Shown: piece by piece, positions 1-52,487 of the stretch | How the letters are laid out: each line of letters opens with the position of its first letter | How positions within the stretch are numbered: position 1 is the first letter of the stretch | NCBI GenBank assembly: GCA_018241125.1 | Contig: JAFEEL010000046.1 | Span: forward strand, 1-52,487 | DNA from: Pseudomonadota bacterium | GTDB taxonomy: Bacteria > Pseudomonadota > Gammaproteobacteria > Xanthomonadales > Xanthomonadaceae | Reading direction: 5' to 3' | Length of the DNA stretch: 52,487 nucleotides | Notes under the pieces: generated by a model | Told to the model about the DNA's origin: nothing | Seen by the model: the letters and a program-made list of their open reading frames with translations, nothing else | Database searches by the model: none | Program-made: the position numbers and the translations under genes

Positions 1-1
1 C

Positions 2-1891
2 CCCGAGCAGGCCATCGGCAGCCTGGACATCGACATCCGCACCGACGTGTATTCGCTGGGCGTGATCTTGTACGAGCTGCTCACCGGCACCACCCCGGTG
101 GAGCGCGAGAAGCTGGCTTCGGTATCCATCGCCGATACGCAACGGCTGATCTGCCAGTCCGATCCACCCAAGCCCAGCGCGCGCGTGCTGAGCAATGCCA
201 CCACGCTGACCGGCAGTGCAACGTTCCGCCCAACCGACCCGCGCAAACTGGCGCGCACGATCCGCGGCGATCTGGACTGGATCGTGATGAAGGCGCTGGA
301 GAAAGAGCCGGCGCGGCGCTACCAGAGCGCGGCGGAGTTCGCCGAAGATCTGCGCCGCTACCTGAGTGGCGAAGCGGTCATGGCGGTGCCGCCGTCGCTG
401 GCCTATCGCACGTCCAAGTTCGTGCGCCGCAACAAGACGGTGGTCGCCGCCGCCGCTTTGATTGCGCTGTCGTTGATCGCCGGCATCGTCGCGTTCGCGT
501 GGCAGGCGCGGATCGCGCGTGCGCAAGCGATGATCGCGCAGCATCAGGAGCAAGTCGCGCAAGCGCGCGCCAAGGATCTGCAACAGGTCGCGGACTTCGA
601 AGCATCCCTGCTGGGCCAGACCGATCCGGCTCGTGCCGGTGCCCAACTCAGCGCCGACGTGCGCGCCAAATACGCCGCCGGGCTGGCCAGCGCCGGCGTC
701 AACGGCGACGCGCAAGCCGCCCGACTCGCCGCGTTCGACCATGAGTGGCAGCACGTCAATGCCACCGATGCGGCGCGGGACCTGATCGACGCGATCATCC
801 TCAAGCCTGCGGTGGCGGCGATCGAAAAACGCTTCAACGACCAGCCGTTGGTGGCCGCGACGTTGCGCCAGACGCTTTCGGCGCGCTATTACGACATGGG
901 AATGTACGATGCCGCGTTGCCGTTGCAGCGCAGCGCGCTCGATATCCGTCGCCGCCTGCTGGGCGAGGACGATCGCCACACCATCATCTCCACGCTGTCT
1001 CTGTGTGCGTTGCTGGTGCAAATGGGCAGGCCCACCGACGCGGCACCGATGGCCCGCGAACTGCTGGCGCGTACGCAACGCTTGTATGGCGCCGATGATC
1101 CGATCACGATGAATACCGAGGGCTTGCTCGGGCTGATTGTCTACGACGAGGGCCACTTCGAAGAGGCCGAGAGGTATTACAAGCAGACCTTGCAGGCCCA
1201 GCGGCGCGTATTCGGCGAAAACAGCGACATCACGCAGACGCAAATCCACAACATCGGTTTGCTGCTGATGTACCGCCATCGCTACGCCGAAGCCGCTCCG
1301 TACTTGCGCGAAGCGGCGCAACGGTTGCCGCAGTTGCTCGGCCCCGAGCAGCCCAACAGCTTGATGGCTTCGGCGAACCTTGGCTACCTGCTGGAAAAAC
1401 AGGGCCACTACGAGCAGGCGCTGGCTACCCTCGACGACACCTACGCAAGGGCGCGCATGGCACTGGGCGACACCCATCAAGTGACCTTGGTGCTGGCCAC
1501 GCTGTCGGCAATGACGCTAGAAGCGCTCGGCCGGCATGCGGATGCGGAGCAGCGACTGGCAGCGTCCGAGGCTGCCGCCCGTAGTGCGTTCACCGGCAGC
1601 AACGACTTCCTGCGTGGCACCTTCCTGTGGCAACTCGGATTGGCGCGCACCGGAACCAAGGAATTTGCCGCCGCCGAAGACAACTTGCTCGAAGCCCACG
1701 CGATCTTCCTGACCACCCACAACATCACCCACGCCGACGATCTGCGCGGCAGCACGCAGGCATTGGTCGCTCTGTACACCGCCTGGGAAAAATCCGAGCC
1801 GGGCAAGGGTCATGCCGCCAAGGCCACCGGGTGGCAGGCGAAGCTGGCGGCACTGGAGTCCTCGACCGCGAACGACGAGTCGCCACGCTGA
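2..1891 (+). CDS. Ser/Thr protein kinase with TPR repeats (5'-truncated by window edge)
   Basis: The frame is open at the left edge, so the N-terminal kinase lobe is missing. What is visible starts just after the activation segment (PEQA, then DIRTDVYSLG, kinase subdomain IX) and runs through the C-lobe (DWIVMKALEKEPARRY). A single membrane helix follows at about nt 436-510, then a long C-terminal part with TPR-like units of the kinesin-light-chain type (LGYLLEKQGHYEQALATL). It is a close paralogue of the next gene, and the two are probably a tandem duplication. The expected role is a membrane-anchored eukaryotic-like kinase whose TPR part senses or binds partners outside the cytoplasm. The substrate is unknown. 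Confidence 0.9.
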   Translation, partial: PEQAIGSLDIDIRTDVYSLGVILYELLTGTTPVEREKLASVSIADTQRLICQSDPPKPSARVLSNATTLTGSATFRPTDPRKLARTIRGDLDWIVMKALEKEPARRYQSAAEFAEDLRRYLSGEAVMAVPPSLAYRTSKFVRRNKTVVAAAALIALSLIAGIVAFAWQARIARAQAMIAQHQEQVAQARAKDLQQVADFEASLLGQTDPARAGAQLSADVRAKYAAGLASAGVNGDAQAARLAAFDHEWQHVNATDAARDLIDAIILKPAVAAIEKRFNDQPLVAATLRQTLSARYYDMGMYDAALPLQRSALDIRRRLLGEDDRHTIISTLSLCALLVQMGRPTDAAPMARELLARTQRLYGADDPITMNTEGLLGLIVYDEGHFEEAERYYKQTLQAQRRVFGENSDITQTQIHNIGLLLMYRHRYAEAAPYLREAAQRLPQLLGPEQPNSLMASANLGYLLEKQGHYEQALATLDDTYARARMALGDTHQVTLVLATLSAMTLEALGRHADAEQRLAASEAAARSAFTGSNDFLRGTFLWQLGLARTGTKEFAAAEDNLLEAHAIFLTTHNITHADDLRGSTQALVALYTAWEKSEPGKGHAAKATGWQAKLAALESSTANDESPR

Positions 1892-1980
1892 GATCAGCGC
1901 GCCGATCCGCGTGAACCGTCGTACCATGAATGCAGGCCCGCCGTAACGAGGCGGACACGGCAAGCGCCAAGGGTCTTGCG

Positions 1981-4566
1981 ATGAGCGACGAAACTCTCGG
2001 CGTCAACGATACCTGGGACGGCGCGCGCAGCGAGGGCCCGGGCACCCGCATCGGCCCGTACCTGCTGGTGCGACGCATCGGTGAGGGCGGTTTCGGCGAT
2101 GTGTACGAGGCCGAGCAGCGCGATCCCGTCAAGCGCCGGGTTGCATTGAAGATCCTCAAGCTGGGCATGGACACGCGCGAAGTGATCGCGCGCTTCGATC
2201 TGGAGCGGCAGGCGCTGGCGGTGATGGAGCACCCGCACATCGCCCATGTGATCGATGCCGGGGCCACTGCCAGCGGTCGCCCGTACTTCGTGATGGAGTA
2301 CGTCGAGGGCATACCGATCAGCGAATACTGCGCGGCCCGCAAGCTGCCGGTGGAAGCGATCTTGCGTCTGTTCGCGCAAGTCTGCGGAGCGGTGCAGCAC
2401 GCGCACACCAAGGGCATCATCCACCGCGACCTCAAACCCGGCAACGTGCTGGTGGCCGACGGCGACGACGGCCCGTTCGCCAAGGTGATCGACTTCGGCA
2501 TCGCCAAGGCGACCTCCGGCGACCTGAGCCAGCGCACCCACGCCACGCGCATCGATCAGGTGATGGGCACGCCGTTGTACATGAGCCCCGAGCAGGCCCG
2601 CGGCGATGCCGACATCGATACCCGCACCGACATCTACTCGCTCGGCGTGATCGTCTACGAGTTGCTCACCGGCACCACCCCGGTGGAGCGCGAGAAACTG
2701 GCCGCGGTCTCGCTGGTCGACACCCAGCGCCTGATCTGCGAATCGGAGCCGCCCCGCCCCAGCCAGCGCGTACTAAGCAAGGCCAGCACGGTGTCCGGCA
2801 GCGCGACGTTTCGCGCCGCCGATCCGCGCAAGCTGGCGCACACGCTGCGCGGTGATCTGGACTGGATCGTGATGAAGGCGCTGGAGAAGGAGCCGGCACG
2901 CCGCTACCAGACCGCCGCCGAGTTCGCCGCCGACGTGCAACGCTTCCTCGACGGCCAACCGGTGCTGGCCGCACCACCGAGCCGTGCGTATCGTGCAGCC
3001 AAGTTCATTCGTCGCCACAAGGGGCCGGTGCTGGCCGCGGCGCTGGTGGTCGCCTCGCTGGTGGCAGGCGTGATCGCGTTCGCATGGCAGGCGCGGATTG
3101 CACGAACGCAGGAACTGTTGGCGCAAAAGCGGGCGGATGATCTGGAAAAGTTGGCGCACCTACAGGACGGAATCCTCGACCAGTTCGATCCCACTCGCGC
3201 CGGAAAGGCATTGAGCGCCGATGTAATGGCGCGTTACGCGGCGGCATTGATGGCGGCCGGCGTTGCCGAACCGGCACGTTCTCGGCAAACGGCGGAGTTC
3301 GCGATGCAGTGGCAACACATCAACGCCACCGACGCGGCCACCGCCTTCATCGACCGCAGCTTGCTCAAGCCCTCCGTGGCGGCGATCGACAGCCAGTTGC
3401 GCAGCGATCCTTTGCTGGCCGCCAGGCTGCGCCATACGTTGGCGAACCGCTATTCGCAACTGGGCTTGTACGACGAGGCGATGCCGCTGCAACGCAGCGC
3501 ACTCACGATCCGTCGCCGACTTCTCGGCGCGGGCGACACCCATACTCTGGAATCGGAAGTGGATATGGGGCAAGTGCTGGACGCGCAGGGCCATCCGGGC
3601 GCGGCCGAGCCGTATGCGCGGCGTGCGGTGGCCGGATACTTGCAGCGCTTCGGCCCAGACAACGACGGCACCTTGCAGGCGCAATCGTATCTCGCCCAGA
3701 TCCTGCGGGATCAGGGCAAGTACGACGAAGCCGAGGCGATCTTGCGCGATGTGTACGCGCGACAGGCGCGCACGCTCGGGGCAGACGCACCCGACACGCT
3801 CGTGAGTGCCGGCGACCTCGGCGGCATGTTGATCGAGCGCGGTCGGCCCACACAGGCCGAGCCGTTCCTGCGTGTAGCGGCGGATGGCTTGGCGCGGGTG
3901 AACGGCCCCGATGATCAGGATGCACTCACCTCGCGCAACAACCTCGGCATGGCGCTGGCGCGAGAAGGCAAGTCGAAGCAAGCCGAGACGATTTTTCGAG
4001 AGGTACTCGATCGCCGCCGCCATGTGCTGGGCTCCGATCATCCGGATACTTTGCAATCACTCGTGACGTTGGGCGGCGTGTTGCAGGACGAAGGACGTAT
4101 GACGGAAGCCGAGCCACTGTTGCGCGAGGCGACCACGCAGCGCCAGCGCATAATCGGCGCGGATGCTCCAGCCACTTTGCACGCAATGGCCTTGTATGGG
4201 CGGCTGCTCGCCGACAGCGGCCATGCCGATCAGGCGATGGCAATGCTGGATGGCGCATTGCCGACCGCACGCAGGGTACTGGCTCCGATCGATCCGTCAC
4301 GGCTGGCTGAGTACCTGGCGGCGCTTGGGACGGCCGAACGCGCGTCGCGGCACTATACGGAAGCGGAGCGATTGCTGATCGAGGCCGATGCCATCGATCG
4401 GAAGAGTCCATCCGGGCTTCGCGAGCCGATACGCGTATACGGCGATTTGGCGTCCCTGTACGCCGCCTGGGACACCGCCGAACCGGGCAAGGGCTACGCC
4501 GCCAAGGCGGCGGAGTGGAAAGCCAAACTCGATGTCGCCAACGCGGCGGCGACCAGCGCGAGGTGA
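1981..4566 (+). CDS. Ser/Thr protein kinase with TPR repeats
   Basis: An 861-residue eukaryotic-like kinase. It has the Gly loop (IGEGGFGDVYEA, about 33-44), the ATP lysine K57 in VALKILK, the catalytic loop HRDLKPGN with D150, DFG at 171-173, and the APE-like MSPEQA. A transmembrane helix lies near 356-378 (LAAALVVASLVAGVIAFAW), followed by about 450 residues of helical TPR-like repeats. All catalytic residues are present, so the kinase should be active. ATG 1981 is preferred over the upstream in-frame ATG at 1930 because AAGGG lies 7 bp upstream of it. The gene follows its truncated paralogue by 89 bp in the same direction. Confidence 0.93.
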   Translation: MSDETLGVNDTWDGARSEGPGTRIGPYLLVRRIGEGGFGDVYEAEQRDPVKRRVALKILKLGMDTREVIARFDLERQALAVMEHPHIAHVIDAGATASGRPYFVMEYVEGIPISEYCAARKLPVEAILRLFAQVCGAVQHAHTKGIIHRDLKPGNVLVADGDDGPFAKVIDFGIAKATSGDLSQRTHATRIDQVMGTPLYMSPEQARGDADIDTRTDIYSLGVIVYELLTGTTPVEREKLAAVSLVDTQRLICESEPPRPSQRVLSKASTVSGSATFRAADPRKLAHTLRGDLDWIVMKALEKEPARRYQTAAEFAADVQRFLDGQPVLAAPPSRAYRAAKFIRRHKGPVLAAALVVASLVAGVIAFAWQARIARTQELLAQKRADDLEKLAHLQDGILDQFDPTRAGKALSADVMARYAAALMAAGVAEPARSRQTAEFAMQWQHINATDAATAFIDRSLLKPSVAAIDSQLRSDPLLAARLRHTLANRYSQLGLYDEAMPLQRSALTIRRRLLGAGDTHTLESEVDMGQVLDAQGHPGAAEPYARRAVAGYLQRFGPDNDGTLQAQSYLAQILRDQGKYDEAEAILRDVYARQARTLGADAPDTLVSAGDLGGMLIERGRPTQAEPFLRVAADGLARVNGPDDQDALTSRNNLGMALAREGKSKQAETIFREVLDRRRHVLGSDHPDTLQSLVTLGGVLQDEGRMTEAEPLLREATTQRQRIIGADAPATLHAMALYGRLLADSGHADQAMAMLDGALPTARRVLAPIDPSRLAEYLAALGTAERASRHYTEAERLLIEADAIDRKSPSGLREPIRVYGDLASLYAAWDTAEPGKGYAAKAAEWKAKLDVANAAATSAR

Positions 4567-4589
4567 TCGTTGATCCAGACCGGCAATGG

Positions 4590-4613
4590 AAAAGCCCGCT
4601 GGCGCGGGCTTTT
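4590..4613 (+). terminator. Rho-independent terminator of the kinase gene
   Basis: A perfect 10-bp inverted repeat (AAAAGCCCGC / GCGGGCTTTT) with a 4-nt TGGC loop lies 24 bp after the kinase stop. The run of A on one side and T on the other makes it potentially bidirectional. Confidence 0.85.
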
Positions 4614-4694
4614 CCTGAAGGCATGCGACCCGCCTGCGCGGGAATGCAGGCGTGACCAAGGCGCCCACGATGCGGGCGCGTCACGCATTCACCC

Positions 4695-4746
4695 AAATGA
4701 GCCATGCGAACCGCGCTTCAACGCAGTTCGCAAACATGGCTCATTT
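4695..4746 (-). terminator. Long stem-loop overlapping the rpmG stop codon
   Basis: A perfect 12-bp inverted repeat (AAATGAGCCATG / CATGGCTCATTT) pairs 4695-4706 with 4735-4746. An inner GCGAAC/GTTCGC stem can extend it. The TGA of rpmG (4741-4743) lies inside the outer stem. It could stop or protect the ribosomal-protein transcript; there is no U-tract, so calling it a terminator is an inference. Confidence 0.5.
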
Positions 4747-4905
4747 GATCTTGGCTTCCTTGTACGGGACGTGCTTGCGCACGACCGGATCGTACTTGGA
4801 GATTTCCATCTTGTTCGGGGTGGTCTTCTTGTTCTTGTCGGTGGTGTAGAAATGACCGGTGCCGGCGGTCGAGACGAGGCGGATCTTGTCGCGCTTGGTT
4901 GCCAT
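4741..4905 (-). CDS. rpmG: 50S ribosomal protein L33
   Basis: A 54-residue basic protein beginning [20 protein letters not shown] and ending VPYKEAKIK, the usual length and sequence of bacterial L33 in the large ribosomal subunit. It has no zinc-binding cysteine pairs, so it is the zinc-independent form. It lies 11 bp after rpmB in the standard rpmB-rpmG operon. Its Shine-Dalgarno sequence TAAGGAGAA begins with the TAA stop of rpmB, so translation of the two is probably coupled. Confidence 0.96.
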
Positions 4906-4910
4906 GATCG

Positions 4911-4919
4911 TTCTCCTTA
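4911..4919 (-). promoter_or_regulatory. rpmG ribosome binding site overlapping the rpmB stop
   Basis: Read on the minus strand this is TAAGGAGAA. The first three bases are the rpmB stop codon, and the AAGGAG core sits at good spacing from the rpmG ATG (4905). Confidence 0.85.
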
Positions 4920-5153
4920 GACCTTCTCGCCGGCGGCGCGCAGCTGGGCGAGCACCGCATCGATGCCGTTCTTGTCGATCGTGCGCAGGGCGTGCGCGGA
5001 AACGCGCAGCTTGACCCAGCGGTTTTCACTGGCGACCCAGAAGCGGCGCTCGTGCAGGTTGGGCATGAAGCGGCGGCGGGTATGGTTGTTGGCGTGCGAG
5101 ACGTTGTTGCCGGTCGTCGTTCGCTTGCCCGTGACTTGGCAGACGCGTGCCAT
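4917..5153 (-). CDS. rpmB: 50S ribosomal protein L28
   Basis: A 78-residue protein ([20 protein letters not shown]...) of normal L28 length, with the typical [15 protein letters not shown] core; it belongs to the large ribosomal subunit. The ATG at 5153 is chosen because AGAGGTGA lies just upstream and family members start with [10 protein letters not shown]. An in-frame upstream extension to 5417 is not homologous to L28. First gene of the rpmB-rpmG pair. Confidence 0.97.
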
Positions 5154-5431
5154 GGATTCACCTCTGGATTGCGGATGGATGCCTCCCGTGGCCCGGGAAG
5201 CAGCGGCCCCGCGTCCGGCTCGGACGCGCACGATGCGGGTGATGTTGCGGCCTGCGCGGGCTGGGCATCGTGCTGCCAAGCCCTGGCGACGGCGAACCGT
5301 CGGCAAGCCAGCCGCGCATGATAGCGGCTCGGCTACCGGCGCGCAAACGCGAGCCTCTTCCAAAGACACATGAGCCTGCAGGGTCGCGACGGCTCGCGGC
5401 CGACCGCGCCGTGGCATGCGCCGGTGCGCGA

Positions 5432-7207
5432 TCAGCGCTTCATGAAGCGGAAGAACTCCTCGTTGGTCTTGGTGTCCTTCATCTTGTCGAGCAGGAACTC
5501 CATCGCCGCCAGCTCGTCCATCGGGTGCAGCAACTTGCGCAAAATCCAGATCTTCTGGAGATAGTCGGGCGCGATCAGCAGCTCCTCGCGGCGGGTGCCG
5601 GAGCGGTTGATGTTGATCGCCGGGTACACGCGCTTTTCGGCGATGCGGCGATCCAGGTGCACCTCGGAGTTGCCGGTGCCCTTGAACTCCTCGTAGATCA
5701 CCTCGTCCATCTTGCTGCCGGTGTCGATCAGGGCGGTGGCGATGATGGTCAGCGAGCCGCCTTCCTCGACGTTGCGCGCCGCGCCGAAGAAGCGCTTGGG
5801 CCGATGCAGGGCGTTGGCATCCACGCCGCCGGAGAGCACCTTGCCCGAGCTGGGCACCACGGTGTTGTAGGCGCGCGCCAGGCGGGTGATGGAATCGAGC
5901 AGGATCACCACGTCGCGTTTGTGTTCGACCAGGCGCTTGGCGCGCTCGATCACCATCTCGGCGACCTGCACGTGGCGCGCGGCCGGCTCGTCGAAGGTGG
6001 ACGAAATCACCTCGCCGCGCACGGTGCGCTGCATCTCGGTGACTTCCTCCGGGCGCTCGTCGATCAGCAGCACGATCAGATGCGCTTCCGGGTGGTTGGC
6101 CATGATCGCCTGCGCGACGTGCTGGAGCATCATGGTCTTGCCGGACTTGGGCTGGCTCACGATCAGGCCGCGCTGGCCTTTGCCCTGCGGAGCCATCAAA
6201 TCGAGGATGCGGCCGGTGATGTCCTCGGTCGAGCCGTTGCCGCGCTCCAGATGGAAGGCCTTGCGCGGGAACAGCGGCGTGAGGTTCTCGAACAACACCT
6301 TGTTCTTCGACGCCTCCGGCGGCTCGCCGTTGATGGCGTTGACCTGCGAGAGCGCGAAGTAGCGCTCGCCGGGCTTGGGCGAGCGAATGCGCCCGCTCAG
6401 GTGATCGCCGGTGCGCAGGTTGAAGCGGCGGATCTGGCTGGGCGAGATGTAGGTGTCGTCCGGGCCGGCCAGGTAGGAAGCCTCGTGCGAGCGCAGGAAA
6501 CCGAAGCCGTCGGGAAGGATTTCCAGCACGCCGTCGGCGGCCACGCCCTCGCCATAGCGGGTGAGCACCTTCAGCAGAGCGAACACCACGTCCTGCTTGC
6601 GCATCCGCGCCACGCCCTCGGAAATCCCGAGCTTGTCGGCGATGTCGAGCAGCTGGTACGCCGGCATCTTCTTCAGATCGGCCAGCGTGTACACCGGGAA
6701 ATCCGGCGGCAGCGCCGGCAGCGGCTGGTTGTCGAAGCTCTCGCCGCCTTCGTTGCCGCGGTTGTCGCCACGCGGCTGGCCGTTGTCGCCCCGGTTGCCT
6801 CCGTCGCGATTGCCGTCGCGATCGCGCTCGCGATTGCGGTCGCGGCGATCACGGAAGCGCTCGCGGCGGCTTTGGCGGTGCGATTGCTGTCCTTGCGCCT
6901 GACCACCCTCAACGGGCGTCGATCCGACCGACTCACTGGCGGACGGCTCGCTGGGCGAACCCGCCGGCACAGGCACCGTCGCCGGATCGGGCGCCACGGG
7001 CGCGGCGGGCTCGGGCACATGGGCTGGAACCGGATCGGTCTGGTGCGTTGGCGCAGCGGCCGCGGTGGGCGTCACTGGCGGTGCGCTGGCTGCGTCGCCG
7101 GCGGGATCGCTGGCAGTGCCGGGTGCAGCGGTGGCGGGCGCGGCCTTGCGCGCGTGCCGCGGGCGCCGGACGGCGACCTCGGCGGTCTCGTTGTCTGATT
7201 CGGACAC
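5432..7207 (-). CDS. rho: Transcription termination factor Rho
   Basis: A 591-residue hexameric RNA-dependent ATPase that ends transcription. The N-terminal ~160 residues are a low-complexity Pro/Ala then Arg/Asp/Gly/Asn-rich insert, longer than in E. coli Rho but usual in Xanthomonadales-type proteins. The Rho N-terminal and cold-shock-like RNA-binding region follows ([26 protein letters not shown]). The ATPase core has Walker [11 protein letters not shown], Walker [11 protein letters not shown], the Q loop [15 protein letters not shown] and the R loop. The start is GTG with AGGG upstream. It lies 228 bp downstream of trxA on the same strand, the classical trxA-rho order. Confidence 0.97.
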
Positions 7208-7435
7208 GGAATACCCTGATCGAGGGCTGGGGAAAAGAAGGGGATCACTGCGAGTTGGGCGCCTGGAGCGCCGCGCGCTTTGCGAGAACGACGCTGCAAG
7301 CCGGCGAACCCGGCCTCGCGTGTGGCTACGCTAACACTGCGCCAGCGCGGCTGGCAAGTCGCCGCCAGAACGCGGCAGGCGGCGATTCAGGCAATCGGCT
7401 ACGCACAGCCGACGGGCACGCCAGCACACCCGTGT

Positions 7436-7765
7436 TCAGGCGATCCCACGATCGATGAACTGCACCAACTGGTTGCGCGCCACCGCGCCGACCTGCGTGG
7501 CGTGCACCTTGCCGTCACGAAACAGCATCAGCGTGGGGATGTTGCGCACTGCGTACTGGCGCGGGGTGGTCATGTTCTGCTCGATATTGACCTTCACCAC
7601 CTTCAGGCGGCCGGTGTAGACCTCGGCCAATTCTTCCACCATCGGCGCGATCATCTTGCACGGGCCGCACCATTCGGCCCAGAAGTCCACCAGAACCGGC
7701 TCCTTGGACTTCAGAACCTGGGCTTCGAACTCGGAATCCTTGACGCTGGCGACGTGCTCACTCAC
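7436..7765 (-). CDS. trxA: Thioredoxin 1
   Basis: A 109-residue cytoplasmic thiol-disulfide reductant with the redox motif WCGPC (C33, C36), the conserved FWAEWCGPCKM strand-helix and the cis-proline loop NIPTLMLF. The length is exactly typical. The start is GTG at 7765 with AGGAG about 9 nt upstream; no ATG is available in frame. It lies upstream of rho and divergent from rhlB, the same trio order as in E. coli. Confidence 0.97.
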   Translation of the reverse strand: MSEHVASVKDSEFEAQVLKSKEPVLVDFWAEWCGPCKMIAPMVEELAEVYTGRLKVVKVNIEQNMTTPRQYAVRNIPTLMLFRDGKVHATQVGAVARNQLVQFIDRGIA

Positions 7766-7980
7766 GGGTATTGCTCCTGATCTTCGGAAAGTTTGCGCCG
7801 GCGCGGGCGAGCACAGGCGTTGGGCTACAATGGGGGTCGAGTGTCGCGCTTCAAGTTTCGTGCTTCAAGTTTCGCGTCTGAAAAACCGCGCTGGCCGCTC
7901 CCGCCCTGGCGGGGAAAGTGTGCGATCTACCGGTCGGGCGCGCAAGCGCGCCGCGCCGCCCCCGCCGCAAGAATCCGAAG

Positions 7981-9843
7981 ATGACCGACAAACCGCTGAC
8001 CGACATTGCGTTTTCCAGTTTCGACCTGCACCCGGCCCTGCTCGCCGGCTTGGAGAAGGCCGGGTTCAACCGCTGCACGCCGATCCAGGCGCTGACCTTG
8101 CCGCTGGCGCTGGCCGGACGCGACGTCGCCGGGCAAGCGCAGACCGGCACCGGCAAGACCCTGGCCTTCCTGATCGCCGCCATCGACCGCCTGCTCAAGC
8201 GCCCGGCGCTGGCCACCCGCAACGACGCCGACCCGCGCGCGCTGATCCTGGCGCCGACCCGCGAACTGGCGATCCAGATCCACAAGGACGCGCTGGCGTT
8301 CGGTGCGGCGCTGGGGCTGCGCTACGCGCTGGTGTACGGTGGCGTGGATTACGACAAGCAGCGCGAAATCCTGCAACGCGGCGCCGACATCATCATCGCC
8401 ACGCCCGGACGGCTGATCGACTACGTCAAGCAGCACAAGGTGGTCTCGCTGCATGCCTGCGAGGTGTGCGTGCTCGACGAGGCCGACCGCATGTTCGACC
8501 TCGGTTTCATCAAAGACCTGCGCTTCTTGCTGCGCCGCCTGCCGGTGCGCACCGAGCGCCAGACCTTGCTGTTCTCGGCCACGCTCAGCCATCGCGTGCT
8601 GGAGCTGGCCTACGAGCACATGAACGAGCCCGAAAAGCTCGTGGTCGAGGCCGAAACCGTCACCGCCGCGCGGGTGCGGCAGAAGGTCTACTTTCCGGCC
8701 AACGAAGAAAAGATCCCGCTGCTGATTGGCCTGCTCACGCGCACCGAAGGCGTGCGCACGATGGTATTCGTCAACACCAAGGCGTGGGTGGAAAACGTCG
8801 CCAAGGCGCTGGAGCGTGCCGGCTTTCGGGTCGGGGTGATCTCCGGCGACGTGCCGCAGAAAAAGCGCGAGAGCCTGCTCAACCGCTTCAAGCGCGCCGA
8901 CCTGGAAGTGCTGGTGGCCACCGACGTGGCCGCGCGCGGGCTGCACATCGACGGCGTGTCGCACGTGTACAACTTCGACTTGCCGTTCGAGGCCGAGGAC
9001 TACGTGCACCGCATCGGCCGCACCGCCCGGCTGGGCGCCGAGGGTGACGCGATCAGCTTCGCCTGCGAGCGCTACGCGCAGTCGCTGCCGGACATCGAGG
9101 CCTACATCGAGCAGAAGATCCCGGTGGCCACGGTCGAGGCCGACCTGCTCACCCCGTTGCCGCGCACGCCGCGGGCGCCGGTGGCGGCAGCATCGACCGA
9201 CGGCGAGGGCGAGGAACCGGCCGAATCGATCAGCCAGATTTTCCGCGAAGTCCGCGAAGCCAAGAAGGCCGAGGACGCCAAGCATGGCGGCGGCCGAAGC
9301 AGCCATTCCGGCAGCGGCTCGCGCGGGCGTGGCGGGCACGCTGGCGGTGGCCACGGGCGTGGCGAGCGCCCGCGTCGGCACGGCGAAGGCCACGGCGCAC
9401 ACGCCGGCCAAGACGGGCACGGACACCGCCGCGGCGGTCACGGACGCGGACAGCCGCACGCTGCCGACGCGGGCCAATCCGTACCCGATGCGGACAAGAT
9501 CGCGCCGACACCCGCGACCACCGCGACCTCGGCGGCCACCGCATCCGGCGGCGAACCCGTCGAGCGCAGCCGCAAGCCACGCCGCCGCCGCGGCGGTCGG
9601 CGCCGCGACGGCGATCAAACGACCGCCCCGACCGGCACCGGCATCCCCGATACCGCCGCCAGCGCCAGCGTGGTCACCGGTACCGAAATCACCCAGCGCG
9701 TGCCCGAGGTCAGCTCCACGCACGCGGCGCAAGCGCTCGCCACCGGAGCGCCGACCGCCAAGCCGAGCAAGCGCTCGCTGCTGGGCAAGATCGCCCAGGG
9801 GTTGAAGAAGCTGGTCAAGCGCCCGCCGCGCAGCGGGCATTGA
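7981..9843 (+). CDS. rhlB: ATP-dependent DEAD-box RNA helicase RhlB
   Basis: A 620-residue helicase. It has the Q motif ([10 protein letters not shown], about 32-41), motif I AQTGTGKT (53-60), [13 protein letters not shown] (166-169), [12 protein letters not shown] and [10 protein letters not shown]. In gammaproteobacteria RhlB unwinds RNA for the degradosome. After about residue 400 comes a long tail that is Gly/His/Arg-rich, then Ala/Pro/Thr-rich, then basic; it is probably disordered and RNA- or protein-binding. ATG 7981 is chosen because the helicase homology begins just after it and the upstream extension is not conserved. Divergent from trxA. Confidence 0.94.
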
Positions 9844-9844
9844 G

Positions 9845-10026
9845 TGGAGCGGGAGACGGGAGAAGGGACACGACGGCGCATCGCAACTCACCGCTCACGG
9901 CTCACCGCTCAGACTTCCGGTTTACGGCTCCCGGCTTCCGGTTTACGGCTTCCAGTTCACTAATCACAACGCCGACTCCCGCCTCCCTTCTCCCGCCTCC
10001 CGTCTCCCGTCTCCCTTCTCCCTGCC
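9845..10026 (+). repeat. Composite heptanucleotide array between rhlB and ftsE
   Basis: Directly after the rhlB stop come G-rich 7-mers (GGGAGAC, GGGAGAA, GGGACAC). Then come CTCACCG/CTCACGG 7-mers, CTTCCGGTTTACGGC repeats, and C-rich 7-mers (CTCCCGC, CTCCCTT, CTCCCGT) up to the ftsE start. The G-rich and C-rich ends are nearly complementary over 17 bp and could pair as a long hairpin. No gene or clear promoter was seen. Confidence 0.85.
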
Positions 10027-10030
10027 CCCC

Positions 10031-10717
10031 ATGCCCCTGCTCCGCTTCGATGCCGTCGGCAAACGCTACGCAGGTGGCCATGAGGCGCTGGCCGACGTCA
10101 GCTTCAAGGTCGAGGCCGGCGAGATGCTGTTCGTCACCGGTCATTCGGGCGCTGGCAAAAGCACGTTGATGCGCCTGATCCATCTGGCCGAGCAGCCCAG
10201 TCGCGGGGTGGTGCTGATGGAAGATCGCAACCTCGCGCGGCTGCGCGGGCGCCAGGTGGCGTTGCAGCGTCGGCGCGTGGGCGTGGTGTTCCAGGATCAC
10301 CGCCTGCTGATGGATCGCAGCGTGTTCGAGAACGTGGCGATGCCGCTGTTGATCGCCGGAGTGCCGCGCAACGAAATCGCCGTGCGCGTGCGCAAGGGCC
10401 TGGAAAAGGTCGGACTGGGCAACCGCGAGCAGGCCCGTCCACGCGAGCTGTCCACCGGCGAGCAACAGCGCGTGGGCATCGCCCGCGCGGTGGTCGCGCA
10501 GCCGCCGTTGCTGATCGCCGACGAACCCACCGGCAATCTCGATCCGACCTTGGCCGAGGAGATCATGGATCTGTTCGCCGCGTTGCCCGCGCAGGGCACC
10601 ACGGTGCTGGTGGCCAGCCACGACCTGGGCCTGGTCAAGCGCATGCGCAAGCGCACCCTCGTGCTCGATCACGGTCGCCTGCTGGACGATATCCCGGCCA
10701 CGGAGCTGGCCGCGTGA
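10031..10717 (+). CDS. ftsE: Cell division ATP-binding protein FtsE
   Basis: The 228-residue ABC ATPase of the FtsEX complex, which sits at the divisome and activates peptidoglycan hydrolases. Walker A is GHSGAGKST, the Q loop FQDHRLL, Walker B LLIADEPTGNLDP and the switch histidine is in VASHDLG. The ABC signature reads LSTGEQQR instead of LSGGEQQR. The gene overlaps ftsX by GTGA. No Shine-Dalgarno sequence is visible: the C-rich heptamer array runs almost to the ATG. Confidence 0.96.
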   Translation: MPLLRFDAVGKRYAGGHEALADVSFKVEAGEMLFVTGHSGAGKSTLMRLIHLAEQPSRGVVLMEDRNLARLRGRQVALQRRRVGVVFQDHRLLMDRSVFENVAMPLLIAGVPRNEIAVRVRKGLEKVGLGNREQARPRELSTGEQQRVGIARAVVAQPPLLIADEPTGNLDPTLAEEIMDLFAALPAQGTTVLVASHDLGLVKRMRKRTLVLDHGRLLDDIPATELAA

Positions 10718-11721
10718 GCGCACCGCAGAACTCTCCGGTCGAGCCGGTACGGCCCGACCTCGCCGCCGCCAAGGCCACGGCCGCCGCCAAGCGGCGCCAG
10801 CGCGGCATGCTGCACGCCATCGGCCATTGGCTGGGCCTGCACGCGCACGGCTTGTTGTCGAGCCTGGGACGGATGCTGCAACGGCCACTGGCGGCAAGCA
10901 TGACCATCGGGGTGATGGCGATTGCCATCGTCCTGCCGGTGGCGTTGTGGCTGGTGCTGGCCAACGTGCAGCGGCTGTCGGGCAACGTGCAGGCCGCACG
11001 CCAGGTCACCGTGTTCTTGCATCAGGACGTGGGCATGCCGCGCGCCGATGCCATCGCTGCACAATTGCGCGCCCGCCACGACGTGGCCACGGTGACTGTG
11101 CGCTCGCCGGCGCAGGGCTTGGCCGAACTGCGCAAGACCAGCGATCTGGCCCCGGCGGTGGATGCTCTGGAGGGCAACCCGCTCCCGGTCGTGCTGCTGA
11201 TCGACCCGAACGACGACGGTGCCGGCGTGGCGGCCTCGCTCAAGGCCATGCCCGAGGTCGACGTGGTGCAACAGGACGCGGTCTGGAGGGAGCGACTGTC
11301 GGCATGGCTGGGCTTCGGCCAGCGCATCGTCTGGGTGCTGGCGATCGGACTGGGCGTGGGTGCCCTGCTGGTGGTCGGCAACACCGTGCGGCTGGACATC
11401 GCCAACCGCGCCGAGGAGATCGGCGTGCTGCAATTGCTCGGCGCCACCGACGGTTTCGTGCGCCGGCCGTTCCTGTATCTGGGCGCGCTGTATGGATTGG
11501 CCGCCGGCGCACTGGCGCTGGGCTTGCTGGCCGTGGCCGGGCTGGCCCTGCAGCCGGCGCTGGCGCGGCTGGTGGCCAGCTACGGCGGCGATTTCCACCT
11601 GCACGGCCCGGGCGCTTTCGGCGGGACATGCCTACTGATCGGCCCGCTGCTGCTAGGATGGCTGGGCGCATGGCTCGCCACCGGGCATCATTTGCGCGGC
11701 AACCGGCCGGTCAGGACGTGA
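10714..11721 (+). CDS. ftsX: Cell division protein FtsX (permease-like)
   Basis: A 335-residue inner-membrane partner of FtsE. It has a cytoplasmic basic N-terminus and a first membrane helix at about 67-92. A periplasmic domain follows (ARQVTVFLHQDVG... to about 200), then three C-terminal helices with the FtsX motif LLGATDGFVRRPFLYLGALY. The GTG start overlaps the ftsE stop as GTGA, so the two are translationally coupled. The regulator gene starts 1 bp after its stop, making a three-gene operon. Confidence 0.95.
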   Translation: MSAPQNSPVEPVRPDLAAAKATAAAKRRQRGMLHAIGHWLGLHAHGLLSSLGRMLQRPLAASMTIGVMAIAIVLPVALWLVLANVQRLSGNVQAARQVTVFLHQDVGMPRADAIAAQLRARHDVATVTVRSPAQGLAELRKTSDLAPAVDALEGNPLPVVLLIDPNDDGAGVAASLKAMPEVDVVQQDAVWRERLSAWLGFGQRIVWVLAIGLGVGALLVVGNTVRLDIANRAEEIGVLQLLGATDGFVRRPFLYLGALYGLAAGALALGLLAVAGLALQPALARLVASYGGDFHLHGPGAFGGTCLLIGPLLLGWLGAWLATGHHLRGNRPVRT

Positions 11722-11722
11722 C

Positions 11723-12571
11723 ATGAGCGCAGGCAGTTTCCGCCACATCGACACGCAAGCGCCACGCATCATGGTCGTGGACGGCTCCAAGCTCGCCCGC
11801 AAGATGATCGAGCAACTGCTGCGCGCCGAACTGCCGGGTATGGAGTTCATCGGCTGCGAGTCGGGCAAGCAGGCCAAGGAAGCCCTGCTCAGCGGTCAGG
11901 TGAACCTGGTCACCACCGCGCTGGCGCTGCCGGACATGGACGGGCTGGATCTGGCCAAGTTCATCCGCGAATACACCCCGCAGGCGTTCATCCCGATCAT
12001 CGTGGTTTCCGGCAACGTGCAGGAGCGGCTGGAATCGCGCGATCTATCCGAGGATGTCACCGACTACTTCGACAAGGCGCTGGGCTTCGGCGCGCTGGCC
12101 ACCTTCATCCGCGGCTACGTCAAGCCCGAGGACGAACCCGGCGGCGAGGTGTTGTACATCGAGGACAGCCGCGTGGTCGCTGTGGCCACCCGGCGCATGA
12201 TGGAAAAGCACGGCCTCAAGGTCGCCCACGTGGTATCGGTGGAAGAGGCGCTGGAGCGCTTGCAGGTGTTCCACGACGATGGCACCCCGCCACCGGACAT
12301 CCTGCTGTCGGATGTGTATCTCAAGGGCGATCTGACCGGTTCGGACCTGCTCGTGCACGTGCGCAAGAAGATCGGTTACAACAAGACCGACCTGCCGATC
12401 ATCATGATGACCGGCGATTCCGATCCGGCCAACCAGAGCGCCCTGCTGCGCGCCGGCGCCAACGATCTGGTGGAAAAACCGATCGAGGAAAACCTGCTGA
12501 TCGCCAAGCTGCTGTTCCAGTTGCGCACCGGGCGGGTGCTGCGCGCCAAGCGCGATGCGCTGGTGCGGTGA
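11723..12571 (+). CDS. Two-receiver response regulator (first receiver degenerate)
   Basis: 282 residues with two CheY-like receivers and no output domain. The first (about 14-132) keeps the acidic pocket residue in IMVVDGSKLARKM. Where the phosphorylated Asp should be it reads VTTALALPDMDG, with alanine in place of aspartate. The second (about 140-270) has IEDSR, the acceptor Asp in DILLSDVYLKG, MMTGDS and EKPIEE, so it looks competent. It starts 1 bp after ftsX, so its expression is probably tied to ftsEX. Partner kinase unknown. Confidence 0.85.
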   Translation: MSAGSFRHIDTQAPRIMVVDGSKLARKMIEQLLRAELPGMEFIGCESGKQAKEALLSGQVNLVTTALALPDMDGLDLAKFIREYTPQAFIPIIVVSGNVQERLESRDLSEDVTDYFDKALGFGALATFIRGYVKPEDEPGGEVLYIEDSRVVAVATRRMMEKHGLKVAHVVSVEEALERLQVFHDDGTPPPDILLSDVYLKGDLTGSDLLVHVRKKIGYNKTDLPIIMMTGDSDPANQSALLRAGANDLVEKPIEENLLIAKLLFQLRTGRVLRAKRDALVR

Positions 12572-12574
12572 GGC

Positions 12575-12642
12575 CGGGACTCGGGACTGGGGACTGGGGA
12601 CTGGGGACTCGGGACTCGGGGCTGGGGACTGGGGACTGGGGA
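12575..12642 (+). repeat. GGGACTS heptanucleotide array
   Basis: About nine tandem 7-mers (GGGACTC, GGGACTG, one GGGGCTG) begin 4 bp after the response-regulator stop. The G3-N4-G3-N4 pattern on the coding strand fits a G-quadruplex motif. Confidence 0.9.
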
Positions 12643-12656
12643 TTCCAGTTTGCCAA

Positions 12657-12690
12657 CCGTTCGTGGTGAGCCGGCCCGGTCGAGAGCGTA
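12657..12690. repeat. Half copy of the GTTCGTGGTGAG palindrome family
   Basis: CCGTTCGTGGTGAGCCGG and CGGTCGAGAGCG match the repeats seen in bulk at 47.7-48.1 kb and 52.3-52.5 kb. Here it is a single partial copy. Confidence 0.6.
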
Positions 12691-12720
12691 ATCAGCCTGC
12701 ATCGGATACTTCTCCGCACC

Positions 12721-12961
12721 ATGAGCCCCACGATCTTTCGCGAAAGCTGGTTTCCGCTTCTACTTCTTCTCTCGCGAGGAGCCGCGGATGCACGTGCATG
12801 TGCATTGCGCCGATGGTGAGGCAAAGCTCTGGATTGAGCCGCGGGTCGAGGTGGCGCACAATGCTGGCCTGAGTGAGCGGCAGCTTCGGGCCGCGCAAGC
12901 TCTTGTCGAGGCACACGCCGATGAAATCCGCCGCGCTTGGCAACAGCACTTTGCTTCCTGA
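12721..12961 (+). pseudogene. DUF4160 family gene, frameshifted
   Basis: The reading starts MSPTIFRESWF and then, one base out of frame, continues RFYFFSREEP, RMHVHVHCADGEAKLW, LSERQL and DEIRRAWQQHF to the TGA at 12959-12961. DUF4160 proteins have exactly this sequence in one frame. The shift is explained by one extra C at about 12754-12755 (TTTCC for TTTC). It overlaps the following DUF2442 gene by 41 bp. DUF4160/DUF2442 pairs are common and suspected to be toxin-antitoxin modules. This copy is either inactivated or contains a sequencing error. Confidence 0.7.
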
Positions 12962-13190
12962 GGTCACCAACATATCCCAACACGGGTTTTGGCTCCTCTT
13001 GGGCACGGAGGAGCTATTTCTCCCCTTCGCTCGATTCCCATGGTTTCACAGCGCGCCAATCGGCAAAGTGCTGCACGTCGAGCAGTTGTCCCCTCAACAT
13101 CTGTATTGGCCCGAACTCGACATTGACCTCGCAGTCGATTCCATTCGCCACCCGGAGCAATATCCGCTGGTGTCTCGCACTGCAAGCTGA
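12921..13190 (+). CDS. DUF2442 domain protein
   Basis: 89 residues. The core (GFWLLLGTEELFLPFARFPWF...ELDIDLAVDSIRHPEQYPL) fits DUF2442, a small family usually encoded next to DUF4160. ATG 12921 lies within the end of the preceding frame, an overlapping arrangement usual for the pair. The function is not established; a regulatory or antitoxin-like role is an inference from pairing. Its partner is frameshifted, so it may be an orphan. Confidence 0.75.
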   Translation: MKSAALGNSTLLPEVTNISQHGFWLLLGTEELFLPFARFPWFHSAPIGKVLHVEQLSPQHLYWPELDIDLAVDSIRHPEQYPLVSRTAS

Positions 13191-13328
13191 CCATGCGCTC
13201 AAGCGAACTGTACGGGTGCTGTGTCCGAGTAAACTCAATCATCGCAGCCGCATACCTGCTGAGCTCAGGCGTTCGCGCCGGGCCATGTCGAACCATGGCT
13301 CGTCACTGACGAAATCCGCCATTGCAAC

Positions 13329-13422
13329 CCCCTCCCCCGCCTGCGGGGGAGGGTTGGGGTGGGGGGTGCCTATGCGCAATATCAGCCCCCATCCCCGCCT
13401 TCCCCCGCACGCGGGGGAAGGG
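13329..13422. repeat. BIME: two REP-like hairpins
   Basis: Hairpin 1 is CCTCCCCCGC-CT-GCGGGGGAGG followed by GTTGGGGTGGGG. Hairpin 2 is CCTTCCCCCGC-AC-GCGGGGGAAGG, preceded by GCCCCCATCCCC. The same two-hairpin unit recurs at 34166-34263 and 43229-43323. Confidence 0.9.
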
Positions 13423-13438
13423 GCAAAAAGCATTTTTT

Positions 13439-13500
13439 GTCTCCCAATCCCCAATCCCCAATCCCCAATCCCCATTCCCCATTCTCCAATCCTCATTCCC
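13439..13500 (+). repeat. AATCCCC heptanucleotide array
   Basis: About eight 7-mers (AATCCCC, ATTCCCC, ATTCTCC), the C-rich complement of a GGGGATT array, end 7 bp before the ung start codon. Confidence 0.9.
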
Positions 13501-13506
13501 GCCACG

Positions 13507-14235
13507 ATGACCGACGGCCCACGCTCCATTCGCCTCGAACCCTCGTGGAAAGCGCGCATCGGCGACTGGCTGTTGCGCCCGGAAATGCGCGCACTGGCCG
13601 ATTTTCTACGCGCTGAAAAAGCCGTCGGCAAGATCATCTACCCGCCGCCGGCGCGCATGTTCGCGGCGTTCGATGTCACCCCGTTCGACGCCGTGCGGGT
13701 GGTCATCCTCGGCCAGGATCCCTATCACGGCCCCGGGCAGGCGCACGGGTTGTGCTTTTCGGTACCGCCCGGCGTGGCGGTGCCGCCGTCGCTGGACAAC
13801 ATCTTCAAGGAAATCCAGCGCGACCTCGGGATCGCTCGCCCCGATCACGGCTGCCTGCTGCCGTGGGCGCGGCGCGGGGTGCTGCTGCTCAATGCCGTGC
13901 TGAGCGTGCAGGCCGGCAGCGCCGGTTCGCATCAGGGGCGCGGCTGGGAAGGCTTCACCGACCACGTCATCGACATCCTGGCGCGTGAGCGCGACGGGCT
14001 GGTGTTCCTGCTCTGGGGAAGCTACGCGCAGGCCAAGGGCAAGCTGATCGACACCCATCGCCACTGCGTGCTGCGCGCCCCGCATCCTTCGCCGCTGTCG
14101 GCGCATCGCGGCTTTCTCGGTTGCGGGCACTTCGGCGCGGCCAATCGCTGGCTGACCGGGCGCGGCGGCCAACCGATCGACTGGTCGCTGCCGCCACGGG
14201 CGGAGGTCGAGGTGATGTTGGCAGCCGGCACCTGA
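13507..14235 (+). CDS. ung: Uracil-DNA glycosylase (family 1)
   Basis: A 242-residue enzyme that removes uracil from DNA to start base-excision repair. The water-activating Asp is D71 in GQDPYHG, followed by LCFSVP. The minor-groove/leaving-group loop HPSPLSAHRGF carries H193. NIFKEIQRDL and RGVLLLNAVLSV are also diagnostic. ATG 13507 gives the usual Ung N-terminus; a longer upstream reading runs into repeats. No clear ribosome binding site is seen. Confidence 0.96.
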   Translation: MTDGPRSIRLEPSWKARIGDWLLRPEMRALADFLRAEKAVGKIIYPPPARMFAAFDVTPFDAVRVVILGQDPYHGPGQAHGLCFSVPPGVAVPPSLDNIFKEIQRDLGIARPDHGCLLPWARRGVLLLNAVLSVQAGSAGSHQGRGWEGFTDHVIDILARERDGLVFLLWGSYAQAKGKLIDTHRHCVLRAPHPSPLSAHRGFLGCGHFGAANRWLTGRGGQPIDWSLPPRAEVEVMLAAGT

Positions 14236-14244
14236 TCGCAGCAC

Positions 14245-14272
14245 CTTGATTCCCGCCGGCCCGTCCCCATCC
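14245..14272 (+). promoter_or_regulatory. Candidate sigma-32 promoter of rpoH
   Basis: CTTGAT (14245-14250), a 14-bp spacer, then CCCCAT (14265-14270) matches the heat-shock consensus CTTGAA/CCCCATNT closely. It lies about 100 bp upstream of the rpoH start and just after ung, and would allow sigma-32 autoregulation. Confidence 0.6.
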
Positions 14273-14338
14273 CCTGCCGACGCCGGATGGAATCCCCGAA
14301 TGTTCCATGAACGCAACGCAGCATGGCCCGGGATGTCA

Positions 14339-14365
14339 TTAGCACTCACCGATGGAGACTGCTAA
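14339..14365 (+). promoter_or_regulatory. CIRCE-like operator (HrcA site) in the rpoH leader
   Basis: TTAGCACTC-N9-GACTGCTAA. The CIRCE consensus is TTAGCACTC-N9-GAGTGCTAA, so arm lengths and spacing are exact with one mismatch in 18. It ends 10 bp before ATG 14376, the usual position between promoter and start. Confidence 0.8.
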
Positions 14366-14375
14366 ACTAGCCGTC

Positions 14376-15257
<882 letters not shown>

Positions 15258-15284
15258 CGCTTGAATCACTCGGGCGACACCTGC

Positions 15285-15308
15285 AACGGCCCGGGAAACC
15301 GGGCCGTT
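15285..15308 (+). terminator. Hairpin after rpoH
   Basis: A perfect 10-bp stem AACGGCCCGG / CCGGGCCGTT with a GAAA tetraloop lies 27 bp after the rpoH stop. There is no T-run, so it is a weak intrinsic terminator or an RNA-stabilising end. Confidence 0.6.
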
Positions 15309-15409
15309 GGCGTATTCAATAAAGGAAACTTGCATCGGTGCGCCGGCCTGTCGCCTTGACAGCGGGAAAATGTCGGCCATAGCATCAGCGCAACCTTCAG
15401 GGGGCGCCC

Positions 15410-16432
15410 GTGTCAAACTACAATCGCACGATTGTCCTGCTGGCTGCGGCGTGCTTCACCGCAGCCTTGGCGGCTTGCACACAAAACTCCAGCAGCACAG
15501 CGGGCGCATCGCCGGCTGCTTCGTCCACGGCTTCATCGGCGAGTTCCTCAGTTGTCCCGACCGCGGCAGCACCGGCCCAATCGGCCGACGCCGCGGCGGC
15601 CAAGGCGGCGGTCCAAGGGTTCTACGATTGGTACGGGCCGTTCACCAATGCCCCCGACAACAAGGAAGATGTGAGCGCGGTTTTGCGCGATCGCAAGGAC
15701 AGTTTCGACCCTGCCCTCGCGGCGGCCCTTGCCGCTGACGCTGCCGCCAAGGCCAAAGCCGACGGCGAAGAGGTCGGTATCGACTACGACCCGTTCGTCA
15801 ATGCGCAAGACACCTGTGGCAAACAGCAGCGATTCGAAGTCGGTGCCGTCACGCAAACCGGCACCACGGCCACGGTGGAGGTGTATGCCATTTGCGACGG
15901 CAAGAAGGAAGACAAGCCACGGGTGCTGGTGTCGCTGTCCAGCGGCAACGGCAAGTGGGTGTTCTCGGACTTCGGCACCGTCGACGACCCACATCAACTC
16001 AGCAAGGCGCTACGGGACAATGCAGCGTCCGGCGCAGGCGATTCTTCCGCGTCTGCAGGTGGCGGCCCATCGCCTGCGAGCCTTGGCGGAAAGGCCAGCG
16101 CGACAGGACAACCGCTGACGAAAGCCCAGTACGACGCCATCTACAACGATTGCGTGAAAGCTGCCGGGGAAATGAACAACGGAGTGGTGGACGATTGCAC
16201 GGGGAAAGAATCGGATGCCGCCAAACGGGAAATTGCGCAGCGATACAAGGCAATCCACGATTCTTATGCGGGTTTCGACGCACGCAAGGCCGCGCAGTTC
16301 GAAAAGGCCCCGCAGGCGTGGATGCATTCACGAGATGCCGCTTGTGCCTTGGAAGGAGGGCCTGGCATCGAGACATGCCTCACGGACAAAAACGTGGATC
16401 GCGCCATCGAACTTCGCGGCATGGCGCCCTGA
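15410..16432 (+). CDS. Predicted lipoprotein (DUF3828-like plus LprI-like region)
   Basis: 340 residues. The GTG start has AGGGGG upstream. A signal peptide ends in the lipobox LAAC, with C23 as lipidation site, followed by a Ser/Ala-rich linker to about 60. A middle domain (AVQGFYDWYGPF ... TVDDPHQL) resembles the DUF3828 fold. The C-terminal part (YNDCVKAAGEM ... SRDAACALEGGPGIETCL) has paired cysteines like DUF1311/LprI proteins. Expected to be a membrane-anchored periplasmic protein; its function is not known. It is separated from rpoH by a hairpin and lies just upstream of the acyltransferase fusion. Confidence 0.75.
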   Translation: MSNYNRTIVLLAAACFTAALAACTQNSSSTAGASPAASSTASSASSSVVPTAAAPAQSADAAAAKAAVQGFYDWYGPFTNAPDNKEDVSAVLRDRKDSFDPALAAALAADAAAKAKADGEEVGIDYDPFVNAQDTCGKQQRFEVGAVTQTGTTATVEVYAICDGKKEDKPRVLVSLSSGNGKWVFSDFGTVDDPHQLSKALRDNAASGAGDSSASAGGGPSPASLGGKASATGQPLTKAQYDAIYNDCVKAAGEMNNGVVDDCTGKESDAAKREIAQRYKAIHDSYAGFDARKAAQFEKAPQAWMHSRDAACALEGGPGIETCLTDKNVDRAIELRGMAP

Positions 16433-16519
16433 TCGTCAGCAATCACGCGACATCGAGCAGCTGATTCACGCCCCCGACCGGCCCATTCCAAACCCACCTG
16501 CACTGGCGGACCGCAAACC

Positions 16520-19051
16520 TTGGCCGCAGGACGACTTGCCGAACACCACATCGCCGGCCTGGATGGCCTGCGCGCCATCGCGGTGCTGGCGGTACTGCTG
16601 TTCCACGCCGACCTGTACTGGGCGCGCGGCGGCTATCTGGGCGTCGATCTGTTTTTCGTGATCTCCGGATTCCTGATCACCGGCTTGCTCGCCAACGAAG
16701 TCGAGGCCAGCGGGAAGCTCGACATCAAGCAGTTCTACTGGCGCCGCGCCAAGCGCCTGTTGCCGGCGGTGTGGCTGATGATGGCCGCCGTGCTCGTGGT
16801 GGTCTCGCGGCTGGCGGTCGACGCGCTGCCGCGCCTGCGCTCCGATGCGCTGGCCAGCGTGTTCTACGTCACCAACTGGGAGCTGCTGTGGGTTCACGTC
16901 TCGTATTTCGAAGGGATGGGGCGCCCGCCATTGCTGCAACACCTGTGGTCACTGGCGATCGAGGAGCAGTACTACATCGTCTGGGCCATGGCCGTGCCGC
17001 TGGGCTTGCGTCTGGTCAGTCGGCGCTGGCTGATCGTGATCGCGATCGGCTTGGCGGCACTGTCGGCGGCGTGGATGGCGATGCTGGCCGTGCACATCGG
17101 TTATCCGGATCGAGGCGACGCCTCGCGCCTGTACTTCGGCACCGACACACACGGATTTCCCTTGTTGCTGGGCTCGGCGCTGGGATTGGCATGGCGCCCT
17201 GAACGCATCTCCTGGTTGCTGCCGCCCTTCGCCCGCACGTTCTTGTGGATTGCCGGAGTGCTGGCACTGGCGGCATTCGCGGCGCTGGTGGTGGAACTGG
17301 GCGAACAAACGCGCTGGCTGTATCCGTGGGGCTTTCTGCTGGCCGCCGGCGTGGCCGCGTCGCTGATCACGATCGGCTCACATCCGGTTCTGGCATTCGG
17401 GCGCCTGCTCGATGCCGGGCCGATGCGCTGGATCGGCAATCGCTCCTACGGCATCTACCTGTGGCACTGGCCGGTCTACATGCTGACCCGCCCCGGCATC
17501 GACCTGCGGGCCTGGAACGCCAACCAGGCCTTGGCGTTGCGTCTGGCGCTGTCGATCGGGATCGCCGCATTGTCCTACCGACTGGTCGAGATGCCAATTC
17601 GCCGCGGCGCACTGGAGCGCGGCTGGCGGTGGTGGCGCGCACTCGCCGAGCGCCGCAAGGCCGAGCGCCTTGCCGTCGCCCACAAGGCCAACCCGCCAAC
17701 CCGCGCACACCGTCGCGGCTGGCGAACGGCCACCGCTGGCGGCCTTGCCGTGCTGGCCGTCGCTTCGGCGACCACCCTGATCTGGCGTGCCCATGGCCAC
17801 GCGCCGTGGCCCGCGTTGGGTCGACGCGGCGCCGATGTACGCCCGCGGGCGAAAAGTCCGCCGCGCGTCGCCAGCATCGCCCCGACGGTGCTGCCGGCAC
17901 CATCAGCCATTCCCATCCTCACGCCGGTGCAGGCGCCGGTCGAAATCGAGCACCCCGGTACCCCGCCGGTCGTGTCGTATGCCGGCCGCGATTTGACGGC
18001 GGTGGGCGATTCGGTGCTGCTCGGATCGAGCCAGTTGCTGGGCATCACCCTGCACGGCGTGGACATCCACGCCACCGTCGGCTGGCAGGCGGCCGACGTG
18101 CTGGCGCAACTGCGCGACTTGCGCGAACACAAGAAGCTGCGCGCGGTGGTGCTGATCCACCTGGGCACCAACGGCTACGTCTATGAAGAGCAGCTGCGGC
18201 AAATCCTCGCCACGGTGAAGGACTGCCAGCGCGTGGTATTGGTGAACTCGCACGTACCCCGTCGCTGGATGGAAGCCAACAATCAGCTGATCGATCGCCT
18301 CGCCCCACAGTTTCCGAACGTGGTGGTGGTGCGGTGGTCGGACGTATCCGAAGGCCAGCCGGACTACTTCGTCGCCGATGGCGTGCACCTGACCGATCGC
18401 GGCCAGCGCGCTTACATCGGGCAGATCATGCGCGTGGGTCACTTGCTGCCGGACCCGACGAAGGCACCGAACGAGGCCGCGATCGATCCGACAAGAAACT
18501 ACGCCACCGGGGCCGGCGATGCCGCTGCGAGCCTCGTGCTGGCACCACGCGAGGCGGCACCGGACAGCTACTGGAAAAAAATGGCCCAGTGCGAATCCGA
18601 TACGGTCTGGACCCGGCCCGGCCCACGCTCTGGCGGGCTGGCCATCACCTTGGCGGACTGGCTACGCTACGGCGGTTTCACGTTCGCCCGTACTCCCGGC
18701 GAAGCTACGCCCGCCCAGCAGATCGAGATTGCCAACCGCATTTCCACCCAGGGCTGGAAGCTGGCCGACGGCGTGGTGGTGGCGCCCGAGGGGTTCGCCG
18801 GCTGGCGCTGCGTTGCGGCCCTGCCACCGCCCCGAACCAAGACCGATGCCGGGTCGGCGACCACGTTCACGAGCCAAAGCGTGCTCGCGCAATCGTTCCA
18901 TCTGGGCGAACGCGGCGAGGTGGTGCGCGATTTGCAGTTGATCATCGGAACGCCACGCGACGGCATCTACAGCAAGGCCACCCGCAAGAAGCACCTAGCC
19001 TATCTGCAGGAAAACCATCTGCCGATCGAACGGGCCGGCACGGCGCAGTAA
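16520..19051 (+). CDS. Acyltransferase-3 / SGNH / Rpf-like transglycosylase / PG-binding fusion
   Basis: 843 residues, TTG start (no in-frame ATG fits). Residues 1-385 are a multi-pass OafA-type acyltransferase (GLDGLRAIAVLAVLLFHA, FFVISGFLITG, WSLAIEEQYYI, YGIYLWHWPVY). One more helix lies near 395-415 and a Pro-rich linker to 490. An SGNH esterase-like domain has VGDSV (S498), LGTNG and DGVHL. Residues ~687-770 closely follow the resuscitation-promoting-factor transglycosylase fold: YWKKMAQCESDTVW with Glu692, then GGLAITLADW, QQIEIANR, QGWK and GWRCVA. The cysteines C691 and C764 fit the family disulfide. The last ~45 residues resemble a peptidoglycan-binding-1 repeat (HLGERGEVVRDLQ, DGIYSKAT). 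The inferred role is to acetylate and cut or bind peptidoglycan from the periplasmic side. Confidence 0.85.
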   Translation: MAAGRLAEHHIAGLDGLRAIAVLAVLLFHADLYWARGGYLGVDLFFVISGFLITGLLANEVEASGKLDIKQFYWRRAKRLLPAVWLMMAAVLVVVSRLAVDALPRLRSDALASVFYVTNWELLWVHVSYFEGMGRPPLLQHLWSLAIEEQYYIVWAMAVPLGLRLVSRRWLIVIAIGLAALSAAWMAMLAVHIGYPDRGDASRLYFGTDTHGFPLLLGSALGLAWRPERISWLLPPFARTFLWIAGVLALAAFAALVVELGEQTRWLYPWGFLLAAGVAASLITIGSHPVLAFGRLLDAGPMRWIGNRSYGIYLWHWPVYMLTRPGIDLRAWNANQALALRLALSIGIAALSYRLVEMPIRRGALERGWRWWRALAERRKAERLAVAHKANPPTRAHRRGWRTATAGGLAVLAVASATTLIWRAHGHAPWPALGRRGADVRPRAKSPPRVASIAPTVLPAPSAIPILTPVQAPVEIEHPGTPPVVSYAGRDLTAVGDSVLLGSSQLLGITLHGVDIHATVGWQAADVLAQLRDLREHKKLRAVVLIHLGTNGYVYEEQLRQILATVKDCQRVVLVNSHVPRRWMEANNQLIDRLAPQFPNVVVVRWSDVSEGQPDYFVADGVHLTDRGQRAYIGQIMRVGHLLPDPTKAPNEAAIDPTRNYATGAGDAAASLVLAPREAAPDSYWKKMAQCESDTVWTRPGPRSGGLAITLADWLRYGGFTFARTPGEATPAQQIEIANRISTQGWKLADGVVVAPEGFAGWRCVAALPPPRTKTDAGSATTFTSQSVLAQSFHLGERGEVVRDLQLIIGTPRDGIYSKATRKKHLAYLQENHLPIERAGTAQ

Positions 19052-19136
19052 CCGAGCAACCGGTGCCCGCGCCGCAACGCGGCACACGCCTTGGCGCCGC
19101 GAAATTCCGACCGCGCTTTGCGGCCGGCCTGCCGGC

Positions 19137-20753
19137 TCAGCGATTGGCGCTCAACGCCGCCGCCGGCAGCGCAGGCGCCCCGCCGCACGCCACTCCAGCG
19201 CCGGCCCGCGCACAGGGCTGCGCGGTGGAGATCGGCGTGCGCCGCACTTGCCCCTGTGCGAACTTCTGCGCCAATCCGTCCAGCCCTTGATACAGGTCGT
19301 CGCCAAGCCGCACGTAGCCAGCCGCGGTGAAGTGCACGCCGTCGCCGCGCCCCAGACCCTCGGCGATCCAGCGCTTCATCGAGCACGTCCCGCCCATCGC
19401 CTGCTGCCAGTCCCAGAACAACGTCCGCTTGCTCGCCGCCACCTCTTTCTGGATGCGCTGCACGGCGTCCAGATCGGGCGCGCGCAGGCCGCACGATCCA
19501 CGCCGCGACGTCAACGATTCAGGTGCACCCAGGAGCATCACCGCCGCGTTGGGAAAGCGTTGCCGCAAGCGATCGATGGCCGACTCCAGATCAGCGCGCA
19601 CCTGCCCTTCGTCGCCACCCTTGTGGAACGCCTCGTTGGTGCCGTAAGCCAGCGCGATCACGTCCGGCTGCCCGGGATCCATATCCTGCATCCAGCCGCT
19701 GCGCCAGCGATCCCACTGCGACTGTTCGGAACCGTTGATGCCCACCGCCGAGACGATGGCGCCCGGTTGGCCGCCGCTGAGCCACCAACCGCCGATCGCG
19801 GTACCCGGGCTGTGCTCGGCGATCACCACCAGCGGCAAGCGGGCAGTGAGCGTGGCGCTGTGCCATTGACCGTCGGCGGCCGGGCTTTGCAGCGACTGCT
19901 GGCGTCCATCGGCATCGCTGACCGTCAACGGCGCATCGCCCGGCGCCTGGCGGATGATCGCGGTGACCGTCTGCACCGTCGCGCCCTGCTTGGATTTCAT
20001 CGTCAGCACGGCGTGGTCGGCGACCACCCGGGCGATGAATCCACCGAACGGGTAATCGGCCGGCACATTGGTGCGGCTGTTGACCAGCGCCCAACCCTGA
20101 TAGTCGAAGTTGACGCGCGCCAGGCGCTGCCCGGGTACGCTCATGGGCATCGCCCAGCCGATGCCGCCATCGCCCAAGCGGGCCTGCAGGCGTGCACGCA
20201 GTTCTTCGGTCAGAAAATCGCCGGCCGTGTGCGAATCGCCGATCTGCACGTAGCGAAAACTCGCGTTCGGGTCGCGCAGCTTGGCCACGACCGCCGCCGC
20301 GTTGGGATCGCCGTAATCGACCACATCACCGGAAGCAGCGACGGCGGATGCGGACGGCGGCAGTGCCTGCGCCTGGGGAAGCTGCGCCGGCGGCGGGGCC
20401 GCATCGGCAGGCACGGCCGTCATCAGCGGGGGTTGCGCTGGACCACCCGGAATGGACGTCGTCAGCGGCTGCACTTGCGCATCGGGCGGCTGGTGCGCGC
20501 TGACCGGACGCGGCACCGACGCCTCCGGGTAGGAGAGGTCTCTCGTGCAATCGCCGTCCTTGGGCTTCACCTTCTGGCTGACGTACGCGTTGACTCCGTC
20601 CTCGCCCACGCACTTCCACACGGTACCGGCCTGCGCCGAGGGCGCGACCGCAATCGTCAGCGCGCCGGCCAAGGCAAGCGCGGGCAGCAGCCTGACTGTC
20701 GCGCGCGCGGCAAAAACCGTTGGGATGGCAGGTGCGGAGGGTAAACGACCCAT
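19137..20753 (-). CDS. Exported SGNH/GDSL hydrolase with DUF4124-like N-terminus
   Basis: 538 residues from ATG 20753, chosen because it gives a good signal peptide (LLPALALAGALTIAVAPSAQA, cleavage after about 42). A DUF4124-like segment follows (VWKCVGEDGVNAYVS), then a Pro-rich linker. The catalytic domain has YVQIGDSHTAGDF with S174, LAYGTNEAF, and DGVHFTAAGY. The GDSHTAGDF block recalls Ape1-type peptidoglycan O-acetyl esterases; that substrate is an inference. It is convergent with the acyltransferase fusion (86 bp between), suggesting an acetylation and de-acetylation pair. Confidence 0.8.
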   Translation of the reverse strand: MGRLPSAPAIPTVFAARATVRLLPALALAGALTIAVAPSAQAGTVWKCVGEDGVNAYVSQKVKPKDGDCTRDLSYPEASVPRPVSAHQPPDAQVQPLTTSIPGGPAQPPLMTAVPADAAPPPAQLPQAQALPPSASAVAASGDVVDYGDPNAAAVVAKLRDPNASFRYVQIGDSHTAGDFLTEELRARLQARLGDGGIGWAMPMSVPGQRLARVNFDYQGWALVNSRTNVPADYPFGGFIARVVADHAVLTMKSKQGATVQTVTAIIRQAPGDAPLTVSDADGRQQSLQSPAADGQWHSATLTARLPLVVIAEHSPGTAIGGWWLSGGQPGAIVSAVGINGSEQSQWDRWRSGWMQDMDPGQPDVIALAYGTNEAFHKGGDEGQVRADLESAIDRLRQRFPNAAVMLLGAPESLTSRRGSCGLRAPDLDAVQRIQKEVAASKRTLFWDWQQAMGGTCSMKRWIAEGLGRGDGVHFTAAGYVRLGDDLYQGLDGLAQKFAQGQVRRTPISTAQPCARAGAGVACGGAPALPAAALSANR

Positions 20754-20931
20754 CGAACGCAGCGGATCGATGGGTGAGCAATGGCGAGCAACCGGAAGCT
20801 TCGCTGAAGGCATCAACATGCGGCCAAAAAAGCCGCCGCCGACTGCGGCGGATCGGGTCAAGTGTAACATCAATGGCGCCTCGCCGGTTGCGCCGCGACC
20901 TGCCGCCGGCACCTGCGCGGGCGCGGGCGCC

Positions 20932-21006
20932 TCAATCCAGATCCACCGGATCGACATCCAGCGACCAGCGCACCTTGCGCGCGGATTTGAGTTCGTAAAG
21001 GTGTGG
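20932..21006 (-). pseudogene. Duplicated 3' end of priA
   Basis: The frame reads MPHLYELKSARK and then VRWSLDVDPVDLD plus stop, matching the PriA C-terminus (IPRLHELKSARK...). Over the last ~66 bp it differs from the real priA end at three positions, all synonymous. It lies 1.77 kb downstream of the intact 3' end on the same strand, in direct orientation, with the YjjJ gene between them. Confidence 0.8.
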
Positions 21007-21104
21007 CATCAGGCTTGGCCGTTGTAAGCTTCTGGGCGCAAGCCGACGGGCTGCGCAACAGCGAAGCGGATCGATCAATTTTCGTGCGCAGCAGACCATC
21101 AGGA

Positions 21105-21128
21105 TCCCGGCGTTCGCCGGGATGACGT
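21105..21128. repeat. Intergenic hairpin of the CCCGGCG...CGCCGGG type
   Basis: GATCCCGGCGTTCGCCGGGATGACG is a common dispersed repeat type. Related hairpins occur at 41716-41812. Confidence 0.55.
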
Positions 21129-21191
21129 GCAAAACCGGTTTTCGCGGTTCCATCGACGAGCATTTCGCCGGCGCCGTGGCATCCACTCACC

Positions 21192-22571
21192 TCACGCCCG
21201 CCCTGCCGCCGCATCCAGCGCGGCCAGCGCCTGCCGCGCGATGGCGACGAAATCCGCGTTGATGGCGCGGTGGCCTGCCACCCTGCGCCAGAACGCGCGC
21301 GCCATCGCCGCCGCCTGCATCCAGTCCGCGCGACACTCCGGCGGCGGCGGGACGATCACCGGTTCGCGCGCCAGCACTTCCCCGCCAGCGGTGGGACGAA
21401 ACGCCATCGGCAGCATGTCGTAGGCCGGAGCCAGCGCCGGCGGGCGGGCATCGGCGAGCAGCAGGCCGGCGTTGCCCAGATGCATGTCGGTGTTGCCGAT
21501 CAGCGTGCCGAACCAGGACAGCAGGCGCATCCGGTGGGCATTGTCGGCGTCGAGCCAGCGGTCGCGTTGCAGGGTGTCGGCGTAGCGCCACCAGTCGAGG
21601 CGGCCGTTGCCGTGGAAGGCGGCGTCCACCGCGGCGAGACTGGCGAACCCGCGCCGGCCCAGACACGGCGTGCGGTCGAAGCGCGTGGATTCGAGGAAAA
21701 CGCGGCCATCGGCGATGACCAGATCCGATGGCGCGGCTGCGACCCCGTGTGCGCGCAGGACGCTGGCCGCGATGTGCTCGGCGCGCAGCAGGTCGGCCCA
21801 GCGTTTGGCGGCCGCGCTGTCGCCACGCGGGCTGAACTTGACGATCACCGGACGCAGGCCATCGCCATCACGCAAAGTGACGGCGAACTTGGGTTGCTCG
21901 CCGCCCGCCGACGAACCGACCGCCTCGCCACGCAAGGTGGCCTCGGCCAGCGTGGGGTACTGCGCCTTCCGGCGCGCGGCATCGATGACGCCGGTCGGCG
22001 CAGTGATGGCCCGCTGGGCGCGTTGCAGGGCCGCTTCGCCGAGTACGTAATCACCCAGCAGATCGTCGCCGTGGCGCAGCAAGGCCAGCAGCACGTCGTC
22101 GCCGTGCCAGGTGCCAAGATCCGCCGGTGCGCCGATGTCGGCGGCGACCCGGCGCGCGAACGCGCGTCCCAGAAACCCCTGCGGTCGCTGGTCGTCGAGG
22201 AACCACGGCAGGCCAGGGTACAGGCCATCGGCGAACGCGTTGGCGTGCGGGGACGGCGTGGCAGTGGCGGGATCGAGCAAGAAGCGCTCGCCGTGCAAGG
22301 CGGTCAGTTCGCCGGAGCGATGGGCGCGGCCGCGATCGTCGATGCGGTACAACGGCCAGCGACCGCCTTCGCGTCCGACCTCGCGCGCCAGCGCGTAGCG
22401 GGTCGCACGCGCCCGCCCGATCCGCGCGATCCGCGTTCCGCCGGTGGCCAGCAGCCGCGAGACGGTGGGTTGGCTGATGCGAAGGCGCGTGCCGATTTCG
22501 TTCGCGGTCAGCGCGCCGGCGTTGCGCAGCAGGCTTTCCAGATGCTGGAAGCGGTGTTCGATCACGGACAA
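21192..22571 (-). CDS. yjjJ: HipA-family kinase-like toxin, YjjJ/HipH type
   Basis: 459 residues. The N-terminus is a winged-helix DNA-binding region (ANEIGTRLRISQPTVSRLLA, about 24-43), so a HipB-like regulator is built in. The HipA kinase core follows: SSAGGEQPKF glycine-rich loop, LVIADGRVFLESTRFDR, catalytic GTLIGNTDMHLGNAG, and metal-binding PAYDMLPM. HipA kinases phosphorylate cellular targets and slow growth; the target of this type is unsettled. The start is TTG 22571 or GTG 22565; a stop codon immediately upstream rules out a longer protein. It lies between two copies of the priA 3' end, suggesting insertion. Confidence 0.85.
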   Translation of the reverse strand: MSVIEHRFQHLESLLRNAGALTANEIGTRLRISQPTVSRLLATGGTRIARIGRARATRYALAREVGREGGRWPLYRIDDRGRAHRSGELTALHGERFLLDPATATPSPHANAFADGLYPGLPWFLDDQRPQGFLGRAFARRVAADIGAPADLGTWHGDDVLLALLRHGDDLLGDYVLGEAALQRAQRAITAPTGVIDAARRKAQYPTLAEATLRGEAVGSSAGGEQPKFAVTLRDGDGLRPVIVKFSPRGDSAAAKRWADLLRAEHIAASVLRAHGVAAAPSDLVIADGRVFLESTRFDRTPCLGRRGFASLAAVDAAFHGNGRLDWWRYADTLQRDRWLDADNAHRMRLLSWFGTLIGNTDMHLGNAGLLLADARPPALAPAYDMLPMAFRPTAGGEVLAREPVIVPPPPECRADWMQAAAMARAFWRRVAGHRAINADFVAIARQALAALDAAAGRA

Positions 22572-22573
22572 TT

Positions 22574-22663
22574 AATGAATAGATACATGAATGAATAGTA
22601 TCAAAATAATCCCGTCATTACAGCATGATGCATGAAAAAGCCTATTGTAAAATGAATAGATAC
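22574..22663 (-). promoter_or_regulatory. AT-rich promoter region with repeated AATGAATAG boxes
   Basis: AATGAATAG occurs at 22574-22582, 22590-22598 and 22651-22659; the first and third extend to AATGAATAGATAC. The stretch is far more AT-rich than its surroundings and sits directly upstream of the YjjJ gene. The boxes are candidate binding sites for its own winged-helix domain (inference). Confidence 0.5.
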
Positions 22664-22700
22664 AGATAGATTTTTCGCGCCGCCACCGTGTGACGCCCAC

Positions 22701-24929
22701 TCAATCCAGATCCACCGGATCCACATCCAGCGACCAGCGCACCTTGCGTGCGGACTTGAGTTCGTGCAGCCGCGGTATCCACGCATCCAGCGCCGCATGC
22801 AAGGCGGGGCGGCGCGTGGCCGACAGCTGCAACTGCCAACGCGCCCGGCCGGCGCGGCGCGGCATCGGCGCCGGCAGCGGGCCGAGCACACTGGGCCCCA
22901 CGGCGCCGTGCTCTGCGTTGCGCACGATGGCGTGCATTGCGGCCTTGGCATCGCGCAAGAACTCCTGCACGAGCGCTTCATGTGCCGCTTCGGCGCGCAG
23001 CAGCGCGAGGTAGCCATACGGCGGGAGCCGCACGGCTTCGCGCTGCGCCAGTTCCAGCGCGGCAAACGCCGGGTAGCCGCCGGTGAGCAAGGTGGAGAGC
23101 AAGGGATGTACGGGATGATGGGTCTGCAACAGCACGCTGCCAGGCTTGTCGGCGCGACCGCCACGGCCGGCGACCTGGATCAGCAACTGCGCGAGTTTTT
23201 CCGGCGCGCGAAAGTCGGCCGAGAACAAACCTTCATCCACGCCGACCACGCACACCAGCGTCAGGTTCGGCAGGTCGTGGCCCTTGGCGAGCATCTGCGT
23301 ACCCACGAGGATGCCGGGGGCATCGCCCAACCGCGCCAGTTGTTTTTCCAGCCCATCACGATGGCGGGTGGTGCCGCGATCCACCCGCAGCACGGTGGCA
23401 TCGGGAAAGCGTTCGGCCAGGGTGTGTTCGATGCGCTCGGTGCCGTTGCCTTGCGGCACCAGCGCCAAGCCGCCGCAGTCCGGGCAGGCGCGTGGCGCCG
23501 CGCGGCGTGCGCCGCAGTGATGGCACAGCAAGGTGCGCCCGCCGCCGTGCACGGTCATCGCCACGCCCTGCGTGGCCGCATCGCAACGCGCACAGCGCGC
23601 GCTCCAGCCGCAATCGTGGCACAGCAGCACCGGCGCATAGCCGCGACGGTTGCGGAACACCAGCGCCTGCTCGCCACGCGCCAGGCACGCGGCGATGGCA
23701 GCAATGGCATCCGGCGACAGGCCACCGACCAAGGTGCGGCCGCGCACGTCGTGCACGCGCACGCCGGGCGGCTTGGCCGCGCCGGCGCGCTGGCGCAACT
23801 GCAAGTGCGCGTAGCGGCCGGCCAGCGCGTGCTGCAACGATTCCAGCGACGGCGTGGCGCTGCCCAGCAGCACCGGCACGCCCAGCGCCTTGGCGCGCAC
23901 CAGCGCCAGGTCGCGGGCGTGGTAGCGCACGCCCTCGTGCTGCTTGTAGCTGGCGTCGTGTTCTTCATCGACCACGATCAATCCGGCTTCCGGCAGCGGC
24001 GTGAAAATCGCCGAGCGGGTACCGACCAGCACACGACCTTCGCCGCGCCACATCGACGCCCATGCGTGCGCGCGTTCGCCGTCGGCCAGCCCCGAATGCA
24101 GGGCGTGGATCGGCACCCCAAGGCGCGTACGGAAGCGGCGCAACATCTGCGGCGTCAGGCCGATCTCCGGCACCAGCACCAACGCCTGCTTGCCGCGCGC
24201 CAGACAATCGGCGATGGCGGCCAGATACACCTCGGTCTTGCCGCTGCCGGTGACGCCTTCGAGCAGCATCGGCGCAAACCGATCGCCGGCGGCGAGCACC
24301 GCATCCACCGCCTCGCGTTGCGCGGCGTTGAGCGCGGGCCCGGCGATGCCCGCATGCATCGCGCCGCGCGGCAGCGCCACCCGTTGCGCGAAATCACGCT
24401 TGGCCAGTGTACGCATCACCGCGCGCCAATCGTCGCATTGCGCAGCCAGCACGTCTTCGTCCACGACCGCTGCGGCGATGCGCTCGGCCAGCGCACGGAT
24501 CCGCGAGTGCTTGCGCAGGCTCGGCAAACCGGTGCGGCCGGCTTCCGTCAGCACCCAGCCGTAGGCGCAGGTTTCCGGTAGCGCATCGCCCGCGCGCAAG
24601 CTCGCCGGCAGCGCGGTGGCGATCGCCTCGCCCAGCGGCGCGTGGTAGTAACGTGCCAGCCAGCGCAGGCTGCCCAGCAACTCGCCGTGCAGCAGCGGTT
24701 CGTCGTCGAGCACCGCAAGTACATGGCGCAGTTGGGTGGGTGAATCCTCCGGTACGCCGAGCGACTCGATCAGCCCGACCAACTCACGGCTTCCGAACGG
24801 CACGCGCACGCGCCGACCGACCCACGTCGCATCCACCCGCGCGGCGGGCGGCGGGAGATAATCGAAAGCTCGTGGCAACGGCAGCGGCAAGGCAACGTGC
24901 AGCACCGTCACAGGGGATTGAGAGGGCAT
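22701..24929 (-). CDS. priA: Primosomal protein N' / replication restart helicase PriA
   Basis: A 742-residue 3'-5' helicase that reloads the replisome at stalled forks. It has the N-terminal 3' DNA-binding domain (VALPLPLPRAFDYLPP, VRVPFGSRELVGLI), Walker A GVTGSGKTEVYL, and DEEHD with the SYKQ segment. The zinc region carries CHDCGWSARCARC, CHHCG and CPDCGG. ATG 24929 is chosen since MPSQSPVTVLHVALPL matches family starts; an upstream extension to 25055 is not PriA-like. Two DnaA boxes lie about 150 bp upstream. Confidence 0.96.
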   Translation of the reverse strand: MPSQSPVTVLHVALPLPLPRAFDYLPPPAARVDATWVGRRVRVPFGSRELVGLIESLGVPEDSPTQLRHVLAVLDDEPLLHGELLGSLRWLARYYHAPLGEAIATALPASLRAGDALPETCAYGWVLTEAGRTGLPSLRKHSRIRALAERIAAAVVDEDVLAAQCDDWRAVMRTLAKRDFAQRVALPRGAMHAGIAGPALNAAQREAVDAVLAAGDRFAPMLLEGVTGSGKTEVYLAAIADCLARGKQALVLVPEIGLTPQMLRRFRTRLGVPIHALHSGLADGERAHAWASMWRGEGRVLVGTRSAIFTPLPEAGLIVVDEEHDASYKQHEGVRYHARDLALVRAKALGVPVLLGSATPSLESLQHALAGRYAHLQLRQRAGAAKPPGVRVHDVRGRTLVGGLSPDAIAAIAACLARGEQALVFRNRRGYAPVLLCHDCGWSARCARCDAATQGVAMTVHGGGRTLLCHHCGARRAAPRACPDCGGLALVPQGNGTERIEHTLAERFPDATVLRVDRGTTRHRDGLEKQLARLGDAPGILVGTQMLAKGHDLPNLTLVCVVGVDEGLFSADFRAPEKLAQLLIQVAGRGGRADKPGSVLLQTHHPVHPLLSTLLTGGYPAFAALELAQREAVRLPPYGYLALLRAEAAHEALVQEFLRDAKAAMHAIVRNAEHGAVGPSVLGPLPAPMPRRAGRARWQLQLSATRRPALHAALDAWIPRLHELKSARKVRWSLDVDPVDLD

Positions 24930-25493
24930 CGGCGGGCAGTCTAACAAGGCCGCAGCAGGTGGCAGCTCGACGATTCGCACAAGCGTCTGCGCATGCCACC
25001 AATATTCATCGACTTGGCGGATATTTCGAAGATAAATTCCACGAAAGCCTGCCAAGCGACTGTCGATCCTATGTATTTTTCTTTATCCACACCGTCTGTG
25101 GATAAACCTGTGCAATCGGCCCTCGCGACGATTGCGCAAGCGCGTCATGTCGCGCCATCGCGGCAATTGGCGGCATTTTCGCCACTTGCGAATAATTGCT
25201 ATAAATCAATATGTTACAGAAATCGCCGCACACCCTCCCCGGCGGACACCCGCGGTTTTCCCGGCCGCATGGCGACAGATTGCGTGCTGTGCACAACGCA
25301 AATTCCTGCAAGGCACGCCCTGCTTGACGGAGCGTGAAAATCCCGGGTGTCAAGCGTTTTTTCGGCACCTCCGGGATGACGCTCGAAGCGCTTTCCGTAC
25401 GCGACCGAATGGGGTCAAGCGGTGACGACGGCGGTAGAATCCGTGGCTACGGACGCTCTCGTCCGCCCCTTCGGAAACACCTTCCATGCAGGC
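24930..25493. other. Long AT-richer intergenic region upstream of priA
   Basis: 564 bp between the divergent priA and 25494 genes. The priA-proximal 300 bp are AT-rich for this genome and contain the DnaA-box palindrome (25082-25106) and ATAAATCAATATGTTACAG. The rest holds a degenerate CCCGG repeat near 25345-25380. No gene seen. Confidence 0.6.
25082..25106. promoter_or_regulatory. Inverted pair of consensus DnaA boxes
   Basis: TTTATCCACA-CCGTC-TGTGGATAAA has two perfect TTATCCACA boxes (25083-25091 and, on the other strand, 25097-25105) with 5 bp between them. A weaker TTGTGCACA-like site lies near 25290. The position upstream of priA suggests DnaA control of a replication gene or DnaA titration. 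Confidence 0.75.
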
Positions 25494-26402
25494 ATGAACG
25501 CCGTCCCCGCGTTTGCCACTTCGTGCGAGGACCTCGACCGCGACGCGTTCGTGCGCGGCGTCGAGCAGCACGCCGTGGTGCTGGCCCAATACCAGTGCGG
25601 CAGTGCCAGTCGCGCGCGCGCGGCGGTGCTGCTGGCCAAGGCGCAGTTCCACCAACGCGCCACCGACGCAGCCGACACGTGGCCAGCCCTCTACTGGCGT
25701 TGCGTCATGGCACAACCGGCACTGCGCACCCGCGTGGGCCGCGACAAGCGCAACCCGGTTTCCCTGCTCGACGCCGGCCCGCGCGCGGCGTTGCTGTTGC
25801 GGTTCGTGGCGCGACTGGAGCCCGAGCAAGGCGCCAGTGCGCTGGAAGTGTCGCCCGAAGCTTACCGGCACGCCCTGTTTCGCGCCACGCAAACGCTGGC
25901 CGACAACGGCATCGACGAATCGTGGATGCGTGCCTTGCGCGACCGCCTGCAAGCCGAAGCGCGGCCACCACACGACGATCCACAAGACATCGTTGTCGTC
26001 GCACCTTCGACACGCACGCCGCCGGCGTGGCTGCGCCCGACGCTGATGGGTGCGCTGGCGTTGCTGGTCGGACTGGGCATCGTGAGTTTCTTCTGGGTGC
26101 CCTCGTTCCTGCGCCCGAAACCGCTGGCTCTCGGGCAGTTCGAAACCCTCGCCGAGCAAAAACCGGCGGAAGTCATGCCGGCGATCACCAACCTGCTCGC
26201 CGGCGGCGATTTCGCGCTGCTGGCCGATCCACAGGGCGCCGCCCTCGCGCGCGACCTCGATTTGTATTCGTGGTACGCCGCCAGCGCCGACACGCCCGCA
26301 GCGCCGGCCAGTGGCTCCAATACGCTGCCTGAGACGACGATGCCCGAGACCGCCGGCCCCGACGTGGACGCCGACTCCAGCGGGGCCGACCATGCGCCGT
26401 GA
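25494..26402 (+). CDS. Membrane protein with sigma-factor-like N-terminus
   Basis: 302 residues from ATG 25494. The N-terminal ~180 residues are helical (CEDLDRDAFVRGVEQH; ALEVSPEAYRHALFRATQTL) and loosely resemble the end of an ECF sigma factor, where VSPEAYRxAL-type segments occur. One transmembrane helix lies near 187-206 (LMGALALLVGLGIVSFFWV), then an acidic, Pro/Ala-rich tail. It overlaps the DUF3106 gene by 11 bp, so the two act together. In related bacteria DUF3106 genes often sit beside sigma-type genes. The function is unknown; regulation or envelope signalling is an inference. Confidence 0.65.
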   Translation: MNAVPAFATSCEDLDRDAFVRGVEQHAVVLAQYQCGSASRARAAVLLAKAQFHQRATDAADTWPALYWRCVMAQPALRTRVGRDKRNPVSLLDAGPRAALLLRFVARLEPEQGASALEVSPEAYRHALFRATQTLADNGIDESWMRALRDRLQAEARPPHDDPQDIVVVAPSTRTPPAWLRPTLMGALALLVGLGIVSFFWVPSFLRPKPLALGQFETLAEQKPAEVMPAITNLLAGGDFALLADPQGAALARDLDLYSWYAASADTPAAPASGSNTLPETTMPETAGPDVDADSSGADHAP

Positions 26403-27075
26403 GTTCGTGCTCGCGCTGGGCATGTGCGCCGCGACGCTGCTGGCCGTCGCACCCGGCGGTGCCTTGGCCGACGGCGCGGACTGGGGCGCTATCGAGCCGG
26501 CCACGCAGACGCTGCTTGCACCACTGCGCGATGGCTGGGGCAACCTGTCGCCCGGTGACCGCCAGCACCTGCTCGCCAATGCACGGCACTGGCAAACGCT
26601 GAGCAAGACCGAGCAACAGGCGTTGCTGCAACGGCAGAGCCAATGGCTGGCGTTGCCACCGACCGCACGGGCGCAGCAACGGGCGCGCTACGCGGCGTGG
26701 GAAAAACTCACGCCCGACGAGCAGGCGCGCGTGCGCGCGGCCGCCGCGCGCTTCGCGGCGCTGCCCGGCCCGCAACAAGGCGCCCTGCGCGCGCGGTTTT
26801 CCGCACAAGCGCCCGATTGGCAGTCGTCGTGGTTGCTCGGGCCGGCCGTGGGCGTCTGGCTCGATCAGGCCGGGACATGGTTTTCCTACGTCCCCGACGG
26901 CGAGCGCAGCGCCACCTTGCGCATGCTCGAAGACCTTCCCGCACCGGCGCGCGCGCAGTTGTTCACCGTGTCGCGCCGCCTCGGTGCAGCGCAGCGCGAG
27001 CAGTTGCGCAAGAACCTGCTCGCCGCCGCGCCAGCGCAACGGGCGGCGTTGATCGCCAACCAGTTGATGCAGTAA
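26392..27075 (+). CDS. DUF3106 domain exported protein
   Basis: 227 residues. The signal peptide (FVLALGMCAATLLAVAPGGALA) is followed by repeated helical motifs rich in Gln/Ala/Arg (LLAPLRDGWGNLSPGDRQHLLANA; LSKTEQQALLQRQSQW; LTPDEQARVRAAAARF), typical of DUF3106. It probably works in the periplasm, but the family has no firm role. It overlaps the upstream membrane-protein gene. An upstream ATG at 26311 would disrupt the signal peptide and is rejected. Confidence 0.8.
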   Translation: MRREFVLALGMCAATLLAVAPGGALADGADWGAIEPATQTLLAPLRDGWGNLSPGDRQHLLANARHWQTLSKTEQQALLQRQSQWLALPPTARAQQRARYAAWEKLTPDEQARVRAAAARFAALPGPQQGALRARFSAQAPDWQSSWLLGPAVGVWLDQAGTWFSYVPDGERSATLRMLEDLPAPARAQLFTVSRRLGAAQREQLRKNLLAAAPAQRAALIANQLMQ

Positions 27076-27139
27076 TCGGCGTGACCGATCGCGCACGCCG
27101 GGCGCAGGATTTGCCGTATGCGCAGGATGAGTCGTACCC

Positions 27140-27228
27140 GCAGGATGGGTCGAGCGTAGCGAGACCCATCAGCCTGAGCGAACTGTATGGTGTCGATGGG
27201 TCGATCTGCGATCGACCCATCCTGCGGT
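27140..27228. repeat. GATGGGTC palindromic repeat pair
   Basis: Hairpin A: GATGGGTC (27144-27151) with GACCCATC (27163-27170). Hairpin B: GATGGGTCGAT (27195-27205), 5-nt loop, ATCGACCCATC (27211-27221). They lie between convergent genes and may serve as a bidirectional terminator; they belong to a dispersed REP-like type. Confidence 0.7.
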
Positions 27229-27247
27229 CATCTGTTGGCCCTGCGAG

Positions 27248-27553
27248 TCAAAGCGATAGCGGCGCGAGTATCCGTCGTTGCGCACGCAGGCCGTCGCCAA
27301 ATCGCGCCAAGCCGTCGCCACGCATGCGCGCGGCGTGCTCGCGCAGGTAGTCGTCCAGTGCCGTGCGGTCGCGCAAGCGGTAGCGCACGCACCAGCCGCG
27401 CTCGCCGGGCGATTCGTCGCACAGCGCTTCCAGTGCTGCATCCTCGAACCCGGGCAACGCCAGCATGTCGGCGACGTGCGCGCGCAACCACGCCAGGTAT
27501 TCGTCGCCGCGCGATGCCGGTACCTGCACGGTTACTTCATAGATCACAGCCAT
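27248..27553 (-). CDS. DUF4286 family protein
   Basis: 101 residues. MAVIYEVTVQV, YLAWLRAHVADMLALPGF and YRLRDRTALDDYLREHAARMR match the DUF4286 ferredoxin-like family. It starts inside the end of the DUF3667 gene (10-bp overlap), so it is translated from the same message. No catalytic motif is visible and its role is unknown. Confidence 0.8.
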   Translation of the reverse strand: MAVIYEVTVQVPASRGDEYLAWLRAHVADMLALPGFEDAALEALCDESPGERGWCVRYRLRDRTALDDYLREHAARMRGDGLARFGDGLRAQRRILAPLSL

Positions 27554-28815
27554 ACCAGTTTCACCATGAAAGTCACCAGCACGCCGATCGACAATAGCAG
27601 CAGGTAGCAGGTGCCCACGAGGCCGAACTTGCACGTGGTCATGAACCAGCCTTGTGAGTAGACGCGCTTTTGCATCAACCACAAGTACACCGGCATCCAC
27701 AGCACGATCGCCGCCTGCGCCCACCCGAGCGCCACGCGCGCCACCCCGGGCGCGGCCAGATTGCCCAAACCATTGAGCAGCACCGCCAGCAGCAAGGCCA
27801 TGCACAAGAAGGCATGGCTGTGCAGGGCGACGATGAAATGCTCCATGTACAAGCGCCGCTTGAACGGGTAGCACAGCTTGAGCAACAGCGCGAACAGCGG
27901 CAGCAACACGAACAATGTGGATGGCAATGCGCTCATCCAGGCATCGAACAACAATCGGGGGTCGCGTTTGATGCGGTTGAGATTGCCCTGCGCGCGGCCG
28001 ATCATGTCGTTGAGCCAGCCGTTGGCGAACCTCGGCAGCCACTGGACGCGCAGCGGGTTGGTGCGCGCGTCCCAGGGCTTGTCGTCAGCGCCGAAGGTCA
28101 GACGTTCGATGTGCACCGGCGGCGGCTTGCCGTGCGCAGCGGCATCGGTGATCTCGGTGATGCGCCGCTCGGCACGGCGTCGGATCGCGGCCTGCTCGGT
28201 GGCCACGTCGCGCGCGGCCGCGTCGGCACCGGCCGGAAGCGCCTTGAGGTGCGCGCTGGCCTGCTGCAACTTGTCCAAGGCCGTGTCGCGGGCGCGTTCG
28301 ACCGCCGGCACGGTCATCGCGACATCGATGTCGTTGTCGTTGGACTGGAACACCGGCGTGTTGCTGGCATCGAACGACCACTGCGCGACGAAAAACGCCA
28401 GCACCGCGAAGAAGAAGAACAAGCGCACCGGGCTGACGTAGCGCACGCGGCGACCGGCGAAGTATTCGCAGGTCAGAAACCCCGGACGCAGCAACAACGG
28501 CGCGAGCGTGCGCGTCAGTCGGGTGTCGATCTGCAACACCGTGTCGGCGAAATCGCCGACGATGCTGGAGAAGTGCCGCACCAAGCCGTGGTCGGGCTGG
28601 CCGCAGCGGTAGCAATGCGGGCCGAACAGCAGCGCATCGCAATTGCCGCAGCGCGCGCCGGTGGGTGCTGGCAGGGCGTCGGTGCCGGTTGCGACCAGCG
28701 CAGTGTCAACGTCGCTGCCCGGTTGCGCGGAAGGCGCGGGCGCATCCGTGGCGACCACCAGCGTGGGCGCGCTGGGTGATTGTTCGGCGGACGGCGCGCT
28801 GGGATCGGTGGGCAT
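27544..28815 (-). CDS. DUF3667 family membrane protein
   Basis: 423 residues. A Pro/Ala-rich N-terminal tail is followed by a four-cysteine zinc ribbon (CGNCDALLFGPHCYRCGQ, about 57-74), a hallmark of DUF3667. Then come HGLVRHFSSIVGDFADTVLQID, a first membrane helix (VRLFFFFAVLAFFVAQW), a ~170-residue loop, and four C-terminal helices. No enzyme motif seen; function unknown. Overlaps the DUF4286 gene and is divergent from the MATE gene (26 bp between). Confidence 0.8.
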   Translation of the reverse strand: MPTDPSAPSAEQSPSAPTLVVATDAPAPSAQPGSDVDTALVATGTDALPAPTGARCGNCDALLFGPHCYRCGQPDHGLVRHFSSIVGDFADTVLQIDTRLTRTLAPLLLRPGFLTCEYFAGRRVRYVSPVRLFFFFAVLAFFVAQWSFDASNTPVFQSNDNDIDVAMTVPAVERARDTALDKLQQASAHLKALPAGADAAARDVATEQAAIRRRAERRITEITDAAAHGKPPPVHIERLTFGADDKPWDARTNPLRVQWLPRFANGWLNDMIGRAQGNLNRIKRDPRLLFDAWMSALPSTLFVLLPLFALLLKLCYPFKRRLYMEHFIVALHSHAFLCMALLLAVLLNGLGNLAAPGVARVALGWAQAAIVLWMPVYLWLMQKRVYSQGWFMTTCKFGLVGTCYLLLLSIGVLVTFMVKLVWL

Positions 28816-28841
28816 GCCGCGTCGGGCCTTGACCGGCTAGG

Positions 28842-30260
28842 ATGCGCGGATTGTCGATGTTTTCCGCCGCGATGTCGCCTCCCGAACCCTCCCTGCAGCG
28901 CCTCGTTCGCGAGATGCACACCACTGCCGCGCTCGCCGCACCGCTGGTGCTGGGGCAAGTGTCGGCGGTGGCGATGAGCCTGATCGATACCATTCTGGCC
29001 GGCCACCACGGCGCGCTGACTCTGGCCGGGGTGGCGGTGGGCGGGGCGATCTGGACGATCGTGCTGATGGTGCTGGTTGGGGTGCTGATGGCGGTACCGC
29101 CGTCGGTGGCGCAATGCAACGGCGGCGGGCGACGCGAGCGCATCGGCTCGTTGTTCCGGCAGGCGCTGTGGCTGGCGCTGGCGCTGGGCATCGGTTTGCT
29201 GGTGGTGGCGCTCGATGGGCAGTGGCTGCTGGCGGCGATGCAGGTGGCACCGGAAGTGCGCCCGGTGGCGATGGACTTCATCGGCGCCATTGCCTGGGGC
29301 GCGCCGGCGTTCGCGCTGTATCTGGTGTGCCGCTCGCTCAGCGAAGGGCTGGCGTGGACGTGGCCGACGATGGCCTTCGGCGTGTTGGGCATCGTGCTGC
29401 TGCTACCGCTGGGCTACGCGTTGATGTTCGGCGCCTTCGGCCTGCCGGCGCTGGGCGCGGCCGGGCTGGGTTATGCGTCGGCGCTGACGATGTGGGTGCA
29501 GTTGCTGGGTATTGCCATCTATCTGGCGCGTGCGCCGCGTTTTGCCGATCTGCGTCTGTTCGCGCAGTTCGAACCGCCGCGCTGGGCGCCGATCCGCGAA
29601 CTGCTGCGCATCGGCCTGCCGATGGGCTTTTCGGTGCTGATGGAAGGCGGCTTGTTCGTGGCCACCTTGCTGCTGATCGGACACATGGGCGCGGTGCCGG
29701 TGGCTGCGCACCAGATCGCCATCAACATCGCCAGCCTGTGCTTCATGGTGCCGCTGGGCGTGGGCATGGCCACCACCGTGCGCGTGGGCCACGCCGCCGG
29801 CGCCGGCAGTCATTCGCAGTTGCGCTGGGCCGCGCTGGCTGGCTACGCCATCGTGCTCATCACGCAGACCGCTTCGGCATTGCTGATGGTGTGCGCCCGC
29901 CATCCCATCGTCGCCCTGTACACCGACGATCCGGCGATCGCCGCCTTGGCGGCGACCTTGCTGCTGTACGCCGCCGCGTTCCAGTATCCAGACGGCATCC
30001 AGGCGCATTCGGCCGGCGCCCTGCGCGGCCTGAAGGACACCCGCGCGCCGATGTGGATCACCGCCTGCGCATACTGGTTTCTGGGCATGCCGCTGGGTTG
30101 GTGGCTGGGCGTGCACCGCGGCGGCGGCGCGCCGGGGATGTGGATCGGGCTGATCGCCGGCTTGGTCGCGGCGGCCGCGCTGCTGGCGGTGCGCTTCGTC
30201 CACCTGGTCCGCCATGACCACCGGCTGATGGCCGCAGTGGCGCGATCGGCTAGCATGTAG
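28842..30260 (+). CDS. MATE family multidrug efflux protein (NorM/MdtK type)
   Basis: 472 residues with about 12 membrane helices in two MatE repeats (LAAPLVLGQVSAVAMSLIDTILAG; LLRIGLPMGFSVLMEGGLF). This family exports cationic drugs and dyes using Na+ or H+ gradients. VAAHQIAINIASLCFMVPLG and GALRGLKDTRAP are typical of the NorM branch. ATG 28842 has AGG directly upstream; ATG 28857 or 28872 are possible. Substrate unknown. Confidence 0.9.
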   Translation: MRGLSMFSAAMSPPEPSLQRLVREMHTTAALAAPLVLGQVSAVAMSLIDTILAGHHGALTLAGVAVGGAIWTIVLMVLVGVLMAVPPSVAQCNGGGRRERIGSLFRQALWLALALGIGLLVVALDGQWLLAAMQVAPEVRPVAMDFIGAIAWGAPAFALYLVCRSLSEGLAWTWPTMAFGVLGIVLLLPLGYALMFGAFGLPALGAAGLGYASALTMWVQLLGIAIYLARAPRFADLRLFAQFEPPRWAPIRELLRIGLPMGFSVLMEGGLFVATLLLIGHMGAVPVAAHQIAINIASLCFMVPLGVGMATTVRVGHAAGAGSHSQLRWAALAGYAIVLITQTASALLMVCARHPIVALYTDDPAIAALAATLLLYAAAFQYPDGIQAHSAGALRGLKDTRAPMWITACAYWFLGMPLGWWLGVHRGGGAPGMWIGLIAGLVAAAALLAVRFVHLVRHDHRLMAAVARSASM

Positions 30261-30305
30261 CGCGGCGGCGGCGCCTGGCTGCCCACGAGTTTTCCGGAGA
30301 ATGTG

Positions 30306-32171
30306 ATGGTCGAGCAACAAAAGCCCAGCCTGATCTACCGCTTCGTGCGCGGCATCTGGCGCAGCGTGAATTTCTTGCGCTTGCTGGCGATGAATCTGCT
30401 GTTTTTGCTGATCGTGTTCGTGATTGGCGCGGTGGTGTTGAGCGAACGCCCCGAGTTGCGCCAGCACACCGCGCTGGTGATCGCCCCGGAAGCCAAGCTG
30501 GTCGAGCAATACAGCGCTGGCGCCGGCGCGATGGCGGTGCGCCGCGCCTTCGGGCAGGCCGGCAAGGAAGTGCAACTGCGCGACCTGCTGCGCGCGCTGG
30601 ATGCGGCGCGCACCGACAAGCGCATCGAGCGGGTGGTGATCCGTCCGGACTTGATCCAGGCCGGCGGCGGGCTGGCGCAGTTGCGCGAGGTCGCCACTGC
30701 GTTGCGGCAGGTGCGCGATTCGGGCAAGGAAGTGATCGCCTACGCCGACAACCTCGATCAAAAATCCTACCTGCTGGCCGCGCAGGCCAACACCATCTAC
30801 CTCAACCCCACCGGCAGCTTGACGATGCAAGGGTTGGCCAACTACCGGCTGTATTACCGCGAAGGCTTGCAGGACAAACTCGGCGTGGACGTGCAACTGT
30901 TCCGCGTGGGCACCTACAAGTCCGCCGCCGAGCCCTACATCCTCGATGCCGCCTCGCCCGATGCCAAGCAGGCCGACCTGTACTGGATGTCCGACCTGTG
31001 GCAGCGCTATCTGGTCGACGTGGGCAAAGCACGCGGCATCGACCCGGCAAAACTCGCAGCCGACATCGACGACCTACCCGATGGCCTGAAGGCCGCCGAT
31101 GGCGACATGGCCAAGTGGGCACTCAACGAGCATCTGGTCGATGCGCTCAAGACCGGCGACGAGGTCGAGGACATCCTCGAAAAGAAGGGTGTCGTCGATG
31201 ATCAGCTGCACAGCTTCCGGCAGATCGATCTGGACGCTTATCTGGCGCGCATCGGCAACACCGACGGCCCGCTCGGTGCCGACGCGGTCGCGGTGGTGGT
31301 GGCCTCCGGCGAGATCAGCCCCGGTCGCCAGCCGCCGGGCAGCATCGGTGGCCAGTCCACCGCCGAGTTGATCGCGCAGGCGCGCAACGACGAGCACACC
31401 AAGGCGCTGGTGCTGCGGGTGGACTCGCCCGGAGGCGAGATGTTTGCCTCCGAACAGATCCGCCGCGAGGTCGAGTTGACCCGCAATGCCGGCATTCCGG
31501 TGGTGGTGTCGATGGGCAACGTGGCCGCCTCGGGTGGCTATTGGATCTCGATGAATGCCAACCGCATCTATGCCGACCCGTCCACCATCACCGGCTCGAT
31601 CGGCATGTACGCGCTGGCGATGAACGCCCCGCGCGTGCTCGACAAGCTCGGCGTGCACTCCGACGGCGTGGGCACCACCCGCTGGGCCGGTGCGGGCGAT
31701 CCCACGCGGCCGCTGGATCCGGCTTTCGGACAGATCGTCCAGACCAGCATCGACCACGGCTACGCGCAGTTCGTGGGCAAGGTCGCGCGCGCGCGCGATC
31801 GCACCCCGCAGCAGATCGACGCGATCGCGCAAGGCCGCGTGTGGTCGGGCGCGCAGGCCAAGCAGCGCGGCCTGATCGACGACTTCGGCGGACTGCGCGA
31901 TGCCATCGCCGGCGCCGCCGAACTGGCGCACCTGTCCAAGGGTAAGTACCGCGTGAGCTACGTCGAAAAACCGATGACCGCACTCGAGCATTTCTTCGCC
32001 GGCTTCGACGACTCCAGTTCACGCGCGCACGCCCTGCTGGCCGCCAGCGGACTGGGCACACTGGTGCTGCCCGAGAAAGCGCAAGACCAGATCGTGCATG
32101 ATCTGGACTGGCTCGGCGCGGCGCGCAACCAGCCCTTCGCCATCGAAGCCCATTGCATGTGCGGGTTGTAA
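30306..32171 (+). CDS. sppA: Signal peptide peptidase SppA, 67K type
   Basis: 621 residues in two homologous halves with an N-terminal membrane anchor (LAMNLLFLLIVFVIGAVVL). It degrades cleaved signal peptides from the outer face of the inner membrane. The nucleophile is S409 in NVAASGGYW. The general-base lysine K153 lies in the first half in DQKSYLLAA, as in E. coli SppA. ATG 30306 is preferred over the adjacent GTG 30303 because GGAGA (30296-30300) is then 5 bp away. Confidence 0.95.
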   Translation: MVEQQKPSLIYRFVRGIWRSVNFLRLLAMNLLFLLIVFVIGAVVLSERPELRQHTALVIAPEAKLVEQYSAGAGAMAVRRAFGQAGKEVQLRDLLRALDAARTDKRIERVVIRPDLIQAGGGLAQLREVATALRQVRDSGKEVIAYADNLDQKSYLLAAQANTIYLNPTGSLTMQGLANYRLYYREGLQDKLGVDVQLFRVGTYKSAAEPYILDAASPDAKQADLYWMSDLWQRYLVDVGKARGIDPAKLAADIDDLPDGLKAADGDMAKWALNEHLVDALKTGDEVEDILEKKGVVDDQLHSFRQIDLDAYLARIGNTDGPLGADAVAVVVASGEISPGRQPPGSIGGQSTAELIAQARNDEHTKALVLRVDSPGGEMFASEQIRREVELTRNAGIPVVVSMGNVAASGGYWISMNANRIYADPSTITGSIGMYALAMNAPRVLDKLGVHSDGVGTTRWAGAGDPTRPLDPAFGQIVQTSIDHGYAQFVGKVARARDRTPQQIDAIAQGRVWSGAQAKQRGLIDDFGGLRDAIAGAAELAHLSKGKYRVSYVEKPMTALEHFFAGFDDSSSRAHALLAASGLGTLVLPEKAQDQIVHDLDWLGAARNQPFAIEAHCMCGL

Positions 32172-32252
32172 TCGGCGGCCGGCAGCGGCCCACCAACCGG
32201 ATCTTCGGGTTGGGCGAATGCGAAGCCGCGATGGCGCGCGTCCTGTTGGCTG

Positions 32253-32279
32253 AATATATTGCTTGTCGTGCAATATATT
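32253..32279 (+). promoter_or_regulatory. Operator candidate of the TumE/TumA operon
   Basis: A perfect 10-bp inverted repeat AATATATTGC-N7-GCAATATATT ends 4 bp before the tumE start. It is AT-rich and overlaps the probable -10 region, as expected for autoregulation by the antitoxin. Confidence 0.75.
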
Positions 32280-32283
32280 GCGT

Positions 32284-32580
32284 ATGATGCCATGCGTGGC
32301 GAACGCGATCCGCATCATCGACTCGAAGGCCATGCTGGGCCGCTGGATCGTCCAGCGCACGGTGTGGGTGTTGCCGGCAGCCAGCGCTGAGCGGTCGCAT
32401 GGCCTGAAGTACCGCTTGTATTGCGGCAATGCGTCGCGCTGTCTGGTGCGCTACGACAACGAAGCGGGCAAGGGCGACCATCGGCACTACGGGCGACGCG
32501 AGGAACCCTATGCCTTCACGACCCTCGAAGCCTTGCTCGAGGATTTTCAGGTCGATGTGAACCGATTGACGAACGAGTGA
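32284..32580 (+). CDS. tumE: TumE family toxin (DUF6516)
   Basis: 98 residues. The core VVRYDN-type strand (RCLVRYDNEAGKGDHRHYG) with the GKGDHRH motif, then EEPYAFTTLEALLEDF, is diagnostic of TumE-type toxins. ATG 32284 or 32287 (MM) is used; an upstream TTG lies within the operator. It is followed after 3 bp by the HTH antitoxin gene. TumE proteins are toxins of type II systems; the precise target is not settled. Confidence 0.85.
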   Translation: MMPCVANAIRIIDSKAMLGRWIVQRTVWVLPAASAERSHGLKYRLYCGNASRCLVRYDNEAGKGDHRHYGRREEPYAFTTLEALLEDFQVDVNRLTNE

Positions 32581-32583
32581 GCC

Positions 32584-32943
32584 ATGAAAGCCATCATCGA
32601 AATCGCCAGCAATGCCGACATGCACCGTCGCGCCGTCGCCGCAGCGCGTGCGCTGGCTGCCGGCAAGGCGAATGCCAGCGAATGCCGCATCGGTTTTCCG
32701 GATGCGGCGCAAATGTTCGCCGAACTCACCGCCGAGCGCCTGCGAACGCTCGAAACCCTGCGTCGTGAAGGCGCGCAGTCCATCTACGCCTTGGCCAAGC
32801 GACTGGGGCGCAACTACAGCAATGTCCATCGGGACGTGCAGCGCTTGATGGCGCTCGGTCTGGTCGAACGCGACGCGGCGGGCGTGCGGGCACCGTTCGA
32901 CGAACTGGAGATCCATGTGCCGCTGGGAGTTCGCGCAGCCTGA
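32584..32943 (+). CDS. tumA: TumA family HTH antitoxin
   Basis: 119 residues with a C-terminal winged helix-turn-helix (SIYALAKRLGRNYSNVHRDVQRLMALGLVER, about 67-97). The N-terminal part (AECRIGF-type segment, FAELTAERLRTLETL) likely binds the toxin. It lies 3 bp after tumE in an operon and is expected to repress the operon at the palindrome 32253-32279. Confidence 0.82.
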   Translation: MKAIIEIASNADMHRRAVAAARALAAGKANASECRIGFPDAAQMFAELTAERLRTLETLRREGAQSIYALAKRLGRNYSNVHRDVQRLMALGLVERDAAGVRAPFDELEIHVPLGVRAA

Positions 32944-33012
32944 GCGCTCCGCGCGATCCGTGCGCAGTCGTGTGGCACTGATCGCAAGCCATCACCGCGC
33001 CCGGCAGTGTCG

Positions 33013-33288
33013 CTACGGCGGCGACGACGCCGAACTGGCACCCGACCCGGCCCCTTCGGCCGCGTTGAGCTGCGCGTTTTGATTCTCGAACGATTTTTCC
33101 ACCGTGCCCTCCACGCCCTTGGCCTTGTTGATCGGCTTCTGGATGGTGTCGCGCAACTGCGTGTTTTCCGAAGTCGCGGCTGGCTGCGTGGCCGCGTCGG
33201 CAGCGGGCGACGCCGGTGGCGCGGAGTGGCTGCACGCGGCGAGCAGCGCGAATGCCGACAACGGCAGCAGGGCAATCATGCGTAGCAT
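33013..33288 (-). CDS. Small lipoprotein
   Basis: 91 residues. A signal peptide with lipobox LAAC (C19) is followed by a Pro/Ala-rich spacer, a short amphipathic helix (LRDTIQKPINKAKGVEGTVEKSF, longest quoted here in parts) and a Gly/Ser tail. No family recognised. Probably anchored in the envelope. Convergent with tumA and divergent from the SDR gene. Confidence 0.7.
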   Translation of the reverse strand: MLRMIALLPLSAFALLAACSHSAPPASPAADAATQPAATSENTQLRDTIQKPINKAKGVEGTVEKSFENQNAQLNAAEGAGSGASSASSPP

Positions 33289-33350
33289 GGTGGTGTCTCC
33301 GACGCGGGGCCTGCGGCTATGCTAGCGCAGGCGCAACGACGAGGTAGCCG

Positions 33351-34127
33351 ATGACCCCCACCCGCTGGCGACTGGACGGACAAACCGCGCTGGTGACCGG
33401 TGCCAGCGCCGGCATCGGGCAGGCGGTGGCGCGCGAGCTGCTCGGCTTCGGTGCCGATGTGCTACTGGTGGCGCGCGATGGCGATCATCTGGAGTCGGTG
33501 CGCGCCGAGTGCGAGGACGATTTCCCCGATCGCGTGGTGCGTGCGTTCGCTGGCGATCTGGCGGATGAGGAGGCGCGACGCGAGTTGTTCGACTGGATCG
33601 AGGATCTGGATTGCGGCTTGAACATTCTGGTCAACAACGCCGGCACCAACCAGCGCAAGCCGACCATGGATTACGCCGACGCCGAGTGGCGGGCGCTGTT
33701 CGAGTTGAACCTGTTCGCGGCCTTCGAGTTGTGTCGCTACGGCTATCCGCTGTTGAGCAAGCACGCGGCCTCGAGCATCGTCAACATCGGCAGCGTGTCG
33801 GGCGCGACCCACGTGCGCACCGGCTCGCCCTATGGCATGACCAAGGCCGCGTTGCACCAGTTGACCAGGAACCTGGCCTGCGAATGGGCCGGCGATGGCG
33901 TGCGCGTGAACGCGGTGGCACCGTGGTACATCCGCACGCGGCGCACCTCGCCGGCGCTGGCCGACCCGGAGTATTACGACGAGGTGATCGCACGCACGCC
34001 GCTGGAGCGCATCGGCGAGCCGGAGGAAGTGGCTGCGGCGGTCGCCTTCCTGTGCCTGCCGGCGGCCAGCTACATCACCGGGCAGTGCCTCGCGGTGGAC
34101 GGCGGATTCTTGCAGTACGGGTTTTGA
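33351..34127 (+). CDS. Short-chain dehydrogenase/reductase
   Basis: 258 residues. The NAD(P)-binding TGASAGIG is at 18-25, and NNAG is present. The catalytic triad is Ser (NIGSVSGA), Tyr and Lys in YGMTKAAL. The classical SDR C-terminal end reads [20 protein letters not shown]. Closest in style to tropinone-reductase-like SDRs ([18 protein letters not shown]). Substrate unknown. Translated alone; the 3' side is a REP and heptamer region. Confidence 0.9.
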
Positions 34128-34165
34128 GCTTGCGGGTGCGAATCCCGCGCCCCGAGTCGTGACGT

Positions 34166-34263
34166 AACCCCTCCCCCGCGTGCGGGGGAGGGTTGGGTGG
34201 GGGGGGGATGGCGTTGCGAAGAGCAGCCCCCATCCCAGCCTTCCCCCGCAAGCGGGGGAAGGA
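34166..34263. repeat. BIME: two REP-like hairpins
   Basis: Hairpin 1 is CCTCCCCCGC-GT-GCGGGGGAGG with flank GTTGGGTGGGG. Hairpin 2 is CCTTCCCCCGC-AA-GCGGGGGAAGG (34239-34262). Same layout as at 13329 and 43229. It lies between convergent genes. Confidence 0.9.
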
Positions 34264-34276
34264 GCCGTTTTGCGGC

Positions 34277-34416
34277 TCCCAATTGCCTCGCCCATCGCCC
34301 CTCGCCCCTCACCCTTCGCCGCCTCACCCCTCGTCCCTCGCCCCTCGCTCCTCGTCCCGAGTCCCGAGTCCCGAGTCCCGAGTCCCGAGTCCCGAGTCCC
34401 GAGTCCCGAGTCCCGC
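34277..34416 (-). repeat. Heptanucleotide array (GTCCCGA)n with degenerate upstream units
   Basis: Degenerate CGCCCCT/CACCCTT 7-mers are followed by eight perfect copies of GTCCCGA plus a partial ninth (34354-34415). The array ends 2 bp before the stop codon of the minus-strand DUF4124 gene, so on its sense strand it is G-rich (GGGACTC). Confidence 0.92.
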
Positions 34417-34417
34417 G

Positions 34418-35185
34418 CTACATCCGGCAGGTCGCGTACAGCATCGTGGTGAGGTCTTGCTCTTCGGGCGCATACAGCGAGCGGTCGCTGGGTTTGGATG
34501 CGTAGATCTGCCGGCGCAGCAGGTCGCGGCGGGCGGCGAAGCGCTTGCACGCCTGCTCGGGCGGCAACTGCGTGCACTGGTCGGCGACCCACTGGCCCGG
34601 GCCGGCGCCGGGTGGCGGGGGCGGCGGCTGGTCGCGCGGGGTATCGTTGCCCTGCACGCTCACCGCCGGCCCTTGATATGGGCGGACCATGGCGCCGCCG
34701 GTTTTTTCCATCTGCTTGGCCAGTGCCGCGTGTTGCTGTTGCTGCGCGAGCGCGGCGGCGGTCGCCGCTTCGTCAGGCGGTGCCGGCGCGGCGGTCACCC
34801 ACTGCCGGCCGGGAACGCCGTCGCGGCTGTCGTAGGTCGAGCCGTCGCCGCGCATGCACTCCCACAGCGGGTAGGGCTGGTTGGGGCCGCGCAGGGCGTT
34901 GGCCGGGGTGACCGGATGGCCGGCGATGGTGGCGATCGGGGCCGCGGTCGGGGCAGGTTGCGGCGGCGGCGGCGATGGCGTCGTGACCTCGGCGGTCGCC
35001 GCCGGCGCGGCCGCATCCAGCGGGCGCTGGAACGGAATCTTGCGTTGCGTGGCGCCCTTCGGGCAGGGCGTGGATTGCAGGCTCACCTCGCCGGTGGGCG
35101 ACTGGCAACGGTACACCGCGTCGTCGGCGTGGGCACAGGTGGCGGCCAGCAGGCCGAAGGCGATCAAGGCGATGGGCGTGCGCAT
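34418..35185 (-). CDS. DUF4124 domain exported protein
   Basis: 255 residues. A signal peptide (PIALIAFGLLAATCAHA) precedes DUF4124 (AVYRCQSPTGEVSLQSTPC), followed by a Pro/Ala-rich linker. A second block has paired cysteines (WECMRGDGSTYDSRDG ... DQCTQLPPEQACKRF). Periplasmic, of unknown role. ATG 35185 is chosen for the signal peptide. The stop codon abuts the (GTCCCGA)n array. Confidence 0.8.
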   Translation of the reverse strand: MRTPIALIAFGLLAATCAHADDAVYRCQSPTGEVSLQSTPCPKGATQRKIPFQRPLDAAAPAATAEVTTPSPPPPQPAPTAAPIATIAGHPVTPANALRGPNQPYPLWECMRGDGSTYDSRDGVPGRQWVTAAPAPPDEAATAAALAQQQQHAALAKQMEKTGGAMVRPYQGPAVSVQGNDTPRDQPPPPPPGAGPGQWVADQCTQLPPEQACKRFAARRDLLRRQIYASKPSDRSLYAPEEQDLTTMLYATCRM

Positions 35186-35316
35186 GCGCCGATTGTGCGT
35201 CCGGGCCCGCAAAAGTGCCAGCCGCCCAAGGCGCGGTTGCGCGCAACGGATCGACTGCGCGCAGCGGACGATGCACACGGCTTGGGATTGGTCGCCACAG
35301 GCCCGATAATGCCTGC

Positions 35317-35601
35317 ATGAGCCAACTCGATGACGCGCGCAAGGACGGCAAGGGCTTCCAGTTCCCGGGGGTATTCGAGATTTCGGCGATGGGCCCGGCC
35401 AGTGCCGGACTGGAAACCCAGATCCCGCGGCTGTTGACGGATGCCGGTTTGTCGGTGCTGCACGAAACCGTGTCCACCCGTGCCTCCAGCGCCGGGCGCT
35501 TCGTGTCGGTGACGGTGAGCTTTCGCGCCAACTCGCGCGAGGATTACGAAACCGCCCATCGCGCGCTGCGCGCGCATCCGGAAATCAAGTGGACGCTGTG
35601 A
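35317..35601 (+). CDS. ybeD: YbeD/DUF493 family protein
   Basis: 94 residues. [36 protein letters not shown] and the C-terminus HPEIKWTL fit the YbeD family, a small alpha/beta protein similar to the ACT-like regulatory fold. It is usually linked to lipoate metabolism. Here it overlaps lipB by the GTGA shared at its stop. Confidence 0.88.
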
Positions 35602-36288
35602 GCGGGCCGCGTGAATGGCGCGTGTGCGATCTGGGCCGGCAGCCCTACGAGCCGGTCTGGCGGGCGATGCAGGCCTTCACCGACGCCCGCGATGCCGATA
35701 CCCAAGACGAGCTGTGGCTGGTCGAACACGACCCGGTGTTCACCCTCGGGCAGGCCGGCAAGCCCGAACACGTGCTCGCCCCGGGCGACATCCCGGTGCT
35801 GCACGTGGATCGCGGCGGACAGGTGACCTACCACGGCCCCGGGCAGATCGTCGCCTATCCGCTGGTCGATCTGCGCCGGATCAAGCTGGGCGTGCGCGAA
35901 CTGGTCGAGCGGATCGAGCAATCGGTAATCGACGTGCTGGCCGACTGGAACATCATCGGCGAGCGCCGCGACGGCGCACCGGGGGTGTACGTGGCCGGGG
36001 CGAAAATCGCAGCATTGGGCCTGCGCGTGCGCCGCGGTTGCTCGTTTCACGGGCTGGCGTTCAACGTGGCGATGGATTTGTCGCCGTTCGCGCGCATCAA
36101 TCCCTGCGGTTACCAGGGTTTGCGGGTAACCAGCGTGCGCGATCTGGGTGGGCCATCGCAGGCCGCCGCGCTGGCCGGCCCGCTGGTGGAAGCGCTGTCG
36201 CGGCAACTGGGCCTGTCGGCGACGTGGGCGAACGCACCACCGGCGCTGCAGTCCAAGCATCACGCTGCCGCCAGCGCCGACGATGTGC

Positions 36289-36293
<5 letters not shown>
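35598..36293 (+). CDS. lipB: Octanoyl-ACP:protein N-octanoyltransferase LipB
   Basis: 231 residues. LipB moves octanoate from acyl carrier protein to E2 and GcvH lipoyl domains. The signature [12 protein letters not shown], the lysine in GAKIAALG and the catalytic cysteine in NPCGYQGL are present. GTG 35598 overlaps the ybeD stop as GTGA; GTG 35589 is the alternative. lipA, usually next, is absent: a heptamer array begins at the lipB stop codon, then comes prc. Confidence 0.95.
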
Positions 36294-36388
<95 letters not shown>

Positions 36389-36592
36389 ATCGTCGCCGGT
36401 GCCCGTTCGTCGTACCACGTCCGTTCGTCGTACCATGGGCGCCGTGTGGCGGCAGGGGTGAAATTCGTGGCCGCTGCCGGCATACCCCCGTCGTTTGGCA
36501 CAGGCGCGGTTCATCGGCGCAGTGCATGCTGTGCGGCCGTCGTAATCGTGTAGTAACGGCAAACTCAGGCTGTCTTTGCAAGGATCGAGCTG

Positions 36593-38848
36593 ATGCGCAA
36601 GTTGTTGCTGTCCCTGCTGGTGGTGGCCGTGCCGCTGGCCTTCGTCGGCCACCGTCTGGCCACCGCCCCGCAGTCGCCCGAAGACGCCCTGCGCGATCTG
36701 GTCGCATCCACCGCGCCGGCCGCGTTGTCGACGAGCCATGCGCAGGCAACGCCACGTAATCCCGGCGCGCCGTTGGCGCCGACCGCCCAGGAGGCCCGCG
36801 AGGCGCAGATCGTCTGGCGCCTGTTCAGCGACCCGCGCTTCCCGTATCGCCCGCAGCCGCTGGACGCGGCGATGTCCAAGCAGATCTTCAAGCGGTATCT
36901 GGACGCGCTCGATGCCGACAAGCTGTTCTTCACCCAGGCCGACCTCGACCGCTTCGCGCCGATCCGGACCTCGCTGGACGTGGCCATCAAGGCCGGTCAG
37001 TTGCAGGCGCCGTTCTCGATCTTCTCGACCTACCTCAAGCGCGTCGATCAGCGCGTGGCGTACGCGCAGCAACTGCTCAAGCACGATTTCGATTTCAACG
37101 CGCACGAGACCTGGGCCTACGACCGCAAGGACGCCGCCTGGGCCGCCGACGACAAGGCGCTCGACGAACTGTGGCGCAAGTACGTCAAGAACGACGTGCT
37201 GCGCTTGAAACTGGCCGGCAAAACCCCCGAGCAAATCCGCGCCACGCTGGACAAGCGCTATGCGCAGGTGGCCACCACCGCGCACCTGCTCAACGGCGAG
37301 GACGTGTTCCAGACCTTCATGGATTCGTGGGCGCTGAGCATGGATCCGCACACCGATTACATGGATCCGCGCACCACCGCCAACTTCAACATCTCCATGA
37401 GCCTGTCCTTGCAGGGCATCGGCGCGGTGTTGCAAAAGCAGGACGACTACGTGGCCATCCGCCAGCTCATGCCCGGCGGGCCGGCGATGAAGTCCGGCCG
37501 GCTCAAGGTTGGCGACCGCATCGTCGGCGTCGGCCAGGGCGATAGCGGCGAGATGCTCGACGTGGTCGGCTGGCGCATCGACGACGTGGTCGACAAGATC
37601 CGCGGCCCCAAAGGCAGCAAGGTGCGTCTGGAAGTGCTGCCCGGCGATGCCTCGATGGACGCCAAACCGGTCGCCATCGCGCTGGTGCGCGACAAGATCC
37701 ACCTCGAAGAACAGGCCGCCAAGTCGCGCATCATCGAAACCGGAACCGGCGCGGTTCGCCACAAGATCGGCGTGATCGACCTGCCGACGTTCTACGAGGA
37801 TTTCGAGGGGCGGCGCAAGAACGATGCGAACTACGCCTCGGCCACCCGCGACGTGCAGAAGATCCTCGCCCAGTTCAAGGCCGCCAAGGTCGATGGCGTG
37901 GTGATGGATCTGCGCGACAACGGCGGCGGCTCGCTGGCCGAGGCCATCGACCTGACCGGGCTGTTCGTCGGCCCCGGGCCGGTGGTGCAGGTGCGCGATT
38001 CCAATGGCGACGTCAACGTGCAGTCGGACGACATCAACCGCGCCGCCTGGACCGGCCCGCTGGCGGTTCTGGTCAACCGCGGCTCGGCATCGGCCACGGA
38101 GATCTTCGCCGCCGCCATCCAGGACTACGGGCGTGGCCTGATCCTGGGCGAGAACACCTTCGGCAAGGGTTCGGTGCAAAACCTGATCGACCTCAACCGG
38201 GTCACCCGCTCCAACCCGCCGCAGTTCGGGCAAGTCAAGCTCACCATCGAGCAATTCTTCCGCGTCAATGGCGCCAGCACCCAGATCAAGGGCGTGGCCC
38301 CGGATATCGCGTTCCCGGCCAGCCCCAACGCCAAGGATTTCGGCGAGAGCACCTACGACAACGCCCTGCCCTACACCCAGATCCAATCGGCCAGTTACCG
38401 CGCGCTCGACCATTTCGCGCCGATCGTTCCGCGCTTGATCGCGTTGCACGACGCCCGGGTGGCGGCCGACACCGACCGCGAGTACGGGTGGCTGATGCAG
38501 GACTTCGCCGAGTACCGCGAGCGAGCCGACAAGAAGACGCTCTCGCTCAATCTGGCCGAGCGTACCGCCGAGCGCGACAAGGACGCCGCCAAGCGCAAGC
38601 AGCGCGAGGCCGAGCGCAAGAAGTACGGGCTGGAATCGAGCCTGTCGCGCGCCGACGACGGCCTGGACGCCGGCGAGCGCAACATCGCCGACGAGGCCCG
38701 CCGCGAACAAGAAGCCAAGGATCGCATCAGCCCGCTGGCGCGCGAGGCGGCGGCCATCCTCGGCGACGCCATCGACCTGCTCGCCGCCGACCCGCACCTT
38801 GCGCAGACCGTGTTGTCCGGGCGCGCGCACGGGGCATGGGCGAACTGA
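36593..38848 (+). CDS. prc: Tail-specific protease Prc (C-terminal processing peptidase)
   Basis: A 751-residue periplasmic S41 protease. An N-terminal signal or anchor (LLLSLLVVAVPLAFVGHRLA) precedes the Prc N-terminal helical domain. A PDZ domain follows (LQGIGAVLQKQDDYVAIRQL; GRLKVGDRIVGVG), then the catalytic domain with the serine motif NRGSASATEIFAAA and the lysine in GENTFGKGSVQ. The C-terminal charged helical region belongs to the Prc type rather than short CtpA. ATG 36593 has AAGGA upstream. Confidence 0.95.
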   Translation: MRKLLLSLLVVAVPLAFVGHRLATAPQSPEDALRDLVASTAPAALSTSHAQATPRNPGAPLAPTAQEAREAQIVWRLFSDPRFPYRPQPLDAAMSKQIFKRYLDALDADKLFFTQADLDRFAPIRTSLDVAIKAGQLQAPFSIFSTYLKRVDQRVAYAQQLLKHDFDFNAHETWAYDRKDAAWAADDKALDELWRKYVKNDVLRLKLAGKTPEQIRATLDKRYAQVATTAHLLNGEDVFQTFMDSWALSMDPHTDYMDPRTTANFNISMSLSLQGIGAVLQKQDDYVAIRQLMPGGPAMKSGRLKVGDRIVGVGQGDSGEMLDVVGWRIDDVVDKIRGPKGSKVRLEVLPGDASMDAKPVAIALVRDKIHLEEQAAKSRIIETGTGAVRHKIGVIDLPTFYEDFEGRRKNDANYASATRDVQKILAQFKAAKVDGVVMDLRDNGGGSLAEAIDLTGLFVGPGPVVQVRDSNGDVNVQSDDINRAAWTGPLAVLVNRGSASATEIFAAAIQDYGRGLILGENTFGKGSVQNLIDLNRVTRSNPPQFGQVKLTIEQFFRVNGASTQIKGVAPDIAFPASPNAKDFGESTYDNALPYTQIQSASYRALDHFAPIVPRLIALHDARVAADTDREYGWLMQDFAEYRERADKKTLSLNLAERTAERDKDAAKRKQREAERKKYGLESSLSRADDGLDAGERNIADEARREQEAKDRISPLAREAAAILGDAIDLLAADPHLAQTVLSGRAHGAWAN

Positions 38849-38866
38849 AGCGCCCGCCCGCGGGCC

Positions 38867-39358
38867 TCATTTCCTCCCGCGTGGCGCCGCCCGGGTCGGT
38901 AGCGCCAGCCCCTGCTTGACGACATCGAAGATCAACTGGGTTTCGTAACGCTTGACCGTGCCTTCATCGACGAACAGGCGGGCGGCGATTTCGCGGTAAT
39001 GTGCCACCCCCGTGGCGGCCAGGATCACCAGATAGTCCCACGGCCCGGCGACGGCGTAGCACTGCTGCACCTCGGGCGCGGCGCGCATGCGCGCGCGAAA
39101 CGCCTTGTGCAACGGCTGCCGGTCGGATTCCATCTGCAGCCAGACCGCCACCAGCGTCACCGCCGGCAACAGATCCGCATCGAGCACCGCGACCTGCCGC
39201 AGCAGGCCGGCCTTGCGATAACGCACGAGGCGCCGCTGCACGGCGCTGGCCGACAGGCCCACGGCATCGCCCAGCGCGGTGAGCGTGATCGCGGCATCGC
39301 GCTGCAAGGCAGCGAGCAGACGATGGTCGAACTCATCGAGGGAAAGCGCGTGCGCCAC
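38867..39358 (-). CDS. Lrp/AsnC family transcriptional regulator
   Basis: 163 residues from GTG 39358. An N-terminal HTH (LTALGDAVGLSASAVQRRLVRYRKAGLL) is followed by the RAM/ligand-binding domain (VWLQMESDRQPLHKAF; CYAVAGPWDYLVILAA). The typical Lrp length supports this start. A longer in-frame reading to 39439 adds non-family residues. It is divergent from the exporter gene, so it probably controls that gene in response to an amino acid. Confidence 0.88.
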   Translation of the reverse strand: MAHALSLDEFDHRLLAALQRDAAITLTALGDAVGLSASAVQRRLVRYRKAGLLRQVAVLDADLLPAVTLVAVWLQMESDRQPLHKAFRARMRAAPEVQQCYAVAGPWDYLVILAATGVAHYREIAARLFVDEGTVKRYETQLIFDVVKQGLALPTRAAPRGRK

Positions 39359-39486
39359 GCAAAATTTTTGCGCCAACACGCATGATTTTTCAAGTGCGAT
39401 GCGTCCGCCGCCACTACGATCGACTGCGTTGGACGCCATGAAGACCCGCGTCGACCGGCTCCCGCCCCCCGTCTCCCCGCACCCCG

Positions 39487-40389
39487 ATGAACGCCATTCC
39501 CCTGAGCATCCCGCGCCTGCAACCGCGCCGCCTGCATGTGGCGCTGGCGCTGTTCGCGCTGTACGTCATCTGGGGCTCGACGTATCTGGGCATCCGCATC
39601 GGGCTGCAAGGCTTTCCGCCGTTTTTGATGGGCGCGCTGCGCATGGCCACGGCCGGTGCGCTGATGTACGGCGTGTTGCGGTGGCGCGGGCAACGCGCGC
39701 CCACGCGCTCGCAGTGGAAAAACCTCGCCGTGCTCGGTGTGTGGATGGTGCTGCTGTCCAACGGCTTGGTGAACTTCGCCGAGCAGCAGGTGTCCTCGGG
39801 GCTGGCGGCGGTGGCGGTGGCGTCCACGCCGCTGTGGGTGGCTCTGTTCGGCCTGCTGCGCGGGCATCGCCCGCATTGCCGCGAATGGGCCGGGCTGGCG
39901 ATCGGTTTCGTCGGCATCGTCTGGCTCAACCTCGGCGGCGAACTGCGCGCCACCCCGGGCGGAATGATCGCCTTGATCGTGGCCTCGCTGGCGTGGGCCT
40001 GGGGCTCGATCTGGAGCCGCGATCAGGACCTGCCATCGCCGTTCATGTCCGCCGCCGGGCAGATGCTGTGCGGCTCGGCGCTAATGCTGGTCACCGGCCT
40101 TGCCAGCGGCGAGCGCATCCACGCCCTGCCCTCGGGCGCCGCCATCGCCGCCGTGGTTTACCTGATCGTGTTCGGCTCGATCATCGGCTTCACCGCCTAC
40201 ATCTGGCTGCTGCACCACGTGCGCCCGGTGCTGGCGACCTCTTACGCCTACGTCAACCCGCCCATTGCCGTATTGCTGGGCGCGGCACTGGCGCACGAGC
40301 GCTTCGGCATGCACGAACTAGCGGCGATGGCGGTGATCGTGGCCGGCGTGGCACTGGTGATCGGCGCGCGGGCGGCGCGCAAAAACTGA
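39487..40389 (+). CDS. yedA: EamA/DMT family exporter, YedA-like
   Basis: 300 residues, ten predicted helices in two EamA repeats. FALYVIWGSTYLGIRIG, EQQVSSGLAAV and LATSYAYVNPPIAVLLG match YedA. This family exports amino acids or other metabolites. The 128 bp shared with the divergent Lrp gene contain AT-rich AAAATTTTTGCG and GATTTTTCAAG stretches that could be regulator sites. Substrate not known. Confidence 0.88.
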   Translation: MNAIPLSIPRLQPRRLHVALALFALYVIWGSTYLGIRIGLQGFPPFLMGALRMATAGALMYGVLRWRGQRAPTRSQWKNLAVLGVWMVLLSNGLVNFAEQQVSSGLAAVAVASTPLWVALFGLLRGHRPHCREWAGLAIGFVGIVWLNLGGELRATPGGMIALIVASLAWAWGSIWSRDQDLPSPFMSAAGQMLCGSALMLVTGLASGERIHALPSGAAIAAVVYLIVFGSIIGFTAYIWLLHHVRPVLATSYAYVNPPIAVLLGAALAHERFGMHELAAMAVIVAGVALVIGARAARKN

Positions 40390-40392
40390 CCC

Positions 40393-41697
40393 TCACGCCG
40401 CCCGCAACGCATCCACCACCGGCATGCGCGCGGCACGCAGGGCGGGGAACAAGCCGCCGACGAGACCGATGCCCAGCGCCCATTTCAGGCCCGTCCACAG
40501 CAGCTCCGGCGTTACCCGGAACTGGAACACCACCTGACTGAAATTGCTGCCCAGCGTGGAGGCGGTGTAGCCGTTGAAGATCAGCCACGCGACCACCGCG
40601 CCGAGCGCGCCGCCGAGCAGCGCCAGCAGCATCGTTTCCAGCATCACCGCGACGACCACCGGCAGGCCGCGAAAACCGATCGCGCGCAAGGTGGCGATCT
40701 CCCGCGCGCGGGTGGCCACCGCCGCGTACATGGTGTTGAGCGCGCCGAACACTGCGCCGATGGCCATGATGGTGCCGATCACCTTGCCGAGAATTTCGAT
40801 GAGTTTGGTCATGCCTTCCGATTGCTTGGTGTAGTAGTCGTGGGTGGTCATGGCATCGAGCTTGAGCTGCGGGTCGGCGGCCAGTCCGGCCTTGAGCAGG
40901 CGCATGCCGTCCTTGCCATCCAGGCGCACAGTGACCGATTGGAACGCGCTGCGGTTGTAGGTGGAGGCGACCACTTCGGTGTCGGCCCACAGTTCGGACT
41001 CGTGCGAATCGCCGGAGGCGAACTCGCCGACCACCGTCCAATCCTGCCGACCTAGCTTGATGTGGCTGCCCACGTCCAGCCCGACGAACTGCTTGATCGC
41101 GCCCGCGCCGGCCACGATCTCGCGCAGGCCCGGGGCGAAGGTGCGGCCCTTGATGATCTTCACGTTGCTGCGCAGCGCCCACGCCTGCGGGCCGACGCCG
41201 CGCAGTTGCACGTTGGCATCGGTATGGTCGGCGCGGGTGGGCAGGTTCACCACTTGCGACATTTCCGGCGACACCAGCGGCTTGCCGTCGGCGCCCTTGG
41301 CGATGCCCGGCAACGAGGAAATCAACGGCACCTGATCGCGGGTGATGACCGAGTTGGTTTCGGCCATCGAGCCGCCGCGCAGGATGATCGCGGTGTTCGC
41401 ATCGCCGGTCTGGTTGAGCGTGGCCCGAAAACCGGCCGCCATCGCCAGCATCGCCACCAGCACGCCGACCACGCCGGCGATGCCGATCACGATCACCGAC
41501 GAGGCGCCCCAGCGTTGCGGCAAACTGGCCAGGCCGATCTCCGCCGCCGCCAATGCCAGCCGTCCTGCGCGCGTGAACGCCAGCCACAGCGCGGCGATGA
41601 CCGCCACCGCCAGCACGCCTTGCCACGGCAGCAGCGTCCAGCTCACGAGGCCCGCAATCAGCGCGATCACGATGCCGAGGTTGCTCAAGAATTTCAT
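40393..41697 (-). CDS. ABC transporter permease (MacB/FtsX type), distal
   Basis: 434 residues. There are N-terminal helices (GIVIALIAGLVSWTLL; SSVIVIGIAGVVGVLVAMLAM) and a MacB-like periplasmic domain. Three C-terminal helices carry the FtsX motif (EIATLRAIGFRGLPVVVAVMLETMLLAL). ATG 41697 is chosen over an upstream extension. It is last in the five-gene export operon and separated from the first permease by ~140 bp holding a repeat hairpin. Confidence 0.88.
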   Translation of the reverse strand: MKFLSNLGIVIALIAGLVSWTLLPWQGVLAVAVIAALWLAFTRAGRLALAAAEIGLASLPQRWGASSVIVIGIAGVVGVLVAMLAMAAGFRATLNQTGDANTAIILRGGSMAETNSVITRDQVPLISSLPGIAKGADGKPLVSPEMSQVVNLPTRADHTDANVQLRGVGPQAWALRSNVKIIKGRTFAPGLREIVAGAGAIKQFVGLDVGSHIKLGRQDWTVVGEFASGDSHESELWADTEVVASTYNRSAFQSVTVRLDGKDGMRLLKAGLAADPQLKLDAMTTHDYYTKQSEGMTKLIEILGKVIGTIMAIGAVFGALNTMYAAVATRAREIATLRAIGFRGLPVVVAVMLETMLLALLGGALGAVVAWLIFNGYTASTLGSNFSQVVFQFRVTPELLWTGLKWALGIGLVGGLFPALRAARMPVVDALRAA

Positions 41698-41715
41698 CGG
41701 CTGTCTCCCTTGAGG

Positions 41716-41812
41716 CCTGAACAACCACCGTCATCCCCGCGAAGGCGGAGATCCAGCGACTGCAAGCCATGTTTCTTCAAAGACACTAGACTCCCGCCTT
41801 CGCGGGAGCGAC
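41716..41812. repeat. Palindromic repeat between the two permease genes
   Basis: CCCGCGAAGGCGG-type and CCCGCCTTCGCGGG-type hairpins flank ~50 bp. It is the dispersed GTCATCCCCGCGAAGGCGG repeat type. Inside an operon it would form stem-loops in the mRNA. Confidence 0.75.
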
Positions 41813-41839
41813 GATCCAAAGCGCGTTGCCCAGACATGC

Positions 41840-42997
41840 TTACCGCCCGGCCAATGCATCGACGATGCTCAGGCGCATCGCGCGCAGCGCCGGCAGCAAA
41901 CCCACCACCGCACCGATGGCCAGCATCAGCGCCAATCCCAGCGTCCAGGTTTCCATCCCCACCGGCGGCAACTGGATGCGCCCCTGGCTGCCCGCCGACA
42001 CCATCGGGTTGATGATGCCGGCCAATACCAGCCCGATCGCGCCGCCCAACACCACCAGCAGCACCGATTCGGACAGCACCAGCCACAGCAGGCTGCGGTT
42101 AGAAAATCCGATCGTCTTGAGCACCGCCAGTTCGGGGATGCGTTCGCGCACCGCCTGCGCCATGGTGTTGCCGGTGAGCAGCAACAAGGTGAAGAACACC
42201 GCCGCCATGATCGCGGTGACGATCAGGCCGATGTCGGCGAACTGCTTGACGAAAGCCTGCTGGAAGGCCGATTCGGACTGCGTCTTGGTTTCATGATCGG
42301 AGTTGGCCGACAGCGCGTCGATGGCCTTGGCCACCGCGGTGGAATGGTTGATGTCCTTCACCCGCACGACGTACCAGCCCACCTTGCCCTTGACGTAGTC
42401 GTTGGCTTCGTCGAAGTATTTCCAGTGGAAGAACAACTGCTGCTCCTGACCTTTTTGTTGCTTGTCGTCGATGTGGAAGATGGCGTCGAGCCGGAACGTC
42501 CACGCATTGCTGCCGTGGGTGGGGAAGATCGTCGCCTGCATCGGGATCATGTCGCCGATCTTCCAGTGATTTTTTTCCGCCAGCGTTTCGCCCACTACTG
42601 CGCCCATGCGGTCGTTCTCCCACGCCTTGCGCTGCGCAGCGGGCATCACGAACTCCGGGTACATGTCCAGATAACCTGGCCCCACGGAAAAGTTCGGGAA
42701 GAAGTCGCGCGGATCCTTGTAGATGCCGCCGAACCACGCAGCGAAAGTCTGCTTGTCCACGCCGGGCACGTTGCGGATCTGCGCATCCAGACTCACCGGC
42801 AGCATCTGCGTGATCGACAACCGCGAACTGACCACCATGCGGTTGACGCCTTCCACGCCGCTGCCGGCGTTGAAGGCCACGCGCACCGAGTCGAGCAGGC
42901 CGAACAACAAGAACGCCGCCACCACCGACAGCAAGGTCAGCAGGGTGCGGGTGCGGCTGCGAAACAGCGCGGCCCAGATGAGGTGGAAATATTTCAT
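41840..42997 (-). CDS. ABC transporter permease (MacB/FtsX type), proximal
   Basis: 385 residues. The first helix follows MKYFHLIWAALFRSRTRT. A periplasmic MacB-like domain follows (VSSRLSITQMLPVSL; FFHWKYFDEANDYVKG), then three FtsX helices (ELAVLKTIGFSNRSLLWLVL). The two permeases are different proteins and probably form a heterodimer around the ATPase dimer. Confidence 0.88.
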   Translation of the reverse strand: MKYFHLIWAALFRSRTRTLLTLLSVVAAFLLFGLLDSVRVAFNAGSGVEGVNRMVVSSRLSITQMLPVSLDAQIRNVPGVDKQTFAAWFGGIYKDPRDFFPNFSVGPGYLDMYPEFVMPAAQRKAWENDRMGAVVGETLAEKNHWKIGDMIPMQATIFPTHGSNAWTFRLDAIFHIDDKQQKGQEQQLFFHWKYFDEANDYVKGKVGWYVVRVKDINHSTAVAKAIDALSANSDHETKTQSESAFQQAFVKQFADIGLIVTAIMAAVFFTLLLLTGNTMAQAVRERIPELAVLKTIGFSNRSLLWLVLSESVLLVVLGGAIGLVLAGIINPMVSAGSQGRIQLPPVGMETWTLGLALMLAIGAVVGLLPALRAMRLSIVDALAGR

Positions 42998-43228
42998 CAG
43001 CGTGTCTCCAGCTTTTCCTTCTCCCGCCGGGAGAAGAGCTTGCCCCCGAGGCGTTTTTGGTCGGGGGTGGCGCGCAGCGCCGGGTGAGGGGAAGACGATG
43101 CGGCAGTGGGTGTTGGGTGGGTAGTGTCAATCGTTGGTACCGATGCCGTCATGACATCACCTCTGGCAAGTGGCTTTCCGCTCTCTTTCACTTCCATTCG
43201 CGTGGATGGGTTTGCACTGCTTTCATCT

Positions 43229-43323
43229 TCCTCCCCCGCTCGCGGGGGAGGATTGAGGAGGGGGCGACGGTTCGAATCGACACTCGCCCCCATCCCAACC
43301 TTCCCCCGCAAGCGGGGGAAGGA
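43229..43323. repeat. BIME: two REP-like hairpins
   Basis: TCCTCCCCCGC-TC-GCGGGGGAGGA and CCTTCCCCCGC-AA-GCGGGGGAAGG (43299-43322), the third copy of the unit. Confidence 0.9.
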
Positions 43324-43357
43324 GCCTGATCGGGACAGTTTGCTCGCCCCTCACCCC

Positions 43358-43383
43358 AACCCCTCTCCCGACGGGAGAGGGGC
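43358..43383. repeat. Single REP-like hairpin
   Basis: CCCCTCTCCCG-A-CGGGAGAGGGG, 8 bp before the ATPase stop codon. Confidence 0.8.
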
Positions 43384-43390
43384 TGATACA

Positions 43391-44083
43391 TCACGCCGCA
43401 TTTTCAACCTGCTCGACCAGCGTGCCCTTGTCCAGATGCAGCGTGTGGGTTGCGAACTCGGCCGCGCGCGGGTCGTGGGTGACCATCACGATGGTCTTGC
43501 CGTGCTCGCGGTTGAGGGATTGCAGCAAGCCGAGGATTTCTTCCGCCGAATGGCGGTCGAGATCGCCGGTAGGTTCGTCGCAGATCAGCAGTTGCGGGTC
43601 GGAGACGATGGCCCGCGCAATGGCCACGCGCTGTTGCTGGCCGCCGGACAACTCGCCGGGGCGATGTCCCGTGCGATCGGCCAGGCCCACCAGTTGCAGC
43701 GCGATGCCGGCATTGCGTTTACGCTGTGCGCCCGACAGGCGGGTGAGCAGCAAGGGCAGTTCCACATTTTTCTGCGCGCTCAACGTCGGCATCAGGTTGT
43801 AGAACTGGAACACGAAGCCGACATGATTGCTGCGCCATGCAGAAAGCTGGCCGGAGCCAAGTTGGTCGATGCGCTGACCGGCCACGTCGATACTGCCTGA
43901 GGTGGGCGAATCCAGCCCGCCGATCAGGTTGAGCAAGGTGGTCTTGCCCGAACCCGAGGGCCCCATCAGCGCCACGAAATCGCCCTGCGCGATGTCCAGA
44001 TCGATGCCATGCAGCACTTCGACCTTTTCCGGCCCGCGCTGGTAGGTTTTGGTGAGGTTGCGGATCGAAACCAGCGTGGTCAT
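43391..44083 (-). CDS. ABC transporter ATP-binding protein (MacB/LolD type)
   Basis: 230 residues. Walker A GPSGSGKTT, the Q loop FQFYNLMP, the signature LSGGQQQRVAIARA, Walker B LLICDEPTGDLD and VTHDPR are all intact. This is the ATPase of the MacB/LolD group that drives periplasmic work rather than transmembrane flux. It follows the small membrane protein and precedes the two permeases. Confidence 0.93.
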   Translation of the reverse strand: MTTLVSIRNLTKTYQRGPEKVEVLHGIDLDIAQGDFVALMGPSGSGKTTLLNLIGGLDSPTSGSIDVAGQRIDQLGSGQLSAWRSNHVGFVFQFYNLMPTLSAQKNVELPLLLTRLSGAQRKRNAGIALQLVGLADRTGHRPGELSGGQQQRVAIARAIVSDPQLLICDEPTGDLDRHSAEEILGLLQSLNREHGKTIVMVTHDPRAAEFATHTLHLDKGTLVEQVENAA

Positions 44084-44132
44084 CTTCGGGTCTCCGTGAA
44101 GGGGCTGCGCCTGCCGCAGCGGAACAAACCGC

Positions 44133-44327
44133 TCAGGCGTCGTGCCGACGGCGCAGGGAAACCATCAGCAGCGCCCACAGCAACGCCGCGCCGGCCGCAA
44201 GCGCCAGCGCCACGCCCGGCTGGGCCGACCAGAACCACTGGATGTGCGTGTCGTCGAAGGTGAAGGCGCAGGCCAGCAGGGTCAACGACAACGCCGGCGC
44301 CAGAAGTTTTTTTGTTTTCGCGTTCAT
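44133..44327 (-). CDS. Small two-helix membrane protein in ABC operon
   Basis: 64 residues. A first hydrophobic segment (KLLAPALSLTLLACAFTF) and a second (ALALAAGAALLWALLMVSL) are followed by RRRHDA. ATG 44327 has GGTGGAGA upstream. It lies between the adaptor and ATPase genes on the same strand. No family recognised; probably a small subunit or assembly factor of the transporter. Confidence 0.72.
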   Translation of the reverse strand: MNAKTKKLLAPALSLTLLACAFTFDDTHIQWFWSAQPGVALALAAGAALLWALLMVSLRRRHDA

Positions 44328-44347
44328 GGAAATCTCCACCTGTCCGT

Positions 44348-45583
44348 CTAGTTGCCCTTGCTGTCGGCCACGCGCACGCGCGCGCCATCGGCCAGCGTCG
44401 GTGCCGGATCGAGCACCACCACGTCGCCGCCGGCCAAACCGGCGGTGACTTCGCGATCGTCGCCCAGCGTGCGCCCGAGGGTGAGCTTGTGCAGTTGCAC
44501 CTTGTCGCCGACCACCACGAAAGTGACATCGCCGCCGTCGCGCTGCACGATGGCATTGGCCGGCGCCAGCACGCCGGGCTTGGCGGTCGATGCCGGCTGT
44601 GCTTTTTCCAGAAAGCTCACGCGCACGCCCATGTCCGGCACGATGCGTGCGTCTTTCGAGTTGAGCTTGATGCGCACCTTCACCGTGGCCTTGCTGCGGT
44701 CGGCGGTGGGGATGATGGCGATCACTTCGGCTGGAATCTTCCAATCCGGATACGCATTGAGCACCGCTTCCACCGGCATCTGCGGCTGCACGCGGCCGAT
44801 GTAGGCCTCATTGACATCCACTTCCACTTCCAGCGAATCCATATCGACCACAGTGCCGATGCCGGTGCGGGTGAAGCCGCCGCCGGCGGAAAGCGGCGAA
44901 ACGATCTCGCCGACCTGTGCGGCCTTGGCGATGACCACCCCCGCGAACGGGGCGCGCACGATGGTGTTGTCGATGCCGATGTCGGCCACGCGCACGTTGT
45001 CGGCGGCCACCTGCACGTTGTGCTGGGCAGCGGCCAGTTGCGCGGCAAGACTGTCGCGTTGTGCCACGGCTTGATCGAACTGGCTGCGCGACACCAGCTT
45101 TTTTGCCGCCAGATCGGCGTAACGCGCGGCGTCGGCAGAGGCGGATTTGAGCTGCGCGGCAAGGCTGTCGGCCTGACTGCGGGCGGCGGCGAGCTGTGCC
45201 TGCGCCAGCGCCTTCTGCGCATCGGCATCGACCGGATCGAGGGTGGCCATCACATAGCCTTCTGGAATGTGCTGGCCTTCCTCGATGAATACTTCCTTGA
45301 CCTTGCCGGTGATCTTGGCCGACACCGTTGCCTCGCGCCTTGCCGTGACATAACCCGTCGCATCGAGCACCGAGGTACCGGTGCTACCGGCACCGATGGC
45401 GGTGACCGTGGCCACCTGCACGCTCAGCGCTTGGGCCTTGTGTAGCCACTGCCAACCTGCCCAGCCGGCCACCGCCAACGCCGCCACCGCGCCCAGCGCG
45501 ATCCACGGCCCGCGCGAAGGCGCCGGCGGCGGCGCGCTGCGGTCGATGCGCAATTGCTTCAACAAGTCTGCAGGCTGGTTCAT
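44348..45583 (-). CDS. Periplasmic adaptor (HlyD/MacA-type membrane fusion protein)
   Basis: 411 residues. A cytoplasmic N-terminus precedes one helix (WIALGAVAALAVAGWAGW). The lipoyl half-motif follows (GYVTARREATVSAKITGKV), then a coiled-coil hairpin of ~130 residues rich in Ala/Gln/Lys, the second lipoyl half (VRAPFAGVVIAKAAQVGE), and a beta-barrel (NAYPDWKIPAEVIAII). It would join the inner-membrane ABC part to an outer-membrane channel, which is not encoded here. First gene of the operon. Confidence 0.92.
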   Translation of the reverse strand: MNQPADLLKQLRIDRSAPPPAPSRGPWIALGAVAALAVAGWAGWQWLHKAQALSVQVATVTAIGAGSTGTSVLDATGYVTARREATVSAKITGKVKEVFIEEGQHIPEGYVMATLDPVDADAQKALAQAQLAAARSQADSLAAQLKSASADAARYADLAAKKLVSRSQFDQAVAQRDSLAAQLAAAQHNVQVAADNVRVADIGIDNTIVRAPFAGVVIAKAAQVGEIVSPLSAGGGFTRTGIGTVVDMDSLEVEVDVNEAYIGRVQPQMPVEAVLNAYPDWKIPAEVIAIIPTADRSKATVKVRIKLNSKDARIVPDMGVRVSFLEKAQPASTAKPGVLAPANAIVQRDGGDVTFVVVGDKVQLHKLTLGRTLGDDREVTAGLAGGDVVVLDPAPTLADGARVRVADSKGN

Positions 45584-45618
45584 GGAAGTGTGCGATGGCG
45601 GCGGCGCGAAGGGCGCAA

Positions 45619-45660
45619 GCATAGCCGCATGGACGGCATTGTGCGGCAATGCGGCTATGC
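45619..45660 (-). promoter_or_regulatory. 12-bp inverted repeat upstream of the ABC export operon
   Basis: GCATAGCCGCAT (45619-45630) and ATGCGGCTATGC (45649-45660) are perfectly complementary with 18 bp between, 36 bp before the adaptor start. Either an operator for an unlinked regulator or a leader hairpin. Confidence 0.6.
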
Positions 45661-45789
45661 GCACCAGTGACGACAGTCACCCGCGTCTTGCGCAAACGTC
45701 ACCCGTCAGCATGCCGCCCGCTGCCACCATCCACGGTGGGGTGAAGACTTCTCCGTGGTCGACGACGCGTTGTCTGGATTTGACCAGAC

Positions 45790-46314
45790 TCATCGATCGG
45801 CTTTACCGGAATGCGGCGTCGGCAATCCCGTGCCAAGCGGTTGATACAACGCCCTGGCGTCCTTGGTCACAGGCCGAAAGCCGAAGCTGGAATAGAACGC
45901 GGCGGCGCGAGCATCCTTGGCATCCACCAGCAGCACACGCACTCCCAGTGTGTCACGCAAGGCGCAGGCGCAGTTGGCGGCATGGCCGACCAGCAGCCGA
46001 CCATAACCGCGGCCCTGCGCATCGGATGAGACCGCCAGCCGCGCCATGCGCACGGCGGGTACCGGGTAGGCAGGCAGGCGTTTGCGGTCAGGCGCTTGCA
46101 GGTCGTCCAGATTCAGTTGCGCGGCGGCGAGGCTGCAATAGCCAAGGATGCGCGACGGCGCTTCGTCGTCGGCCAGTACATGGGTGGTGGCGATGCCGTC
46201 GCGCTGGTGCTGCCCGGCCTGCTGGCGCAGGTAGGCATCCAGCATGGACTCACCGCAGCTGAAGCTGGCGCGGTCGTGCAGGCGACCGTTGAGCAAGGTG
46301 ATATGCAATGCCAC
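45790..46314 (-). CDS. tacT: GNAT acetyltransferase toxin, TacT type
   Basis: 174 residues, GTG start. FSCGESMLDAYLRQQAGQHQRDG, ILGYCSLAAAQL, the acetyl-CoA loop QGRGYGRLLVGHA (RGYGR) and the catalytic-region tyrosine in AAAFYSSFGFRP match TacT/AtaT toxins. These acetylate charged tRNAs and stop translation. It lies 9 bp after the DUF1778 antitoxin gene, the standard order. Activity is inferred from family. Confidence 0.9.
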   Translation of the reverse strand: MALHITLLNGRLHDRASFSCGESMLDAYLRQQAGQHQRDGIATTHVLADDEAPSRILGYCSLAAAQLNLDDLQAPDRKRLPAYPVPAVRMARLAVSSDAQGRGYGRLLVGHAANCACALRDTLGVRVLLVDAKDARAAAFYSSFGFRPVTKDARALYQPLGTGLPTPHSGKADR

Positions 46315-46323
46315 GCGACGGCG

Positions 46324-46599
46324 TCAGCGTGGCTTGGCCAGACGGGCGGCCGCGGCCATCGCCTTCTTCAGTTTGGGATTGGGCTGGAAGGGGGCATCCA
46401 GCGCCTTCAGGAAGCGGCGGGATTCTTCAGCCGAGAGGGTGACGGTCAGTTCGGCCGCCATGACGCTTTCGGCTTCGCGCAGCACTGCATCGCGCACGAA
46501 CGCCGACAGCGGGACGCCGCGCAGGACGGCGGCACGGGTGATGCGCGCCTTGTCCGAAGGGTTCAGGCGCAGGTCGAGACGGGCGGCAGCAGTGGTCAT
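46324..46599 (-). CDS. tacA: DUF1778 antitoxin, TacA type
   Basis: 91 residues. An N-terminal ribbon-helix-helix (RLDLRLNPSDKARITRAAVLRG) is followed by VPLSAFVRDAVLREAE and a toxin-binding C-terminus (LSAEESRRFLKALDAPF). ATG 46599 is favoured over an upstream reading that overlaps the operator. It should neutralise TacT and repress the operon. Confidence 0.9.
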   Translation of the reverse strand: MTTAAARLDLRLNPSDKARITRAAVLRGVPLSAFVRDAVLREAESVMAAELTVTLSAEESRRFLKALDAPFQPNPKLKKAMAAAARLAKPR

Positions 46600-46611
46600 G
46601 GCGGCTTTCCT

Positions 46612-46632
46612 TGTACGGAATAATACCGTACA
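46612..46632 (-). promoter_or_regulatory. Operator candidate of tacA-tacT
   Basis: Perfect inverted repeat TGTACGG-AATAATA-CCGTACA, 13 bp upstream of the tacA start. The central TATTATT on the minus strand could be the -10 element. Confidence 0.75.
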
Positions 46633-46643
46633 TGGGCTGCAAG

Positions 46644-47651
46644 TCAATGGCCAGTCCTGGGCTTCCTCACCGGCCCGGTGGTGGGGCAGTCAGTCACCCC
46701 TGCAAGTGCAAGGCATAGCGCCCCAGACCGAAGCTGCACTTCTTGCCCACATGCAGCCACTGGCCCAGATACAGATACGGCCGGAACGCGGCGCACCCCG
46801 TTCCACTCCCGAATCAGCTCGTCGCGGGCGTGCTTGGACAGCCGGCAGCCGCGGATCGGGTCGTTGCTGAAATCCTTCGCGGTCAGCCGCCCGGGGGCGA
46901 GCAGTTGCACCGCCACCCGATCCACCAGCGCGCGCACGCACTCCAGCGCGTCCAGCGCCAGCGCGTAACGGCCCGGGTACAGGCTGTGCAGGAAGCCCAG
47001 CGCCGGGTCCAGCCCGAGCCGCTGCACCGCGGTCAGGGCGTCGGCCAGAGCCAGCGCGTAGCCGTAGGACAACAGCGCGTTGCAGGGGTCGCGCGGCGGA
47101 CGACGGTTGCGGGCGGTGAAGCCCCAGGCCGGGTCGATGCGCGCGCGCAGCTGCCCGAACCACTCGGCCGCCAAGGCACCCTCGATGCCTTCCAGCGCGC
47201 CGATGCCGTGGCACAGCGGCACGCTTTTTTCCGCACGGTAGCGGGAAAAGCGCAAATCGGGCACGTCCAGTGCCGGGTCGGCTTCCATTTCGGTGCCGAT
47301 CGCGGCGATTTTTTGATCCAGCACCCAGCGCGCCATCACCAGCCGCCGGTAGGGGTCGGCATACACCTGATGCTGGCGGTGGCGCAGTTCACCATTGGCG
47401 GACAGGCCGGCGGCCACCCACGCCACGTCCTGACCGTTGCGCCCGCCGGTGAGCGCCACTGCCACGCCGGCATCGGCCAGCCCACGCCACACGCCAGCAT
47501 CGGCGGCTACGTGCCCGTGCACCACCACCAGGCCGAGCTGGCGGGCGCCGACTTTCCACGGCTTGTGCTCGGGGGCGCGCACGGTGAGCACGCCGGCGGC
47601 GAACTCGAGGGCGCTGTCGCGGCGGTCGATGGCGCAAAGCAGGTAGGTCAT
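46644..47651 (-). CDS. cas1: CRISPR-associated integrase Cas1 (C-terminus altered)
   Basis: 335 residues. Cas1 with Cas2 inserts new spacers into CRISPR arrays. The N-terminal beta domain (LVVVHGHVAADAGVW) is followed by the catalytic helical domain. This has EGIEGALAAEWF (E157), RNRRPPRDPCNALLSYGY, LGLDPALGFLH (H222), ALALDALE (D234) and CRLSKHARDELIREW (to 283). The usual E-H-D metal site is complete. After residue ~286 the protein leaves Cas1 homology; the DNA there encodes a cas6-like tail in another frame. It lies 463 bp of repeats downstream of two cas2-like genes, with no interference genes or array in view. Confidence 0.88.
   Translation of the reverse strand: MTYLLCAIDRRDSALEFAAGVLTVRAPEHKPWKVGARQLGLVVVHGHVAADAGVWRGLADAGVAVALTGGRNGQDVAWVAAGLSANGELRHRQHQVYADPYRRLVMARWVLDQKIAAIGTEMEADPALDVPDLRFSRYRAEKSVPLCHGIGALEGIEGALAAEWFGQLRARIDPAWGFTARNRRPPRDPCNALLSYGYALALADALTAVQRLGLDPALGFLHSLYPGRYALALDALECVRALVDRVAVQLLAPGRLTAKDFSNDPIRGCRLSKHARDELIREWNGVRRVPAVSVSGPVAACGQEVQLRSGALCLALAGVTDCPTTGPVRKPRTGH
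46694..46786 (-). pseudogene. Relic of a cas6-like 3' end inside cas1
   Basis: In a frame different from cas1 the DNA reads FRPYLYLGQWLHVGKK then CSFGLGRYALHLQG and a TGA (46694-46696). HVGK...FGLGRY is the glycine-rich C-terminal signature of Cas6-type crRNA-processing RAMP proteins. A stop codon lies upstream in this frame, so no intact cas6 exists. It suggests a deletion that joined cas1 to the end of cas6. Confidence 0.6.
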
Positions 47652-48114
47652 GGCATTACTCCGTGGGGTGCAATGGCAGGCGTGGGGGAAATGGGGCGTG
47701 GTTCGAGACGGGTTTGCTCGGCCTGCGGCCTCGGCAAACCCTACTCACCACGAACGGGAAATTTCGAGAACGCGGTTCGAGACGGGCCGTGTCGAAAGTC
47801 TCCGTTCGTGGTGAGCCGGCACGGTCGAGAACGCAGTTCGAGACGGGCCGTGTCGAACCACGTATGCCTCGCCATCGAGGCCACCTCCAGACAATTGCGG
47901 CTGTGGTTCGAGATGGGTTTGCTCGGCCTGCGGCCTCGGCAAACCCTCCTCACCACGAACGGGGAAGGTGATGGTGGCCTGCGGCCTCGGCAAACCCTCC
48001 TCACCACGAACGGGAAAGATGATGGTGGCCTGCGACCTCGGCAAACCTTCCTCACCACGAACGGGAAATTTCGAGAACGCGGTTCGAGACGGGCCGTGTC
48101 GAACCACGACGGGC
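47652..48114. repeat. Palindromic repeat cluster between cas1 and cas2
   Basis: 463 bp with no gene. Units combine GTTCGAGACGGG, GGGTTTGC...GCAAACCC hairpins, GCCTGCGGCCTCGG, and CACCACGAACGGG. Near 47930-48066 a ~51-bp unit is repeated three times in tandem with small changes; a fourth similar unit is at 47701-47760. Between them are GTTCGTGGTGAGCCGG copies. They are not CRISPR repeats (see rejected items). Confidence 0.85.
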
Positions 48115-48426
48115 TCATGGCCGTTGTCCATGGCGCAAGGTCTGAACGGGAAAATTGCAGGCCAGCTCGGGCGGGATGCCGCGGCCGATCCAGCGCATGC
48201 GCGCCGGGTCGGTCACCGTCCACGCACGCAGGTCGTCGGCCGGCGCAAGCACCTGGCGGGCGGCGGCGAGGGTTTCCTCCAGTTCGGTTTGGGTGGCAAG
48301 GCAGGCGGCCACCGATTCCTGCACGAACAACGCGCGCCGCGCCAGCGCCTTGTGCACGCGGCGCAAGCGGCGCGGGTCGCGCACGTCGTAGGCCAGCAAG
48401 CGCCAGTGCGGCAGGGCGATGGTCAT
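48115..48426 (-). CDS. cas2: Cas2-like protein, second copy
   Basis: 103 residues. WRLLAYDVRDPRRLRRVHKAL is a clear Cas2 first strand and helix with the conserved Asp (YDV). FVQESVAACLATQTELEETL and DDLRAWTV complete the ferredoxin-like fold, followed by a ~30-residue extension. The ATG overlaps the previous stop as ATGA, so the two Cas2-like proteins are translationally coupled. Cas2 dimers bridge Cas1 in spacer integration. Confidence 0.8.
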   Translation of the reverse strand: MTIALPHWRLLAYDVRDPRRLRRVHKALARRALFVQESVAACLATQTELEETLAAARQVLAPADDLRAWTVTDPARMRWIGRGIPPELACNFPVQTLRHGQRP

Positions 48427-48668
48427 GTGAACAGGCGCAGGCCGGTTTCGTCGGCCGGGGCGTGCACCCACGCCAGCAGCAGGTGGTCGGTGACCGGGTC
48501 GATCAGCACGGCGATCGATTCGAGCATGGCCTGCGCCTGGGTGGCCGACAGCGCGCAGGCGTGCACGGAATACTGCCCGTGCAGGCGGCTGGCTTGCAGC
48601 GCGCGGCACACCCGGGCGCGGCTGCCGGGCAGGTGGATGTCGTAGGCGAACAGGGCGATCGGGTCCAT
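48423..48668 (-). CDS. Cas2-like protein, first copy
   Basis: 81 residues from ATG 48668. IALFAYDIHLPGSRARVCRAL, GQYSVHACALSATQAQAML and DPVTDHLLLAWV follow the Cas2 pattern (Asp after the first strand, then the Q-S-V strand). It is shorter and more divergent than its neighbour. Two Cas2-like genes in a row suggest a heterodimer or a new role for one of them. Confidence 0.75.
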   Translation of the reverse strand: MDPIALFAYDIHLPGSRARVCRALQASRLHGQYSVHACALSATQAQAMLESIAVLIDPVTDHLLLAWVHAPADETGLRLFT

Positions 48669-48889
48669 GGCAACTGCGGGCGCAGGGGCGGAGTTGCGCA
48701 GACTGCGCTCGCAGGCGGTGAGATCGTCGGTGGCAAGTTTGCAGAGCGAGACGGGGGCGGGATCGCGACCGCGGCGTGCAGCGGGCGGCGCATATTGCAA
48801 ATGTCCGCCGTCTGGGCGGTCAGCGGTGGGCTGCCAGCGCCTGCCCGATCATGTCGGCGGTGCCGACTGGCGCGGGCTTGCCGGTGCGG

Positions 48890-49201
48890 TCACGCCGCGG
48901 CGCTGCGTCGTTCCGCCCACGGCTTGATCTTGGCCAGTTGAGTGGCCAGCGCGTCGCCGGCGACCTGCGCATCGAAATGCGCTTGCGCGCGCAGCCAGTA
49001 ACCATCGGACAGCCCGAAGAAGCGGCACAGGCGCAGGTCGGTATCGGCGGTGATGCCACGCCGCTCGGCGACGATCTGGCCGATACGCTGCGCCGGCACG
49101 CCGATCTCCCGCGCCAGCCGGTAGTTGCTGATGCCCAGCGGGCGCAGGAACTCCTCGCGCAGGACTTCGCCGGGGTGGATGGGCTTGAGCTTGCTCGGCA
49201 T
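48890..49201 (-). CDS. higA: HigA family antitoxin
   Basis: 103 residues. The sequence begins KLKPIHPGEVLREEFLRPLG, then ISNYRLAREIGVPAQRIGQI (XRE HTH), TADTDLRLCRFFGLSDGYWL and LQ-type ending. This is the HigA/VapI antitoxin pattern. ATG 49201 has GAGAGCGG upstream and follows the toxin stop by 12 bp (toxin first, as in higBA). Confidence 0.92.
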   Translation of the reverse strand: MPSKLKPIHPGEVLREEFLRPLGISNYRLAREIGVPAQRIGQIVAERRGITADTDLRLCRFFGLSDGYWLRAQAHFDAQVAGDALATQLAKIKPWAERRSAAA

Positions 49202-49213
49202 GACCGCTCTCAT

Positions 49214-49495
49214 TCAGTGATAATCGACGATCTGCACCGCCTCGGCATCGGTGCCAGCCCATACGAAGCACACGCGATACTGGTCGTTGATGCGGATGCT
49301 GTGCTGTCCTTTGCGGTCGCCGCGCAACGCTTCCAGACGGTTGTTCGGCGGCACCCGCAAGTCGTCCAGACGCCCGGCGATGTGCAACTGTTCGAGCTTG
49401 CGACGGGCAACCGACTCGATGTTGGCGAACCGCCGGCATCGACGCCGTTCGAACAGGGCGCGCGTATCGGCGCATCCGAAGGATTTTATCGCCAC
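49214..49495 (-). CDS. higB: HigB/RelE family toxin
   Basis: 93 residues, GTG start. IKSFGCADTRALFERR, LHIAGRLDDLRVPPNNRLEALRGDRKGQ and SIRINDQYRVCFVW are the HigB mRNA-interferase pattern. It should cleave mRNA on the ribosome when free of HigA. Upstream gene of the pair. Confidence 0.92.
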   Translation of the reverse strand: MAIKSFGCADTRALFERRRCRRFANIESVARRKLEQLHIAGRLDDLRVPPNNRLEALRGDRKGQHSIRINDQYRVCFVWAGTDAEAVQIVDYH

Positions 49496-49505
49496 ACCCG
49501 GATAC

Positions 49506-49536
49506 TAACGCTTCGCGTGCATAACGGCAAGCGTTA
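49506..49536 (-). promoter_or_regulatory. Operator candidate of higB-higA
   Basis: TAACGCTT (49506-49513) and AAGCGTTA (49529-49536) are perfectly inverted with 15 bp between, starting 11 bp upstream of higB. Confidence 0.7.
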
Positions 49537-49596
49537 CTAGTCGCCGCAATGGTGTGCGGGCAACGGGCGCGGTGCGCGTGCTGACGGCCGCTGCGT

Positions 49597-49905
49597 TCAG
49601 CGCACTGCGCCAGCCAGTGGCTTGGCACTAACCTGCAGGCCCAGCGCGTGCAAGATGCGCGCCACCGTGGCAAAGCTGGGCCGCCCGGTACCGGAAAGCG
49701 CCCTGTAGAGCCCAGCACGGGTCATGCCGGCGTCACGTGCAAGTTGCGACATGTTGCGCGCGCGCGCCACTTCTTCCAGCGCGGCCAGAATCAAGCGATC
49801 ATCGCCCTGAGCGCTGTCGATGACTGCTTGCAGATACGCCGTGCCATCAGCATCGTCGCGCAAGTATCGGGCCGCGTCGTAGGGGCGGGTCTGGATTGGG
49901 GTCAT
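49597..49905 (-). CDS. HigA-like antitoxin (XRE, addiction-module antidote)
   Basis: 102 residues. PYDAARYLRDDADGTAYLQAVID, LILAALEEVARARNMSQLARDAG and MTRAGLYRALSGTGRPSFATV match the addiction-module antidote family with a C-terminal HTH. ATG 49905 starts 2 bp after the toxin stop. Confidence 0.9.
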   Translation of the reverse strand: MTPIQTRPYDAARYLRDDADGTAYLQAVIDSAQGDDRLILAALEEVARARNMSQLARDAGMTRAGLYRALSGTGRPSFATVARILHALGLQVSAKPLAGAVR

Positions 49906-49907
49906 GG

Positions 49908-50198
49908 TCACACCTGGCTCGCCATGCGCATTGCAGTGCGGATGTCTGCGGGCTGCGTGCGCTTGTCGCCGCCACACAGCAAGATCACCACCACCGGTCC
50001 GCGTTGTGCGCAGTACACCCGGTAACCGGGGCCGTAGTCGATTTTCATTTCCAGCACGCCGCCCTTGAGCACCCGATGCTGACCCGGATTGCCCAGACGC
50101 AGCCGCAACAGGCGCTCCTGCACTCGCACCCGCGCTTGTCGATCTTTCAAGCCCTGCAGCCAATCCGCGAATAGCAGGGTTTCGCGCAGTTCGAGCAT
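49908..50198 (-). CDS. RelE/ParE-like addiction-module toxin
   Basis: 96 residues. LRETLLFADWLQGLKDRQARV, LRLGNPGQHRVLKGGVLEMK, GPGYRVYCAQ and LLCGGDKRTQ are the classical killer-protein motifs of the HigB-type (RelE superfamily) toxins that pair with antidote proteins. ATG 50198 is preferred. The upstream in-frame ATG 50225 would lie beyond the operator. Confidence 0.92.
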   Translation of the reverse strand: MLELRETLLFADWLQGLKDRQARVRVQERLLRLRLGNPGQHRVLKGGVLEMKIDYGPGYRVYCAQRGPVVVILLCGGDKRTQPADIRTAMRMASQV

Positions 50199-50206
50199 GC
50201 ACGAAC

Positions 50207-50224
50207 TGTATACGACCGTATGCA
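50207..50224 (-). promoter_or_regulatory. Operator candidate of the RelE/antidote pair
   Basis: TGTATACG-AC-CGTATGCA, an inverted repeat with one mismatch, lies 9 bp upstream of the toxin start. Confidence 0.6.
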
Positions 50225-50410
50225 CACCGGCAAGCCATCGCTGCCGGCCACCCGCGGCGTCGGCAAACTTGCAACGCCGCCGGTGCGGCCAGTGTCCGAT
50301 AGGGTGTTGGGCGTCTCATGTGGTGAGACGGATTTGCTGCAAGCTTGCGATGGAACCTTGCGCGGCAAACCGCTTCTATCGTTGCATCCAGCACCCGACC
50401 GGAGGCAGCC

Positions 50411-50704
50411 ATGCGTCAGATCGCCGTGTACTCCACCAACCACGCCCGCGCCCGCCAGCGCCAGCGCGGCATCCCCGACGAGCTGCTGGGGCTGTTGCTG
50501 CGTTTCGGGCAGCGCCGCCGCGACGGCCACGGGGCGTGGCTGGCCTTTTTCGACAAGCGCGCCCGCCAGCGCCTGCAACGGCAGGTGGACGACAAGACCT
50601 TCGCGCGCTGGGAATCGCGGCTGGGGGTGTACGCGGTGCTCTCGCCCGACGCGGTGGTGCTGACCGTGGGGCAGCGGCTGATGCGCCTGTATCGGGCGCA
50701 TTGA
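50411..50704 (+). CDS. Small DUF4258-like protein
   Basis: 97 residues. NHARARQRQRGIPDELLGLLLRFG resembles the HAxxRxxQRGI helix of DUF4258 proteins, and WLAFFDKRARQRL plus AVVLTVGQRLMRLYR finish a small alpha/beta fold. GGAGG lies 5 bp before the ATG. Some DUF4258 relatives occur as toxins or in defence loci; here the function is not known. It lies in the same direction as the nuclease-like gene, with a heptamer array between them. Confidence 0.7.
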   Translation: MRQIAVYSTNHARARQRQRGIPDELLGLLLRFGQRRRDGHGAWLAFFDKRARQRLQRQVDDKTFARWESRLGVYAVLSPDAVVLTVGQRLMRLYRAH

Positions 50705-50707
50705 GGC

Positions 50708-50795
50708 AGGGAGACGGGAGGCGGGAGAAGGGAGAGGGGAAAGCAGGGAAAGCAGGAGCGGGGAAAGCGGGGAGAAGGGAGAAGGGAGGCGCGCG
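50708..50795 (+). repeat. GGGAGRN heptanucleotide array
   Basis: GGGAGAC, GGGAGGC, GGGAGAA and GGGAGAG 7-mers start 4 bp after the stop of the small gene and then degrade into GGGAAAGC and GGGAGAA units. G-rich on the sense strand, like the other 3'-end arrays. Confidence 0.88.
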
Positions 50796-50850
50796 TGGCG
50801 ATTGCCGACGCGACGACTACGACGCACGCATCATCATCAGGGGATCGACC

Positions 50851-52242
50851 ATGACCATCGGCACCACCAGCAAGACCATCCTGCGTGAAACCGCTGACGT
50901 GGTGCACGCCGGCACCTCGGCCATCGCCCGTCAGGAAAGCAAGATCGCCAGCGCCGCCCACGGTTGCGTGTGGGCGCTGGGCAAAGTGGTGAAAGGCGCC
51001 GGCGTGGCGCTGGCGTGGGGCGCCCGCGAAGCGGCGGTGGCCGCGCATGCGGCGGCCAACGGCACCGACAACTCGGTGGCGCGCGTGCTGTTGCGCGCCG
51101 GCGGCCACCTCGGCAACGGCGTGGGCCACCTCGGCGACGGCGCCAACAAGCTCGGCCAGTGGACCGCCGACACGGTCGCGCCGGTCACCGGCAAGGCGGT
51201 CGGCGGCCTGGTCGCCGGCGCGTCGATGTCCGTTTCCGATGCGCTGGACTCGGTGGCGCTGTCGGAAGCCGACATCGCGGCCCTGCGCGCCGAACTGGCC
51301 CGCTACGGGAACATCCTGCAGCAACGCGCCGACGCCCGGCTGGCGCAGATCAAGGCCGCGCAGGCGGCCGGTCGGCGCACCGAGCTGCTCGATACCCTGG
51401 TGGTCGGCGGGATGACGCTGGAGCAGATCGCGCAGGGCGCGCCGGTGCCGCCGGAGATCGAAAAGGCGTTCGAACTGGCCTACCCCAACCTCGCCCAGCA
51501 CGAGACGCTGGCCGACGCGGTCAACCACGCCAGCACCAGCCAGTTGGCGGGCCTGACCGACGGCGTCAAGGGCAAGCTGTTCGAGCTGAAACTGCTCGAT
51601 CACCTCAACCACGGCGGCCTGCCCGACGGCTTCCACGCGGTACTGGCGCAAAGCGCCACCCAGCCGGGCTGGGACTTGCAGGTGCTGGCCCCCGACGGGC
51701 ACGTGGCCAGCCTGATCCAGGCCAAGGCCACCGATTCGGTGGAATACGTGCGCCACGCGCTGGAGCAATACCCGAACATCCCGATCACCTCCACCCACGA
51801 GGTGTACGCGCACCTGGCCGCGCTGGGCGCCGCCCAGCACGTCACCGACAGCGGGGTATCGCTGGCCGGCCTGAACCACGACGTGGGCGCGGCGATGGCC
51901 AACGCGACCGATTCGTTCGGCATCCACAGCTTCATGCCCTCCACCCTCGGGCTGGCGGTGATCGCGCTGTCGGTGCTGATGGATCGCCGGCTGACGTGGG
52001 AGATGGCCGGGCGCGAGTTCGGCGCGCGCACCGGCAAGGCTGGCATGGCGGTGGGCGCCGGCAAGGCGGCGATGGTGGTCACCCAGACGTGGTGGATCGG
52101 CCTGCTGGCGGGCGTGGGTTCGCGGCTTTTGGCCAGCTACGGCGGGGCCAAGCGCGAGCGCTACCAGACCCTGTACGAGGCCGTGCATGCGCTGCGCGGG
52201 ATACTGGCCAGGCCGGCGCTGCGAGCGGCGGCCGATGTGTGA
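50851..52242 (+). CDS. Membrane-associated PD-(D/E)XK nuclease-like protein
   Basis: 463 residues; ATG 50851 with AGGGGAT upstream. The N-terminal ~130 residues are Ala/Gly/His-rich with hydrophobic stretches (VWALGKVVKGAGVALAWGA). The middle (235-310) has a restriction-enzyme-like pattern: GKLFELKLLDHLN (E245), PGWDLQVLAPDG (D275) and LIQAKATDS (K292), spaced as in the PD-(D/E)XK fold. The C-terminal third has hydrophobic helices (LGLAVIALSVLM; WWIGLLAGVGSRLL). No named family recognised. Its place beside Cas1/Cas2 and four TA pairs suggests a defence or mobile-element role. Confidence 0.7.
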   Translation: MTIGTTSKTILRETADVVHAGTSAIARQESKIASAAHGCVWALGKVVKGAGVALAWGAREAAVAAHAAANGTDNSVARVLLRAGGHLGNGVGHLGDGANKLGQWTADTVAPVTGKAVGGLVAGASMSVSDALDSVALSEADIAALRAELARYGNILQQRADARLAQIKAAQAAGRRTELLDTLVVGGMTLEQIAQGAPVPPEIEKAFELAYPNLAQHETLADAVNHASTSQLAGLTDGVKGKLFELKLLDHLNHGGLPDGFHAVLAQSATQPGWDLQVLAPDGHVASLIQAKATDSVEYVRHALEQYPNIPITSTHEVYAHLAALGAAQHVTDSGVSLAGLNHDVGAAMANATDSFGIHSFMPSTLGLAVIALSVLMDRRLTWEMAGREFGARTGKAGMAVGAGKAAMVVTQTWWIGLLAGVGSRLLASYGGAKRERYQTLYEAVHALRGILARPALRAAADV

Positions 52243-52264
52243 ACGGCGGCCGACGTGTGAACTG

Positions 52265-52487
52265 CGCGCGGTGGTTCGACGCGGCGCGGCTCACCAGGAA
52301 CGGGGACTTTCGACACGGCCCACTTCGAGCGGCGTTCTCGAAAATTCGTTCTCGAAAATTATCCGTTCGTGGTGAGGCGCGGATCGAGGCCCCGGGCTGC
52401 ATCGGGGCCGAGGCCGCGATCGAACCACGTACCCCAAAGGGATGCAATGCAGCCGGCACAAGCGTGGTTCGAGACGGATGTGCTCGA
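52265..52487. repeat. GTTCGTGGTGAG palindrome cluster at window end
   Basis: It contains GTTCTCGAAAATT twice in tandem, CCGTTCGTGGTGAGG, the hairpin GAGGCCCCG...CGGGGCC, and GTGGTTCGAGACGG. Same family as between cas1 and cas2, continuing past the right edge. Confidence 0.75.

Follow-up and report, generated by a model that had tools for sequence, protein, structure and literature searches.

How peptidoglycan O-acetylation is kept in step with lytic cutting in bacteria is unsettled; the separate enzymes concerned are believed to act together in complexes. The gene studied here raises the question of whether the two activities might be joined in one protein. It lies in a stretch of 52,487 nucleotides (the window) from a member of the Xanthomonadaceae, and the original prediction read its product as a fusion of an OafA-type acyltransferase, an SGNH domain, a domain with the pattern of resuscitation-promoting factors (Rpf), and a PG-binding repeat. 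Our follow-up supports this reading in part: it upholds the Rpf domain, its Glu692 and cysteine pair, and the recurrence of the fusion, gives weak support to the PG-binding part, and replaces the OafA label.

A four-region fusion in two families

The features of the gene are as follows.

16520 to 19051, forward strand: the whole fusion gene, AT3, transmembrane segment, SGNH, Rpf, and PG-binding-like domain, 843 amino acids (open reading frame, Pfam, homologs)
16553 to 17575, forward strand: AT3 acyltransferase domain, OatA type, residues 12 to 352 (PF01757, AT3 tree, invariant residues)
17726 to 17791, forward strand: extra hydrophobic segment, residues 403 to 424 (hydropathy scan; AT3-SGNH topology rule in the available text of PMC9558356)
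17999 to 18433, forward strand: SGNH O-acetyltransferase domain, OatA-C type, residues 494 to 638 (match to 6wn9, SGNH profile, invariant residues)
18557 to 18823, forward strand: Rpf (Transglycosylas-like) domain, residues 680 to 768 (PF06737, RpfC match, RpfB fold, invariant residues)
18593 to 18595, forward strand: codon for Glu692, which aligns with the CE-motif Glu of Rpf proteins (alignments, nine of nine fusions)
18875 to 19021, forward strand: degenerate PG_binding_1-like domain, residues 786 to 834 (profile-profile comparison, fold)

The frame begins with TTG, and because no clear ribosome site was seen upstream of this codon, the start is unsure. Full-length homologs, each 57 to 61% identical to the window protein, occur in eight further genomes with all four regions in the same order, which, together with matches to Pfam and to solved structures, confirms the four-region fusion as observed. 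The hydrophobic segment at residues 403 to 424 is probably an 11th transmembrane helix that places the rest of the protein in the periplasm, a location that we infer from hydropathy. The predicted fold from the SGNH domain to the C terminus was poor (pLDDT 45) and uninformative on domain arrangement.

Genome contigs were scanned with the C-terminal 204 residues and gave 13 loci. Two are from Dyella subtropica (60%) and Dyella flagellata (62%), and the other 11 are partial matches to actinobacterial Rpf proteins (35 to 43%). The two Dyella proteins (836 and 860 amino acids) align with the window fusion over their full length. When the whole protein was searched against 60 relatives, AT3-level matches were found in 29 genomes besides its own, none of them reaching past residue 456.

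Further surveys covered samples of genomes, with scoring limited to the best first-look candidates. A query that aligned three C-terminal parts matched seven genomes strongly among 398 of the order, own genome included (9 reached an E value of 0.001, of which two were weak). In the Dyella-containing family, it matched 8 of 233 genomes strongly, and among 369 genomes of the class, it matched the window genome alone, along with one further weak match with stops. The PF06737 model rose above its cut-off in the window genome alone, both among 297 genomes of its own family (4 at 0.001) and among 398 of the phylum (2 at 0.001). Several weaker candidates were rejected, namely, the PF06737 matches in G096, G001, G121, and G671 (21 to 23 bits, below the cut-off, with no frame carrying an Rpf-like CE motif) and the alignment-query matches in G162, G814, and G1190 (19.5 to 24.6 bits, partial, two with stops).

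In all, nine distinct full-length fusion proteins were found, one in the window and eight in the Dyella-containing family, with two of the eight also in public records of D. subtropica and D. flagellata. Dyella belongs to the Rhodanobacteraceae, in the Lysobacterales, and the window genome to another family of the same order; the search for the same fusion in other Xanthomonadales thus finds it in Dyella-family genomes. These findings bear on whether the fusion is an accident of one genome, whether by misassembly, contamination, or a fortuitous join. Such an accident might be suspected from the solitary match among 297 family members and from the position of the gene in an inserted block. Nevertheless, the identical domain order along the full length in eight genomes of another family, the two public records, and the native flanks of the block leave it a vanishingly small probability, and we rejected chance or artifact on the strength of the eight further homologs. 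A phage or plasmid origin was likewise rejected: a pattern-limited search of viral contigs, with the C-terminal half as query, gave no relative, and matches in plasmids (49 records) and phages (238 records) were nearly all actinobacterial by organism tallies, with none covering 80% of the query.

Selection keeps all four domains. Across the nine fusions, invariant columns make up 49% of the AT3, 53% of the SGNH, 52% of the Rpf, and 45% of the PG-binding-like domain and 5 to 18% of the three linkers. For four closer pairs, dN/dS was 0.04 to 0.20 in AT3, 0.02 to 0.21 in SGNH, 0.12 to 0.22 in the PG-binding-like domain, and 0.13 to 0.36 in the long linker.

The acyltransferase half is of the OatA type

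The AT3 domain matches Pfam Acyl_transf_3 (PF01757) over residues 12 to 352 at 2.4e-30, and H29, R75, R76, R79, E148, and E149 are identical in nine of nine fusions. NCBIfam gave for this half a mycobacterial SucT model as its best match (84 bits against a cut-off of 1275) and no OatA model. The SGNH domain (residues 494 to 638) matches a solved chain named "Acetyltransferase," 6wn9, at 6e-14; we take this chain to be the C-terminal domain of Staphylococcus aureus OatA. Pfam Lipase_GDSL_2 on residues 514 to 631 stayed under its cut-off. Five residues are identical in all nine proteins: S498, D620, and H623, as the catalytic Ser, Asp, and His, and G521 and N551, as the oxyanion-block Gly and Asn.

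A profile built from the nine SGNH domains matches proteins of Bacillus badius (4.9e-26) and Miltoncostaea (1.3e-22) and none of 13 proteobacterial AT3 proteins (13 of 19 loci, 6 having been removed by a motif and length filter). A midpoint-rooted tree of 28 AT3 rows, for which five Gram-positive rows and Thioclava were chosen from 20 listed plasmid matches, puts the nine fusions in one group (100/100). The fusions fall with four Gram-positive rows, split from all 14 proteobacterial rows (100/99); a single Rhodococcus row groups with the proteobacterial ones. Among the best 20 of 403 plasmid matches, those spanning AT3 and SGNH come from Miltoncostaea, Listeria, Bacillus, Enterococcus, Staphylococcus, Fusobacterium, and Aerococcus, and proteobacterial rows have AT3 coverage only. 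The SGNH model PF19040 has no match in the fusion up to an E value of 1. The match to 6wn9, the SGNH profile, and the position in the AT3 tree led us to reject the OafA-type identity in favor of an OatA type. Most likely, Gram-positive bacteria were the source of both AT3-SGNH and Rpf, which were joined before or after transfer.

The type of transferase also bears on its target. The Gram-negative AT3-SGNH proteins described in the available text of PMC9558356 include O-antigen and pilin-glycan transferases, and so the acceptor might be another envelope or secreted polysaccharide (lipopolysaccharide O-antigen or exopolysaccharide), as for OafA-type proteins. We regard this as improbable given that both AT3 and SGNH are of the OatA type, that an Rpf and a PG-binding-like domain follow, and that Ape1 (in the window) or an Ape1-like SGNH gene (in the eight others) adjoins the fusion. 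Peptidoglycan is the more probable substrate.

An altered Rpf domain and a PG-binding-like domain

The Rpf domain proposed at about residues 680 to 775 is borne out by Pfam Transglycosylas (PF06737), which matches residues 680 to 746 at 3.6e-11 and 44 bits against a cut-off of 27; three of the nine full-length fusions were scanned, and all three match (44.0, 44.7, and 45.0 bits). This part also matches RpfC (2n5z) at 2.7e-4 with the whole protein and 3.1e-5 with the C-terminal stretch alone. In NCBIfam, the C-terminal part matches RpfC and Rpf models, which, like SucT, stay far under equivalog cut-offs. The best alignment of the predicted fold is to RpfB, in keeping with an Rpf-like fold. E692, C691, and C764 are identical in nine of nine fusions, as are Trp685, Trp697, Gly705-Gly706-Leu707, Trp714, Trp746, and Trp762. 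With the profile match, the RpfB-like predicted fold, and an invariant Glu692, the earlier reading is not refuted. As for its suggested link to dormancy exit, none of the results bears on it. The dN/dS values of the four closer pairs (0.06, 0.10, 0.28, and 0.12) indicate that the domain is under purifying selection.

Compared with actinobacterial Rpf, the strand after the Glu is two residues shorter, and the N[T/S]GNGYYGGLQF motif is gone. Residue 708 is Gly, Ala, or Asp in place of Gln and residue 713 is Asp in place of Thr in all nine fusions, and extra residues precede the last Trp-x-Cys. Because this strand differs from that of Rpf, activity may be lost or changed. Nevertheless, the Gln of GGLQF is also missing from RpfE (4cge), which has GGLRF, and the N[T/S]GNGYYGGLQF...TW strand is therefore not strictly defining for Rpf. 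As a separate observation, within residues 705 to 714 (18632 to 18661), Asp713 replaces the Thr of the TW motif in all nine proteins; a second acid near the predicted catalytic Glu, it could favor hydrolysis over transglycosylation.

The PG-binding repeat of the original prediction fared less clearly. Pfam PG_binding_1 (PF01471) matches none of the nine fusion homologs, and a PDB profile search found no PG-binding domain. By contrast, a profile of the region scored 26.05 against the PG_binding_1 profile, the best of 100 column shuffles reaching 14.17, and so a PG-binding domain at residues 786 to 834 is weakly supported.

Could the Rpf domain be dead, or nearly so, and serve with the PG-binding-like domain only to target the O-acetyltransferase? 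The changed active-site strand in nine of nine fusions is consistent with this idea, as are the PG-binding-like domain that comes next and the chemical awkwardness of joining a lytic enzyme to an acetyltransferase. In Neisseria, moreover, Ape1 depends for optimal function on a lytic transglycosylase that is its binding partner (PMC7083599, available text). Against it stand the invariance of Glu692 and both cysteines, purifying selection on the domain (dN/dS of 0.06 to 0.28, compared with 0.02 to 0.21 for AT3 and SGNH and 0.13 to 0.36 for the long linker), and the similar departure of RpfE. On balance, we think targeting alone unlikely, and a strand-processing module remains our preferred reading.

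Neighboring genes and the inserted block

The surroundings of the fusion in the window comprise the following.

15263 to 21191, no strand: inserted block with the LprI gene, the fusion, and Ape1 (breaks in DNA homology, gene order)
15356 to 15385, forward strand: promoter-like site TTGACA-18-TAGCAT before the LprI gene (10 of 12 matches, by pattern only)
15410 to 16432, forward strand: lipoprotein with DUF3828-like and LprI (lysozyme inhibitor) domains (LprI PF07007 at 7.4e-7; lipobox-like LAAC)
19137 to 20957, reverse strand: Ape1-type peptidoglycan O-acetylesterase, 606 amino acids, convergent neighbor (Ape1_N PF22753, 4k3u)

The Ape1-type gene lies 85 bp beyond the fusion stop, on the other strand. 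Its product matches Ape1_N (PF22753) at 1.2e-28 and 4k3u, presumably Neisseria Ape1, at 5.2e-70. Among 40 relatives (five of the same genus, own included), Ape1_N was found in one, the window genome itself. On the other side, the LprI lipoprotein gene lies 87 bp upstream of the fusion start on the same strand and may belong to the cassette as a third gene; none of the eight Dyella-family loci showed LprI next to the fusion. Two promoter-like sites were found in the region against 0.6 expected.

The block is flanked by an rpoH-type sigma factor gene on one side and a hipA-like gene on the other. DNA likeness to the same-genus genomes G095 and G068 ends at 15255 to 15263 and, except for one short repeat, resumes only at 21191 to 21192, and both carry about 1 kb of different DNA between the two flanking genes. 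The LprI, fusion, and Ape1 genes are absent from the fetched stretches of G095, G068, and G025 (three of three). In G025, the upstream flank is present and the downstream flank was not found, and the fragmented state of G121 precluded a judgment. Because homology breaks at its edges and none of the three genes occurs in those stretches of G095, G068, or G025, the lipoprotein, fusion, and Ape1 genes form one block here. Its GC content (63 to 70%) resembles that of the flanks and so gives no sign of recent foreign origin.

Several side observations concern this region. The interval between the rpoH-type and hipA-like genes differs among loci (window 15263 to 21191, L097 3413 to 4470, L098 3503 to 4570) and looks like an insertion hotspot. 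The L098 interval holds two small genes, which we take to resemble a DinJ/YafQ-type toxin-antitoxin pair. A short intergenic repeat at the block edge (window 20923 to 21008) is 83% identical to an L097 copy and also occurs elsewhere in the G095 stretch; one of its reading frames contains VIPANAGI, a string that also occurs in a widespread bacterial repeat. A 36-base element (window 13386 to 13421) has several copies in the same-genus loci L097 and L098.

In all eight Dyella-family genomes, an SGNH gene of 449 to 461 amino acids lies directly downstream of the fusion on the same strand, overlapping it in five and 0 to 21 bp apart in three. The partner shares 31% identity with Ape1 over 138 residues and matches 4k3u at 8.6e-12 in the SGNH part alone, and the window Ape1 as query matches it in eight of eight. 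By sequence, it is a distant relative of Ape1 and may act as an esterase or as a PatB-like transferase. An esterase role is uncertain because Ape1_N had no match in the one Dyella partner tested, the likeness is confined to SGNH, and PatB-type transferases look similar. Upstream of the fusion, a 629-amino-acid gyrB/parE-type gene (Pfam-tested in one) is found in seven of the eight. The setting in G1066 is different: there, the fusion and Ape-like pair adjoins a glycine-rich frame of 1523 amino acids on the other strand (L057 11367 to 15938) that looks like an autotransporter.

PatA/PatB is the Gram-negative route to peptidoglycan O-acetylation described in the available text of PMC6174289. A search for MBOAT (PF03062) matched one of 12 genomes, G1066, and none of the window genome, the seven other Dyella-family carriers, and three same-genus genomes. 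The described route therefore seems absent in eight of nine fusion carriers.

A proposed mechanism

We propose that the fusion is probably a Gram-negative OatA-type peptidoglycan O-acetyltransferase with a built-in strand-processing module. AT3 would take acetyl from cytoplasmic acetyl-CoA and hand it across the membrane, and the periplasmic SGNH domain (Ser498, Asp620, His623) would transfer it to the C6-OH of MurNAc. The PG-binding-like and Rpf domains may keep the transferase on glycan strands, where the Rpf domain, via Glu692, might cut or grip those still unacetylated. Because C6 acetylation would block such cutting, the protein would hold its own lytic activity in check, and the adjoining Ape1-type esterase would strip acetyl and reopen strands for turnover. 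The domains, the residue conservation, the gene linkage, and the lack of a PatA-type MBOAT match in eight of nine carriers are observed; the substrate, the periplasmic side, the coupling, and an esterase role for the Dyella partner are inferred.

According to the available text of PMC6174289, acetyl is carried through the membrane by OatA and placed on MurNAc C6 by its SGNH domain; the C6 acetyl blocks lysozymes and lytic transglycosylases, the latter requiring a free C6-OH; and Ape removes it. An OatA-type protein with an Ape1-type neighbor and a lytic-type domain fits this logic, and the Neisseria case (PMC7083599) offers a precedent, between separate proteins, for physical coupling of cutting and acetyl editing. 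Acetylating and lytic activities in one chain nevertheless oppose each other, which counts against our reading. A stronger version holds that one polypeptide writes the acetyl mark and carries a lytic enzyme blocked by that mark, so limiting itself, and that, with an Ape1-type eraser, it forms a full acetylation, cutting, and deacetylation module that replaced PatA/PatB in some Lysobacterales; we offer it tentatively, as a possibility that falls somewhat short of an even chance.

Significance

If its Rpf domain cuts, the fusion would be, to our knowledge, the first PF06737-type muralytic enzyme of a Gram-negative bacterium. The fusion is real, is conserved, and lies in a peptidoglycan O-acetylation setting; its parts are known already, while the combination, the host, and the partner genes appear to be new. 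Two opposing activities are apparently joined in one protein beside an esterase-type gene, in culturable Dyella, and so their coupling is directly testable by single mutants of one gene. The fusion also supplies an OatA-type transferase in Gram-negative bacteria, for which the available text of PMC6174289 describes PatA/PatB as the route.

The available text of PMC1084345 describes Rpf as confined to actinobacteria as of 2005; our finding places an Rpf domain in Gram-negative bacteria. Later uses of the term are looser than PF06737: as far as their available text goes, PMC11298755 counts many lytic-transglycosylase-like domains as "Rpf-like," hence reported in Proteobacteria, and PMC11356341 treats YeaZ of Gram-negative bacteria as an Rpf analog. 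The AT3 fusion partners listed in the available portions of PMC9558356 and PMC9833829 are SGNH and alanine racemase, with others in Eukarya. No description of an AT3-SGNH-Rpf fusion was found in the open-access literature by titles and abstract openings.

Comparison with known systems

Four known systems resemble the fusion in part. OatA, the Gram-positive peptidoglycan O-acetyltransferase, shares AT3 followed by an OatA-C SGNH domain of about 150 residues with Ser, Asp, and His kept, and the AT3 of the fusion groups near Gram-positive rows. Unlike OatA, the fusion has a Gram-negative host, extra Rpf and PG-binding-like domains, and coupling with an Ape1-type gene; per the available text of PMC6174289, such coupling is not known for OatA. 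OafA/OafB-type transferases share the order of AT3 and SGNH; in contrast, the fusion has no PF19040 match, and its SGNH profile matches none of the 13 proteobacterial AT3 proteins.

Rpf proteins (PF06737) share a profile match above the cut-off, a predicted RpfB-like fold, the Glu, and the cysteine pair. However, the Rpf domain of the fusion is joined to a membrane acyltransferase outside Actinobacteria, its active-site strand is shortened and changed, and it has extra residues before the last Trp-x-Cys. Finally, in the PatA/PatB/Ape1 (OAP) cluster, as here, an acetyltransferase adjoins an Ape-type or Ape-like SGNH gene. The Ape1 esterase gene of that cluster is present in the window, and the Dyella partner is alike at the SGNH level only. 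Unlike the MBOAT-plus-SGNH pair of the OAP cluster, whose PatA is without a match in eight of nine carriers, the fusion transferase is a single AT3-SGNH protein.
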